Positions 1 to 64,000 of a stretch of 64,000 nucleotides of DNA are shown here, piece after piece (position 1 is the first letter of the stretch; each line of letters starts with the position of its first letter). Made by a program: the position numbers and the translations under genes. The stretch comes from Amphibalanus amphitrite (lineage: Eukaryota > Arthropoda > Thecostraca > Balanomorpha > Balanidae), in contig NW_024881522.1 in assembly GCF_019059575.1 (NCBI RefSeq), positions 1,337,001-1,401,000 of the forward strand, in the 5' to 3' direction. The notes beneath the pieces are model-generated. The model was not told the DNA's origin. It searched no databases and worked only from the letters and a program-made list of their open reading frames with translations.

Positions 1-58
1 CCGAGCAGACCAGTCCTCGGGGTTCCTCTCGCAGCACTGCTGCTTCAGATTGCTTACG
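1..58 (+). CDS. Secreted tandem six-cysteine protein, exon 1 (signal peptide; 5' end outside window)
   Basis: This is the 3' part of a coding exon whose beginning lies left of the window. Read with one base left over at the donor, it is open and encodes a hydrophobic stretch (VLGVPLAALLLQIAY) typical of a signal peptide core, so the product is probably secreted. The donor ACG|GTGAGT at 58/59 is strong. The single leftover base joins the exon at 634 in frame through a Gly codon. The start codon is not visible. The pairing with exon 2 rests on splice-site quality and matching phase, not on transcript data. Confidence 0.6.
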
Positions 59-387
59 GTGAGTTTCGGCTTTGAAAGGTATAATTGTGTGCTGAACAGT
101 TACGGATAGGCGATAGCCAAATGGCACGTCTTATCGCTAGTTAGGAAATATGTATATGGGTTACAAACATATTCATTTGAACTTGAGTGTACCGACATGA
201 CACCTTAAATCAACATGAACTAGTTATGCCCGAAGAAGATTGACCAAAATTAATCAATTATAATAATACTATTTTTCATCCTCAGGACAGTCAAATCCTT
301 CTCCTCTAAGCCTCTAGCCCGGTGAGCCAGGCTGGACGGCTATCTTCATGCTAGATTCATGCTTCATGCCTTCATTCATGCCACATT

Positions 388-416
388 CACGTAACCCTAA
401 CGAACAGGGTTACGTG
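388..416. other. Perfect hairpin inside intron 1
   Basis: An 11-bp perfect inverted repeat (CACGTAACCCT / AGGGTTACGTG) surrounds a 7-nt loop. It sits in the 575-bp first intron (59-633), just after a short run of TTCATGC-like repeats at about 345-382. The rest of the intron shows nothing recognisable. It could be a protein-binding palindrome, a structured intronic RNA element or chance. Confidence 0.45.
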
Positions 417-633
417 CAGTGGGCCGTGGGGTGACCGGCAGTGGGGCTGGGTGGCCTGTTCCATTCCGGCATGTTTTCGCTCTGTAACTCCGGCCCACTG
501 AGCACCATGTGACTCCAGAACAGTGAGCCCTCAGTGACTCGAGCGGCCACTGGTACTTACTCTTTGACCTGCAGATCACTGCACTGTCAGTAACCCCGAC
601 CCACTGTACCCCCGGCGTCCGTCCGACCGTCAG

Positions 634-838
634 GCTCGGGGACGGTGTTCGATGCCAACCTGTTCCAGCAGACGTTCGACGTGCTGGGAGCGCGCTTCTG
701 CCTGCCGGCCGACTTTGACAACTCAACCATCAGCCAGCTGGCGAGCGCCTGCGAGGCCAGAGCCACCGCCCCGGTCCAGCCGCCCGAGTGTGCGGGCGCT
801 TCCTCGCTGGGAAGCTTCTACAACTGTCTGACCAGAGA
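634..838 (+). CDS. Secreted tandem six-cysteine protein, exon 2
   Basis: The acceptor is a pyrimidine-rich CCGACCGTCAG ending at 633. The frame continues from exon 1 and encodes the first half of domain 1, with cysteines in FC, AC, EC and FYNC contexts. The frame meets TAA at 840-842, but a donor GA|GTAAGC begins at 839. Splicing there leaves two bases (ga) that the exon at 6246 completes to a Glu codon. I prefer splicing because the joined protein yields a domain whose cysteine spacing matches the second domain. The alternative is a short protein ending at 842, which has an AATAAA at 1071-1076. No family is confidently recognised. Some arthropod haemolymph proteins and odorant-binding proteins share a comparable cysteine style, but this is only a resemblance. 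Confidence 0.6.
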
Positions 839-1959
839 GTAAGCGACCTCAGGGACCGAGCAGCGTCCTCAGGTTGTGGAGGACCTGCCCACTGTTGTGG
901 TAGCGGGGGGAGCGGGAGTGGTCTGTGTTCTTTATCAGTCAGACCAGACGACTTTCATGGGACACTAGGCATTGTGATAACATTTCCTGCAGCTTTTTGT
1001 CATTCTTATTCTTCTTGAGGTGCATTTGACCTATCAGCGATAATGAAAATACTATTCAAGTTATATCAGAAATAAAAGCCTGGTAAATTAACCGCGCATG
1101 ACTAGGGATAGGGTCTTTACAGAGCCCCTTCCGGTTTTTATCTAAAATCTTCTAAGCCGCTTGATGTATCAACACGAAACTTGCAGTACCTGCCTTCAGC
1201 GACACCAATTTGACACCTTGTGTCTAAATTAAAACTTTCTAGATATTATCGGTCGGCCGAAAATGACGTCACAGTGACGTCATGTCAGCCGATTTTGATG
1301 CAAAACATTGAACTAAGGAAATCGCTCTCAAGAGCTCAGTTTTTAAGATAAATCCAAGTTCTTTGCATAAGTAGACTTAGAAGATACATATATGCTTTCC
1401 GGTACCTAGGATGACCTGGCCTTGACCTGAAAAAAAAAAATGGAATACAGGTTTGGTACCCTCACGGTATCTCAGGCTAGAGGCCTAAGATATAAACCAA
1501 ACCAATATATAAACCAATGGACAAACCAAGAATGAACCTGATCGAGCGTTTGGACCGGCGGCCAGAGCCTAAATTGTTAACAAGTCAAAATAGCCGTTTT
1601 CACGACGGGCTGGCCGGCGAATGCACCTAATTTGACCAAATCTGCACCTAATCTCTTTACAGCAAATATCTTCATTTTATGAATTTATTTCAGTGTTTTA
1701 ATCGATGATGCTCTCTGATAATATAACAATGCAGGCATATAAGCGATTAGTACAACCCAGGGCATATTTTAACATACTGACTGCGTCCCATTTTGGGACG
1801 CAGCCCCCTGCCTTTGGGACGTAGCACTCGCGAAATTTGGACCACTGCGTCCCACACTGAAATGTCACGGTTTCAGCGGAAAAGTGCAAGCAATAATAAT
1901 TAGCATGCCTCGGTCTTTTACTATGCAACAGATGTTGCCTTTCTCATTGCTTTGTGCCC

Positions 1960-2310
1960 TGATCTACTATGCACCTAAGCACATACATGCGCTCTCCAGT
2001 CCTTGTGCCCTGCCCTATCCTAGTGTCGTACACATTGTTATGTCCCATGCCCTACTATACCCCTGGGATATGTGACCTGCCCAGTGCCCTGTCCTAAGGT
2101 CTTGTACCTTGCCCTGCCCTTCCTTCAGGCCTTGCGCCCTGTTCTGCATTCAGGCCCTGTGACCCTCTCTGCCCTGCCCAGTTCCCTCAAACCCGATACC
2201 TTGTTGTCTTCCCGTCTTAAGGACCCGTTCGGTGCTGCTGCCGGTTCGGTGCTGGGTCCGGATTTCGGGAAAATTGTGCATATCTAGTCCTGTTCCTTGC
2301 CCTGCCCTCA
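1960..2310 (+). repeat. Imperfect CCCTGCCC-rich simple repeat
   Basis: This stretch inside the left arm of the outer TTAA element is dominated by degenerate copies of a TTGTGCCCTGCCCT-like phrase. The short open frames across it reflect low complexity, not coding. Confidence 0.5.
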
Positions 2311-2602
2311 CATCCAATAATACTGATATTGATAAAAATCAAATGTAAGACTTTAGCTAAAGCTGGAGAAGCTTATCCATCCCTGGACCTGGGCGGAACC
2401 CAGGGAGGCGAGGCGAGTTATCACAAGCAACATACATAAGTGTCACCTTTAATCACCTTTTTAATTTAGCACCGGCGGCTAGCGCACGCCCGGTGTGTTA
2501 TCGGCCGTGAGCCGCTCCAAAACGGCTGCAGTAAATGGTCGATATAGGTAGTAAGCAGTCTTGAATATGTTTTCAACGCTAACTTGAGAGACATTGTAAC
2601 AA

Positions 2603-2692
2603 ATAGTAAGAAAACTAACCTCACTCTCATTCTATCTAAAAGCAAATTCCGGATTCGAAATAAAACAAACTTTTTGAGAAGCTTTCGGCATT
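2603..2692 (+). repeat. PLE inverted terminal repeat, 3'-side copy
   Basis: This is the partner of 5624-5714 in opposite orientation. On the minus strand it continues outward into CTGATGA (2699-2705) and, on the inner side, CGAAA (2683-2687), separated by a short GGC/GCC stem. That arrangement resembles the hammerhead ribozyme cores reported in PLE terminal repeats. Confidence 0.7.
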
Positions 2693-3426
2693 GCGCCATC
2701 ATCAGCTCTGGAGTTTTATTTGCAAGCATTTGAGAAAATATGCATTCGGGCTGATAGTTTGTCTGCAGTTATTTCATCCAGTACTTCCTTCATATTATAT
2801 AACAGTTGGCGGTGCAAGCACATTTCGTTACACATGCATGTAGATCGACATCGTATCAAATAAACATCGTATAAATTAACATCAAATAAACCTCGTATCG
2901 TATCGTGCATCATTCTTTTGAACAGATTCTTTTGAACACATAGGTGGCCCAGATATTGTGAATTAAAACACCTTAAATACATTCATCACACAAACACACA
3001 GCGAAAAAAAAAAACACACATACAACATACAAATAAGACATACACCTTGCATACAGTTGATCGATGTCGATCAGTCTGTCAGGCTCAGGTACCACGCCGT
3101 ATCAAAGACCACGATGAGGTCTGTGTGTTAAGGGTAGGTTTCAGATCACGAATGTATATTGATTCCCAAATCTTTCTATCTGGACCGTCTTTGGAGACAT
3201 GCAAAATTTGGATCGAGATGTTGTCGCTGCCCAGCTGAATATCTGGATGTTTGGTTTGATGGAAGCCAAAGGGAGTGTCTTCTTTCCTGTTTCTAGCATC
3301 TCTGATGTGCTCGTTGTACCTCAGCCTGACAGACCGGCGAGTTTCTCCAATATAAAATGATGCGTTTTCGTCGCACAGCTTACAGTCCATTCGATAGATG
3401 ACTTTTTTTGTGACATTTGCCTTTAA

Positions 3427-4629
3427 CCCGCGCCCTGGTGGGGTCTGTTTATAACGCGACCTGGTGGGGGGGGGGGCTATTTTTTGCCCCCCCCCCCTCG
3501 TATCTCCGAAACTACTGGACGGATCCACAAAATTCAAACGGCGTTCGAAAGGCCTGTCAAATTTGTCGAAGGAAACAAAAGTTCATTGACCTCGGGGTCA
3601 CCGATGACGTCACAGGTCAGGTCAAAGATGAAATGTTTCACCGTTCACGGGTCTTCTAGGGAATGCACTATAACACCGAGGAAAACGCATTTTGTCGAAA
3701 ATCAGCGATAGGGCGTCAGTTGCCTAGTAGATATGTTGCTATTAGAGGTCACTGACGATACCAGGTCACGTCACAGGTCAGGTCACCAAGGGTCACAGGT
3801 CAGGTCACATGAGCCCAACTTTACTAAGGTTGTGTGATGCATGTTTTATGGCCAATTTTCATTTCCAACTCAATGGTGTTGGTTATGAGACTATCAGGTA
3901 CGGCTTAGGTCGCTTTCTGGTGAAGTTCAGGTCAAGGTCAGGTCAAGGTCAGGCCAAAAAAGGTCAAATTTTTAAGTTGATAGTTTTGCATAAAATGGGT
4001 ATTGATTCGATGCAGCTCGTCACGGGGAGTCTAATGGTGGTCTTTGTTTTTCGCTACGGGGTCTAGAATTGTTAAAAATTGAGTTTGAAAATTTGACGTC
4101 ATCAATTTTGAGCAGTTTTTTCGCTATAACTTCGCCAAAAATAGAGGTATCAATCTCAAATTTGGTATGTGGATGGAAGGCGGTAAGGACTATCACATAT
4201 ATTCCGGTTTTTGCGAAATTCAAAAAACTTTTTGATTTTTCGATCATAATATCAAAAAAAAAATTGATTTTTGGGGGTCAAAATGCAAAAATTTCAAAAA
4301 TCCGAGATAGCAGTTTTGTAGCCCTGTCAATTCTACAGCTTTTATGTTTCTTATCATTTTTCTGTATTTGCAAAGCTATAGGCCTGCCAGCTCTTCCCGC
4401 GAAACCCTTTTTTGGGTCGAAAACGGCAGAACATGACGTCACTCTGACGTCATTTCCAGCCAACCTATCATAGCCTTTGGAAAAAATTTTGGTCACCATG
4501 TGTAAAATTGATGTCCGGGAGGGTACTGCAAGTTTGGTGACGATCGGCGCAGCGGTTCTGGAGATATATCGAAAAGTCTGGAGGGGGGGGGCAAAAAATA
4601 GCCCCCCCCCCCCACCACCAGGTCGCGGG
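3427..4629. mobile_element. Inner TTAA-flanked non-autonomous element (piggyBac-like MITE)
   Basis: The 1,203-bp element is bounded by TTAA at 3423-3426 and 4630-4633. It has inverted ends beginning CCCGCGCCCTGGTGG on the left and CCCGCGACCTGGTGG on the right, minus strand. Just inside each end is a G-run / CTATTTTTTG / C-run hairpin block (about 3463-3500 and 4585-4612). It disrupts the PLE frame precisely at a TTAA, which proves insertion order. The open frames across it are by-products and no transposase is seen. Confidence 0.8.
3605..3965 (+). promoter_or_regulatory. Array of AGGTCA half-sites and a CRE inside the inner TTAA element
   Basis: Within 360 bp there are roughly a dozen AGGTCA or near-AGGTCA hexamers, densest at 3614-3624, 3755-3807 and 3930-3965, with a TGACGTCA at 3605-3612. 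AGGTCA is the half-site bound by nuclear receptors, many of which in arthropods respond to ecdysteroids. Whether these repeats bind anything is unknown. They may simply be the element's own subterminal repeats, which would normally bind transposase. Confidence 0.35.
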
Positions 4630-5623
4630 TTAAGGCCTGCCTCACACCCATTGCACCGCCTACCTGCTCCCGGACACGGTGGAGGAAGGTAGGCTGACCT
4701 AACCAGTTTTTTCTTCAAGCTGGGACCTCCCTTCCACGCTACCCTTATGTTCAGATGACTACTCCTGATGATGCCTTCTGTCTTACGGCACAGTTCATCA
4801 TCCACGAAAGGGAGGGTCATGAAGGTTTGAGAGGGTTGTTGCTGAGTGGTGTGAGGAGAAGCTGATGCTCTTCGGACTGCTTCGTTTTTCAACCGATTGA
4901 CTAAGTGAGGAGGGTAGCCATTTTTTACGAATAGTTCCTGGATTGTTTTCAAACTGCGCGCCCGAGGGAGTCCCGGGGAGGAGACCCTGATGGCCGGTAA
5001 GAATTGTGACCGTACTGTGTTTTTCTTTGTGGAAAGGGGTAGCGCTGAAAGGAAGTGAACGATCACTGGTGATGACATGGGTTTTACGAAAAGTTCACTT
5101 GTGTAAGACCCTGACTCCAAAATTGATATTTTGGTGTCAAGGAAAGCCAATGAACCGGTATCGGCGGTATGCTCAATCGTGAACTTGATTGTTGGGTGAA
5201 TGGTGTTCAGAAAGTTGAAGTACTCTTCGAGGGCTTCTTTCCCATGGGTCCAGACCCCAAAGACGTCGTCTATGTACCGCAGGTACAGGACGGGCTGGAG
5301 GCGCTGGGTGGCAAGGGACATTGATTCTAAGGCATGCATGAACAAAATTGCTAGTGGTGGGGCCACCCTGCTGCCCATGGCGATGCCGTCCGTCTGTTTG
5401 AAACATTTTGATCCAAACCGAATGAAGTTGTTTGTCATGCAGTGCTCTAAAAGTTTTTTAACGTCAGCTACTTCCAAACCGAAAGTTTCCACCCGTTCCT
5501 TATGGTGCTCGAGGAGGGCCATGGTGGCGTCGATGGCTTCCCTAATTGGTATGTTGCCGTAGAGGTTTACGACGTCGATGCTGAAAAGTATCGTACCTGG
5601 TTCAATGCCGAAACTGGCGCGCC

Positions 5624-5714
5624 CAATGCCGAAAGCTTCTCAAAAAGTTTGTTTTATTTCGAATCCGGAATTTGCTTTTAGATAGAATGAGAGTGAGGTT
5701 AGTTTTCTTACTAT
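5624..5714 (-). repeat. PLE inverted terminal repeat, 5'-side copy
   Basis: This is identical by eye to the minus strand of 2603-2692. It abuts the truncated reverse transcriptase at 5623 and ends at TACTAT next to GGTAG, a string also present near the left boundary (about 2545). Confidence 0.7.
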
Positions 5715-6245
5715 AGGTAGGTAGTAAGCAGATGCAAAGATGCAGGTGGATAAGGTATGTGCCCTTTCCGATCGAAGCATGTGCCCTATGCCACCTTTGG
5801 GACGCAGTAAAAAATCCTTAAAATATGCCCTGGTACAACCCTAGCTGACAGCTACTTAGAGACACACTGAACCTAGTTTGACCAAATCTGCACCTAATCT
5901 GCAACAGATGTGCACCAAATGTGTACCAAATGGCCGTCGTGAAAACGGCTAATATTGATAATTTTTACTTTGACCTGAACTATGACGTCATCGGTGACCT
6001 CGAGTCAATGAAATTAGGTTTCGCTCGACAGTTTTTCCAGGGCCATCAGACGCCGTTTGAATTCAGTCACTCGCATTATTGAAAATACCCCAGTCATGCG
6101 CGGGTTAATATCCATTGCGCGGATACGTTCAAGAGCAAATCTGCATGGATTTATCTTTCCGTCAAAAGAAATTCGTAGGTACTGATCATGACACTGGAGA
6201 GTGTGAAATCATTTATTCGTGACCGAGTCTGTGCCATTTCCCCAG

Positions 6246-6939
6246 ACGCGGAATTCTGAACGCTGACACCACTGTGCTCGACACTGCCCGCGTGGTGGCC
6301 GGCATCAACCGATACTCGCGGGACCCCGCCTGGATCGCCAAGACCACGCGGATCGTGCACGAGTGCCTGGAGTACGCCTCTGACGGCCTGACGACGCGCC
6401 AGCTGACTGTGTACACCTACCTCTGCCTCAAGTGGAGCCTGTTCGCCGATTGTGACCTCCAGCAGGAGCAGCGCGGGGTCCTGGACGAGGAGGGAGCGCT
6501 GCGCAGGGCCCGCTTCCTCTCTGGATACTGTCCGCTTAGCCCCAACACGCTCAGAGAAGTCCTGGAGCACATCACCGGGCGAACGCTGCAGGAGTGCGGA
6601 AAGGGCCTCTACGCGGGCTACGAGCCGCACCAGCTGTACCAGGCTGAGATCGCCCGCCTCGTGTGCCTGTTCCAGAAGTTTATCGGCGCCGATGGCACGA
6701 TCGACCTGCAGGCCGTGAAGCTGGCCATCACCTACGGAGAGGGCGCCAAGTTCCGAGAGGCGGTGGAGGGCTGCATCCGCACCCAAACCAAGGCCGGCTC
6801 GGGCGGCTACAACCGGCTCACTGCCGAGGAGTTCGTCCGGTGCTGGGCCGACAGGGGCGTCATCAGCTGCGTCCACCAGGAGGCCAACCAGGTGGGCGCG
6901 CAGCACTCCGACAACTGCGACGTCACCCTCAGCTTTTAA
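6246..6939 (+). CDS. Secreted tandem six-cysteine protein, last exon
   Basis: The acceptor TTTCCCCAG ends at 6245 and the frame runs to TAA at 6937-6939. The exon holds the second half of domain 1 and all of domain 2. Intercysteine spacings in the joined protein are 16-24-43-19-8 for domain 1 and 21-22-35-22-8 for domain 2, so the product is an internal duplication. The invariant C-x8-C ends each domain (LCLKWSLFADC and RCWADRGVISC). Domain 1 carries one extra cysteine. No transmembrane segment follows the signal peptide, so an extracellular protein of roughly 320 residues is expected. Function is unknown. C5-x8-C6 is also seen in insect odorant-binding proteins, but the other spacings do not fit. 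Phase 2/1 joining with exon 2 supports the gene model. Confidence 0.72.
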
Positions 6940-7224
6940 TGTAACCCTACGCCATTGACGTCACCCTCGGCAACTGACGTCAAACCTCGGCAACGGAGGT
7001 TAACGTCAACGGCGCCAATTCTTGCACTTGACTCAAACACTTTTTATGGGGAAATGGCTGACTTATGCATCGGAAGATCACAAGAAATTGGAAACACATT
7101 AACATTACTTATAACCCAGCACAGCGTTTTGTCTTTCGACTGTGTGACCATTGTTACATTTATCAAAGATCATGTCGTGCAAAAAAAGCTTTATACCTGC
7201 AGTGTCCATTGTCCAACCAATGCA

Positions 7225-7230
7225 AATAAA
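7225..7230 (+). terminator. Polyadenylation signal AATAAA of the secreted-protein gene
   Basis: This is a canonical AATAAA 286 bp past the stop codon, the first good signal after the last exon. Confidence 0.5.
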
Positions 7231-7528
7231 GTCAACAGCTTTCAGTGGTTTGAACATTATTGGTTTTGTAGCGTTCTACGGAATCGTGCTCCTGCTTACC
7301 CGTAGTATGGCGAATGGATCTTTCTTATAGTAACTGGATACATAGGTACATACAATGTTTAATTACTTGAAACTTTCACGAAACTTAATTCCGAGTTCTG
7401 ATATTTTGTTCAAACAGCAGATAAAATGAATTGATTGTATTCAAACAAGTTCAATAATACCGAGTGACATTAGGTATATTATATAGTAAAACATCACAGG
7501 TGAATAGGACAAATGCGATGAAACACTA

Positions 7529-7825
7529 AAGGCCTGGCTACACTATGCGTCCTGTGCGTGCGTTCTTTAGTTTAGAGTTGGCGTGTTTTGCGTAATATCG
7601 TTCTAGCAAAAACGATATTACGTTTCTGTGATAAGTTTTTATAGTAACTTTTAGTTCAAGTTATATTAACTTTTATAGGTATCTAAGTAAGTAGTTAGAT
7701 AAGTAGTTAGACTTAAATAGTACTATGAAAGTTATATTAATTATAACTTTTTCTAGAACGATATTACGCAAAACATGCTAACTCGCAAAAAACGAACGCA
7801 GAAACATATAGTGTAGCCAGGCCTT
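7529..7825. mobile_element. MITE with ~75-bp terminal inverted repeats
   Basis: The left end AAGGCCTGGCTACACTAT and the minus strand of the right end (AAGGCCTGGCTACACTATA) begin long imperfect inverted repeats that also share GTTTTGCGTAATATCGTTCTA. The middle is AT-rich (TAACTTTTA repeats). There is no coding capacity and no obvious target duplication. The superfamily is not assigned. Confidence 0.7.
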
Positions 7826-8898
7826 GACAAATGGGCAATGAACCTGACACCACGAAATAAGACAACAATGAACACCCCATATGCCCACTTTTTCGACATT
7901 TGAACGACCTATCTTTCTCCGAACGCTAAATAATGGTACGAGGTGCTGCGTACTATTTTCTCCGAATTCATTGAGACATCCAGGTTACTCAGCCTCCGCG
8001 GAGATATCAGATAACACAGGTGTTGGGGAACTCCTTGGCCAGCTTGTTGGCCTCCTGATCTTATGACGCATTTTTAGCGTGCCAGCAAAATAAGCATGAA
8101 AATTAGACAAGCACAGATCAGGAGCTTTTATGGCCCAACGATCACCCTAAGCAAAAATATTCCATTTCTCGTCCCGAAAAAAGGTGCCTTGCTGAGGAAT
8201 GTGTGCCTTGCAGGGGTCATTTCCGTCGTTTAAAACTGAATAGCTCTTACTTTATTAAATTTAGAAAATAATCTTTTTTAAGTTTTATATTCTTTGCTGA
8301 TCATTTTGAGCATAAAAAATCATAAATCCATTGCAAAAAAAAACTAATTTCGTGAAAGTGAACTATTCCCTTTAGTTCCTGTCAGCATCTAATGGAGATT
8401 TGATAGTCTGCTTTTCTGTTTTCATTGATAAAGCAGCTGTAACTGTAAGGATAAAAGGCGTAAAACTGAGCAATCCCAGATGCCTGATGCCGCCTGAGAA
8501 AATCCCAGCGGTAACTTTACCGCTGGTTACTCTGTGGTAACTTTTCTCAACTAGAGCTTAGATAGTACGCCTGTAGAGGCGCTAGGGTTCCAAATGCTCT
8601 GCAGAGCCGTCCGTTGGAGATAGCGCAGAGGCGTAACGTGGTTATGTCAACTCTGAGGTTCTGCAACCCTTCTCCACCCAATGTTAAATTATTTGGTAAA
8701 TAGAAAAAAAGCTTAAATAAAAGTATCTTCAAATATGTCATCAGCTCTTCTTTCGTTCCATGCTATAGTTTGAGGGCCTTGTTTGTCCCCCACCCTAACC
8801 CTCGCTGGCTGCGCCCATCACTCCGCAGCACCGAGTGAGTATCGCTCGGCTGACCAGTGACCGGTTCCGGCGGCCGGACTGGGGTATAGGGTCTCTGT
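7826..8898. other. Intergenic, nothing recognised
   Basis: AT-rich sequence without a supportable exon. It separates the secreted-protein gene from the nucleotidyltransferase gene, both on the plus strand. The last ~150 bp rise in GC towards the next gene. Confidence 0.5.
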
Positions 8899-8903
8899 TC
8901 AGT
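8899..8903 (+). promoter_or_regulatory. Possible initiator (TCAGT) for the cGAS-like gene
   Basis: The arthropod initiator consensus TCAGT lies 110 bp before the start codon in a GC-rich stretch. No TATA box sits at the normal distance. A second TCAGT at about 8961-8965 could serve instead. This is a weak, motif-only call. Confidence 0.2.
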
Positions 8904-9012
8904 GTAAACGGCCGATGGCGAAGCAAGTGATATCCTGGGAGCTTGAATTAGACAACAATCTCAGTGTTGTGCAGGTGTAAGCGAGTGGTGCGGTGTTGGC
9001 TTTATCTGCGTC

Positions 9013-11199
9013 ATGGCTGAGGCGGCGCCAACTGATCGAGCTACCCAGCTGGGCCGCGAGTTCGGGGCCATGCTGGCTGGAATGCCGGAGGACTTCCTAC
9101 GAATGGTGATCAGCCGGAGGCGAGCCGGCGGAGGCGGCGCTGACGACATGTTCAAGATCCTCACCGACATGGAGGCCAGGCTGTCGCAGCTCAGCCCGGG
9201 CGCCCTAGAGCGTTTCACGGACACAGCTCGCGGTGAGCTGCCGCGCGGCCACCGGGTGCGCTTTGACGAGATGGTCGCTCTGGCGTGGTGCGGCGATCCG
9301 CCCGGGCTCGTGAGCCGGCTGTATCCCGGTCTGAGTTGCGCCCAGCTCCGCGCAGAACTATCTGTGTGGTCGGTGTCGGGTGAGACGGCGCTGACGGACA
9401 TGGAGGCCGCCCTGAGGCTGGACGAGTCGCTGCAGAGGGCGCGCCACGCCGACGACAGGTGGCGGCACCTGTGGCAGGTGGACGAGCTCGTGCACATGAA
9501 GCCCCTGGTGGGCAGAGAGCTCAGGGTGGCGCCTGGCGTCTGCGCCTGCTCCACTGAGGCAGGCGCTGCAGTGGTGGAGGGCGTCGTCGCCTCCGGCAGC
9601 AGCAGGGAAGGCGTCGGCTTCCGCACACTCGGCCTGACACCCGCCGCCTGGGAGGTGAGCCAGGCTTCGGACACCGACCTGATGCTGGAGCTCGGTCCCG
9701 GCGCGCTCATCTCGCAGCTCGAAATAGCCTCTCTGTGCGACTGCGGAAACCCGCTGGCCTCAACTGGCTACGTGCTGCTCAACTACCCGAAGAGCCCGCG
9801 CTGCGCCCTGCCCGGTCGCTGTCCTTTCTCAGCATCTTCCCTGTACATCGGGCTGCGGAGCGGCTCGGCCGGTCTGAGGAGCACCGTTCGCTCCGGCCCT
9901 GCGTTCACGTCCGTGGCGCGAGAGAAGGATCGCTCGTTTGCCTACGACCTGGACCTGGTGCTCTCGATCCCGGGAGTGGCGTGGCCCGACGGAGCTCTGG
10001 AGGCGTACCGGAGCCGCCAGCAGTTCACGGGCTGTGTGACGCGGTCCATGGTGCAGCGCCTCACCGCCACCAAACTGTACATGGTGGCGGCCGGCTTCAA
10101 GCGCAGTCCCTCCGCAGAGCACCAGTGGCGCTATTCCTTCTCACAGCAGGAGTACATGCTGATGCGGATGCTGGAGGCACAACATCGCGAGTGTCTCGTC
10201 ACACTCAAAATCGGCAAGAATCTTCTGGGTAAAAGGGTTCCTCAGTTGAAGAGCTACCATCTCAAAACAGGTGTGTTGTGGATAGCTGAGGAGAGGAAAG
10301 AGTTGGGGAGCCTGCTCCATCACACCATGGTCGTCCTCGACTTTGTGCAAACATGTGTGGAAAAGGGCGTGCTTCCCTGTTACTTCTGGACGGAGATAAA
10401 CCTTCTGGGATCGCTGAAGGCTGCGGAGCGAGCTGAAATGGCCGAATCGCTTAGAAACATGCGCAGTATGCTGGTCCCGGTACTGAGCCTCTACATTCAC
10501 CAAGCAGTGCTCGGCATCAGTGTGACGCCTGGTCAAAACCCGAACATCTACTCCACTCTCACCGATGTGGATTGTCTGGCCATAGCCTGCGCCAGCTTCT
10601 CAAAGTTCTGCGCCGATCGTCTGCACCGGGCCGCTTATGAGCACTACCGAGAGACGGCGCTGCTGGAGCATTCCCTGAGAGTCTCTCGCCTCCCGCTGGC
10701 AGCTCAGCTCCACCTGGTGTCTGTGACCCGGCGACCTCTGCCCGACGGCAGCGCGCACCTGATCCACGCCATCGCCAGCCTGCCGGCGAGCGCCGGGGCG
10801 CGGTTCCCGCTCCACCATGTCCTCTGCACCGACGGAGGAGAGTTCTGGGAGCTGGAGCTGACCTGGTTCTTCCAGGAGGGCATCCGACAGCAGGCGGTGC
10901 CGTACCTGCCCCAGCTGGAGACGGCGCTGGAGGTCCAGTACCGGCTGCCGCCGGAGGCGAGGGTGGCTGACCTGCCGGCCGAACTGATCCGGCCCCTGCG
11001 GCTGCTGACCGCCCAGCAGCTGTGTGGGCTGTACGTGCGGCAGCCGCTGCTGCTGCTGGCGCTGCTGGGCCTGGAGCAGCACCGGGTGATACCACACAAC
11101 ATGGCCTGGGAGGACGCGGAGAAGACTGGGACGCTGCTGAGGGTCGTCTGCCCGACGGACCTCAGAGACAAGTGGATGGAACTGGAAAGCCCTGCGTGA
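9013..11199 (+). CDS. Mab-21 / cGAS-like nucleotidyltransferase (candidate cGAS-like receptor), single exon
   Basis: The 728-residue uninterrupted frame starts at an ATG in good context (G at -3 and +4). Residues ~185-330 form a nucleotidyltransferase core: GSSREG at 195-200 (the GS motif), SDTD with Asp220 and Asp222 (first two metal ligands), and DLVLSIPGVAWP with Asp314 (third ligand). Residues ~370-480 form the Mab-21 helical lobe, including the diagnostic SYHLKT (414-419) and CYFWTEINLL. All three acidic positions are kept, unlike many inactive Mab-21 relatives, so an active enzyme is plausible. In this family cGAS and cGAS-like receptors sense nucleic acid and make cyclic dinucleotides for STING; that role here is inference. 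Unusual features are ~180 unrecognised residues before the core and ~240 after it, twice the size of a typical Mab-21 protein. The absence of introns may reflect a retrocopy origin or simple architecture. Confidence 0.88.
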   Translation: MAEAAPTDRATQLGREFGAMLAGMPEDFLRMVISRRRAGGGGADDMFKILTDMEARLSQLSPGALERFTDTARGELPRGHRVRFDEMVALAWCGDPPGLVSRLYPGLSCAQLRAELSVWSVSGETALTDMEAALRLDESLQRARHADDRWRHLWQVDELVHMKPLVGRELRVAPGVCACSTEAGAAVVEGVVASGSSREGVGFRTLGLTPAAWEVSQASDTDLMLELGPGALISQLEIASLCDCGNPLASTGYVLLNYPKSPRCALPGRCPFSASSLYIGLRSGSAGLRSTVRSGPAFTSVAREKDRSFAYDLDLVLSIPGVAWPDGALEAYRSRQQFTGCVTRSMVQRLTATKLYMVAAGFKRSPSAEHQWRYSFSQQEYMLMRMLEAQHRECLVTLKIGKNLLGKRVPQLKSYHLKTGVLWIAEERKELGSLLHHTMVVLDFVQTCVEKGVLPCYFWTEINLLGSLKAAERAEMAESLRNMRSMLVPVLSLYIHQAVLGISVTPGQNPNIYSTLTDVDCLAIACASFSKFCADRLHRAAYEHYRETALLEHSLRVSRLPLAAQLHLVSVTRRPLPDGSAHLIHAIASLPASAGARFPLHHVLCTDGGEFWELELTWFFQEGIRQQAVPYLPQLETALEVQYRLPPEARVADLPAELIRPLRLLTAQQLCGLYVRQPLLLLALLGLEQHRVIPHNMAWEDAEKTGTLLRVVCPTDLRDKWMELESPA

Positions 11200-11318
11200 A
11201 GGGTACATCAGGGGACAGCGATAGTAAAGTCGTTTTATTGTCCGTGAAATGCGTGTGCTAGCTACAGTTAAACATTAAAATGCTTGGTTGCCTGCTTGGA
11301 TTAGACATGCTACGGACT

Positions 11319-11324
11319 AATAAA
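11319..11324 (+). terminator. Polyadenylation signal AATAAA of the cGAS-like gene
   Basis: A canonical AATAAA 120 bp after the stop codon, giving a short 3' UTR. Confidence 0.6.
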
Positions 11325-12500
11325 AAACAGGCATGCATAGTTAAAAAACGTAGGGAAAGAAAAAGACACGCCTACAAATGTCAGATTTAGAACGTTTTTT
11401 ATAGCATCTGACAACAATCACAAAATCAGCACCGATGTGATAGGGAGGAATATACAGTGGTACGGTGCGGTGTCCATTCGACGTCGCCAGCCGGATGCAG
11501 CCTTTTGACAAAAGTAGTGATCAGTTACACTGATTTTGAATATGAAAAGTTACAGACTGCATACCGTTGAGAACGTGTGTTGTGATTTAATATCTACTTT
11601 GTTTGAGGCTTATAATGTCTATTCTTTTTAACCATAGATCATTGTCAATCGTTTTGTGCAGAACGTCACGTGTTATGGGAGTGCAAAACTGCTCGAAGTA
11701 CGGGACAATGTCGTCAATTTGAAACTTTTTTGGACAAGGTTGCTACCCGAGTCGGTTACCGGACTTCAGCTTCTCACTAACCCGGAAGACGGTCGGCATC
11801 CTACTCTTAGCGCCCTCACTTAGGCCGGGGACGCTCGGGAAGATAAAGTTGCCGCTGGCACGAAGTTGACCCCACCTCCGCGAGCCAGCCATTGTCCCCC
11901 ACGGCCCCGCCGGTCTTGGCGTTCAGTTCAAATACACCGTCAAGTAAGGCCACCATGGTGCGCTTACTTGCTGTCACGGTCATAGTCACGAACATCGCGG
12001 TTATCGTCACGGTCATCACGAACATCTGATACCGCAGGGTGACCAATCGGCCATTGTTGGTCTTTAATTTTTATTTAAAAATGTCATCCCGACCATGCCC
12101 TGTGGAAGGTCGTATAGTAAAATAATGAACATTGAACCATTTCTAAATAATAGTTACCGGTTCCTGCGGCAGTCTTCCACGTAATAACCACGGCCTATCT
12201 ACCGCAGCGACGGTACCGGTTAGTCCGTCCTCGAGTCTATAGTGTGACCCGGCGGGACGCACCATCCAGCCGTTCAAAGGGTGGCGCCACTTAGGACTGC
12301 TCCCAATGGATCTAAGCCCGCCGGTCGCCTGAGAGGGGATGTCAGCCCGAGGCAGGGTTCTGAGATCAAGGTTGAGGATAGGGTGGGTCTTCGAATGAAG
12401 AGGAAGGGTAAGGATATGTGAATGTCTCTTATTCCACCAACCAAGTGCAGCTGACGAGGACAAGGCAGCCAACAGCCAGTACACTGGCTAAGGATGGAGG
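11325..12500. other. Intergenic, no gene recognised
   Basis: There are no supportable exons. Around 11,975-12,030 there is a short degenerate GGTCATnGTCACGAACATC repeat, which explains the odd minus-strand open frame there. Confidence 0.45.
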
Positions 12501-12540
12501 CCGTCAAATTCTGTCTGTCAGGGCTATCCTGTCTGGCGTC

Positions 12541-12690
12541 CGTCAGATTCTGTCCGTCCGTACGGACCGACGGCCGTCAGATTCTGTCTGTCCGTACGGA
12601 CCGACGGCCGTCAGATTCTGTCTGTCCGTACGGACCGACGGCCGTCAGATTCTGTCTGTCCGTACGGACCGACGGCAGTCAGATTCTGTC
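12541..12690. repeat. 34-bp minisatellite built from two palindromes
   Basis: Four near-perfect 34-bp units begin at 12,541, 12,575, 12,609 and 12,643, followed by a partial unit. A diverged copy precedes them at about 12,500. Each unit contains GTCCGTACGGAC, and each junction forms GACGGCCGTC. Both are perfect palindromes. Because 34 is not a multiple of three, all three forward frames are crossed by the same peptide, which explains the apparent coding here. Confidence 0.85.
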
Positions 12691-13090
12691 TGTCGGGGCT
12701 GTCCCTCTCGGTCCGGCCCGGTTGGGCTGACCGTCTTTGCCTGCCGACCTATGCATTCGGAGTTCGTCCTGTGCCTCTCAGCCTGCTGCCGCCAGACTAG
12801 CCTCAGCTCTCAGTTCTCAGCGCACCCAGCACTCTCCTCAGTTCAGCGCGCCCGGCACCGGCATCAGCTAACACAGCCGGCAACTTCCTCATCCCAGCAC
12901 GGGTCCCAGCTCTCACCACGTGCCCCAGCTCAGCACGGGCCTCAGCTCAGCACCTGTCTCAGCTCTCCCGCCCGGCGTGGGCCGGTCCTGTCGGCGGATC
13001 AGCCGGCGGCCGAGGCTGCCGCCCAGTTTTGGCAGCCGCAGGCCCACTATCGACTCAGCCCGGGGGTGAACGACTCCTTCGCCCGACCGG

Positions 13091-13294
13091 TGACGTCACA
13101 GGGCACCCGTGACCGGGCCAACACCCTCGGGGGTGCCGGGTCAGCGCGACGCGGCCCGTGTCAGCACAGAGGAGAGGGTGCATGGCAGCTCCAGCGACCT
13201 CTCAGCCGTACAGGTCTCACCCGTGTACCGCCGCCGCCGCCCGGCGCCCAGCGCTGTATGTGACGTCACACGGACCGGCCGGGGTGTGACGTCA
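13091..13294. promoter_or_regulatory. CRE cluster in a GC-rich, promoter-like island
   Basis: Three full cAMP-response palindromes TGACGTCA occur at 13,091, 13,261 and 13,287 inside a GC-rich, CpG-rich block (about 12,700-13,900). Good splice donors follow at about 13,511 (CGCAG|GTGAGC) and 13,572 (CCCAG|GTGAGC). The block could be a promoter with a non-coding first exon on the plus strand. No downstream coding exon was identified. Confidence 0.4.
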
Positions 13295-16200
13295 CCGCCG
13301 GTCTGCGGCCGGCCGTGGCAGCGGCGGCGGCGGCGCGGCCGGCGCGGCGGTCGTCAGTCCATGCGGCGTCGGAGAGGTACGAGGTGGTGGTGCGGAGTGT
13401 CCCGGTGCGGCCCGGTCCTGTGAGAGATATCAGTGTACGGCGCGGTGAGCGAGCTGTCCCGATCGAGTCTCAGCCGTCCGAGCGAGTCGTCCCGGCCGGA
13501 GTCTCCCGCAGGTGAGCGGCCGAGTCAGTGCGCGGCCTGAGTCAATGACCCCGTCGCCGTGCGGCCGGCCCAGGTGAGCCGGCAGCCGCCGTGGCAGTCA
13601 GGTCGGCGCGAGCCCGCCCGGGGTCGATGGCGCCGTCTGCCGTCCGCCGGCCGCCGGCGTCGGGAGCAGACCAGTGCAGACGCAGGGCGGGACAGGACCG
13701 CTGCAGTGCCGGGGAGTCACTGCCGCAGGTCTTGCCGAGCAGGGACGGCACACGAGCGGGACATTGACGGGACGCGGGTGGGACACGCCCCCACAGCTGC
13801 CGCCCCGCCCCCGGGGAGGACACAGGGACGCGAGATGCTCCCTCTGAGGAACTCGAGTACACGTCCTGCGAGGATCGTGCGCCAGCGTGTCAGTAATGAG
13901 CCACTATCGTAACGCGCCGTGTTTTTCCGCATGTGCAGCCTTGGCGCGTTCCAGGAAGTGATGGTTTTCGAACTGGGCTTCTGGCTACTCTGATGATGTG
14001 AGCCAGCCGGCCGGCGGGCGTTGCAGCGCTGCGTCTGGCTTCACTGCAGGCTTCGAGCGCGCTCGCTGGACGCCGGTCCGTGCTGGTAATGACCTTTGAT
14101 GACGTGATACGCGGCGGACTGGACGACTCGTGACACCACGACTTCCGTGTTTTCTTTTGAGGTGTCTTGTCGGGCATTCCTGACCGCTAAATGATAAATC
14201 ACTGTCGTACTCGAGCTGTAGGATACGACGTAATACGTGCATGGTGTAGCATTCGATTTTCGAAGGGAGCCCAAAGGAAACCGTGGCCGCAGGGCCGCGC
14301 CGGTTGGAGCGTAGAGAAGTATTACTACTCACCAGGCGCATGGGCAGCGCAGTAGCGAGGGCGGCCAGCGACTGACGACTGTAGGTGCAGCATGGAAACC
14401 ACTGAAGGAATGATGACGTTCCGGGTGAGCGATGGAACCTGGCGATGGCGATACAGGCAAAAGTGAGAGATGAGATGCACTTCACAATGAGAGCCGTGGT
14501 GCAGCCGATGAGAAGCGATGACGCTGGAAATGAGAACGGCATGGTCGTATTAGGCGGAAAACGATAAGACTAAGAAGTGATGAGCGACGTAGTTTTCTAG
14601 ACGAAGAACGATAACGCTGTTCATGGTTATAGATGACTAAATGTAACTATAGTATGAGGGACATGATCTTTTGAACATCTAATTTTGCAGCTCTAAGGCA
14701 TGGTTATTGATAATGCCAGAAACTTGGGACGTTGGCCTTTGGCGCTAAGGAGACTCGCATTGGTCATGAATATAAGGTGCAAGGCGTTTAATTAGCTGCT
14801 GATTGGCATATTTTACCGCGACGCGTTCTTCACCAGTTGTTTCCCATTTTGTAAGCCATGGCGTATCGAACCTCTGTACTTCCGGGTTGATAATTCAATT
14901 ATTGCCATGCGGTGGGAGACGACGTTATGTTAAAAACAACGTTTGTAACGAAGCCTGAGAGCTGGCCTTTCATACATTATATGATATGATCCGATAATGA
15001 TGTTGAGTATTGATGTGAGTGCTATGGTAATATATACGGCATTATATTCCGGCAATGAATATCACAGGCAATTGAACATAAAAGAAATTCAGCAGAGAAA
15101 GGAACATTTAAATAACAAATGTAGCCCGAAACAAAAACGCACAATGCTACCGATGCCATTAAACCAAGAGGCAAAAGAGCCCCGACGAATCGAGAGCAAT
15201 TAATGTAGATGGGTACTGTTTTCAAAGACAAGTTTCCTTAACAGGATAAGCCCTTACCGGTGGGGTTTCCCGATCTCTACCGTCTACCTTGAGTGAAAAA
15301 CTCATTTGTACATTCCTGACTGAGAATGTATGATTACAAGATGTAGAGCTGGGCTTAGAGACATTTGCCGGTAATTTGGTCCGTGGCGTTTTTATCAGGC
15401 CGTGTCGGGTGTGTTGTTGATGTCTACCTGATTCTTGGTTTGCGAATTCAGACTCATTATGTTGAGATATTCACCTTAGAATCATCGGTGACATCAGCGT
15501 TCGTGGTAACACTCACGTCAAACACCCCCTTCCCTCCTGGACCCGGAGTCCCACCCCGCGTCAAACACTTGCCCCGATGGACCATCGATGGCGTCCCCGA
15601 CACGACAGCGACGCGCCGCTCCGATACGCTACCTTGTTGGCTGATCAATTGATCATAAGCGCGTCATGACTGGCTCGCGGTCAGAGTTCTGCCGGCGCCG
15701 CTGGGGCGTCGCGAATAGTGGCCTGAAGTCTCCACTGGTATCAGCCCCTCCCCCCTCAACCCTGTCAATGGCCCGGCCCGATCCCGTACCCCACACGTGT
15801 CGGCTGTGCCCTTGGGCATACCAACCATTTTACTCTATATTACGAGTGAACTGATCTAATAAACTGGGTCACTTACCATATTTATAACAAAGACGACCCT
15901 ACATTCCTGAGGTTCACATTTATCCGTTATATTTTGACACGTCGGTACCCTACCCCGGGCGGTTTTCCCGCTCAGCGCACCAGCCAGCTCGTTGTCGCCG
16001 TGCACATCTGGCCTTGACCGGTGGGATTCGGCGCGTCGTGAGCCGGACTAGTTTGGTTTGCGTTGGCAACGCCGTGGCGCAGGGCGGCTCGACTCCGGGC
16101 CATTCGCAGCACGCGCCACCGCGCCGCCACCAGGGACGGCCGGCAACACGTGTCGCAACTCCTCTGCCGTCGCCGCCGCCGGCTGCGGCCGCTCGACGCG

Positions 16201-19200
16201 GCTTCCGGCCGGCACGGGCATCCGGGAGCTGATCTGAGAGGGTGGGTCCGTGGGGACACGTCCGTGATCAGGACACGAAGAGACGGACCAGGAGGACATG
16301 TATAGGTAACAAATTGATGCAATGTTTTGTTGATAGATTAAAATTTCGATTGATAAATCGGCACCGTGAATATTTGACATACTTGACATATTTGACATAC
16401 GTGAATACAGACCATTGCCAGGTGGAAGGGCGTATTTGCTACGAATCGATGGACTGAAGGAAGGCTTTTCCGTTTAATCTGCTGGCCGAGCTGTGTGACC
16501 GGGACGTCAATAGCGTGGTGCAGGTCGGACTGTCAGGGACGATTTGGCCGGACTGTCAGGGCGGATTGGCTGGCCGGACTGTCGGACCTGGCTGTGCGGG
16601 CCGTCAGACTGTCAGAGAGCCCGCCGGAGCGTCTCCCTCAGTATGCAGGTGTTCGGCGGCGCTCAGCGCCGGCTGTTCTGAGCCGAGTTCATCCGGCTCA
16701 GCGGCCGTGGCACGCCGCTGAGACGCTGCACATAACAGTCCACCGGGCTCACGGCACCCGGGGGCCTACAGTCCCGGCTGGGACCTCCAATGCCAGCAGT
16801 ACAGAAAGGCAGCGTATGCAGCGCCCGGTTCGGTTCAGTCCCATTTCCGGCTGGCGACCTTAGGAGACCCGATGGGTTGACTGGAGTAGGCAGAGAACCG
16901 ATTAAAGCCGCCAGAGATGGAAGGAGATGCCATCCGGCAGTCTCCGGCAGGGCATACGAGTATGACGTCAATGTTTCTCCAGGTCATGCAAATGTGCATA
17001 AAAACAAACTATATGGATAGAGTAAGAGATGGGATGGAGAGAGGAGGAGAAGAACGGATAAATGCAAAGAGAGGTGAGAAATAGAGAAGGGAATCAAGGG
17101 GGCATTTGGCTACCCGGCTCGGTGACTGGCTGACAGCACAAGCTCATGTGACGTGGACGCTAATTTAAACGGTGTAAGTTGAATTGCCTTAGGTAATGGC
17201 TGCTTCGCCCGGCGTCAAAGAGCGGCCGATGGAGATGGACCTCCCTGAGTCTAGCCTTTGCGATCGAGGCTAGTCTCTGGTGAGCCAGTTTCGGCCACTG
17301 GCGGTCAGCTTCGGTCACTGCGGTCACTGCGGGTAACCATGGGTCAGAGGTCACTGGTCACAACGATTTAATCGCGTGTTTCCACAAGGAGGGTTCTTTT
17401 GAGAGAATTGGTTATATGCCGCGGATCTTGCACGTACCCGCTTCTCGGCTAAACAGGCTTACCATGCGCCATCTTTCCCTGCCAGTGTATGGAACTTCGA
17501 TACCGCAAAATCTGACTGGCACTGTTTGCTTTCACCGAAATCACACCGGCTTCTGGTCATGACTGGGCGGATAAAACAAGCCGAACACGTTTTAGTAACG
17601 CCCAACGGATGCCCAATCGTCTCATTGCCTCAACTTATAGGATAGTGCGGGCTCCAGTCGGAATTCGGGGGTCGCCCCACAGCTGGGCAAAGCCTGACCA
17701 AAGCGGCGGTGGTTCGCATGAAGTCGAATATAAATAGAACAGCTGATTGAAATATTTAATCATTTTTCTCATGTACCTATCCTCAAAAATCAAACGCCAT
17801 TACCCTAGTGCCTTTGACGTTTACTTTGACATTTAATGCGTCTACAAGCATGGTGCTGGGAACAAGGCAATGTCTTGCAGCTTAACAAGAAAACAAAGAA
17901 AAATGTACTCATGATGAAATGTTTTTTATTTGTTTAAACCTGCACGCTCACACCATGCAAATATCATTATTGTTGTGTGTAATTCATCCTGAAGCTCAAG
18001 TAGGTAAATCGATCATCGATCTGCCACGTCTCTCTAGTTAGCTATAGAACCGCAGCACATCAGACAAAGCGCTCCGTTTTAGCCTGGCTGCTCGGCTGAG
18101 GTCCGGCCCAGCTCACCCAGCCGAGTGGTTAGCGGGGTAAGAAGGGTGAGAAGCACAGATCGTGAGCTGCCCGAGCTCAGACCGGGAGCTGCTCAGCACT
18201 CAGGCCGCGGCTCGGCCGGCTAGTTGAGCTCTGGTGAGCCAAACAAATGGACGGCGCTGAATGCCACATTTACAGTGAGCCACGCAGGACGGATGATATT
18301 CCACTATTGAGGGCAAAGGACTGCATGTCCAGTGGCGAAGGTGTCTCCCATCGGAGCTCTGACCAATCTGTCATATGGCAGCACTACATGACGTCACTGT
18401 TTAACGCTGCCAAATGTGGGCAGCCGCGGCCGGCCGCAGTGCACTCAGCGACGGCGCCTTGCAGTCGGCTCCAAAATCAACACTTTCGAGATTGTTTCGG
18501 GCACTGCACTGCAGCAAGACTCGCGGCGCAAGCCAGGTGTGATTCAGTGCACTGCGGTAGACGGGCCCGCCTGACGAGCTGGGCGACTCAGCGCCGACCG
18601 CCGGATTTAACCGGCTCCGCCACTTCCAGGTCAAATAGAAACGCACGCAAAACAGGTGGATGACTTCTTTCCTAATATAGCTCGACGAAAACGGCAGTGT
18701 TCAGAGATAGCTCTGCTGCATCCTGTGAGCATAATCAAGATGAATAAGGGCATAAGCTGGAACTTCTAAGTCCTAGCTGTGGTCCGGACTCGGAGGTCTA
18801 GGGTCGTTTTGATCTTGCCAAAAGTTTCACTAAAGGGGACTTGTCTTTATAAACTGTAGCTGTAGCGGGTAGCCTCTCAAAAACGCCCTTAATATTTGGC
18901 TGGTCTCGGTATGCGCCATGCGTGCTTAACCGCACCTTACTGACGAGTCGGACTATCATTATGACCTTGATGATTAAATCGCTTACACGGGCAAACTTTT
19001 ATCGTAATAATCATGCTATACAGAATGTGATCGTAGTTAAGCTCTTCTGTCTCATTAAATCACACCACAATGACACATTACTTGCTGGAACCAGTCTAAG
19101 AATGATCTATATCGGTCTCAATGTAGCGCCGATTCTGCATCGTCCAGACTGACTATCGTCCAACAGCACGATTAAGTCCGCAGTCGGGCACGCTGCTAGA

Positions 19201-22200
19201 TGGCGTGAGAGCAAGACACGGGATTAGAAGCGATCGTAATTGTAAACGTTAATCGTTGATCGATTCAGCCAATAACATAGGTACATAAGTGTAAATGAAG
19301 TTAGTTATTTGAGCAGGGACACGGAAAGTCGCGCTTTAAATCTCGATTTACAACATTACGCCTGAGGCATGCTGCATGGAAAGAATGGGATGATCAGCCA
19401 TCATCACTTTCGGCGTTTGCTCCCCCTCCTTACACTAGTTCTGTAAATTGTGGCCATACAAGGTCAAAAGTTGAATGAGTGGGCCTCATTGTCGCAATCA
19501 ATGTAAGCCTCGATGTTCATGAACACTTGTGATCTGTATTATTAAATGTGGAATAACCATAATCCAATTAAGTTGATCTAAACACATGAAATTGAAGATG
19601 CCTCCACTGCCAGTGCAGAACTACCAGCCAAGTGTGGTCCATAATCCCCCACCCCGTGTCGGAGAGGGGTCAGCGGCGACACGCTGACGGTGACACCACC
19701 GTGATGGCGTCAGCCCCGAGCGCCGACACCGGCCAGTTTCAGGGGCACCGGTGCCGGTTCGTTCAACCGGCGACCTTGTGCAGCCAGCAGCCGCTGCGCC
19801 CCGCCGCCCGGACCCCGGCACAGTGCCCCTCTGCCAGCCTTCGGACGCCGCGGGTTTCCCGGACCTTTCTTCCGCGACCCGGCGGCTTTGCGGCCGCGGC
19901 ACTCCCCCGCCTCCCGCCGAGAAAGTTTCGTCTCGTCAAGGTGTGTTTGCAGTCTGTCAGAGATGCCGGACGAGGGGAGCGTCATGAGAGCCCGGCTGAA
20001 GCGTCACGCGGCAGTGCGGTTCCCGCCCGCCCGCTACCGTGAGGCCTCGTACCCATGGAGCGTTTTCCGTTTCCGCAATCGCCATCACCACCGCCGCTGC
20101 CACCGACGGCACGGCAACGAATTCGACGAAGGCAAATGTTAGCCTGGCAACGAGCCGCATTTGTACCTTGTAGCCTTGTCGAAGACGGTGTCGCCTCGTC
20201 GCTACACCGCTGCGATCCTCGTGCAGGGGACGACGCCTCACGCGACACAAACACGGCCAGACTGCGCTGCAGCGCCGTGACATCAATAGCGGCCTTGAAC
20301 GCGATGTTGTCATGACCAGGATGAGACTGTCACCTCCTACGGCCTGACCCGACCAGTGACACAGCCCCGCAGGCGGCGCCATGTGAGCCCGGCGGCCCGT
20401 GCCTCAGCCCGGGAGCGTTTTGCATGAGTGCAGTTTCTCTGGAGTGGCGACTGCACGCCGGGTGGGTTTCACCACGGTGCCTCGCGGTCGTCGGTTCGGG
20501 AGCGGCGCCGGTGTTGTCGATGCCAGCCTGACGGTTTCTCTCTCGGCGGTTCTGGGTCAGATGAGAACACTTTCTTTGGAGAGAGGTCACTGTCAGGCCC
20601 GGTTGGCTGACGGCGGGCGCTGGTCTCACTTTCAGACGGTGGTTCAAGTTTATGTAATTCATGAAGTTGACGTGAGTTACGGAGAATCTCTCGGATGCTT
20701 TGCGTTTTCTAAGAGAGAAAGCTATCGGTAAGCTAGTGAATGTATAATTTACTTATCCGGGATGGCGATAAGTAAGTTCAAGGTAGAGTTTTGACCACTC
20801 GGTGCCAGGCGTCAAAATCAGGAACTTCATCACCTGAGGACATTCCAGAAACTTGTAATCAGCACTGCTTTATTATCAGGAAGTCAAACAATTTATGCCG
20901 ATTATTTACGTAAACGTCATACCAGCTTCTCCATTTCGCTGAAAGCACAAAAATGACAAGACCATTTGACAGGTGAGCCACCTCAATCTCGCGTGACAGC
21001 CTGTTGAAATATGACGTATGTCCTCTCCCGTCTGGCTTGGCAAGTTCAAGGCTGGCGTTCCAGCGGCGGGTTCAAGTGCGGCCAGGTCCTGCCGGCGCGG
21101 CGTCCTTTCCCTGGTCGCTGGATGACCGTGACTCCCAGTTTCAGCCAGCCCTTCTGCAGGTTCATGGTCACCTGCGGTCGGCGGGGGATCCTGCTGCAAT
21201 AATCCGACGCCTGCAGGGGAGGATGGGGGATCAGCCGCGACAGACTTTCACTGCGTCAACATCCGATGGCGAGGATTGTGAGGCATATCGAGAAATGAAC
21301 TGCATCGGAGACGTCATGTTTGGGTTTAGGGGCCTAGACTGCTCCGGTCATCGGCGACCATAGATGCGCTGCATCAATATTCATGTCATGAAATCTGTAG
21401 CAATGTGTTTATGTGTTCATGGCACTTTGCAGCCCTTGCTGGAGATTTCTTGAGGTATGGAGGTCAGTGGATTGTAAAAACTCGCCCCCGGTATGTTGAG
21501 AAAAGCTACCCGGCGAGATGGCCACCTCTTTTGGTGGACAATCCCCGACCTATTCGGCTGCAAAGTGCAAACTCCTCCGTTGAAAGCCGGCAGCGTCATG
21601 TCATTGGATCTGACGTATCTGATCGGCCGAGCCGGTATATTTATAGCCTTGAGATTTACGTCGATGAAAAACGCGAGTGTCATGCCCGCTTCGGAAGGCT
21701 ATGAACTCTGCCGTTGAACTGGCGATCCTGGGCCCGGGTTCAGTGGTCAGCGGCTTACCGGCCCACCTGAGCCGAGTGGGCGACGTGCTGACCGGACCGG
21801 CGCGGTGTCACCAACCCCGACCGGGGGGCTCTTACTCACGACCCGTGACGCCGCACGGAGAGATTTCACTCGGCACGAGACGGCTGCCGCGCTACCGTAT
21901 CACCGTGTGTATGTCGCACGTGGATAGTGACGGGTTGAGCTGAACTGGTGAGCACTGAACAGGGGTCAGGCAGCGAGGGCACTCGCTCGCTCACACTCAC
22001 TCGCTCGTGGCTCTCCCTTGTGGGAACCGCTGACAGTGCAGTGGTCGCAGAGCGTGAGAGCATTGGCTGGGAGAAAAGAGATCTCGGAGCCCTTTCGCTG
22101 GCGTAGGGAGTGTCGAGTTCTGTGACCTCTTCAGTAAAATTCATTGCAAAAAAATAGCGCAAAGGTTCTCAGGAAAAAGTCTTAATACCTCCCGTGTTAA

Positions 22201-23088
22201 TAATGACTTGGAACGACATGCTAGAGTGACCGAGGTATAACGTTGGCCATAAATGGACGTATGCGAGCGAACTTCAGGTGAACGGTCGTGGGTCCAATGC
22301 ATCAGAAAGTGCTGCTGTCTTCTTCGGAAATCATTGAACGTTTCCAACACATACATTAGTTGCGAATGGTGATGAATGTTTCAAGTAAACGAGCCCGATG
22401 TTGGAAGCATGCTTAGATGCGAAAGAGGAATGGCGTGTCTGGGGTCAGGTACTCGTATTTCTGCTACTGGATTCGACCGGGTCCACGAAGAGTTATTTTA
22501 TTTTGCAATGAACGGATCTTGCTGAAGCCGAAAGGCATTAGTCCGTCTGCCATGTCCTGACTCGTCCGGACGATCCTTACCATGGTCAAGACCGGACCAA
22601 CGGTCCGCCCAGACCGTGGTCCGTGAACTCTCGGTCTTCGACCCTCGTCGCGTCTGGAGACCCGCTCATGCCTCCCCAGACGCCGTTGTTGTTGTTATTG
22701 TGGCCGGGCCGGCACTCTGTTGACTTGCGGTGTTTTTTCCCAGCCCGTCTGACTCAGACGCTCGGCGCGGATATCGAGTCGGCTGAGAGGCGGTGGCACA
22801 CGCTGGAACAGTTCCCCGGAGGCAGACCTAGTGATACAGCCCACCGCTGAAGTAACGTCCGGTTTTACTAATCTCTCAACGGATGGCTTTGACTGACGAT
22901 TTTTAAATGCGGAGTGCTCGAAAAGAAGACGTCAATAGCTAAAGTTGCAGCTGCACGGGTGGTGACTGGTGATACATGTAAGCTACATTCAAAGTTTCAT
23001 GTAGTCTGGCTAATCGTTCCTAAGCTTCAGAAGCAGAACATACCCTTGACTGAAACCGCACATTACTTCTGCTGTGGACTGTACATGC
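13295..23088. other. Long stretch without a supportable gene
   Basis: GC-rich patches (13.3-13.9, 16.0-16.3, 19.6-20.5 kb) alternate with AT-rich DNA. Open frames in the patches occur on both strands and lack family motifs. Small items seen: a TTGACATAC triplet at 16,373-16,399 and isolated TGACGTCA at 16,963 and 18,389. I see no RNA gene. It may be intergenic DNA or part of a very large intron. Confidence 0.4.
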
Positions 23089-23240
23089 CAGAACAGTCCC
23101 ACAGAGGTCGGCTGGGGGTACACGCGGAGGTACCGCTCTCCAGTGGTACACGCTAGAACGGCCCCGGTGGGTCGGCGGGGGTGCTCGCGAAGGTACCGCT
23201 CCCCAGTGGTACTCGCCGGAACGGTCCCCGGAGGTCAGCC
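23089..23240. repeat. ~64-bp tandem repeat, about 2.4 copies
   Basis: Units beginning GAACRGTCCC / GAACGGCCCC at 23,091, 23,156 and 23,219 share GGTACCGCTCnCCAGTGGTA. A related fragment (GGAACAGTTCCCCGGAGGCAG) occurs at about 22,804, suggesting an older, wider array. Confidence 0.65.
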
Positions 23241-23505
23241 ATTCGTGGGAAAACGGCAACGATTGCTGGCACGGCTACTACTGCGCCTCTTGTTGGATGA
23301 GCGGCTCTGTGACCTGCGCTGGTTCAATAGGGGCTCGGTGGTTGGGTGGGTCGCCGATGATGCAGCGCGTTTTACGGTCTGTTGGCTTACCGATCGACTG
23401 AGGTGTGGTCCAGCGAGGATTCAGTAAAGGTATGCAATATGCATCGCACAATGCAAACAGAAGAATGGATTGGGACGTTTTAGTTTCATTTCATTGGTGC
23501 GTCTG

Positions 23506-23872
23506 AAGTATTATATAATACTGAACGAGGCCGGTGTAAATAAATTTTCAAGACCGAGGTCCTTACTGGATTTTTGAACGAGGCCGAAGGCCGAGTTCAA
23601 AAATCAGTAAGGACTGAGGTCTTGAAAATTTATCACCGGCCGAGTTTGGTATGTATTTTACTGTATGCCAACGATAAATTTATTTTCTGGACCGAAGCTC
23701 TTAGCCGACTTAGGAACGAGACCATCCCAAAATGTTGGCTTTAGCTGGGCTTTAGTGCATTCTGGTAATGCATTTTTGACCGTGGTCAATTTGCTTACAC
23801 CAGTTATTACCACACCCCTCTGGCTAATGTATTTGAATAGGCCAGGCATACAGTAATTCACATAAAATACTT
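23506..23872. mobile_element. Foldback / MITE-like element with nested palindromes
   Basis: Three inverted structures follow one another: a perfect 16-bp palindrome AGTATTATATAATACT (23,506-23,521); a ~120-bp near-perfect hairpin (23,525-23,645) centred on GAGGCCGAAGGCC with arms containing TTTTCAAGACC; and an inverted pair GTATGTATTTTACTGTATGC / ATACAGTAATTCACATAAAA (23,649 and 23,850). Such foldbacks are typical of non-autonomous DNA transposons. Exact ends and target duplication were not resolved. Confidence 0.6.
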
Positions 23873-24302
23873 CCTAGTGATAAGTCTTTTTCCCATTTAC
23901 GCCGTGATTGCCCATTGTGTCCCTTGAACTCCAGCTTGATGCGACCCTCTCCTGATCTACATACCCGCGACGTATGTATAGGTACCGGCCTTCAGGTGCG
24001 GCCCGCCTGACCCAGCGCCGGCAGTCCCGGAGTCTCTGCGTCGCTCACGACGCGTCTGCCCGGCACGGTGCCAGCCCCATCGGCGCCGACGACCAGGGTG
24101 AACGACCAGCGACGGCGCGCCCCACCCCACCCCACCCCGCCGCGGAGGGCGGGCGGGGAGGGACGGCGGGCGGCGAGCGGCGGCCTCGTCAGCTGGTGTT
24201 TCTGAAGTCATTTGCCATTGAGCGAATCACAACGACCACACAGCAGTACCACTGATGAATGATGCCGAATGACCCCTGCCGTGCTAAGAACGGGTGGAGG
24301 TG

Positions 24303-24366
24303 CAGACCAGCACCGTTCAACGTGGTTCAGCCAGCAGACCAGCACCGTTCAGCGCGGTTCAGCCAG
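24303..24366. repeat. 32-bp tandem duplication
   Basis: Two adjacent copies of a CAGACCAGCACCGTTCA... unit start at 24,303 and 24,335. The function is unknown. Confidence 0.6.
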
Positions 24367-27300
24367 CCACCTCAGTGGGGCCGCGGCAACATGCAACGGG
24401 CGCGGCGCTAGCGGCGCGGGTCAGCGGCACTGTCCGCCGTTCCCTGTGGATCAGCCGCCGTGCTCGCCTAACGGGCGTGCCAGGCGCCGGCCTGCGGTCG
24501 CCGCGATAGCCTTCCACGGTAGTCGGAGAGATGTCGGACCGATCCGTGCCGCCCGACCCGGCGAAACAGCGGCGATTTTCGTGGGAGATACGCTGGAAAT
24601 TGGCCGGTGTTGTGGCCAGGGTACAGTGCCCGGTTTGCGATCCTAAGCAAACAACGGTAACATACAGCTATAATTAGAGGTTAGATATTGCTGGATGGAC
24701 CAAGTTGTCACGCCAGGTGAATAATGCATATCACCATTGGCGGTGACGTTTCTGGGCTACAAATATATCGTATATGTTAGAACCGTCATAATAAGTTTGA
24801 AATATATGTCATTTAAATCGTTGACTTACCACGACATAAATCTAAATCTCACATTAAATAGCTGCAATATGTTATATAATAATTTAAGGCAGAATTACGT
24901 AATGGTAAGCCAACGCTCCAATGCGCGTTCAGTTGAAAATAATAAAGCCATTTATAATGTCAGCTTCACGCCACCCACACATGGCCACCGGAAAATGAAT
25001 GTCAATCCTATAATTTTGCGCACAACCTGCAAATACGAACAGAGAACGATTTTAAAGTTCACGACCAGACTTTACTTCCGTAATGAAGCTTTTCATCGAT
25101 TAATGCGTTGCATAGAATCGTTCATGAATAAATATAAATTGGCCATCGCACAATGAAAATAATAGGTCACACGCAGTTATAATCCGATTGGTATAGAAGT
25201 TGAGGGGTGTACTCCCGTCTCAAAACTAACCTCAAAAGAAGCCGCAGGTCTTCTGCTTGGAATGGCTCAATATGTAGATTAATACCTACTTGAGTCGTAG
25301 GCTTGACATGAACTGCTTTATTCTTCCAACATTACATATCTCAAACTTGTCAGTGTTTCAGGTTTTAATTTCCATCGCGTTTATGTAGTCAGCCCATCAG
25401 CTTCCTTGAGCTTTTTCAGTGGGTTGCCGACTAACATGCAAACCAGCGTGAACGAAACCGCGAGACTTAAAAAAAAACATACGATAACGTTTAAATGTCA
25501 TTTCCCACATGTAAGACTGATAGCCACATTATACAGGATTCATCAGGAAAAAAGTTAATCGGATACACAAAGCAAAGCTGGCGTTCGGTGAGCTTAGCCT
25601 ACCGCACAGTGGCTAGCGTGATATTGTTCCGCGGGTAATATTGCAACGTCAATCACTGCGTGGTGATAACCATCAACTTCTGTGTGCACTTGTGCACGGT
25701 AGCGCACCCCTTCCCTGGTGATTTGGCTGAATGTGGCTGCTGCAACAACTTCCTCTCTCTATCGAGCGCGCCTCTTGTTTCTTAAACCTTGAATGCGGAA
25801 TTCGTGCATATTGTACACACCGTACGATTCTACAAGCCCCAAGTGCATCCAGATACACTACTTGCACTGACCAATAGTCGCTGTCCTGTCGACAGTGGTT
25901 TTGACTTTTGACTTATCAGAGTTGAGGTGACCGTGACTTGCACCCCTATCCCTGGTCAGTGGCTACCGACAATACAATTTTATACAGATGACTTCAATTG
26001 TGACTTTTTCGATCAAGCAGCATGCCTACCTGTTTATCTTCATATGTTTATCATCTCTTGATATTGGAAACTGGGTGGATGCTCCCGCTGATGACCGATT
26101 AAATGAGCCAAATCACAATCACCCAGCTCGCGCCTTAGTCGATGATTGAGTTCCTGGACATAACCTTCCTCGTCTCTCCCTTGTACACCACCTTGTCTCG
26201 TCTCTCGTACTCACACAGTCCATCCTCCCTCCGGCCTCCCCTCTCAGTTGCGCGGTATGGAAGCCTGCAGAGACGGTCGGCCGGGCGTGGAGGGGGAGGG
26301 GGGAGGGGGCTGAGTCGGATGACGTCAGCCCGCGTGCTCGACTAGCCATCACCCTCGCATGGGCCGTCAGCGGGCACCATGGGTCAGTCTGCAAACCGTC
26401 ACCACTGATCGAACGTGGAAGCCTGCACATGACGAGTAGCGGATACGGTGGTGAAACTGATGAAATCAATCCATCTCGCGAAATGGAAGTTTGCTAGCGG
26501 GAACTTGAAGGGATAGTTGCCACCCGGAAGAGAGCCTTACCAAAGTGAATGAAAGATCGACCATTGACGCTTCGCATAATTGAAATTCCAACTCATGGTA
26601 AACTGATTGGAAGTCTTAACATGTATCGTAACTGGTTCGTCCTCCTGAGCGTCTTGAATTCAAAGTAGCGATACAGATTCCTCTTCATATAAAGTCAACC
26701 TTTCAGAGGGCGCCTCTTCGAGCCCACCAGTCGAAGCTAGCAGCACAAGCAGGCTCATCGCCAGACCCCTTCCGAGCTGTTTCCGTCCTTGCCCGCCCTG
26801 TGACCTTGACAATCCACCTCCCTCCCCTAGACCGGCCGAAAGCACGCGCCGGCCGGGAAGGGGAAAGGGAAGGCCGCTGCACACTGGCCGGCCAGCTGCG
26901 CGCGGCGCGGCGCCGTTCCGGGGGCACTGACTGGCGACAACTGCCGTCGGCCGGCCGTATTTACTGCCCCACTGCGGCCGGCGAGCTCCGCCAGGCTGCC
27001 CGACAAAAACCGGGCACGCCGCCGCATACAGCCACGGCACCCACCCAGACGGGCAAAAACCCACGGCTGTGGCCGTGCCATGAATGACGTATTGGCGATC
27101 GTAAGTTTTATAGTATTGCAAAAAATGAAGTTGCGATTTACGCAGCGCCAGAGCAGGATACCTATAGTATTGGATCCTCGATCTGAGACCTGAAATCGTC
27201 TCGAACTACACAGATGTGAAGCACATTTTTCCTTTGCCGCCACAACTCCGTCACAAGACTACACGGTACACATAAACACACGCTGCTACTGTATAGTAAC

Positions 27301-29815
27301 CGTGGCCGAACCAGGAAGTGGCCATTGTCCCCGTCTGTTGCAGGCTACATTCCACACTACACAGGTAAAATCAGCAGCTGCTGTATCTAGATGTACCGAC
27401 AACTGCCTCCATGAGACATGGCTGCTGAGCCGCGGTTTCCTATCGCGGAGTTAGTGTGAGAAAATGTTCGAGTTATTTAGCGTGTCGATCAGTTTCGGTT
27501 CAGTGATCTCCACACATGGGAACAAACTGTTCGATACAGGTGCACGACGTAGCTGGCCCATGAGTCGATGTTAAATGGTCATGCTGGGCTGATCACACCA
27601 CGCTGAATAGTTGGACTTTCCCTTTTGGTGGGTGTTGTGCTCACCTTGCATTACTTCTCGGGGTAAGCTCTGCGTCATTTCTCATTTAAGCCGCTTTCCT
27701 CTTGACGACTCAGCCGAAATGCGGAAAGAAAATCAGCCATGGCCACCATGATTATAACAAGGACGGTCGCAGCATCCTCTGGCTCGTGTCACACGACTTG
27801 TTCCCCGTGTCGCTGATGTCGTCATTGGGACGTGCAGTCGGTGACGTCGTCTGACCAGCAGCCAATGCTGAGCTGTGGATTTTATGACGTCATTTCCACA
27901 GGTCGCCGGCCGACCTCGAAACACTGCCGAAACTTTCAAGCAGCGACAGTCAATGCCCTGTCGACCGCCAGCGCCGGTTTACACGAGTTCTTCGGCGACC
28001 ATGACGCAAAAATTGAAAGCTCCTGCATTGCTTTTCCGGGAAGCATTCAGACAAGACCTTGAAACAGCTCCCTAGAAACGCCCGAGACACCCGCTTAGGT
28101 GGCTGCGAAAGATTGCAAATCCTTGAACCAGACGAGGGCAGGAGAAATCACTGCCAGGGGCGTGCTGTCTGATCACAAACGCGTATTTATTCGTTTACGT
28201 CATTTGTCTTCAATTTGCAGAAGCAGACTCGTGGAATGGTTCAGCAACGTAGCGCGCGTGCCGCCAGATAATTCGACTACCGACGACTGAAATTTGCAAC
28301 CATTTTCCTCTTCAGACGGGCTTCTTATCCCGGCGCACGTGCTAAACTAATATCCCGCTGTCCCGACTTCAGAGACTGACGTCAAAACCGAGATCTAATA
28401 GCCTTATATTGATGCAGTGATACGGTGGGTCCTGGTCGTTCCAAAGCCGCAAAGGATATGGGGAATTCCAGACATTGAGGCTATAATATAGTGCTTTGTT
28501 CAAGGTATACGAGGCAACTATAACTTAGATAATTTTGTGCGCAAGCGTAACGTGCAATGTAAGCAACTATCGCAAACCCAAGGCCTTGGTATTAGGTATG
28601 CAGGTACACCAATGAGCTAATAACGAGGAGGCTGCGAGTTGCGACGGGCGACGGGGGGGGGAGGGGGAAGGATGCCATGATTGTTTGAAAGCGATGGGTG
28701 GTAAGACAAAGTTTGGTAGAAGCAAGTCTACCGTCCCGGAACTCTTGCCAGAATTATTGCATTGCAGAGGACTTAACCGTCCAAGAGACTGTTAAGTCCT
28801 GTTAAGAGACTCGTTGCATTCTTCATTCTCTTTTTATTGGAGTTGTTGAAATTGACGCAGTTCAAAATCAACTACGCCTTGCCTATCGACAATACAGAAG
28901 GCAGTAGACTTTTGCAATATCGCCACATGAAAAAGCCCAGCAAAGGTTCCGCCATGTTCTTACTGCCGTTGGCTTGGCTTTGGCTGCACACTGCACAGAA
29001 CTTCAACTTCCGTTACCAACCAACAACATTTGCCATCAAAAGCAACCAACAACCACAACATAAAGTATTCACAGTCGCACCATTAAAACCGCCGGCTAAC
29101 ATGGTGTGATGACTTGACGTCAGTTCCCAGTCCTTCGAATTCCCTTCCCAGCGTCTCCCTGGAGCGTCTCGGGCTGGAGCGTCTCCCTCTCAAGTCCAGC
29201 ACTGCATGTGACAACCACCATCCCCTGTCGGACGGTGCGCAGTGGATAGACGGAGTGGTCGTACTCCTTTCTGAGTCGGATGCGGCGCTCCTGGCCCGCT
29301 GAGGTCATTCACTGCAGACATTGACCCAGCTAGGCCAATAGCTGGCACCGACCGAGCGCCTCGCTCGTTATTGGCTACGCTGTGCTGACCGAGTGGTACC
29401 GATGATCACTAACCAATGGCTAGCGATAGCCGATTGGGAAACGAGCATAGATGATACAGCTCCATTACAATTTACAAAACAGTTTAGTTGACAAGCCTTG
29501 TATTTATTTATCCAAGTGAGGCCTATGTATGTAAGAATTCTGGGTACGGTCCCAAGACGGTGGAGTTCCGTCTGCCAACTTCCTCTGTCTTTCCCCACCC
29601 ACTGTTCTCAAACTGTCACCATATACCGCGTCCACTACCGCCCGCCACCGCCCACCGCCCGGTCCACCGCCGTGCCGCCGACCTCCCTTCCGAGGTGGTC
29701 CGACGGACCGACGGGCCGTCGGACCGACGGCAGCGGCGGACCGACCGCGTACCATCGATCCGCCCCGCCGCGCCGCCGGCCGGGCCTTTCGATTTCAGCC
29801 GGCCCGCGTCGGCCA

Positions 29816-29858
29816 GTCACGTGAGCTGACCGGCGGCTGCCGGAGGGAGTCACGTGAC
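29816..29858. promoter_or_regulatory. Pair of GTCACGTGA(G/C) palindromic E-box sites
   Basis: CACGTG cores at 29,818 and 29,851 (33 bp apart) sit in a GC-rich patch. The second is the full 10-bp palindrome GTCACGTGAC, the core of sites bound by bHLH-zip factors such as the TFEB/MITF and USF families. No transcription unit is assigned. Confidence 0.35.
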
Positions 29859-30572
29859 CGAGAAGTGGGTCTGCTGGTCAATCACTGACCGGAGGGGTCA
29901 TCATAGGGGTCGATTTGGGGGTCGGCCCGGTTCACAAACCATGCCTGTAGTTCGGCAAACTTTGAGTGGATTATAAGTGGGGTTTCCGATCCATCGCATG
30001 CTGTGCGATGGTTTGGAGGTTATTGCTGATTAAAAGGATATCAATGTCAGCAGCAGGGATGCGTCGTTAATTCTCAGACATAACACGTTTGACCTTCCGC
30101 CTAGAAACACACAATCAGCTGTTAGTGATGTTCAGATTGCACTAGTTCCGAACAATGTTCTCTATCAGCAGAGCTTTTCCTGGATATCGTCCACTGCCGT
30201 GACTACACGTTCATGTTGCCACGAGTACAATCGGTTCTCGAGTCCACTTAAATCTGCCATCTTAGCACTTTATCCCTCATCCGAAAATGCTCATACTCGT
30301 CCCGTCTCGAGCCAGCCGTCTCATCCGATTCCTCTCATTAGCTAGTCCCACACCTGTTATCGTTTTGGTGGCTCCATGTTCGAAGATCACCGTCTAACTT
30401 CCTTATCTGCCTTGCCACCACTACCTATTCGCTACCGCCGCCGCCATTCTCCTTTCGCCGTCGCCACCGAGGAACTACCACTCCTCCTCCACGCGCCCGC
30501 CCGTCGCCGCCGTCCTCCTCCGCCGCCGCTAGCGTAGAACTACCACTGCTCCTCCCCCACCGCCCGGCGCTC

Positions 30573-30597
30573 GCCGCCGCCGCCGCCGCCGCCGCCC
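30573..30597. repeat. (CCG)n trinucleotide microsatellite
   Basis: About eight uninterrupted CCG units lie within a wider region of CCGCCGCCA-type sequence (30,430-30,600). This accounts for the alanine/glycine-rich minus-strand frame, which I do not consider coding. Confidence 0.8.
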
Positions 30598-31098
30598 AGA
30601 GAGCCCGTCTGTTTTTGTGCTGCCGCCGTACCGTTAGGTGGGGAGACGGCCGGTCGTTTTTGCCATGGCCGCGGCGCCCGACCGCGCCGGCCGCCCCACC
30701 ACGGCTGTTTACCTGGAAACGCGAGAGAGGCGGTGGCGGAAAACAGCGGGCCCGAAAACCGTCAGGGGAGAGGGGCGGGCCGGCAGAGGAAGGGTTACCC
30801 GAGCAGGGAGGCACGCACCAGCTGTGCGCCGATGATGGGTCCCTGGTGAGGAACGATGCCAGGTAATCGGGCCACCACCTAGCAACGAACGTGGTGCTAC
30901 GCTGTCATATTGCAATGGGTTGTAAGCTCCAGTACGATAAAGGGAATGCTACATAGAGCACCACCTGCGAAGGATTATTCGGTGTAATAGCCGAAGCTCA
31001 TGAATGCTTTCGACCCTGGCGGCCTTCAGCCCTGCATTTAACATGGCTCACGGTAATAAGGATTTAGTTCACGACGGAGCGCGACCGGCGGCTAAGCG

Positions 31099-31142
31099 GT
31101 CACGTGACCCTGCCCGGGCCTGTGGACTGCGGGTCACGTGAC
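31099..31142. promoter_or_regulatory. Second pair of GTCACGTGAC palindromes
   Basis: Full 10-bp palindromes at 31,099-31,108 and 31,133-31,142 have CACGTG cores 34 bp apart, almost the spacing of the pair at 29.8 kb. A TGACGTCA follows at 31,169. This could be a regulatory module or promoter. No gene start is evident. Confidence 0.35.
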
Positions 31143-34115
31143 GCGGTAGTGACGTGAGCGGCACGGGGTGACGTCAACGCGGAGCGGGCTTCCATCAAGT
31201 GCCCCGCGCCCGTTACCGGACACAGGCCACGGCGATGGGGAGACCTGCCGGGCCCGGGAGACGCCGGAGGCCATACAAACCAGCGTGGCAAAAGGAGAAA
31301 ACCAGCGTGCCGACAGGGGAACGCAGAGCGGGTCTGTTTGGATGAATCATAGTAGGTCGGTCGCCCGTCCCGTTACCGTTGCTTTGCCGGTTGATCAGAT
31401 AGATATGAGCCAAATTCACGAGTATTTTACACACACGGCTGGATTTATTATTAGTTCGTCCTGTACTTGTTTTATCTTGCAAACAATTCACCAGTTTCAT
31501 CTGATAAATTCACTGCAGGTGTTACCTAACTTCCACGCATACAAAGCTCTTTTTGCTACACAATCATGTGCGTTGCAACAGTCCTGTGTTCTGAATAGGT
31601 GAATGGTACTATAAATATAGATGATAAATTGTGTTTGAATTCTCTACACGCATAACTTCAAAATATAATTGTGTTAAGTTCATTTGGAAGAGATGCAAAG
31701 CAAAAGAATGCATCATACCTAGTTATAAATTATGACTAAATCTATTAAAAGGGCCTAAGTATACCCACGCAGGCAGTAACAGAACGAAACTCGTCCAATG
31801 GAGTAAGAATGAATGAACGTATACCTTTTTTAGGAAATACTAGGCAAGAAGTCAGAACAAGGATCTTTCCAGAAAAGTGAAACGCGCAAAACGTCATGAG
31901 TGGCGCTGAAAACGAGCGTCTCGACACAACCAACCAGAAGAATATACAATGAGGAAAGCTGCATTATATCCAGAGCAGCGGCATTAACAAAACGTCCGGC
32001 TAGAAACTTTATGCGACCTTTTTCTGTCGAATTTCACTATCGCTTTCAGTCGGGAACGGGACGGCGCGGCGCGAAGTCAAACGGACCGAGAGTGAAACCA
32101 TTTCGGTCACAGGCCGATGACGCCTGTGCCGCCGCGGCCACGGTGTTTTGTCCTGTTTTTCGGGGTGGCGCCGGCACGCGACGGCCTGTCCGCGCTGGCT
32201 CGTTATCCAGGAAGCGGGCTCAGATCCATTGACAGACGGCCACCTGCCCGGGCGCTCCCCCTTTCCCTTTCGCCGGTCATTCGGCGTGCGGAAAGAGTAC
32301 CTTTGTGGTCGTCGCCGGGTCGGCCGGCGCGCGCGACGCGAAAATAGTCAACACACGGCGGCGACGGTCGCGGCCGAAAATAGGGCTGCCAACCATCGCC
32401 TGTCGCTAGCGGGGAGGAAGACACGAGGACGGAAGGCGCAGGCTGAGCACGAGCAGTGACAGCTACGAGCAGTGAGCTCCAACATTCGAGAGGCCTGGGC
32501 AAGACCAAAAAAAGTGGTGTGATAAGATAAGTGACGCCACTTGTCGTTATTATCATTTTTCCTTACAGTCTTTTCAATTGATTGACGAATCGATGAGTAG
32601 TTTAAGCTGAATCAGACATAGCGTTTATGTTTGTGGACGACATTCGTGGCCTTGGGCACACCTATATGACTACATGCGTCATATAAAACGGCACCCAGTA
32701 AGTTGCGAAGTGGTGAAAAACTTCAGCCTAATGTCACGCCAATTTCACGTTTACATGGGTAGCTGATCCGTTCTAGCAAGTCCAAAACATGCGGAAGAAA
32801 GGCGACTATTTAAAGAAAGAAATAGCAGGTCCATATTTAAAGCCACAGCATTACGTGACGAACATGATCAATTGGTTTACTGAAGCAGTCATAAATCCGC
32901 GTGGATTTACACACGAACGTGACATATCCTTAGAAAGCTTGGAACATTTTCAGGCATACAATCATTGCAATATTTTATAAACGGGGTTTGAACACTCACT
33001 TTGCCTGTGTATTGCGTCTAAAAACCAGCGTTTTAATGAAAAGCGCAGCCAACAAATCAAATGGCATATGAGACGGAAACGATGTTAAAGGCAAAGTTAC
33101 ATCTCACCGGTTGCATTGATTTCAATGTGGAACGGTTCCCGGTAAGGCCGTCACTCTCCCCTATTACCGCTTCTCCCCTATCTCACCCCTTCTCACCCCA
33201 CACGACCCCCGCCCACCAGGACACAGGGGACAATTGGAGAAACCCGACGGCAAAATCAGATCTTATCTCGTGAGGAGAACAATTAGGGACTTCTTTGGCG
33301 GCCGGCCACCATGGACCAGGGAGAGCTCTGCTGTAGTTACACGGTCGGGATGTGGGCACCCACCCGTGACAGCGACTAGTGTGAACTGTGATACGCCGCG
33401 GCGGAGGTGAAATTAAAGTGGACATGCATGAGAAGAATCAAGATGAAGTGTGCGGTGGCCGGTGGGTGCTGATTGATGTCAGTTGATGTAAGATGCGCTG
33501 CTGATTTTACTTTCTGGTACGATGCGGTTCTGGACATTACGCGAGAAGTTGTACACTTATTGCGCTTATTATCACAGAGTTCGAACAAAGTACCCATCGG
33601 TCGCCTACTCCCAATGCCTCTGTCGAGCAGACCGGGCGTCCCATGATCTATCCGATCTCCCGATCGCACTAGGTACCTGATCGCTCTGACTAACCTGTTC
33701 TACACACATCTACCTACCAGTTCCGTTCACCACACTCTACCCTCATCTCACTCTACCCTCTATTCAGTTACTCACTTCGCTCGCTCAAACCCCACTTCAC
33801 TAGCATACCTCTTGCCTACCCCGCTCTTTCGCTCTACCTTCTCGCCTCCTGCGCGACTCGCCGCCGTCTCTGTCTGCCTCCGTGCAGCCAAGGTCGACAC
33901 AGTGCCGGTACCGTTAGCGTGGGTCCACGACCTCACACTACCGCCGAGCGACATGGGCTCACACTGTGTGCACGTCATCTTGCAACGAATCATGACTAAG
34001 GGCGCGGAGAGAGTATGAAGGAGGGAAGATGAGATTTAATCAGAGAACGAGAAGGGAGGGATGATGACCGGTGTATAACTTGAAGTTGATGAGATTCGGA
34101 GCAGCAGAAGTTAGG

Positions 34116-35954
34116 CAGGGTTGGATAAAAGCCGGCTTAAATTGAATTTATGCCAGCCAGTGGTTTAAACCGGTTTAAACCGGTTTAAACCGGCTTAAAT
34201 TAATAAAAACTACCTTCATTCAAAACATCTACTATAACTTATCTTGTGGGTCAGTGTACTCGTTGGTGACTGTGCAGAGTGCAGGAAGTCAATACCGTGT
34301 CATTTGGTATTATGTCAACATTTTGGCATGTGATTACGGAGCGAGCGAAGCGAGCGTAGTCTTTCCTTAGATTAACGGAAATTTCTGAGTATGAGCGGCC
34401 GGCCGGCCGGCCGTGGTCACGCTTTTGCGAGGCTTATATCTCAGCAACCACTTGACCGATTTACACGCGGTAATTTTTGTAGGGTAGCTTCATTCCTTCT
34501 ACCAAGTATTGGACTATTCCCGATGCATGTGGGTGACCCCTTATGCACGTGCCACGTGCAAAACGAAGAGGTGTCACTTTTGTAATTGTTGCAATATCTC
34601 GGTAACTACTTGGCCGATTGCGCTGAAAGTTGGCATGTAGGTAGGCACCCACTAGGCACTGCATATACATGTGCCAGAGTTGGGGTGCTGCTGCACGTGC
34701 GCACGTGCAGGGGTCGTTTCCAGATCTCGGGAACGGCTGGACCGATTGCGCTCAAATTTGGTACACGGTTAGGGACCGGTTAGTAGGGTGCCGTGCACAA
34801 GTCAGTTGGGACCCATTTTGCACGTGCGCACGTGCAGGGTGCCGCTTCCAGATCTCGAGAACGGCTGGGCCGATTGTGCTCAAATTTGGCACATCGCTAG
34901 AGACCAGTTAGTAGGGTGCCGTGCACAAGTCAGTTGGAGGTACCCCCTCGCAATTTCGCACGTGCAAGGCCCACCCTCTCGCTCGCTCCGTTAGTCGCCC
35001 CAAAAGGCGTTATACTGGTTATGTTGACAATCTGGTCAGTAGGTAACTAAGCTAAGAAACAAAGTAGGTATAAGGCATAAGCACATTCTAATCTTAACAT
35101 TCGGTTTACCAGTTGAAAGTCTCACTTTGTTTTACATGTAAAATGTATTCTGGCCAATCGTCTGGGGACTGGGCCAGTAACACTAGAAAAAAATATTTAT
35201 CATGGTGTCACCCAGTCTGTGATTTTTTTTTTAATTGCACAGGAAATAATTGTAACAACTCATCATTTATAAATATTCTGGAATGTTCCTAAAGGTTTGT
35301 GTTTTTTTTTTTCAGGTAGTGCATGTTTTCTTGGTATAACAGTGTCCCTAACTAATCACACTCATTATTGTTTTTTTACATGAGCTTTGGAGAAATAATG
35401 GTGGCCGTGCTGTCAATTCCTTTGTTTAGTGTCACTGACTGCTTAAGCAATAGTCAGTTCCCTAGTAAATAGGCAATGTTCTGCATGATAGTTCTTAGGC
35501 CTTACCATTCACTGATCCTTGCACCATGCATTTAGCATTAGGTCATGTTTGCTACAGCTTCTCATAAAATTGAAATTGGTTTCTTTATTGAAGCTGTCTC
35601 CAAGATTTTTCATTCCATGAACCACCCATGTAAACAACTAGTTGTGTAAAACACTGCAAATCAAAATAAACATTTGATGCAGGGTGATACAGATCAATAA
35701 TGAATGACATAAAGTTAACCCCTAGGAAAAAAAAAAACAAGTTAGCGTGTATAATTGAAAGGTGTGTAAAGAAAATGTGAAGAGAAGAAGCAGTTAAACC
35801 CAAGTGATGTTACGACAAGTTAACGTAAGTGGCATTTATTATGTTGGTGCACACTGGTTTAAACCGGGGTGGCTTAAATTAGTTTATGCTAGCCGGTTTA
35901 ATCCATGGATTAAACCGGTTTAAACCGGCTGCTGGCATAAATTTGCCAACCCTG
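34116..35954. mobile_element. Non-autonomous hAT element with intact 8-bp target duplication
   Basis: The ends are CAGGGTTGG on the left and, on the minus strand from the right, CAGGGTTGGCAAATTTATG, a hAT-type terminus. The 8-bp target duplication AAGTTAGG is present at 34,108-34,115 and 35,955-35,962. Both subterminal regions carry repeated GGTTTAAACC palindromes, likely transposase-binding repeats. No transposase is encoded. A second repeat unit bounded by GGAGCGAGCG-type inverted ends is nested at about 34,335-35,000. Confidence 0.85.
34430..34980. repeat. ~129-bp satellite-like tandem repeat nested in the hAT element
   Basis: Diverged copies marked by ATCTCGGnAACnnCTnGnCCGATT start at about 34,438, 34,595, 34,724 and 34,852. 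Two copies carry the palindrome TGCACGTGCGCACGTGCA (34,692 and 34,819) and a third a one-base-shorter form. Translations of such arrays give recurrent pseudo-peptides and should not be annotated as genes. Confidence 0.75.
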
Positions 35955-35962
35955 AAGTTAGG

Positions 35963-36843
35963 TATGTACTTACCTACCTCTCTTACCAGACACTCGGCGA
36001 CCATGGTTGAACTTCAGAGAAGGAAACATATTAAAACAGTCACTTAGGAAATTGTGGCCAGTCAATAATAAATGTTGGTTAAGCTAGTTGCAGAAGATGA
36101 CCTGGTGCACTGTAACGGTCGTGACCCAGCAATTTTAATAGGTATAATATTTTTGAGTCAGAATTCAGATAGGTTAGCAGCGAGGATGCGACAGTAAATC
36201 AGATCCTATTATTTACTTTCGATTATAATTTACCCTTATCATTCCGTTTTGTAAATAAAACATAAACAACGTATATCGAAACATACAATATGTTGAACAG
36301 CATTGAATACTAATCTGTCACTGACACGCATCGCATTTCAATGTTGATGTTCGCAGAAATGATGGATGTCGAATGCAATGCTGCTCATTGAACCAAGCTC
36401 ACGGCGTATCGCATGCCCACATGTGATATGACGATGTGTATCCATGTGTAACGACTGGTCTGTAGCCATTGCCAATTTGTTTCGTCCCAGGTGCAGCCAT
36501 TTATACTCGATGCACTGGACCAGACTGCCTGTGGTATAAATCGCTGTACGGCACATGTGCTGCTGTATGTGTTGTAAAGTTACGTCATTATTTTGGCAAA
36601 CGTTCCGACTTATTTCGCATAAAAACTTATTTTCTTGAAAAATCATTACGATATTTGGAAACAAAGAAAAATTTAAGTACCGAGTGAAAAGTACGAAAAT
36701 CAGAAATGGGCAGAACGGCTCATGATTTTGGATGAGCACGAGTTGTATATACCAAAAACAATATTTGTCAGTAGTAGCTGAAAACATTCAGACATTCAGC
36801 TACAGGGGACGACGATCAGACCAACACATGCCTTCTGTTTCAG
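35963..36843. other. AT-rich spacer, nothing recognised
   Basis: No supportable coding region. The 149-codon minus-strand frame here shows no domain and runs through AT-rich sequence. Confidence 0.4.
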
Positions 36844-36911
36844 ATACCGGACAAAGCTACTGGAGCAAGTTAGACCGGTCGGAGCCACGGCGAGGGCATC
36901 AGAGAACTCAG
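36844..36911 (+). other. Candidate 68-bp internal exon of unknown gene
   Basis: A near-consensus acceptor (TGCCTTCTGTTTCAG, ending 36,843) and a near-consensus donor (CTCAG|GTGAGTAG at 36,911/36,912) enclose 68 bp. Two of the three forward frames are open through it. No partner exon could be assigned, so it may belong to a long gene spanning the middle of the window, to a non-coding RNA, or be chance. Confidence 0.35.
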
Positions 36912-37429
36912 GTGAGTAGCCTGCATGGGGGCCAGGCAGCCACGGAGCCACCGATTATGTAACAAAATGACAGGCCCGGCATTCCTGAACTATAAAGCAT
37001 TACAGACCCATCCACTGCAAACCGTGAACCGACTACATCTAATGCACATTAAATGTCATTTGCAGTATATGTAATTCTTTCGACTTCGTGATACATTGCG
37101 CTGTCCACTTTTGGAGATGGCCATGCCTTAAGAGTGCATAAGATCTTGATAGAAGTTAGTCAAGCTGACAGAAGGCCATAATTTTGGCGAGATTCCACTA
37201 CACAAACTATTTGAAGCCCTGTTACGATTATGCTTGAGCTGTTCAAGTGGTCTGCCGACAAATGTGATGGAGGAAGTTTGACAGAAAGGCTGAAGTCATG
37301 ATGTCGCCGCCAGCCGGTAAAGTATTTCTGCTCCATGATAACTTGAGACCCTGAAATGGTCTTGCTACCAGACAGAAAAGGTCTAACCCGACAACAAAGT
37401 GGCATGGTCGCATTTGTGGAGCGTCTGTT

Positions 37430-37760
37430 CTCGGTTCTCGGTTCTCGGTCTTCTCGGTCGTTCTCGGCCGGTCATAGACAAGGGCCGTGGTCGGCCAGAG
37501 TCTCACGATGAGAGTGGTGGTAGTTCAATAGACTTGTGTCGTGGTCAGTCAAAGACCCATAGGCTGTGGCCAGTCAGAGACTCGGAACAGTGTGTGGTCA
37601 GTCAGAGACTTCGCTGTGGTAGGTCAGAGACGGTTTGGTTCGTGATCTCTTGGGTCTGGCTGGGCAGACTCGCGCCATGGTCAGTCAGAGGTTCAATATG
37701 TGCACGGTATGCCAGAGACTCGGTTCGGTTTGTAGCCGGAGACTCAGGTCGTGGTCGGCA
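37430..37760. repeat. Imperfect TCTCGGTTCTCGG / GGTCAGTCAGAGACT repeats
   Basis: A short CTCGGTT-type run (37,430-37,470) is followed by about seven degenerate copies of a GTGGTCAGTCAGAGACTC phrase at variable 25-55 bp spacing. The frame across it is a product of the repeat. Confidence 0.5.
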
Positions 37761-37920
37761 GCTTCCCCAGCCGGCGCGCCGCGGCGGTCGACGGCTGCCT
37801 CAGCTGGCTCGGCGGCTCGGCGGCTGGAGGCTGTTTGTTTGAGAGAGGAGCTGGCTGATTTATGGCGGTTCACTGTACCCCGCAGCAGCCGCCGGAGCCG
37901 CCGCAGCCAGCCACGTCACC

Positions 37921-37951
37921 ATGGCTCCTCCCGGCTCCCATCGGTGTTACA
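37921..37951 (+). other. Candidate first coding exon (ATG in optimal context)
   Basis: An ATG in near-perfect initiation context (GTCACCATGG) at 37,921 follows a GC-rich block. It is followed after 31 nt by a donor TTACA|GTAAGG, encoding about ten residues (MAPPGSHRCY) with one base left over. It would be the start exon of an unidentified plus-strand gene if real. Confidence 0.25.
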
Positions 37952-38323
37952 GTAAGGGAGCGAAACAGTGGAGAAATAAGATTTTGGGACGCGCCTTCTT
38001 ATACCATTCTGGCAAAGGCCAGATGATTAAATCATTATATCTTGCACAAAAAAGCCCCCAGTCATTTTTTAAACCTGGATACTGGGAGGCATGTAATTAT
38101 ACCATGAGTATTGTGGAAAAATGTTTTTATCATTGTCCCTAGTCATTCATGCAGTATGTGGATTGTAATGATCACCGCTCAGAAGTGATTCTCAGGAGTA
38201 ATACGAGTGATTTTCTTCAGTTGCTTTGTTACGCGGTTCGCAGGCGATTATTCCAAGTCACCGTTTTATTGCATGTTTAAACAGAAAAATCAAAACGGGA
38301 TTAAAGCCTCATGCACCATTTAA

Positions 38324-38793
38324 AGGGACCCTCCCACCTTCAAAAAAGTATATGAATGGGCATGAAAGCGATGTCGCTCGGTTCAGAAAGAGCGAAAACG
38401 AATATCTACCAAATTTCATCGAAAAATATTCACCGGTTTTCAAGATATTAGACTTTTACTTTTGTTTACTTTTTGGGATCTCCGCTGTTCCTATAGCGAC
38501 TTTATTTGAAAGTGCGGCATTTATTGCGCGCAAAGCAGCATATACCACCGCGTGCTACAAAACGTTTTAGTCAAACATTTAAAAATCGTTAGATATCTGC
38601 GCTGACGTCACACATTCAGAGGGGTATTCCTATGCATTAGCCCCTCTGAATCAAAATGCTGCAATTTTGAAATTCAATATTTCCGATTTAAGGCATTTCT
38701 CGATGTTGTGAGTGCCGAAACCGGTGATTGTGAGCCAGGGACCCCATTTTGGCTATCTCAACTCAAATCTAATGTTAAGGTGGGAGGGTCCCT
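38324..38793. mobile_element. TTAA-flanked MITE, 470 bp
   Basis: Perfect 17-bp inverted ends AGGGACCCTCCCACCTT are flanked by TTAA at 38,320-38,323 and 38,794-38,797. A hairpin from ATTCAGAGGGG to CCCCTCTGAAT lies inside (about 38,613-38,650), next to a TGACGTCA at 38,603. It is non-coding. It belongs to a family different from the nested TTAA elements at 1-6 kb, with other terminal sequences, but has the same target preference. Confidence 0.85.
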
Positions 38794-39059
38794 TTAAGTC
38801 TCCCTATCGGAAGGATGTGGTAAACATACAGCGTCACGGCTAAACCAGAGGTAACGGTGAAGTTAGTGATGGCATCGTTGTTCCAATGACGTCATAGTAC
38901 GCTGCTGACTTCCTCCATATGTAACGTCGGCGGCCTACGTTCACCCATGCACCCGACGGTGCCGGTGCACCTGTTCATGACGAGCCGACATGGGCTCCCC
39001 AGGTCCGACCGAGATGCGATCGACAGTTTCGAACACCGGTTCGAGTTCCGATATTGCAG

Positions 39060-39345
39060 CTAGGGCGGACAGGGTCTCACCCAGACTCGACGAGCGGCTG
39101 TGACAGCCGTGGTCGACAGTTTTGTATGTCGGTCCGACAGCCCTGCCCAGACAGGCAGGGTCTCACCCAGACCCCGCGAGCGGCCGTCACAGCCGTGGTC
39201 TCGACTCTCGACACTCGACAGCTCTTGTATGCCGGCTCAAGTTCCAACAACAAAACCTATAGGCGAGAAGGGACGGAGGCACTCAGCCAGGCCCGGCGAG
39301 CGGCGCTGGACGTCAATGACATTTTCGTATGTCGCTCCGACAGCA
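39060..39345. repeat. Diverged ~100-bp tandem repeats, about three copies
   Basis: Copies share CAGGGTCTCACCCAGAC(T/C)C, a CGAGCGGC core, CAGCCGTGGTC and TTnGTATGTCGGTCCGACAG-like ends, at about 39,068, 39,166 and 39,270. The open frames crossing them are therefore repeat-derived. Confidence 0.5.
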
Positions 39346-41450
39346 GATGTCTGCAATCGCCGGTCGTTACGGTCTACGAACACAGCACATAGCTCTGCCA
39401 TAAATCATCCTCATAAAACAACAACGACCCGAAAACCACGCCAACCGCCGCTGCTACGACAAAAGGTTCATGGCGGTAATATATTTTGTTTAGAGCGCGG
39501 TTCTCAGGGCAGCGTTGCGCGATATTCAGGAATAGGTGCAGGATTGTTTATCCATGTAGCCATGTAACTTCCAGTTCGCCATTGTGGTCATTAGGAAAGC
39601 GATCACTCGTCCGTGACACGTGGATGGTGTTCAGTGTAATTTTAATAGGGCTGGCACGCTGCAAAAGTTACGGTTTACAGTTTACACCCCGTCGCGATTT
39701 AGCAAGGCCTCGTAGCCAGAATCTTTTGGAAAGAGAGGCGGGGTGAAATAGAGATTAACCAAGGTTCTAATGATCCAAGTGAACAGCATTCGTAAGAGAT
39801 TGCATTATGTAGCTTTTGTCTATGAAATTCTGAACCATACCATTGCCTAAACCTACCCTCTAGTATAAATATATAACCTGTAAAGTGCACACTGCACACG
39901 CGTCAACCGCCGTCCGCATTCCCTCCTACAATCCTATTTAGGCGTCATCCCACTGTATCCGGCGCTCACACCGCCTGCGGACGTCGGCTGACCCCTGCCC
40001 CGGGTCGCCGCGTCGGTGCCGATAGCGACCGCCGTTCGAGCCACGTTGGCCGCTGGCGACCGCCGTCCGACCCGCTCGGCGACGCGGCCGGGTCGGTCGG
40101 GTCGTGATCGGTCTCGGCACTCGGAAAACCACTCACGGGCCGGCGCTGGCGGTCGTGACCGGCCGGCCGTGATCGGTAATTGATGCATACTTCTGTGATG
40201 AATGGCTTCGGAAGGTCAAACAACGTGACCTACAGGCGTTCCATGGAAACGTACTGCCTGTGTTAGCCGCGGGTTTCACAATATGATACACCTGGATATT
40301 GTGAACTTTTGCAATATCACCTTGTCATTACACACAGGAATTCCGTGCTGGACCCGAGTCTCACGGTTAACAAACTTTTGTCAAGTTAATATGCCAATAA
40401 TAAATGAATGAATGAATGAAACAAAAGATTTGCCAGGAGACTCGAGGTATGTGACGGTCAAGGTGAATATGTCATTTTTGAAGATCCGTTTAAATAAAGA
40501 AATGGCCAAATCACTCAGACCGGGCAGTTAGCTAACGTATTCATCTGTAACAAACTTTCTGTCATCCGGTGAATTTTATGTCTAGACATAAGAATAAAGC
40601 GCTCGAGTTAATGTAATGACGCTTTAACCCTCGAAGTGCGCTGTGGGACCTTTTCCTATGCGTCGATAGCCGTTTGCAACTTCATGTCTCCAATACCTGG
40701 AATCACATTAATACCACACACTCCGCTATACACCGTAGCAACTGCGGTCTTTCTATTACTCTCAGAAGGCATCAGCCTTGGCCAATTCACCGAGTTATGG
40801 GCACAATCAATAGGTGACCGGGTGAATACAGCCTGCTTCAGTGATCCGGGCTTCAGTGCGCTATTAGCGCGTCGATCAATATCAACTGACCGACCACACA
40901 TGGCTTGGGTCGAATCAAAAGGTGGCAGAACCCACAGAAATGCGCACTTGATTAGGTCATCGTCTTAGCTAGAAGCAGCAGAGTCGGGTAAATTTTAAGA
41001 GGTAAGTCTGAAATTATGCCAATATTTGCGTTCAACTATGATGGCATAAGATGGTTCATGGCTTGTCGTAGGTGTCTCGGATACTTGCAAGTGACGCATA
41101 ACAATTTATGTAAAGGATTTCCATGGTTTCATAAAGAAGTATAGCATGCGTAATTGCAAATACATAATAAAAGCGTCATTAAATCGACGGTAATTAAGAC
41201 ACGATGCTTAGGGATGGCAGCAGTTTTTGTGCGACCAAGCTGGAATGACAGGTTGAGGCGGTGAAGCGCCGCCCATACACATGAATAAATCTTGCTCGGT
41301 GTTTGAGATATGAAACTACGCATATGAAACGACGAAATTGGCCGTTCATTTTCACGCATAAGCCATATTGTCCTTTCATCACCGCCACGATTCAGGCGCA
41401 ATATCAAAATATAATTCACCGAGTCACCTGGGAAGGACAACCACCATCGA
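39346..41450. other. Spacer without recognised gene
   Basis: No supportable coding sequence. A GC-rich patch occupies 39.95-40.17 kb. The fragment ending in AATAAA(TGAA)n at 40.4 kb is listed separately. Confidence 0.4.
40398..40420 (+). repeat. AATAA(ATGA)n tail, possible 3' end of a LINE/SINE
   Basis: AATAAATGAATGAATGAATG is a tetranucleotide run of the kind that ends many CR1/L2-type non-LTR insertions. No reverse transcriptase is visible upstream, so at most a short tail fragment is present. Confidence 0.25.
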
Positions 41451-42189
41451 TGTTAAGGTTTGCTACTTTAGCCTAAGAAGTGTTTTCTTTTATTATGTGT
41501 ATTGTGTGCATCATGTACCCCGTGCCGGCGCTGGGCTCGCCAGCCGGCCGCCGAGCAGAGCCGCCGCGCCGCTCTGCGGCACAGCCTGCGTTCAGGGGCA
41601 CGCGTGCCTCGGGATTGGCCGGTTGAATCACGTGGTTCGAGCTGTAGTCGAGTTAGGTCGCGGCGGTGCGCGGGGAGTTGGGCTCTAGCATTGGACGCGG
41701 CCGGGTGTGTCGCTGGATCGCAGTGGAAGGATCGGTCTGCCCGGCCGTTTCAGAAACTCGGATCCACAGATTCATGTATAAACGGCTGTCTGAAAATCGG
41801 TAGTCGGTCTGCCTGGCTGTCTACCGGGGTAAGGAGGCTCGTTTATACGTGCGTCTGCAAAATTAAGGGATCGGTTTGATCTGCCGGTCTCTGTGACAGA
41901 TTTGGACCCAACGCACCAACTTAACCATTTCACTTTGTACCCGACATCATGTCGGCTTGAAGGGCGGCATTTTTGGGGTAGTCCTCGAGCATATCTTCTC
42001 GGGATTCATTTGTCATATAGGTTAAGGGTAGAGCCGGCACTGCGGCCGTTGCTCCGCTGGCGATTGGTGGCTCTAGTCTCTGACAGTGGGCGTTGTTTTC
42101 TGGTGAGTGAACTGGTTTGTCTGGTTTTCTGGTTACTAAAATACATCCTCCTGGTGTATTTATACACTCTTTGACTTGGAATTGTAACA
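41451..42189 (+). repeat. 5' LTR
   Basis: This is the first of the two matching LTRs. It contains a GTGAGT splice-donor-like site near 42,104. Open frames of 125 and 93 codons occur identically in both LTRs and are LTR sequence, not host genes. Confidence 0.93.
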
Positions 42190-42449
42190 TAGTCCTCCTG
42201 GGGCCGGATGGTCGGTTCGATCGGCTGTGCTGTTATCAGTCGGTTGGATCGACGTTTCGGTCTGATTCTTTGAAACGGTTTATTCGGCTGTGTTGTATCA
42301 GTCGGCTGAATTGGTTTGCCGGTCTAGTTTTGTTTGACACGGTCCGGTCGGCTGTGTTGTTATCAGTCGGTTGGATTGGTTTGTAGTCTCAGTTGTTTCA
42401 TACAGTCCACTTTAAATACTTGGCATACAATTTGGCCTAGCTTTGAACC
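42190..42449 (+). other. LTR element leader with degenerate repeats
   Basis: The leader between the 5' LTR and the gag ATG has three diverged copies of CGGCTGTGTTGTTATCAGTCGG. A primer-binding site starting TGGGGCC is possible at about 42,199, but the matching tRNA is not identified. The repeats may be packaging or promoter sequence. Confidence 0.4.
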
Positions 42450-45209
42450 ATGGAGGATTTGTTGGCGACCAGAACCAGACTCCGCTCAAAGGCGACCCGA
42501 CTTTGTAATGACCTCCGATCGTATCGAGAGGCAGATCGTACGACGGTGGATCCTGACCAGCTTGCCCTCAAGCTTCACCACCTGGAGAAGCTGCGCCATG
42601 AGATGGAGGGTGTCCAGGGTAACCTGGATAAGCTGGATCAGTCAGATGATACCAACCACTTGCAGATTCTTGAGGACGAGATGTTTCTCGGTTCGCGCCT
42701 CCTTTCTCGCCTTGAGAAAGCTGAACAAGCGCCAGTCAGGGTTGACGCTTCAAACTTCGCGGGAAACGCAGACTTCAAAACGTCCCTCACCGTGAAAATT
42801 CCCATTTTTCATGGTGACGTAATGCAGTGGTCTGAATTTTGGGACTTGTTTGCCATATCTGTTCACAACAACTCAGGATACGCTCTTGTCCAGAAATTCG
42901 TGGTACTGAAATCGCACCTGGCAGGTGATGCTTTGCGCTGCATTGAGGGCATTCCAGTGTCGAGTGACGGCTACCTTCAGGCCGTGGCCGCGCTCAAGGA
43001 GCGGTTTGAACGGGATGATGTGCGGCGGGAGACGCTGATGCGTGACCTCCTGAACCTGCAACCCGTTCGACACGGCGACCTTAAAGGCATGCGGTCATTG
43101 ATCGATCACTTGTCTGCGCGTACTCGAGCGCTCAGTACACTTGGCGTCCACCCGGAAAGCTTTTCGAGCCTGTTGCTGCCAGTCGTTAAGGATAAGATCC
43201 CTGAGGATTGGCGTCTAGAGTGGGTCAGGAGAGAGAGTGGAGACTTTACGGAATTTCTACACTTCCTCAACCGTGAAATACGGCTCCGGGAATCGGCAAG
43301 AGGGGTGTCAATGGTGCAGACACGACCCGTGGCCCCGTCCGCTTCCACTCAGTCTGTCACAAGCACTCTCACTGCGCGGCGAGAGCCCGGCACTGAGAAG
43401 CAGAGGCCCCCTCACGGGGCAAGGACCGTGATGTGTCCTGTTTGTCAGCAGGCGCACCACGGTCTAGAGAGGTGTGACAAGTTTCAAACCTTCAATCTGA
43501 AAGCCCGTTGGGAGACTGTGAAGGCAGTGAGGGCGTGTTTTCGGTGTCTGAAGTATGGACATCAGATTCGGGACTGCAAGTGCAGTCGGTGCACGGAGTG
43601 TGGCGGGCCGCACCACCCCCTGCTCCACAATCATCGTCCCTCGCCATCGAATTCACCCAGCAACCAGTCGGAACTGTCGCCCGGGGCTGTACCTTTCTCT
43701 CCAGCACGTCCTACTGACAGAGTGGCGCGCCCTGATGGCAGCCCAAGTGAACTCACGGGGCAGAGTCGCCACCGGTACAGTGCCAGTACGGCAAATGAGA
43801 AAGCACATTTCTTCCAGACGGCTCTCGTAAACGCTGTGGGACCCAAGGGTAGCCGGAAGGTCCGTATCCTCCTAGACGGAGGGTCCGACTCCTCCTACAT
43901 CAGGAGCTCGCTGGCAGAGGAACTCGGTCTTCCCAGCACTGGCACGGCTACTTTTGCCTGCCTCGGATTTCAGGAGAAGGCTGAGGAGGCTCGCTCGTAC
44001 GACAAGGTACAGGTGGAGCTCAGAAGCTTGTTTGGTGACTATTCTCTGAATCTTGACATGTGGAGCACAGATCAGCTGTGCTCGCCCCTTCCCACCTCTT
44101 CGCCACCCCCTGTTCCTGCCGGTCTGGATCTGGCCGACGACTTTGGTGGTGGCGAAGTTCATGTATTGATCGGCCTCGACAATCTTTATCGAATCGTGCT
44201 GTGGGGACAGGTGGAACTTGAAGAAGGGCTTAGAGCCATAGAGACTGTCTTTGGCTACGCCATTCACGGGTACCGCGGCGACGTTTCGCTGATACCGACC
44301 GGTCACCAGTCTTCCCACTGTCAGCTGAGACAGGTGGGGAGTCTGGATGAAGTGAGGGTCGGCCAAAATGAGGCCATGGATGTGGATGGCATGCTGCCTG
44401 AGCCACACTGGGACAAGCCAGTGGGCTGTTCCAATGAAATGAATTTGACGATGCAGTCGGATGATCGCTCACCATCCGATCATGGTTCCGCAAAGGCGGG
44501 AACCCCGCAGCAAGAGCTGCTCAATGCAAAAAAACCTCACCTGAGCGGTGACGACCTCCATAAAACGATGACTACTAAGGGTGGAGACACGACTCTCTCT
44601 GTCAAGGGGTCAAATGATGACACAAAACAAAATGGTGATGGCGGCGCCGGGCTGTCGCCAGGCAAACGCGACTCCTGGGCTGTCGCCCGGAGTCAGGGTC
44701 TCAAGCCCTCATCGCATGTTCCTGTGGAGTTCGTCCAATCATCTGCCGTGGACGAGACGGACCGGAGCCAATGGAGTGCTGTAGCACCCCGGCGACCTCG
44801 CCGATGCCTGTCGGCTCCGACGCGAGACCGTCGGCAGCCGCCTCCGAAGAGCCGACGTCTGCGGCGCCGCTGGAGGAGCGACGGGGCAAGATGGAGGTGG
44901 AGCCGGAGCTGGAGGACGACTGCCCCACTGGAGGCACCGTCTCTTTTCACAGCATTCCCACGTCTGTGGAAGAGGAGAAAGAAGAGGACGCAGCCGAGGA
45001 CGCTGGCCCCCCGGTCCAAGGACCCATGGCCGGCTGCGGAAGGCCTGACCAGGCCCACAAGGACTGCCGCAAGTTGGCGTGCGGCCAGTGCCATGATGTG
45101 TCTTTTGTTTGTGATTTGTGCGCGCGTTGTGACTAGTGTGGAAAATGTGTTAACTTTTTGTTCCCACATTTTGGTGGGGAGGATGTTAAGGTTTGCTACT
45201 TTAGCCTAA
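42450..45209 (+). CDS. BEL/Pao gag-protease polyprotein of the LTR element
   Basis: The 919-residue frame starts at ATG 42,450. Residues ~1-95 are charged and probably coiled coil. Residues ~115-290 are the gag region typical of Pao elements (IPIFHGDVMQWSEFW). A CCHC zinc knuckle lies at Cys363, Cys366, His371 and Cys376, with more Cys/His to ~393. The aspartic protease has LLDGGSDSSYI at 474-484 (Asp476) and LIGLDN at 573-578. Normally reverse transcriptase would follow FGYAIHG (~601-607). Instead there is a low-complexity linker. From about residue 775 (44,775) the frame becomes arginine-rich while another frame (44,771-45,136) looks more protein-like, suggesting a frameshift. The frame stops inside the 3' LTR. 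Confidence 0.85.
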   Translation: MEDLLATRTRLRSKATRLCNDLRSYREADRTTVDPDQLALKLHHLEKLRHEMEGVQGNLDKLDQSDDTNHLQILEDEMFLGSRLLSRLEKAEQAPVRVDASNFAGNADFKTSLTVKIPIFHGDVMQWSEFWDLFAISVHNNSGYALVQKFVVLKSHLAGDALRCIEGIPVSSDGYLQAVAALKERFERDDVRRETLMRDLLNLQPVRHGDLKGMRSLIDHLSARTRALSTLGVHPESFSSLLLPVVKDKIPEDWRLEWVRRESGDFTEFLHFLNREIRLRESARGVSMVQTRPVAPSASTQSVTSTLTARREPGTEKQRPPHGARTVMCPVCQQAHHGLERCDKFQTFNLKARWETVKAVRACFRCLKYGHQIRDCKCSRCTECGGPHHPLLHNHRPSPSNSPSNQSELSPGAVPFSPARPTDRVARPDGSPSELTGQSRHRYSASTANEKAHFFQTALVNAVGPKGSRKVRILLDGGSDSSYIRSSLAEELGLPSTGTATFACLGFQEKAEEARSYDKVQVELRSLFGDYSLNLDMWSTDQLCSPLPTSSPPPVPAGLDLADDFGGGEVHVLIGLDNLYRIVLWGQVELEEGLRAIETVFGYAIHGYRGDVSLIPTGHQSSHCQLRQVGSLDEVRVGQNEAMDVDGMLPEPHWDKPVGCSNEMNLTMQSDDRSPSDHGSAKAGTPQQELLNAKKPHLSGDDLHKTMTTKGGDTTLSVKGSNDDTKQNGDGGAGLSPGKRDSWAVARSQGLKPSSHVPVEFVQSSAVDETDRSQWSAVAPRRPRRCLSAPTRDRRQPPPKSRRLRRRWRSDGARWRWSRSWRTTAPLEAPSLFTAFPRLWKRRKKRTQPRTLAPRSKDPWPAAEGLTRPTRTAASWRAASAMMCLLFVICARVVTSVENVLTFCSHILVGRMLRFATLA
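44771..45136 (+). CDS. Overlapping acidic, cysteine-rich ORF of the LTR element
   Basis: A 121-codon frame overlaps the end of the gag-protease frame. It encodes an acidic middle (MEVEPELEDDCP, EEEKEEDAAED) and a C-terminal cysteine cluster (CRKLACGQCHDVSFVCDLC) resembling a zinc-binding knuckle. It ends 47 bp before the 3' LTR. It may be translated by frameshifting or from a spliced RNA, or be the former continuation of the polyprotein after a frameshift mutation. No known family was recognised. It sits where polymerase genes would be. Confidence 0.45.
   Translation: MECCSTPATSPMPVGSDARPSAAASEEPTSAAPLEERRGKMEVEPELEDDCPTGGTVSFHSIPTSVEEEKEEDAAEDAGPPVQGPMAGCGRPDQAHKDCRKLACGQCHDVSFVCDLCARCD
45173..45183 (+). 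other. Polypurine tract of the LTR element
   Basis: The purine-rich GGTGGGGAGGA directly abuts the 3' LTR, the expected position of the plus-strand primer for reverse transcription. Confidence 0.7.
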
Positions 45210-45922
45210 GAAGTGTTTTCTTTTATTATGTGTATTGTGTGCATCATGTACCCCGTGCCGGCGCTGGGCTCGCCAGCCGGCCGCCGAGCAGAGCCGCCGC
45301 GCCGCTCTGCGGCACAGCCTGCGTTCAGGGGCACGCGTGCCTCGGGATTGGCCGGTTGAATCACGTGGTTCGAGCTGTAGTCGAGTTAGGTCGCGGCGGT
45401 GCGCGGGGAGTTGGGCTCTAGCATTGGACGCGGCCGGGTGTGTCGCTGGATCGCAGTGGAAGGATCGGTCTGCCCGGCCGTTTCAGAAACTCGGATCCAC
45501 AGATTCATGTATAAACGGCTGTCTGAAAATCGGTAGTCGGTCTGCCTGGCTGTCTACCGGGGTAAGGAGGCTCGTTTATACGTGCGTCTGCAAAATTAAG
45601 GGATCGGTTTGATCTGCCGGTCTCTGTGACAGATTTGGACCCAACGCACCAACTTAACCATTTCACTTTGTACCCGACATCATGTCGGCTTGAAGGGCGG
45701 CATTTTTGGGGTAGTCCTCGAGCATATCTTCTCGGGATTCATTTGTCATATAGGTTAAGGGTAGAGCCGGCACTGCGGCCGTTGCTCCGCTGGCGATTGG
45801 TGGCTCTAGTCTCTGACAGTGGGCGTTGTTTTCTGGTGAGTGAACTGGTTTGTCTGGTTTTCTGGTTACTAAAATACATCCTCCTGGTGTATTTATACAC
45901 TCTTTGACTTGGAATTGTAACA
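45184..45922 (+). repeat. 3' LTR
   Basis: Same length and, as far as can be seen by eye, same sequence as the 5' LTR. It is followed by the target duplication ATCGA at 45,923-45,927. Confidence 0.93.
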
Positions 45923-48900
45923 ATCGATTAGCGTTTTTTTTTTCACCCAACTCTGAAGGAACTTGATAGTTTTCCGAGCGCATTCCCGATTTCCCTTTTC
46001 CAGCGGCTGATAATATCAATAATTTTTTTTTTTTTGAAATGCCCTGGCCGTTATATAACCGTGAGCAGCATCGAGTCATACAGAGCCGAGTCATCTCGCT
46101 ACAAGGGCTCTGACATTTTCCCATGGTCCAGGAACCGCAGCCTGCTGGCTGCTACGACATAAAGCCGAGACAGGTGATAAGGTTCAATGGCCGGAACGTC
46201 AGCCAGAAGTCAGAACAAATATCCTGCCACAGACAGGTGCTACACACGAATTACAGCCTAATTTGCCATTTCGATTACCATTTTACGGCTGTTGTTGCTT
46301 GTTTGTCACTGACGTTTATGTTTATGTTTGTCAATGAGAGCCAAGGATACTAAAATGTTTTTTAATGACTGATGATATACAAAGCTGGGAAACTAGAAAG
46401 CACTCAGGATGGGGCTATTAAAAAAAAACGAGTAACTCAACATTCACTTCAGGAAAATGCTGTTTCTTCCTCGAATGTCGCACACATTTTCATACACACT
46501 AGGCATACTGTTAGGCAAATACCGGCAGGATTAAAACCATTTTTCGTTGACCACGGTCGCCCACTTGGGACAAGACACTGGACAGCTGTTAAAGCCGTCT
46601 TTAAGCGACCATTGGATGGCCTTCACCTACCGCCGCCGCGCCGGTCAGAGTGACCGGTCGCCACCGCAATGACCAGTCCCTGCTCGCCAGCTGGCGGCAC
46701 TGCCTACCACTGACCGTGACCTTGACCCCTCCAGCTGACGCCTGATTGGCTGCTCGTCCCAACATGTCGCGACCCGTTGAGGATCGCCGGCCCATGGCGG
46801 ATTGCCGATTCGGCGGTGATGCACTGGGAGGTCCACCTTATTGCAGACTGCAGCATTTTATGGTAGACAGCATCATTTGCCGTCGGTTACCACGGTCAGC
46901 CCGGTCCGAGCTGACTGTCCAGGTCTGAGACCCCGGAATGTGTCCACTGCTCTGTCGCTGAGCGCCGCGCCGGCTCGACACACCCGCTCCCAAACCTGAG
47001 CTGGCACGTGCCGCGTGGCAAGGAAGCGGCGGCTCCAGTCTCAGAGACCGCACCCTGACACCCGCGACGTCACACAGACTTGGAAATCCATGACGACACA
47101 GGCTCGGAGCACAGTCGCCACTCAGCGTCTCGGTGATTGGTTCAGAAGTCAGCCAGCACAGTACCGCTTCACATTACAAATGTGTTCAGCAGGCCGAATT
47201 TCACACCGGCAACGTTGACAAGTGGAGCTGTTACAAGCTGTTCGAATGCCGCAGCCAACTAGAGAAAAATCCAGAGTGCAGTCTTATCCGCCGTTGTTGC
47301 AGAGTTTCACGTCTATGCGTCAGACTTGCGGAAGGACGGGTGTGTTTTGTTTCACAGCCAGTGAGTCAATATCAGCTGGTGAGAACAAGCGGGCGGGACA
47401 CTGACGGCTCTACATTCACCGAGTCACTCGAGGTCTGCCGGCGCGCCAGCGCACTGCCGCCGACCTGACACGTCGGATTCGATGAGCTGATGAGCTCCTG
47501 GTGACCGGGCTGTCTCAGCTAGAGTGCACTAAGAGTGCAGGACGTTCCATATAGTTCAAAGTAATGCCTTGTTGTCGGCTACTATTAATGAAATGGATTA
47601 ATTTCTTGAGCGCAACGAAAAGGAGTATCATAAATGACTGCAGTTTTGTCACTATCGTAGGCGAAAAGTGTGGAAACATATCAGAGATTCCTTGCTGTGG
47701 CATTGCTCAGTTTCTTGTAATTGAGCTGTGGTGTACGTTTCTTATGAACGTCTTACTGAATTCCGAGACGAAGGTTTTGACATTAACAAGGACAGGTTAA
47801 AGATTAAAGGACAGGTAAACGAGAGTTTTCCCCATACCATGACGACTGGTCCTCCTTTTCCTACAATATTTAATGAAAAATTATATTTGTAGTTGCTACT
47901 CTGCCGATGTAACATCAATGCCGGAGCAGCCTCCAACTCATCGCATCACATTCTAATCATACTAATGAAGCCCCTTCGAGCTTCCCCGCTCGCCCCAGGT
48001 CACCCCTGTCCGTACGGGTAGCCGCGGGTCGCTCCAGGTCGGTGTGGGTCGCGCGGGTCGACCGCGACGCTCGACCTTGCGTCGCTGCGGCGGAGGCGGC
48101 TGGCGCGCGAGGCCGCTGTGAAAGTGCGCCGGCTCGCTCAGTGTGGCCGGCGAGGCGGCAGAGCTAGCACGCGTGACGCTCCTGGTCGGCGACGGTGACG
48201 CGCGCAGCACGTGACTCCGGCAGTGCGGCGCGGGTGGTGTGACGGAGCGGCCGGAGACTGAGACCAAGCCGGACACAGACCAGGCAGGAGAGGAGAGAAG
48301 ACGACAGGACGGCGCGCGGCCCGGGAGCCCGCCTCGGTATGCTGTCCTGTGCCGGACACGCAGAACTGCAGAAACGCAAGTAAGGCCCGTTTGTGTTCTT
48401 TGTGGGCTGTTAATTTGCTTGCCACAAACGCTCGTCAGCACAAAGTCCAGGTGGAAGCCGCGCAGGTGCCTTTTTGCGAGCGTGACCTCAGATTTTCCCG
48501 GTACAAAAACCTCGCTACTGAATGGCACCTGGATTGCTTTGACAGGTCTCCCGGCGTTAATTTGCATCAGCCGACATTGGCGCTGTTCGTGCGACGATAG
48601 CTCGGCCACCATCGGGTGTTTTTGTGCAAGTTGGCGGCGTTAATTGTGTCAAGGTCGCCTGTGCGCGGGTGGCATCAGAGCATGCGGGTTGGGTCGGACT
48701 GGGACAGACGCTGATTCACCCATATCGGCGGGCGGCGCCCGTGGATCACCGGGAAAGCTCCAGATCCAACGACAAAGAGTAGAATTGTCTGCTCGGTGCC
48801 GTTTAGATGAAGATGATACCTGTTGTGGTTGACTTGAATTGACAGATTTTGACCAGAGCTGCTTCCGAATTCGGTCATACCACGACATTCGTTTTTGCTC

Positions 48901-50744
48901 CTTGCTTTAGGTCCACCGTTATGGAAGGTGGAGCGTTAGAAATCCTTATGGAGGATTGCAGTAGTTCACTTATGTGTCGATATACTTCGATAGACAAGGC
49001 ATGTTCTATCATAATCCAATTGATCAGTTACAACATCAGCCGACAGCGGGCATGTCGAGAAGTCGTGTAATGCAGCGTCCGCGCTGTAGCTCGCCCGGAG
49101 CGGCGGCGGACCCCCATCGATCCTGTAGTGATCCCGCGGAGCGGATCTCTCCCTGTCCTGCAGAGCCTGCGTGCAGGTCCTCCCAAGGTCGTCCGACCCA
49201 TCTAGTCCCCATTGACCGCGGGCGCCGCCGGCTGGTCGGCCCGGCCCGGCCCTGTCACACAGCCCGCCGTGCAACAGGTGCAGGCGCCGCCCGAATTGGG
49301 CGGTCTGGAAGGTCGCACAGCGCCGGTCGCCGCCGGGGCGGCTCGCTCGCTCACCGGCCGGGCCGCCGCTCCATTGTGGGTCAATCCGGACGGCCAAGGT
49401 CCACACAAGGTCAGCCGGAGCGAGGGTTACCTACTCGCGGTGCGGTCGGTGCGGTCGGTCGGAGCCGCAGACACCGCCGCCGGCGCACCGCCGATGTGGA
49501 AATGGATATTTCAGAGCACGGCTCGTTACAAGGATCTCTCTTGTTATCACTAATCGATGGTTGCATCTGAAGTTCACACCCTCGCAGAGAGGCACATGTG
49601 AGACAGCCCACGATTGGTAGGGTGATTAGCTGATTAGGATATATTTCGGAACAGACGCGTCTGTGCGTGTCCGACGCTGAAGTGTTTTTCGCGTTTCCAG
49701 ATAAGTCTTCGCTTTCATCATCGGCTTTTGGATCGATAAGAAAACATACGCACTTTCGCTGTTATAATCTACCCTTCTGCTGTATGATGGGGCTTCGCAC
49801 ATATTTTGTAATACCCACTTATTTTTCTTTTTTGACCAAGCAGTTGCGTAGTACGTGGTGCGATGAAACAATATCATAAAAGCGCATGTTGTCAGTTGCG
49901 TATGTTGCTGGACTATGCACATCGCAGAAAGTTAAATCATAGTAACAGCTGCGGACCAACCGTAAACGTGTTCACCAATGTGAATCCCACGCACACGCAC
50001 CCCTCCGAGGTCGCGTACCCATCCACCGTGTCCTCCGGCCGGGCCGGTCTAAGCGCCGGCCCTATCTGATCTGGCGCTCTGCACGGCCCAGTGCGTGAGC
50101 GGCTGCGGGGCCCCCGCCCGCGGGGCGCGCTGACCCGGTTATACGCGTGCAGCGCCCGCACTCTGTGCGTGAAGCCCCGGGGCGTCCCGGCAGCGCCGAG
50201 CTGCGGCCAGCCGCTGCCGCCTGAGCGACAGTAAGAAACCCTAGCTGGGTGGCGGGACGGCGGCCGGCGCGGCGGCAGCCTACCATCGATTCCGTGCGTC
50301 CGGTTTCCCGGGGATACGAGGCACGGCGGTCCGATGGGCTGCCGGAGACTGCCGGCCGCACCTGCAGTCCGGCGACACCGCCAGCGGCCGTAATGAGCTG
50401 GTGCAGAAGGCGGGGAGCTCTGAGAGCTGCCGTCCCGCCGGGGAGACCCTAGCGACGCACATCGCTTCCGTGAGCGCCGAGCGATCCCGCGCCGGGCTCG
50501 GTAATGGTAGAAAAGGCGATCGGGGAACCACGATGGAACCCTTTGCACAGTCAATGTAGGTGGAGTGGAGAGTAATTGGATGTCTACGACAACCCTCTGA
50601 TGCCAGGACAGCTATAAGAGTACGAGTACCATTCCGCATCCGCTATGCCTTACTGGAGTATGCATGGTCTCTCCCCAGCGTCTGAGGAGTGCCAGCCATC
50701 GTAGTCGGATATATCGGACTGACATTTGCCTCTCTGTCTTTCAG

Positions 50745-50778
50745 GTCCGGACCGTTCGGAGCAGCCGGACCCTAGCAG
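50745..50778 (+). other. Candidate 34-bp microexon
   Basis: A near-ideal acceptor (TTTGCCTCTCTGTCTTTCAG, ending 50,744) is followed 34 bp later by AGCAG|GTCAGT. Its phase would accept the single leftover base of the candidate start exon at 37,921. No further evidence links them. Confidence 0.25.
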
Positions 50779-51538
50779 GTCAGTCAAACGGCCCACGGCC
50801 GGTAAACGTCACTAACAAGCACCTCACACATCGCACTCAAAATGACCCAGGGACACTCTCAATATCAGCAGCGGCATAAAATACACATCCTCCAAAGTCG
50901 ATGCAGTGTGGAAATTAACCGCGCATCACTTCGGCACAAGCATATTGCTCATCCGTGCCGACGTGTGCGCCCGCGAGCACGACACCGAAATCATCTGTCA
51001 GCCCGTTAACCTTTGGCAACTTCCCGCCGGGCGAGGTGTCGCCGTGACTCAGACAGTGGCAGCGCCAGTGGCACGACCCAGTCCGGTTCCTAATGGCACC
51101 TTGTCAGGAACGCCAACGCCATGACATTGTTTTGGTTTTATATTTCTTTCTCTTCCTAAACATAGAAAGCCAATTATCCGAAACGTCACTTATGGCAGTC
51201 CGTGCGACAATTCTGTGAATATGGTGGAAGAAAAAAACTGGCAAAGACACCATTCTTGGCATTTCAATGTCCATCATGCTTGTGAAGTGACGATGCTCGT
51301 AAAATGAGGCACCTCATCATGCTTATTACGCCTTGTAAGTGCTAAGGACATCCGGGCCCGCGTTGTCACTATAGGGCGGTCGGCTGGCAGAGGGGACGAT
51401 TTTTCACCCCCCCCCCCGTATGATGACGTTGATGCGAGTACACGGTGCATTTCCAGAAGGTGTGCTACTCGGAAGAGTTTTGCCTCTCTCGTAGCCGTCG
51501 CGCACTGTGGGGACTTTGCCCCTGCTAGCACGACATTA

Positions 51539-51930
51539 CTCCTGCGGCGGTACGCCGCAGTCAGCTGATCGCCGCGGCGCCGGGCAGCGCGGCGGAGCGC
51601 TGGAAGCCACGCGACATCTTCTGCTTTGATGTCTCGTAGTAGCTGTTTGGGCAAAATTGGGCAAAAGATAAGAGTTGATTCCAATGCAGAATTTATGGGA
51701 GAATATTTTGATATGTGTTTCCACACGTAACCCCTGCGGCGGTACACCGCAGTCAGCTGACCGCCGCGGCGCCGGGCAGCGCGGCAGAGCGCTGGAAGCC
51801 ACGCGACATCTTCTGCTTTGATGTCTCGTAGACGTCGTAGTAGCTGTTTGGGCAAAATCGGGCAAAAGATAAGAGTTGATTCCAATGCAGAATTTATGGG
51901 AGAATATTTTGATATGTGTTTCCACACGTA
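51539..51930. repeat. ~192-bp tandem duplication
   Basis: Two head-to-tail copies (51,539-51,729 and 51,731-51,930) are nearly identical. The second has a ~9-bp insertion repeating GTCGTAG. Each copy begins with a hairpin-forming CTGCGGCG...CGCCGCAG and ends TTTCCACACGTA. The long minus-strand open frame here simply reads both copies and is not supported as a gene. Confidence 0.85.
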
Positions 51931-54900
51931 GCACCGCGTAACTCACTTTGTAAGGCTATGATTTGCCGAGTCAAATCTCCGAGACGAGTGGCATATTAAC
52001 ATTTTTTGTATTTCATTCAAAAATCATACCTTTGGATTATTGTTCGAACTTTTTATGCGTATGCTCGTATTCCTCATTAAATACAGATTATGAAAACATG
52101 TCGCAACATCGAATTGGTGCTTGATTAAACGAGTGAGCAGGCGTTCCGTTGTCATGTTATTTTTTGCCTTATGCTAGGAGCACGGTGCTAGTGAGCTCAA
52201 CCCTTCACTTTGTGACGTATTTTGATGTATAAGTCATCATTTTTAAAGCGATTGAAGGTCGGATTCGGATACACTGGACAATTCTGCGTAGAAAGAACAT
52301 AAAGAAAGTGTAAATCAAAATACTCGTATTTGCCACTTATGTCGTGCTAGGATCGCAAAAGTCCCCACGGTGCGTCGGCTTAAAATCTATATTTTGTGGT
52401 GAAATTTAAAAGTGAGGTGGCTGCTAGGTCTCCAAATTGGGTCCCACTTTGCCGCACAGGCTGATGCGAGGATAGACTGGTGGATAGTCACTGGTTAATT
52501 TGAGTCGCATCGTTTTGTCACGTTGCTCGCCCGTCGCGAGCGCCGACCTGGCATAGCGTCAGATAGTCTGTCATGATGTCAGACTTCCGTCCTCTAGATC
52601 AGACTCTGTCACTCCGACACATCATTTCTCTGTCAGACCACCGATCTTCCACATTGTCAGCCTGTCAGTCTGTCACCTCAGTCTGCCACCATATCCTACG
52701 CGTGCCGCCGTCCGCGGAAGTCTGACGGACACCTCAGCGTCGCTCCACGCCGCTGCTCGGTCGATCCACGCTCACCGGGTCGATCTACTGCGCGCTCTGT
52801 CATGAATCGGGCCATTTGCAATGGAGGGGGGGGGGGGGTGCTGCTCCCGACACCACCTAGTACCGGGGACCACCGGCCTCCAAACACAACAGTGGGAAGG
52901 TGTGGCTCCGTTGGAAATTAACGAGCCCCGGCCATGCACTTTGAACGGATGACGTAGACACTGAGTGCGTCTTTTGTCAACCTTGTTAGATATTGACAAG
53001 GTTCGGCCGCTGATTTTCCGCATTTGGCATTAAAAATGAAATCTCATCTAACTGAGGTCGCTTCAGATAAAGAACTGTGATATGTGGGCTACTGTCCATA
53101 GTTTTCGTAATACATAGGCAACGGACAGTAAATCCTCTAAACGATTCCCGGCATCCCCATTACCTGCAATCAGCGGTTAATAACTAGTTTACCGAGCAGC
53201 TAAGCACCGGTCCCGCCCCAGCCCTCTCTCAAATCCGGTCCAGTTCAACCTGACCAATCACCGTGCACCCGGTCCAGGATCGATCGCTTCGGGCGACACC
53301 TGGCGGCGACCTTGGCCGTCCACCGGGCCCCTGACATTGTAACTATATTTTATTGGGCCACGCCGGGATTTGGGGCAGGGCCGCCGGGTGCAGCGCGCCG
53401 CGGCGACCGCCGGGGACGGGCGACCGGTGCGGGCCGCCGGCCGGCCGGGCACGCACCGGTCGGCCGCTTTCCCTCTCATCCAGCCGACCGATCCGTCCGC
53501 CGATAGTGGGACGCGATGGGCGCGCGCACGCACACCGCACGCTCAATGTCACTCGTAACGAACAGTAAAAAAAACCTGCAGATTCATACCGATATCAATG
53601 TAGAGAAAATCGGCCAAATGAGCGTGAACGCCGCGCCAAATCAATGGGTGAAATCTACGCAGAGCTCGCACGCCACCAGTAATCATCATCGTTTGATGGA
53701 CATGAGTCACGCAGCCTTGACCCACTCTCTAACCGGCGAGCGGCTTGGGACAGGGGACTCCTCACGAGGCACTTTGGTCCCACAGCAGACACGCGCGCAC
53801 CCCCAGCGGTTTTCACAGCCGGCGGTGTGGCTGGTGACGTGGTTTGAAACCACGCGGCGTTGGCGGCGGTGACGGTGACGCTCGTGCGGGGTGGGTCACG
53901 CTCACCAACACAGTCGCTGTCACCAGGCGGGCCGGCGGCGGCGGGCGCGGGCCAGCACGGCCCAGCCAGAGCTCCAGTCACTGGGTCACAGTCAATGGGT
54001 CACGGCCGGGCCGGCGCGGACGGCCTGTGGCGGCCGCGAGTCGCAGCGTCAACAACGCTGCCAATGGCCGCGCAAATGGCACCACGCGGCACCGCTAAAC
54101 ACGCGCTGTCGTTAGCTAACGAGCTTCTACATATAACTGATGACTGATGTATAACTGTATAACTGATGATGGATGGTGATGATAGGTGATGAATGGTGAC
54201 ATCAATGCCGGTTGATGCACCGCTCGAGGTGTTCATACGACCGACGCCGTCTCGTCCTTTCCCAGCCCGGTGGCCGTTTGTAGGTCGAGTCCACCCTATG
54301 ACGTCATCGTGGGCAGAGACGGGCCGAGCCAAACAGGACGCAAGCTGACGGACAGACGAGACGTGACGTCACCCGTCGGTCGCCCGGCAAGGCCTCTTCA
54401 GTCTGAACAAATATACACGATCCATCGATTGCCAAACATATCCAGGCAGGGCTGGCGAAAAGGGTGTCAGCCAGAACTCAAACTGCGACTTTGTCGCGGG
54501 GCCTCGGTTACATCATGTCCTTACGCAAACCTCTTCACTCCCGAAGATATGGGTCAGCGCAGTGCGCATTGCCCAGGCGTTCCGTCATCTCCGACATTTG
54601 GTCATAACTGGCTCTGGACTCGGAGTCGAGTGGACCGGGTGCGGATGCAGCTCGCTCCCTGACAGCGGCTCCATCTCCGATACCGAGAGCCGCTCCGGAT
54701 AGACGCAGCCCCAGCCGGTGGCAAGGTTGGCTGATGAGTCCCTTCCACGAACCGAGAGAGGACGCATCTCGCCGCAAAAAGAGCTGCGTCGGGCTGCCTT
54801 TGTGAGTTGGAGCTCGTCACCGCCACCGTCGCGGACTCCTCGGCCTTGACTGCAGCGCACGTGCGTAGCGGTGCCTTTCCGTTGTCCTTTTTACAACGGA

Positions 54901-57742
54901 TATTGCTTAGTATGTCTAAGCTATGAACACATGTAAGATTCAGATGGATGAACTATCTTACATCCATCATTCACGGATCCAGCTATCAAATCCCACGTCG
55001 CGTTATATTCTGGAATCAAGACAGGCTCATTAAATATCACATGCCACCATTGTCTACCCACTGACAGCGTACTAAGCACGCGGTTATGTCGTGCCGCTGT
55101 TGTCACACAACCACTGCCTCTTCGTCACGCGGCCCCAGCCTCCGCGGCCGCCACCGCACTCCATCGGCGGGGAGCGGGACGGCCATGGCCACCGGCCGGC
55201 TGACATTGGTACCACTTCTACTGCCGAAAGTGGGTCACTGCCAGCCGTTCATGGCCACTCGGTTACCAAATCGGCGCGGCGCCGGCCGCGGTCGAGAGGC
55301 CCGCACCGCCGCCGCGCCGCCAGGGGCTGGGCTGGCTAGTGGCTCATGGCTGGATCTCCGGACCGGCTCGGCGCGGCGGCGCTAGGCGGGGGAGACTGTA
55401 CGACGAGAGGCGCAGGGAGTCGTCAGTGATGCGCGGAAGGCGACACAGAAGATCAGCTGGTGGAGACACGAGACCGGTCGGTCTGAATGTGACGAATACG
55501 TGGAGAAAGGAATGTTATGTAACTGCCATAACCCAAAAAAGCGAGGCTGAACTGGATAGATGAACAAGGAAACTGAAGTGGAAGGCCGGTGCGCTGAGGG
55601 ATTACACGGTACGAGTCATATGAGGCATGTTGTGGTCATAAAGGAGTCACAGTTCTTTCTAGCAATGAACAGACAGCCGAAGGTCAGAAGCCTAGCGTTG
55701 GGATCCGAGGACTGATGAGCCAAGGGATTCAGGGCAGAACGGATAATGAATTCCCAGGACTCATTGGACGTCTGTCGAAGAAGTCTGACTGCGCCATTCT
55801 CATTGATGTCGATTGATTGAGCGGAGCGGTGGCAGCCACCGCCGGTGCTGTGAGGGGGACGCTGGAGGCCGCTTGGGAAGGGCCCGGGAAGCGCTCAACG
55901 TGGGCTAATACCCCACCGCTTCTTTACCAGTGACGTCACGCTGGAATAACCCACCAGTCCTAAGCGCTTTAGCCAGCATTTTACGGTTTCTTGTTTGAGT
56001 CGCTCTTCCTCTCAAAAACGATCCGCTAAAATGCCAAGGACAACCGCACTTTTGCCCCAATGGACGTCATAAGCGGCTGAAATTCGCTGCTCTTTGCTAC
56101 TTGAGGTGGAGCCACACATTACCGCAAGCCTGTATGCCATGATACATAAACGCTCCAAACACAGACGCCCATACAACTGAAACGGAAGTCCGCGCAAAAT
56201 CCACATCAACCGCACCCACTTGACGCCAGTCAACATTCGGGAATAACCGACCCAGTAGGCGCCACAGGGAAGCGCCATGCTCGATTACCGCTGGGGAACG
56301 GATCCACAGGCAGCCGTCGGTCGGCGCCGCCCACACACGTGGGAAACACGTGAGTCGCAGCGACACCGACGTGGCCGGGCTAAATGTCGGCACGGCGCCG
56401 CGCAGCCGGGCTTTGATCTCACCGCGGCCGCGCGCGACCTTTGACCTGTCCGCGGCATCGATCGCGGCACGAGGCAGCCGGCGTGAGAGGACCGACCGAC
56501 GGCCGACGGCGCCGATCGCACCGGCGCAGAACTGTCGGCAACTGACAGCAACATGGCATATGTTGCATATACTCGCTCAGGGGGAATCGATGCACAATTG
56601 TAGGGTTGGAAAGAGCTGTGCGCAATTGTCAAGGATTTGCTACATATGACATATCACGCAATTAATTTCATCATCAATTTGATCGAATGCATGAAATACA
56701 CAATTAAAGTGATTGAAAATTGAAGCTTTCTGAGTAAAGTAAAACAATATTAAGCTTTGTGGTAAAAGCTTAATTGTATGATGCACCAGTTCCTCTGGAA
56801 AGGCCGCTATTTTCCGGTAACCAATAACAACCATTGCAATCATCTCTAATAACAAAACCTAGGCAGCACTAATGGCGAACTCGACCTCCCCGGCCGCCGA
56901 ACCTGAACCGCGCCGGTCCACAATCAGCGGCCACTAATTTACCCACATCCCATATCGATCTCCAGTATCGGCCGCGCCACGCCGGTCCGTGCAGGAGGAC
57001 GCCCAGCACGTGCCACGCTCACGGAACAGAGGCGTGCTCCCGGCAGCCAGCGCACGGCAGATCGCCGCTTCGTTACCGGCCGTAATTAGCCTAATGAGTC
57101 GTCCGAGGCGCAACGTGACGCCGCGCGCCGCACTTATGCCGCCGGCGCGCCACCTCCGCCGCTAGCGCTCTTGCGTCACCTGCGTCGCTCCACATCGTCT
57201 CCGCGGCAGCCATCTGGCCAATGAAAACATCTCGGTACGGTGCGTGTCGCCGTCTGGGCGGACAGACGTTTGTATTGGTAATCCGTTCTTGATGCAACAC
57301 CGAGTCAATGCACAGACATTGCGCAGCTGGACGAAATGGGCGGACGTGGCAGTGAGAGATGTGAACCCCGATGGACTCGAGGACTGCGGTGATGCCGCTA
57401 CAATCGCCGTTAGGAGCGAGGAATGAACGAACTGAGATGACCGGGGACCATGGAATGTGCAGGAGAATCACTCGGAGAGCCAGGAATGGACGACTGACGA
57501 GTTGGATACCTCGGATACTGGACTGGAGAACAAACGCGGTCAACAAAGCTGTCAACGACGGCAGCCAAACAATCAGATCCAGAGACAGAACAGAGCTTCT
57601 AGCCGCCGTCAAGTTATCACACTGTCATGGCCAACGAACAAAAAACATGGCACATGAAAGCACCTGTTCCCTCCATCCTTTCATTCACACGATCTCATAA
57701 ACAACGCATTCTCGCCGGAACGTGTCTCCTAAACACCGCTCT

Positions 57743-58376
57743 TCACACCTGCGCCTCTACCACCTGTACGTCATCGTCAGGAACCTCGCGGACATCATCG
57801 TCGGTCACCTCCTGCACTTCGTCATCGCCTCCGGCGTCGGCTGTGTCCTCGGTAGCCACCAGCACCACGTTATCACCTCGCACAAACAGCTGATTCACGT
57901 GCCGTCGGCCCGTCTCGAACACCGGCCGGCGCTGAGAACGCTTGGAGCGCGGCGGTTCCAGCAGCGCCATCCGAGCGGTCAGTCGGGCCACCTCCGGGTC
58001 CACCTCGGCGGGTTGGCGAGGGCGGCTAGAACAGCCCCGGCCTCCTCGATCTGGATCTCCTGAGGTACGATCTTCAGACTGATGTGAACTACGACTAACT
58101 CCCCGACCACTACCCGACCGTTTCGACGCGCCGTCACCCCCAGCTTTATCCGCCTCTCGGTCAGGGGACGGGGACCGGCCGCGCCGCTCCGGCGCCCCTC
58201 TGACCAGCCGGAGCGGGTCACTGACCTGACCTGGCGCCTGACCTCTGGGTCTCAGCCGCGGGTCGGTGGGCGCCGGCTGGTAGTCGAGCTGCACATCGTC
58301 TGGGTCGCCTGGAACAAACCGATACAGGGCGTCAGGTGGCGCGCCGATAGACGGGTGGCACTGGAGGCAGTCGCTG
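57743..58376 (-). CDS. LSM11: LSM11 (U7 snRNA-associated Sm-like protein), last exon
   Basis: This exon holds the long polar insert that separates Sm1 from Sm2 in LSM11, then the Sm2 motif (RRHVNQLFVRGDNVVLV), matching the C-terminal Sm2 of the family. LSM11 replaces SmD2 in the U7 snRNP heptamer, which processes 3' ends of replication-dependent histone pre-mRNAs in the nucleus. Unlike vertebrate LSM11, which ends soon after Sm2, this protein continues with ~35 acidic residues containing two EV(x)nDDDV repeats before TGA at 57,743-57,745. The 5' boundary is placed at the acceptor CCGTCAG|C (58,377), with CAG|C three bases further as an alternative. Both fit a two-base overhang from the previous exon. 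Confidence 0.85.
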
Positions 58377-61300
58377 CTGACGGACACTATCTGAGCGGCC
58401 GGCGGCCCAGTGGCTCGTCACGGCCCGCGGAGCATACGTCACTGGTACCACTTCCCACCAGGCCGGGCGGAGCGCCCCGGGCGGCGGCGGCAGGCAGACA
58501 TCTGTACCTGTCCTGTAAAATATAATATAAAACATTCGACCGCAGGCAGAGATTTGTACCTGTCCTGTAATGCATAATATAAAACATTCATCGGCAGGCA
58601 GAGATTTGTACCTGTCCTGTAATACATAAGTTAATACATGACTGCAGTGTGCAGTGTGCGTGCACGCCGGCTGCTCACACTTGAACCAGCAGTGTTTGGA
58701 ACGCCAACGCATCCCGCACTGACGCGTCTCCCAGCAAAGAGCAGTCTAGCAGACACAGCGGACCTCCCCCGTCTGAATTCCTCGCCTATCTGCCGCATTC
58801 CTTCGCCTTTACGTCCAGTGTCGTTACATGAACTCTGTCCCAGGTCCCCGCCCAAACAGCTCCAGTAAACACTGCGCAGCAGACCTCCCTCTTCTCACAC
58901 GCCGCGTGTTCTCGCTTTCACTCAACTGTCCTTTGATATTTGTATTATTTAAGCCCTCTCATGATAATACTTGCCAAAAAGTTGCGCATTCAAGGGCAAA
59001 TTCAATCAAATTCAATGCATGATTCTGAATCCACCGCCCAAAGCCCACTTCTCCCGCCCACCGCCCACTAGCAAACCGCCCACCGCCCACGGTCCGTCGC
59101 CGCCATCTAGAGACTGAGCGCATCACCGCAGATAAGACTCCCTGGGGCGAGCAGCGGGCGGACGCACACACGCACACACATCGGCTGAGGAACGGGGGTC
59201 ACTGGCCGCGGCCGACAGACAGACGGGCGAGCGGAGAACCTCCAGTCACGCATAAACACACCGCCAGCCCAGACCGAATGGCACGGAGCACGCAGCCAGA
59301 ATGTGGGACAGAGTGTAAGACTGCGTATGAGACCGATGGAGGGTGTATGACACAGAATCACAGCGCACTGGAGCAGCAGGCTAGCTGCAAGCGCGTTACG
59401 CTGTGGGTGGTTTGCCACGTCTCTGTCAGAATGAATGGGCGACAGGATGAAATACGCCGCTATCTGGCGGTATGAGCGACTGACCGAGCGCCGAGGTGAT
59501 CATATGTAGGGGCGTGAGAGGCGCATGACTTCTGATGGTGCCGATGCGTTGGGATTCCTTTATCAGTTACATCATACAGAGCTGCGTTGTGGCATCTGCA
59601 CGTCTTGCACATGTATGTAGGCCTGTCCTCACCGATTCCTAGCCTGCCCTGTGAGTGGCCTGTGGCGTATCGTCCAGACGCCAGTCCATCAGTCCTGGAT
59701 ACACCGCACATAGTGATCGTCGGGACGGAATCTGCCGCAGCCAATGATCGCACGTGTCTCAGAGATAAATCACCAGCCAGCGCCAAAGGCAAATGCGCCG
59801 CCCCGAGACAAATGGTCTGTCAGATTACTCAGAGAAACAATCATGAGCCGCGTCAGTCGAGACCCAAAGAACTATGTGGCCGACAGGGAGGTCGGCGGTG
59901 GTTTATGGAACGAAGGGGGTCGGTGCGTGCCCCCTAGCCCCCCCCCCCTCCCCCCACCTCCCAACAGCCAGCATGAGTGGCGCACGCCACGATCGGTTAT
60001 CGAGCATCTATTCAGGTCATGGTTGCTTCTCCTCGCTGGCATAACCCGTTCTGTTTTGTTTTCCTCGTCGCTCTAGTTGTTCACGTGGTAACACATGTGA
60101 TGCCGCGCCCAGGGGGCGGACAGGCGGCGCCATGCACAGACAGCACTTGTCAGTGGATTTCTCGCTACACGTCGCTACTCCGAATCGCTAAGTCGGCACA
60201 TTGCGGACATTGTGACACAACAGACATAACGATTTTATCGCGTCGCATCGAGGAAAAGGCTGGCTGCGAGGTCCGCGCGACCCCGTGCTGACGGTGCTCG
60301 ACGTTCGGCTGTCACTTCGGGCCGCACGAGGCAGGCACTGTGACCTGACACCTACAAAGCCTGGCCTGCGATTGGTGACCGGTCACAGACCAGTCAAATG
60401 CCGACGGGAACCGTGTTATTCCCAGAATACTGCGACCGGTAACGACAGGCGGCGCCCCGGATCAGAGCTATGACCGATAATCGTTTTCGTAACGCGAGCC
60501 GTATGACGGTTGAGGTGTAGGACCGACAGTGAAAGTGAAATACCGCGAAGTGCCGATCCGACCCAACGACCGACAGACGCACGGACGGACGGGCCGCGGG
60601 GCAGTGGGGCGCCCTGTCTGCACCACTCTGCACCACCCGATGATGACAGCCGCCCCCGTTTTAGAGTGACAACCTTGTACAGCTTTAGAGCGCGTATGCG
60701 CGTACCCTATAACCCCGTCCGCCGCGCGCACCACTCCGCTCCCCTCCCCTCTGACCCGCGCCCCTCTCTCAGTCCTCCACTCGTTCAAAGATCCGCCGCT
60801 GGATCATCTCAGCCGCGACGTGCAACGACCACCAGACGGTCTGCGCGCGACCAGACCGGCGAGCGTCGCGGCCCGGCCACCGCGCCAGCCTTAACACTGA
60901 CCCAAAACCCGGCGCTGCAAGTCGGTCAAGGTCGCACCGTATTTTTATGGAGCGCCGTCGCTCACACAGCTCGGAGACGGGTGAAAACGGCCCGCGCGCG
61001 CGCGACGCAGCGCCACCTGGCGGACGGATGGGGCTCTCTGGAGACCACAGCCCAGGGAGACAAGAGTGGCGACTAATGGCACGCACAACTGGTGGATAAG
61101 AGGTAAAAGTTTTGGTGGAGAAGGGAAAAAGTTATGTCGAGTGGTTACTTCTTGCTGCTCTGCTTGTGAGGAGCACGGACTGGACCTACGATGGTTCCGT
61201 CTCGGTGAAGCAATAACGATGCAATAGTAGAGGATGGTCCTTATCTATTTTGAAGTGTCCTGAACTGAGTCAAACATTCAAATGTTACTTTTGAACGAGA

Positions 61301-62218
61301 ACAAATTGTCCACACTGTTCTGTGTATAGTAGAACTCATCTGACCGAGATGCTACCAAATTGGTTATGTCCGGAAAGGACCTAATTTACAACAGCCAAAG
61401 TGACAGCCACAGTTAAATTAATTATTTGAAGGTGCTGGGACCTCGTTAGGCAGCATTTGTCACACCACCGAAATTTTACATACAAAACTATTATTGGTCA
61501 CTGCCATAAGCGGCAAAAAGGACATATCTACCCACACTTCAAACTTCCCAACTCAGAAGCCCTTTTTCGCTCACGCATCCATTCAGCAAACATAATAGGT
61601 CTGCGGGCGCTACTCAGACCACCGACCGCCACACTCCCTTCCTCCGCACCCGGGTCGGGACCGTGACACCCGCCGCCGTACTTGACCGGGCCTCTGGCGG
61701 GTGACCTCTAGGCTCACCCGGGCGGCACCTCCCCTCCCCAGCGCAGCGGGACACCCCGCCGAGGACACAGCACACAACACGCGCCAAGGACCCGGGTCCG
61801 CCGGGCCGGGGCAGTCGACACAGAGACGAGACACGGGTCCGGGCTGAGTGACGGCAGGACAGGTGATGTCATTGTTTAGGTGGCTCTGATTGGAGGGAAG
61901 GGTTGGAAGCAGTACAACGGTACTTTATCGAGCTGTCATGTAACTTCATTAGCTACACACGTGTCGGGGAAAAAGGGTCGTTACACATCTTGTAGTTTGG
62001 TGACCATATTGTGACACTAGGGCCATTTTGATTCAGCATTATCAGGTGGGAATTTTACATAGCTACCTAGACTCCACTAAAGAGAGAAAAAACAGCCAAT
62101 CAACATCGAACTGAAAACTGAAGGCAGCCGAACAGTGCTCAATCACTAGGATACGTCCAGCGACAGTCGCCTCTTCGATACCCTACCCATTTTCTTAGAG
62201 TTTAGACCGAGGCATTAC
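58377..62218 (-). other. LSM11 intron (3.8 kb)
   Basis: This lies between the Sm1 exon and the Sm2 exon. It contains the 52-bp repeat at 58.5 kb, GC-rich patches at 60.5-61.1 and 61.6-61.8 kb, and a C-rich run at 59.94 kb. No additional exon was confidently recognised, though a small one cannot be excluded. Confidence 0.6.
58491..58630. repeat. 52-bp tandem repeat in the LSM11 intron
   Basis: Units starting CAGGCAGA at 58,491, 58,543 and 58,595 share TTTGTACCTGTCCTGTAA and ATAATATAAAACATTC; the third is partial. The array lies just upstream (minus strand) of the last LSM11 exon. Confidence 0.85.
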
Positions 62219-62361
62219 GTACCGAGAAAGCAGCTCTTCCGTCGCACCTTCTTCTGGTAGACTTCATCGACATCTTCCAAACAGAGGTTCCAGTGTTTAT
62301 CAAAGGCCACGATGTAGCCTGTGAGCACGCCGCGCACCCGGCCAAAGTTTCTCGTGTATAC
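62219..62361 (-). CDS. LSM11: LSM11, exon with the Sm1 motif core
   Basis: The frame GVLTGYIVAFDKHWNLCLED followed by VDEVY is the highly characteristic LSM11 Sm1 sequence. The acceptor CGCCCACAG ends at 62,362 and the exon starts in phase 0 at Val. Two donors are possible: GGTAC|GTAATG (exon end 62,219), which leaves two bases and matches the next exon's phase, or TCTCG|GTACGT (62,223), which would need an extra exon. I chose the former on phase. Confidence 0.88.
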
Positions 62362-63870
62362 CTGTGGGCGGGGAACGGGCGGGTTAGTCGGGCGGGTTAG
62401 TCCGGTGGAGAGCCGGGCGGGGAGTTCGGGGGGAGGGGGTCGGAGGGGACACGTGGGGGAGGAGAGGGGGACACGACTGTCAGCGGCGGGTCCGTCCACT
62501 GCCCAGCCAGCAGTTGGTCCGGGGTGTCGCGTTACACCTGTCGTTATCAGCAGCTCCGGCAGGCGGCTCCGGCGGCCGGCTCGTCGAGACGGGCACTGTC
62601 CGCCGCGTTTGGCGCGCGGTTGTGATGACTGGCGGGTGCCGCCGAGCGGGCAGCGATCACAGCTCAGTGCCACGGCAGCACACGGCCGGCCGAGGGCCCG
62701 GCGACAGCCCGGCCGCGCTCCGATTACCTGTGGTCGTCATGGTAACCGACCAGGCCGCGGCGGCGTCTCACCCGGCCCGGCATTCAATCGGCGCTCAGTG
62801 TGCAGAGTCGCACGCCAAAGGCTCAGCGGCCGCCTGTCACAATACCGCTCCTTCCTGTGACCCCCGCGACCGGCGGTCGTCAGGGAGAGGAGACGGCCAG
62901 CCCCGGGCGCTCACACCGGGTCGGGGACGAGCTCGAACAGCGCCATATCGTCAGGGATTCCCTGGAAACTAATTGGCTGCTGTCTCGCTCTGCTTCCCCC
63001 TCCCCTCTCCCATCAGAACGGCGGCGCATGTCCACTCCTCTCTCGCACCTGTTGAGCGTTTGTTTTGGTAGCGCCCGCCATCTATGGAGCGCGGCGCGAA
63101 CTACTCCGTCGGCCGCAGCGGCAATCGATGAGGCCAGACGCTGTGAACCCGGAACTAAGGCCGCACTCGCAGGTAGTGGGGGCGGGGAACCGTGCCGGCG
63201 GCGGTCGCAGATGGAAACAATTCGCATAAAACGCCGCACTGTCGCACATTGGTCTCTGATCTGATTGGATTGAACACTGAAGCACTGGTTGCGGAGGTCA
63301 TGAAAAAGCCAGCTGTCCCGGAATGAGATGAAGCCGCAAGGTAGAATAAATGCAGTGCAAGATAATATTCCCGATCACTTCGTTACTGAGTGCCTCTGGG
63401 CGGGCATAGCTCTGAACATGATTAAGTTCATACAGCCAGGTAAAATATTAATTGCTATGGCTTTTTAGAGTAAAAAGAGCCCTAGGATTTCAATATCCTA
63501 GCAACTTGTGCAGATCAATAACCACCACTGGTCGTGCCCGCCCCTGCGAGTCTGATTTGCTGGCTCCGCCACGGTCATAAAACTGCGCAGGTACTCGAAT
63601 TCAAAGGTCATGTCACCCGGAACGAACTCTGAAAACGGCGCGTTTTTACTGCGAAAAGCGTCCCTACCAAAGGGTTAACTGACCTACTTGACACCCAACA
63701 CACTCCCAAGGCAACCAGTCCACACCGTACAAGTACGCATCCCTTCAAACCACACAAAACATTCACGATCCTGCCTCCATTCGTCCCTGTGAAGTACAAC
63801 CCTTCATGGCGCCGGTCGGGGGCTCGCCAGCGCCACTCAGCAGCGGCTCTGCCGGGTATCGATCGCCTAC
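62362..63870 (-). other. LSM11 intron (1.5 kb)
   Basis: GC-rich on its 3' side (62.4-63.0 kb). No other feature was supported. Phase-0 junctions on both sides give a continuous Sm1 motif. Confidence 0.7.
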
Positions 63871-63986
63871 CTTGACCTTGACGCGCTGGTCCATGTACCA
63901 CTTGAGCCGTCCGCATGGGCCGGGGATGGCTTTCTCCATCCGTGTCAGAACCGATCGCAGCTGCTTCTTGGGGCGGCTCACCGGCG
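63871..63986 (-). CDS. LSM11: LSM11, exon entering the Sm1 motif (gene continues beyond the window)
   Basis: The frame includes VLTRM and ends RVKVK at donor AAG|GTAGGC (63,871/63,870). Joined to the next exon it reads directly into Sm1, matching the family order VLTRM, short linker, basic helix, Sm1. An acceptor-like CCCTCCCTCAG ends at 63,987, so the exon probably begins at 63,986. The N-terminal region, which in LSM11 binds FLASH, and the start codon lie to the right of the window. Confidence 0.8.
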
Positions 63987-64000
63987 CTGAGGGAGGGTGG

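Follow-up and report, generated by a model that had tools for sequence, protein, structure and literature searches.

P0001, a divergent and probably catalytic cGAS-like receptor of the barnacle Amphibalanus amphitrite, within a very large gene family

Enzymes of the cGAS type are alarm enzymes that produce a small messenger molecule, and the cGAS-like receptors (cGLRs) occur widely among animals as pattern receptors. The stretch of barnacle DNA considered here (the window, 64,000 nucleotides, C25:1337001-1401000 of a searched assembly of 807.6 Mb in 2,644 contigs) contains a long open frame, P0001, that the initial annotation took for an oversized and apparently catalytic receptor of this kind. 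Is it a real gene, does it encode a working enzyme rather than a developmental Mab-21 protein, and are the long segments flanking its catalytic module really new?

An intact gene with a cGAS-like catalytic module

The P0001 gene occupies positions 9013..11199 (+ strand, as do all P0001 features below; the stop at 11199 is included) and is an intact single frame for a cGAS-like protein of 728 aa. An AATAAA at 11319..11324, 120 bases past the stop, agrees with the polyadenylation consensus and is a possible signal. Since seven other frames of ≥80 aa overlap the same interval, the longest of 249 codons, fairly long chance frames do occur there. Beyond these overlapping frames no support was found for the reading of P0001 as a gene copy in decay or a frame open by chance, which we regard as extremely improbable. 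The protein P0002, probably an orthologue from another species and probably from another barnacle as judged by sequence, starts with MAEAAP as P0001 does, carries both extensions, has nearly the same end and is 71% identical over 99% of the full-length protein; another copy within this genome, on contig C54 (the C54 copy), is 95% identical over residues 1-726. From these two sequences it is clear that the frame is not a product of chance. Colinearity of the C54 and P0001 loci extends ~1.6 kb beyond the gene on the upstream side and ~1.1 kb on the downstream side, with 90.6% nucleotide identity over 5,040 columns, and the coding part gives a dN of 0.023 and a dS of 0.100 by NG86, or 0.020 and 0.135 by YN00. 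The frame is thus under purifying selection, with dN/dS well below 1, and it is stop-free in the two copies and the orthologue, ruling out a decayed copy. P0001 is a real, intact barnacle gene for a cGAS-type enzyme and a member of a very large family.

Several other frames were seen in the window. The frame at 4278-5639 (-) weakly resembles a reverse transcriptase (PF00078, 2.7e-4, under the cut-off) and is probably a retroelement fragment, and the 920-aa frame at 42447-45209 (+) contains DUF1759 at 1.8e-26, a domain of BEL/Pao-type retroelements. About 2 kb upstream of P0001, a 238-aa frame at 6223-6939 (+) gave a sub-threshold Pfam match to PBP/GOBP (0.0094) and no match at E ≤ 1 among the solved structures searched. 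The frame at 12412-13263 (+), which by eye holds several near-repeats of a SVRTDRRPSDSVCP-like short peptide unit, is a short tandem repeat and unlikely to be a gene.

The catalytic module, cGAS/cGLR-like and with a pI of 8.9, spans residues 166-495 (9508..10497). Its GS activation-loop motif GSSREG lies at residues 195-200 (9595..9612), the metal ligands D220 and D222 form a DTD triplet (9670..9678) and the third ligand is D314 (9952..9954); G195, S196 and the three aspartates are exactly where they had been placed. The Mab-21_C helical lobe (PF20266, residues 392-480, 10186..10452) is over the Pfam cut-off with an E value of 2.4e-8, and the Mab-21 nucleotidyltransferase domain at residues 293-385 falls just under it (23.1 vs 24.1 bits). 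When P0001 alone was compared with the solved structures by phmmer, the best match was the coral Sp-cGLR1 (8gjy, E 2.5e-9, residues 289-482), in which an Asp aligns by eye with D314 at an equal distance to the following Trp. The other chains at E ≤ 1 were MB21D2 (5.2e-5), the oyster Cv-cGLR1 (8gjw, 0.025) and 7lt2 (0.23), with cGAS and Mab21L1 absent at that level. With the family profile, Sp-cGLR1 reached 5.1e-29 and cGAS ~2e-18, ahead of MB21D2 (2.2e-13), Cv-cGLR1 (2.6e-11), 7lt2 (2.4e-9) and Mab21L1 (8.4e-7). The link to cGAS therefore comes from the family profile and the fold, not from P0001 by itself. Homology to a nucleotidyltransferase core with a C-terminal helix bundle was found by Pfam, phmmer and the family profile, and the AlphaFold model, whose fold match spans residues 134-493, has predicted structural homology to known cGLR/CD-NTase proteins. 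The claim of a cGAS-like catalytic module is borne out by the complete set of catalytic residues and by the nearest profile relatives, Sp-cGLR1 and cGAS.

The fit to the published cGLR sequence pattern, h[QT]GS [X8-20] [DE]h[DE]h [X50-90] h[DE]h (Li et al. 2023, PMC9980059), is looser. P0001 has S194 where Q/T is expected before GS, a gap of 23 residues from GS to D220 where 8-20 are specified, and T221 at a hydrophobic position, while the last spacing of 89 fits. The serine is nearly invariant in a 35-row family alignment made up of P0001, the C54 copy, 29 further genome frames and four database proteins, from which near-identical copies were mostly removed, along with the longest frames. The less strict curation rule given in the same text, G[S/G] and [E/D]h[E/D] X50-90 [E/D], is matched apart from T221 and a spacing of 91 (limit 90). 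The model is of low confidence in the stretch between GS and D220 (53 for block 201-210 and 44 for block 211-220). Compared with Sp-cGLR1 and Cv-cGLR1, P0001 has the same catalytic module and residues, and differs in about 370 extra residues, an N-terminal part of no recognised kind, SGS in place of Q/T-GS, and a conserved Cys/His quartet. The solved Cv-cGLR1 chain itself was apparently trimmed from a longer protein, since its aligned residues are numbered 288-633. Identity to vertebrate cGAS is about 20%.

Placement among the developmental Mab-21 proteins, which have the superfamily fold in common with P0001, is rejected on two observations. The family profile ranks Mab21L1 behind Sp-cGLR1, cGAS, MB21D2, Cv-cGLR1 and 7lt2, a much weaker match, and Mab21L1 is matched at 1.3e-31 by a separate exon of mab-21 type in this genome, so that the developmental gene, which apparently has introns, is distinct from P0001.

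Terminal extensions and a putative zinc quartet

The N-terminal extension (residues 1-165, 9013..9507) is modelled as helical at low confidence, and its end, from residue ~134, may be a long helix preceding the catalytic core. Apart from the orthologue and the second copy, no relative of residues 1-165 was found in Pfam, in the solved structures searched by sequence or among the fetched frames. In a genome search with P0001 (253 candidates, 61 scored), only P0001 and the C54 copy matched from residue 1 among the at least 61 matches listed, and the remaining 59 started no earlier than residue 155. When the N-terminal profile was compared with the N-termini of 13 related-group rows, it scored 13.2, a value that 28 of 100 shuffles also reached, so no link to the N-termini of the paralogs can be claimed. 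Matches of the N-terminus to Zincin_2 (0.0074, under its cut-off) and to a streptococcal surface protein (0.017) were taken as chance. Between P0001 and the C54 copy, 3 of 180 residues differ in the N-terminus, 10 of 306 in the core and 23 of 242 in the C-terminal part (Fisher, N vs C p 0.0008, N vs core p 0.39). Since the N-terminus does not differ significantly from the core in this respect, and is not better conserved in P0002 (69% identity for residues 1-130, 76% for the core), we claim no special constraint on it. Residues 1-165 are nevertheless the really unusual part of P0001, possibly new, and are best read from sequence as a lineage-specific part of a barnacle cGLR; the sensor or adaptor role once suggested for them would be a guess.

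The C-terminal extension (residues 496-728, 10498..11196) is likewise modelled at low confidence. When its 233 residues were searched as a single sequence, only P0001 and the C54 copy fell below E 0.7, and a comparison with the fetched frames had the same outcome. Profile comparison, with the P0001 group's own C-terminal profile built from three sequences, nonetheless linked residues 637-685 (10921..11067) to the extension found C-terminally in the long paralogs, over 43 columns at 40% identity (score 39.0, P 6.3e-5; best of 100 column shuffles 28.1, reversed 12.1). The extension is thus not unique, and because this segment is common to the long paralogs the tail is at least partly an old family property. 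One such paralog, L053, is a single 718-residue frame of the same genome, 24% identical to P0001, with the same site and the related 43-column segment; no counterpart of residues 1-165 was found in it, and its helical C-terminal extension is modelled confidently (whole model pLDDT 85.5, pTM 0.87). Near the C-terminus, a Trp (P0001 residue 721, window 11173-11175) is nearly invariant in the 35-row alignment, often within a family ending D-x-W-[ML], and could serve as a short motif for binding or cap the structure.

These results bear on the architecture first proposed for P0001. The estimate of about 420 extra residues was close, with ~133 before and 235 after the fold match, or about 370. The initial annotation recognised no domain in the flanks, and none there reaches its Pfam cut-off, yet residues 637-685 are shared with paralogs. 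The suggested structure prediction was run on the whole protein with AlphaFold and left the N-terminal helices and the C-terminal extension at low confidence. A new architecture may therefore stand for the N-terminus, for which no outside relative was found, and does not stand for large size, which is common in the family, or for that part of the C-terminal extension which is shared.

Two Cys pairs flank the GS strand. C177-x-C179 lies just ahead of it (9541..9549) and C264...C270 follows (9802..9822), each forming half of a putative zinc quartet. In most paralogs seen, the second pair is C-x(1,2)-H, which is replaced by C-x5-C in P0001, the C54 copy and P0002. In the 35-row alignment C264 is invariant and C177 and C179 nearly so. 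Among the 52 family proteins bearing the catalytic pattern (near-identical copies included), C-x(1,2)-C occurs within 40 residues ahead of GS in 48, and by eye the downstream Cys is present in 49, as C-x(1,2)-H in 44. The script misplaced the motif in two of the 52, namely L021, whose frame starts inside the core and which is counted in the 48, and P0005, whose true C-x-C was seen in the 35-row alignment; in the near-identical copies L048 and L049 the second Cys and the His are both absent. The quartet is a possible extra zinc site, and its position in the sequence differs from that of the cGAS zinc ribbon. The zinc-ribbon insert between the lobes that marks vertebrate-type cGAS is absent from P0001: in the family-profile alignments, inspected by eye, the Cys-rich insert of vertebrate cGAS has no counterpart. 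The word zinc does not occur in the main text of Li et al. 2023 (PMC9980059).

A large barnacle family and STING-domain genes

Large size does not set P0001 apart, contrary to what the initial annotation implied. At least 150 Mab-21_C matches were found in the barnacle genome (236 candidates, 150 scored), of which 134 sit in frames of ≥400 aa, 104 of ≥600 aa and 37 of ≥900 aa, the largest reaching 2006 aa; large frames are therefore common in this genome. These counts are of open frames, not confirmed genes, and probably include both haplotypes, since 15 pairs of fetched frames show 91-99% identity. The two in-genome copies of the P0004 counterpart are 97.2% identical to each other, and P0004, an Amphibalanus amphitrite protein, is 95.6% identical to its counterpart. 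P0003, only 68% identical to its in-genome counterpart, looks by sequence like an orthologue from another species. Many of these single-frame Mab-21_C matches lie in clusters that share a contig; expansion contigs include C991, C1045, C1733, C1347, C907, C2442, C1382, C1473, C1571 and C2085.

From 62 loci, 55 P0001-like frames were kept, falling into 41 groups at 90% identity. The G, S, D, D and D of the active site are retained in 33 of the 35 aligned rows, the exceptions being L045, whose frame starts too late to include the GS loop, and L011, with H and Y at the first two aspartates. A loose GS-D-x-D script pattern is present in 52 of 59 family proteins (the 55 frames and P0002-P0005); the other seven (L003, L006, L007, L023, L024, L045 and L062) gave no match, whether through loss of the site, as may be true of some, or through failure of the pattern alone. 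Across the 35 rows and the 14 rows of alignment A4 (13 further), only the two Mab-21 domains were convincing in Pfam, with the remaining matches scattered and weak (best, Taq-exonuc in P0002, 0.00076, under the cut-off).

A tree was built from 48 catalytic modules, omitting 11 loci with near-identical copies. P0001 groups there with the C54 copy and P0002 in a single clade, whose branch is long (1.58 changes per column) and lies inside a 19-row group of mostly shorter proteins (support 98/98), and the longer paralogs including L053 form a separate group of 25 rows (87/92); a long-branch warning applies to the tree, including a join within the 19-row group, and the row of L021 is filled to no more than 34%. 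Among viral contigs, 75 pattern matches included no relative, and PADLOC gave no match for P0001, P0002 or P0003. The single match below 0.001 of the L053 model in the viral fold library was a Hyperionvirus protein, with an rmsd of 18.9.

The proposed search for STING in the same genome was successful. PF15009 was found at 27 places, 22 of them flagged over the cut-off (one only jointly with its neighbour), and pairing of contigs on frame length suggests about nine barnacle STING genes. Two STING domains are present in each of the frames at C298, C912, C172 and C517. L063 (C912:184900-186500, 434 residues) and L064 (C172:218300-219700, 422 residues) are open frames in which two STING ligand-binding domains follow one another and, by eye, no obvious transmembrane part is seen within the frame.

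Weighing the possible roles of P0001

Taken together, the evidence supports a working cGAS-like enzyme, as judged by its sequence, in an animal with STING-domain genes, and P0001 is probably a divergent, active cGLR of a barnacle-expanded cGLR-STING system. In such a system P0001 would bind a ligand (double-stranded nucleic acid where a cGLR ligand is known), its active site would close and make a cyclic dinucleotide, and barnacle STING would detect the product, with the N-terminal part and the C-terminal extension tuning ligand access, localisation or partner binding.

Some observations count against this assignment. P0001 alone ranks MB21D2 second, with cGAS absent at E ≤ 1; it misses the published pattern to the letter, and its clade sits on the long branch described above. 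Crustacean Mab21-domain proteins can reportedly also act without a product. The shrimp LvMab21-1 is oversized like P0001, with 1,042 aa and a Mab21 domain at 373-716, and in the report on them (PMC12928593) the three shrimp proteins LvMab21-1/2/3 gave no detectable cGAMP and bound IKK-epsilon. P0001 might accordingly be a scaffold of the shrimp type that activates an IKK-epsilon/TBK1-type kinase through its extensions, no nucleotide product being needed, a reading helped by the equally long extensions of LvMab21-1 and its action on IKK-epsilon. According to that report, the shrimp proteins which activate IKK-epsilon lack the essential catalytic (nucleotidyltransferase) residues, whereas P0001 and 33 of the 35 aligned rows keep all of them. 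We favour a catalytic role because this retention is hard to explain otherwise, and consider the scaffold unlikely.

Less likely still, P0001 could be a Mab-21 superfamily nucleotidyltransferase outside immunity, in development or housekeeping, kept as a single copy while its relatives multiplied. Only one locus and its 95% copy match over the full length among the at least 61 matches listed, and together with the 71% orthologue P0002, whose probable origin in another barnacle agrees with the similar divergence (68%) of P0003 from its own counterpart, this indicates that P0001 has not expanded like the clustered genes; MB21D2 is the second-best solved relative of P0001 alone. Against it stand the mab-21-type exons, which are separate and far closer to Mab21L1, and the family profile, nearest to Sp-cGLR1 and cGAS.

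Within the preferred reading of P0001 as an active cGLR, a more specific and rather doubtful proposal may be made: the P0001 group would have acquired in barnacles a new N-terminal sensor or adaptor (residues 1 to ~133) and would hold the GS strand by a second, non-cGAS zinc site (C177, C179, C264, C270), so that dinucleotide synthesis would respond to some ligand that is not free nucleic acid. In this proposal the N-terminal domain would be absent from the paralogs and the zinc site common to the cGLR subfamily.

In Li et al. 2023 (PMC9980059), 87% of cGLRs are described as lacking any added domain, and large cGLR sets are attributed to some bivalves and cnidarians; the words crustacea, barnacle and arthropod are absent from its main text. 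No description of the barnacle Mab-21/cGLR expansion was found among the literature matches listed, and in the literature searched barnacle and Mab-21 are never named together. The barnacle set, with many large cGLR-like genes, an intact site and several STING genes, would add a crustacean case, and would contrast with the non-catalytic Mab21 proteins reported from shrimp. The N-terminus of P0001 is a concrete, testable candidate for a novel activation mechanism among cGLRs.
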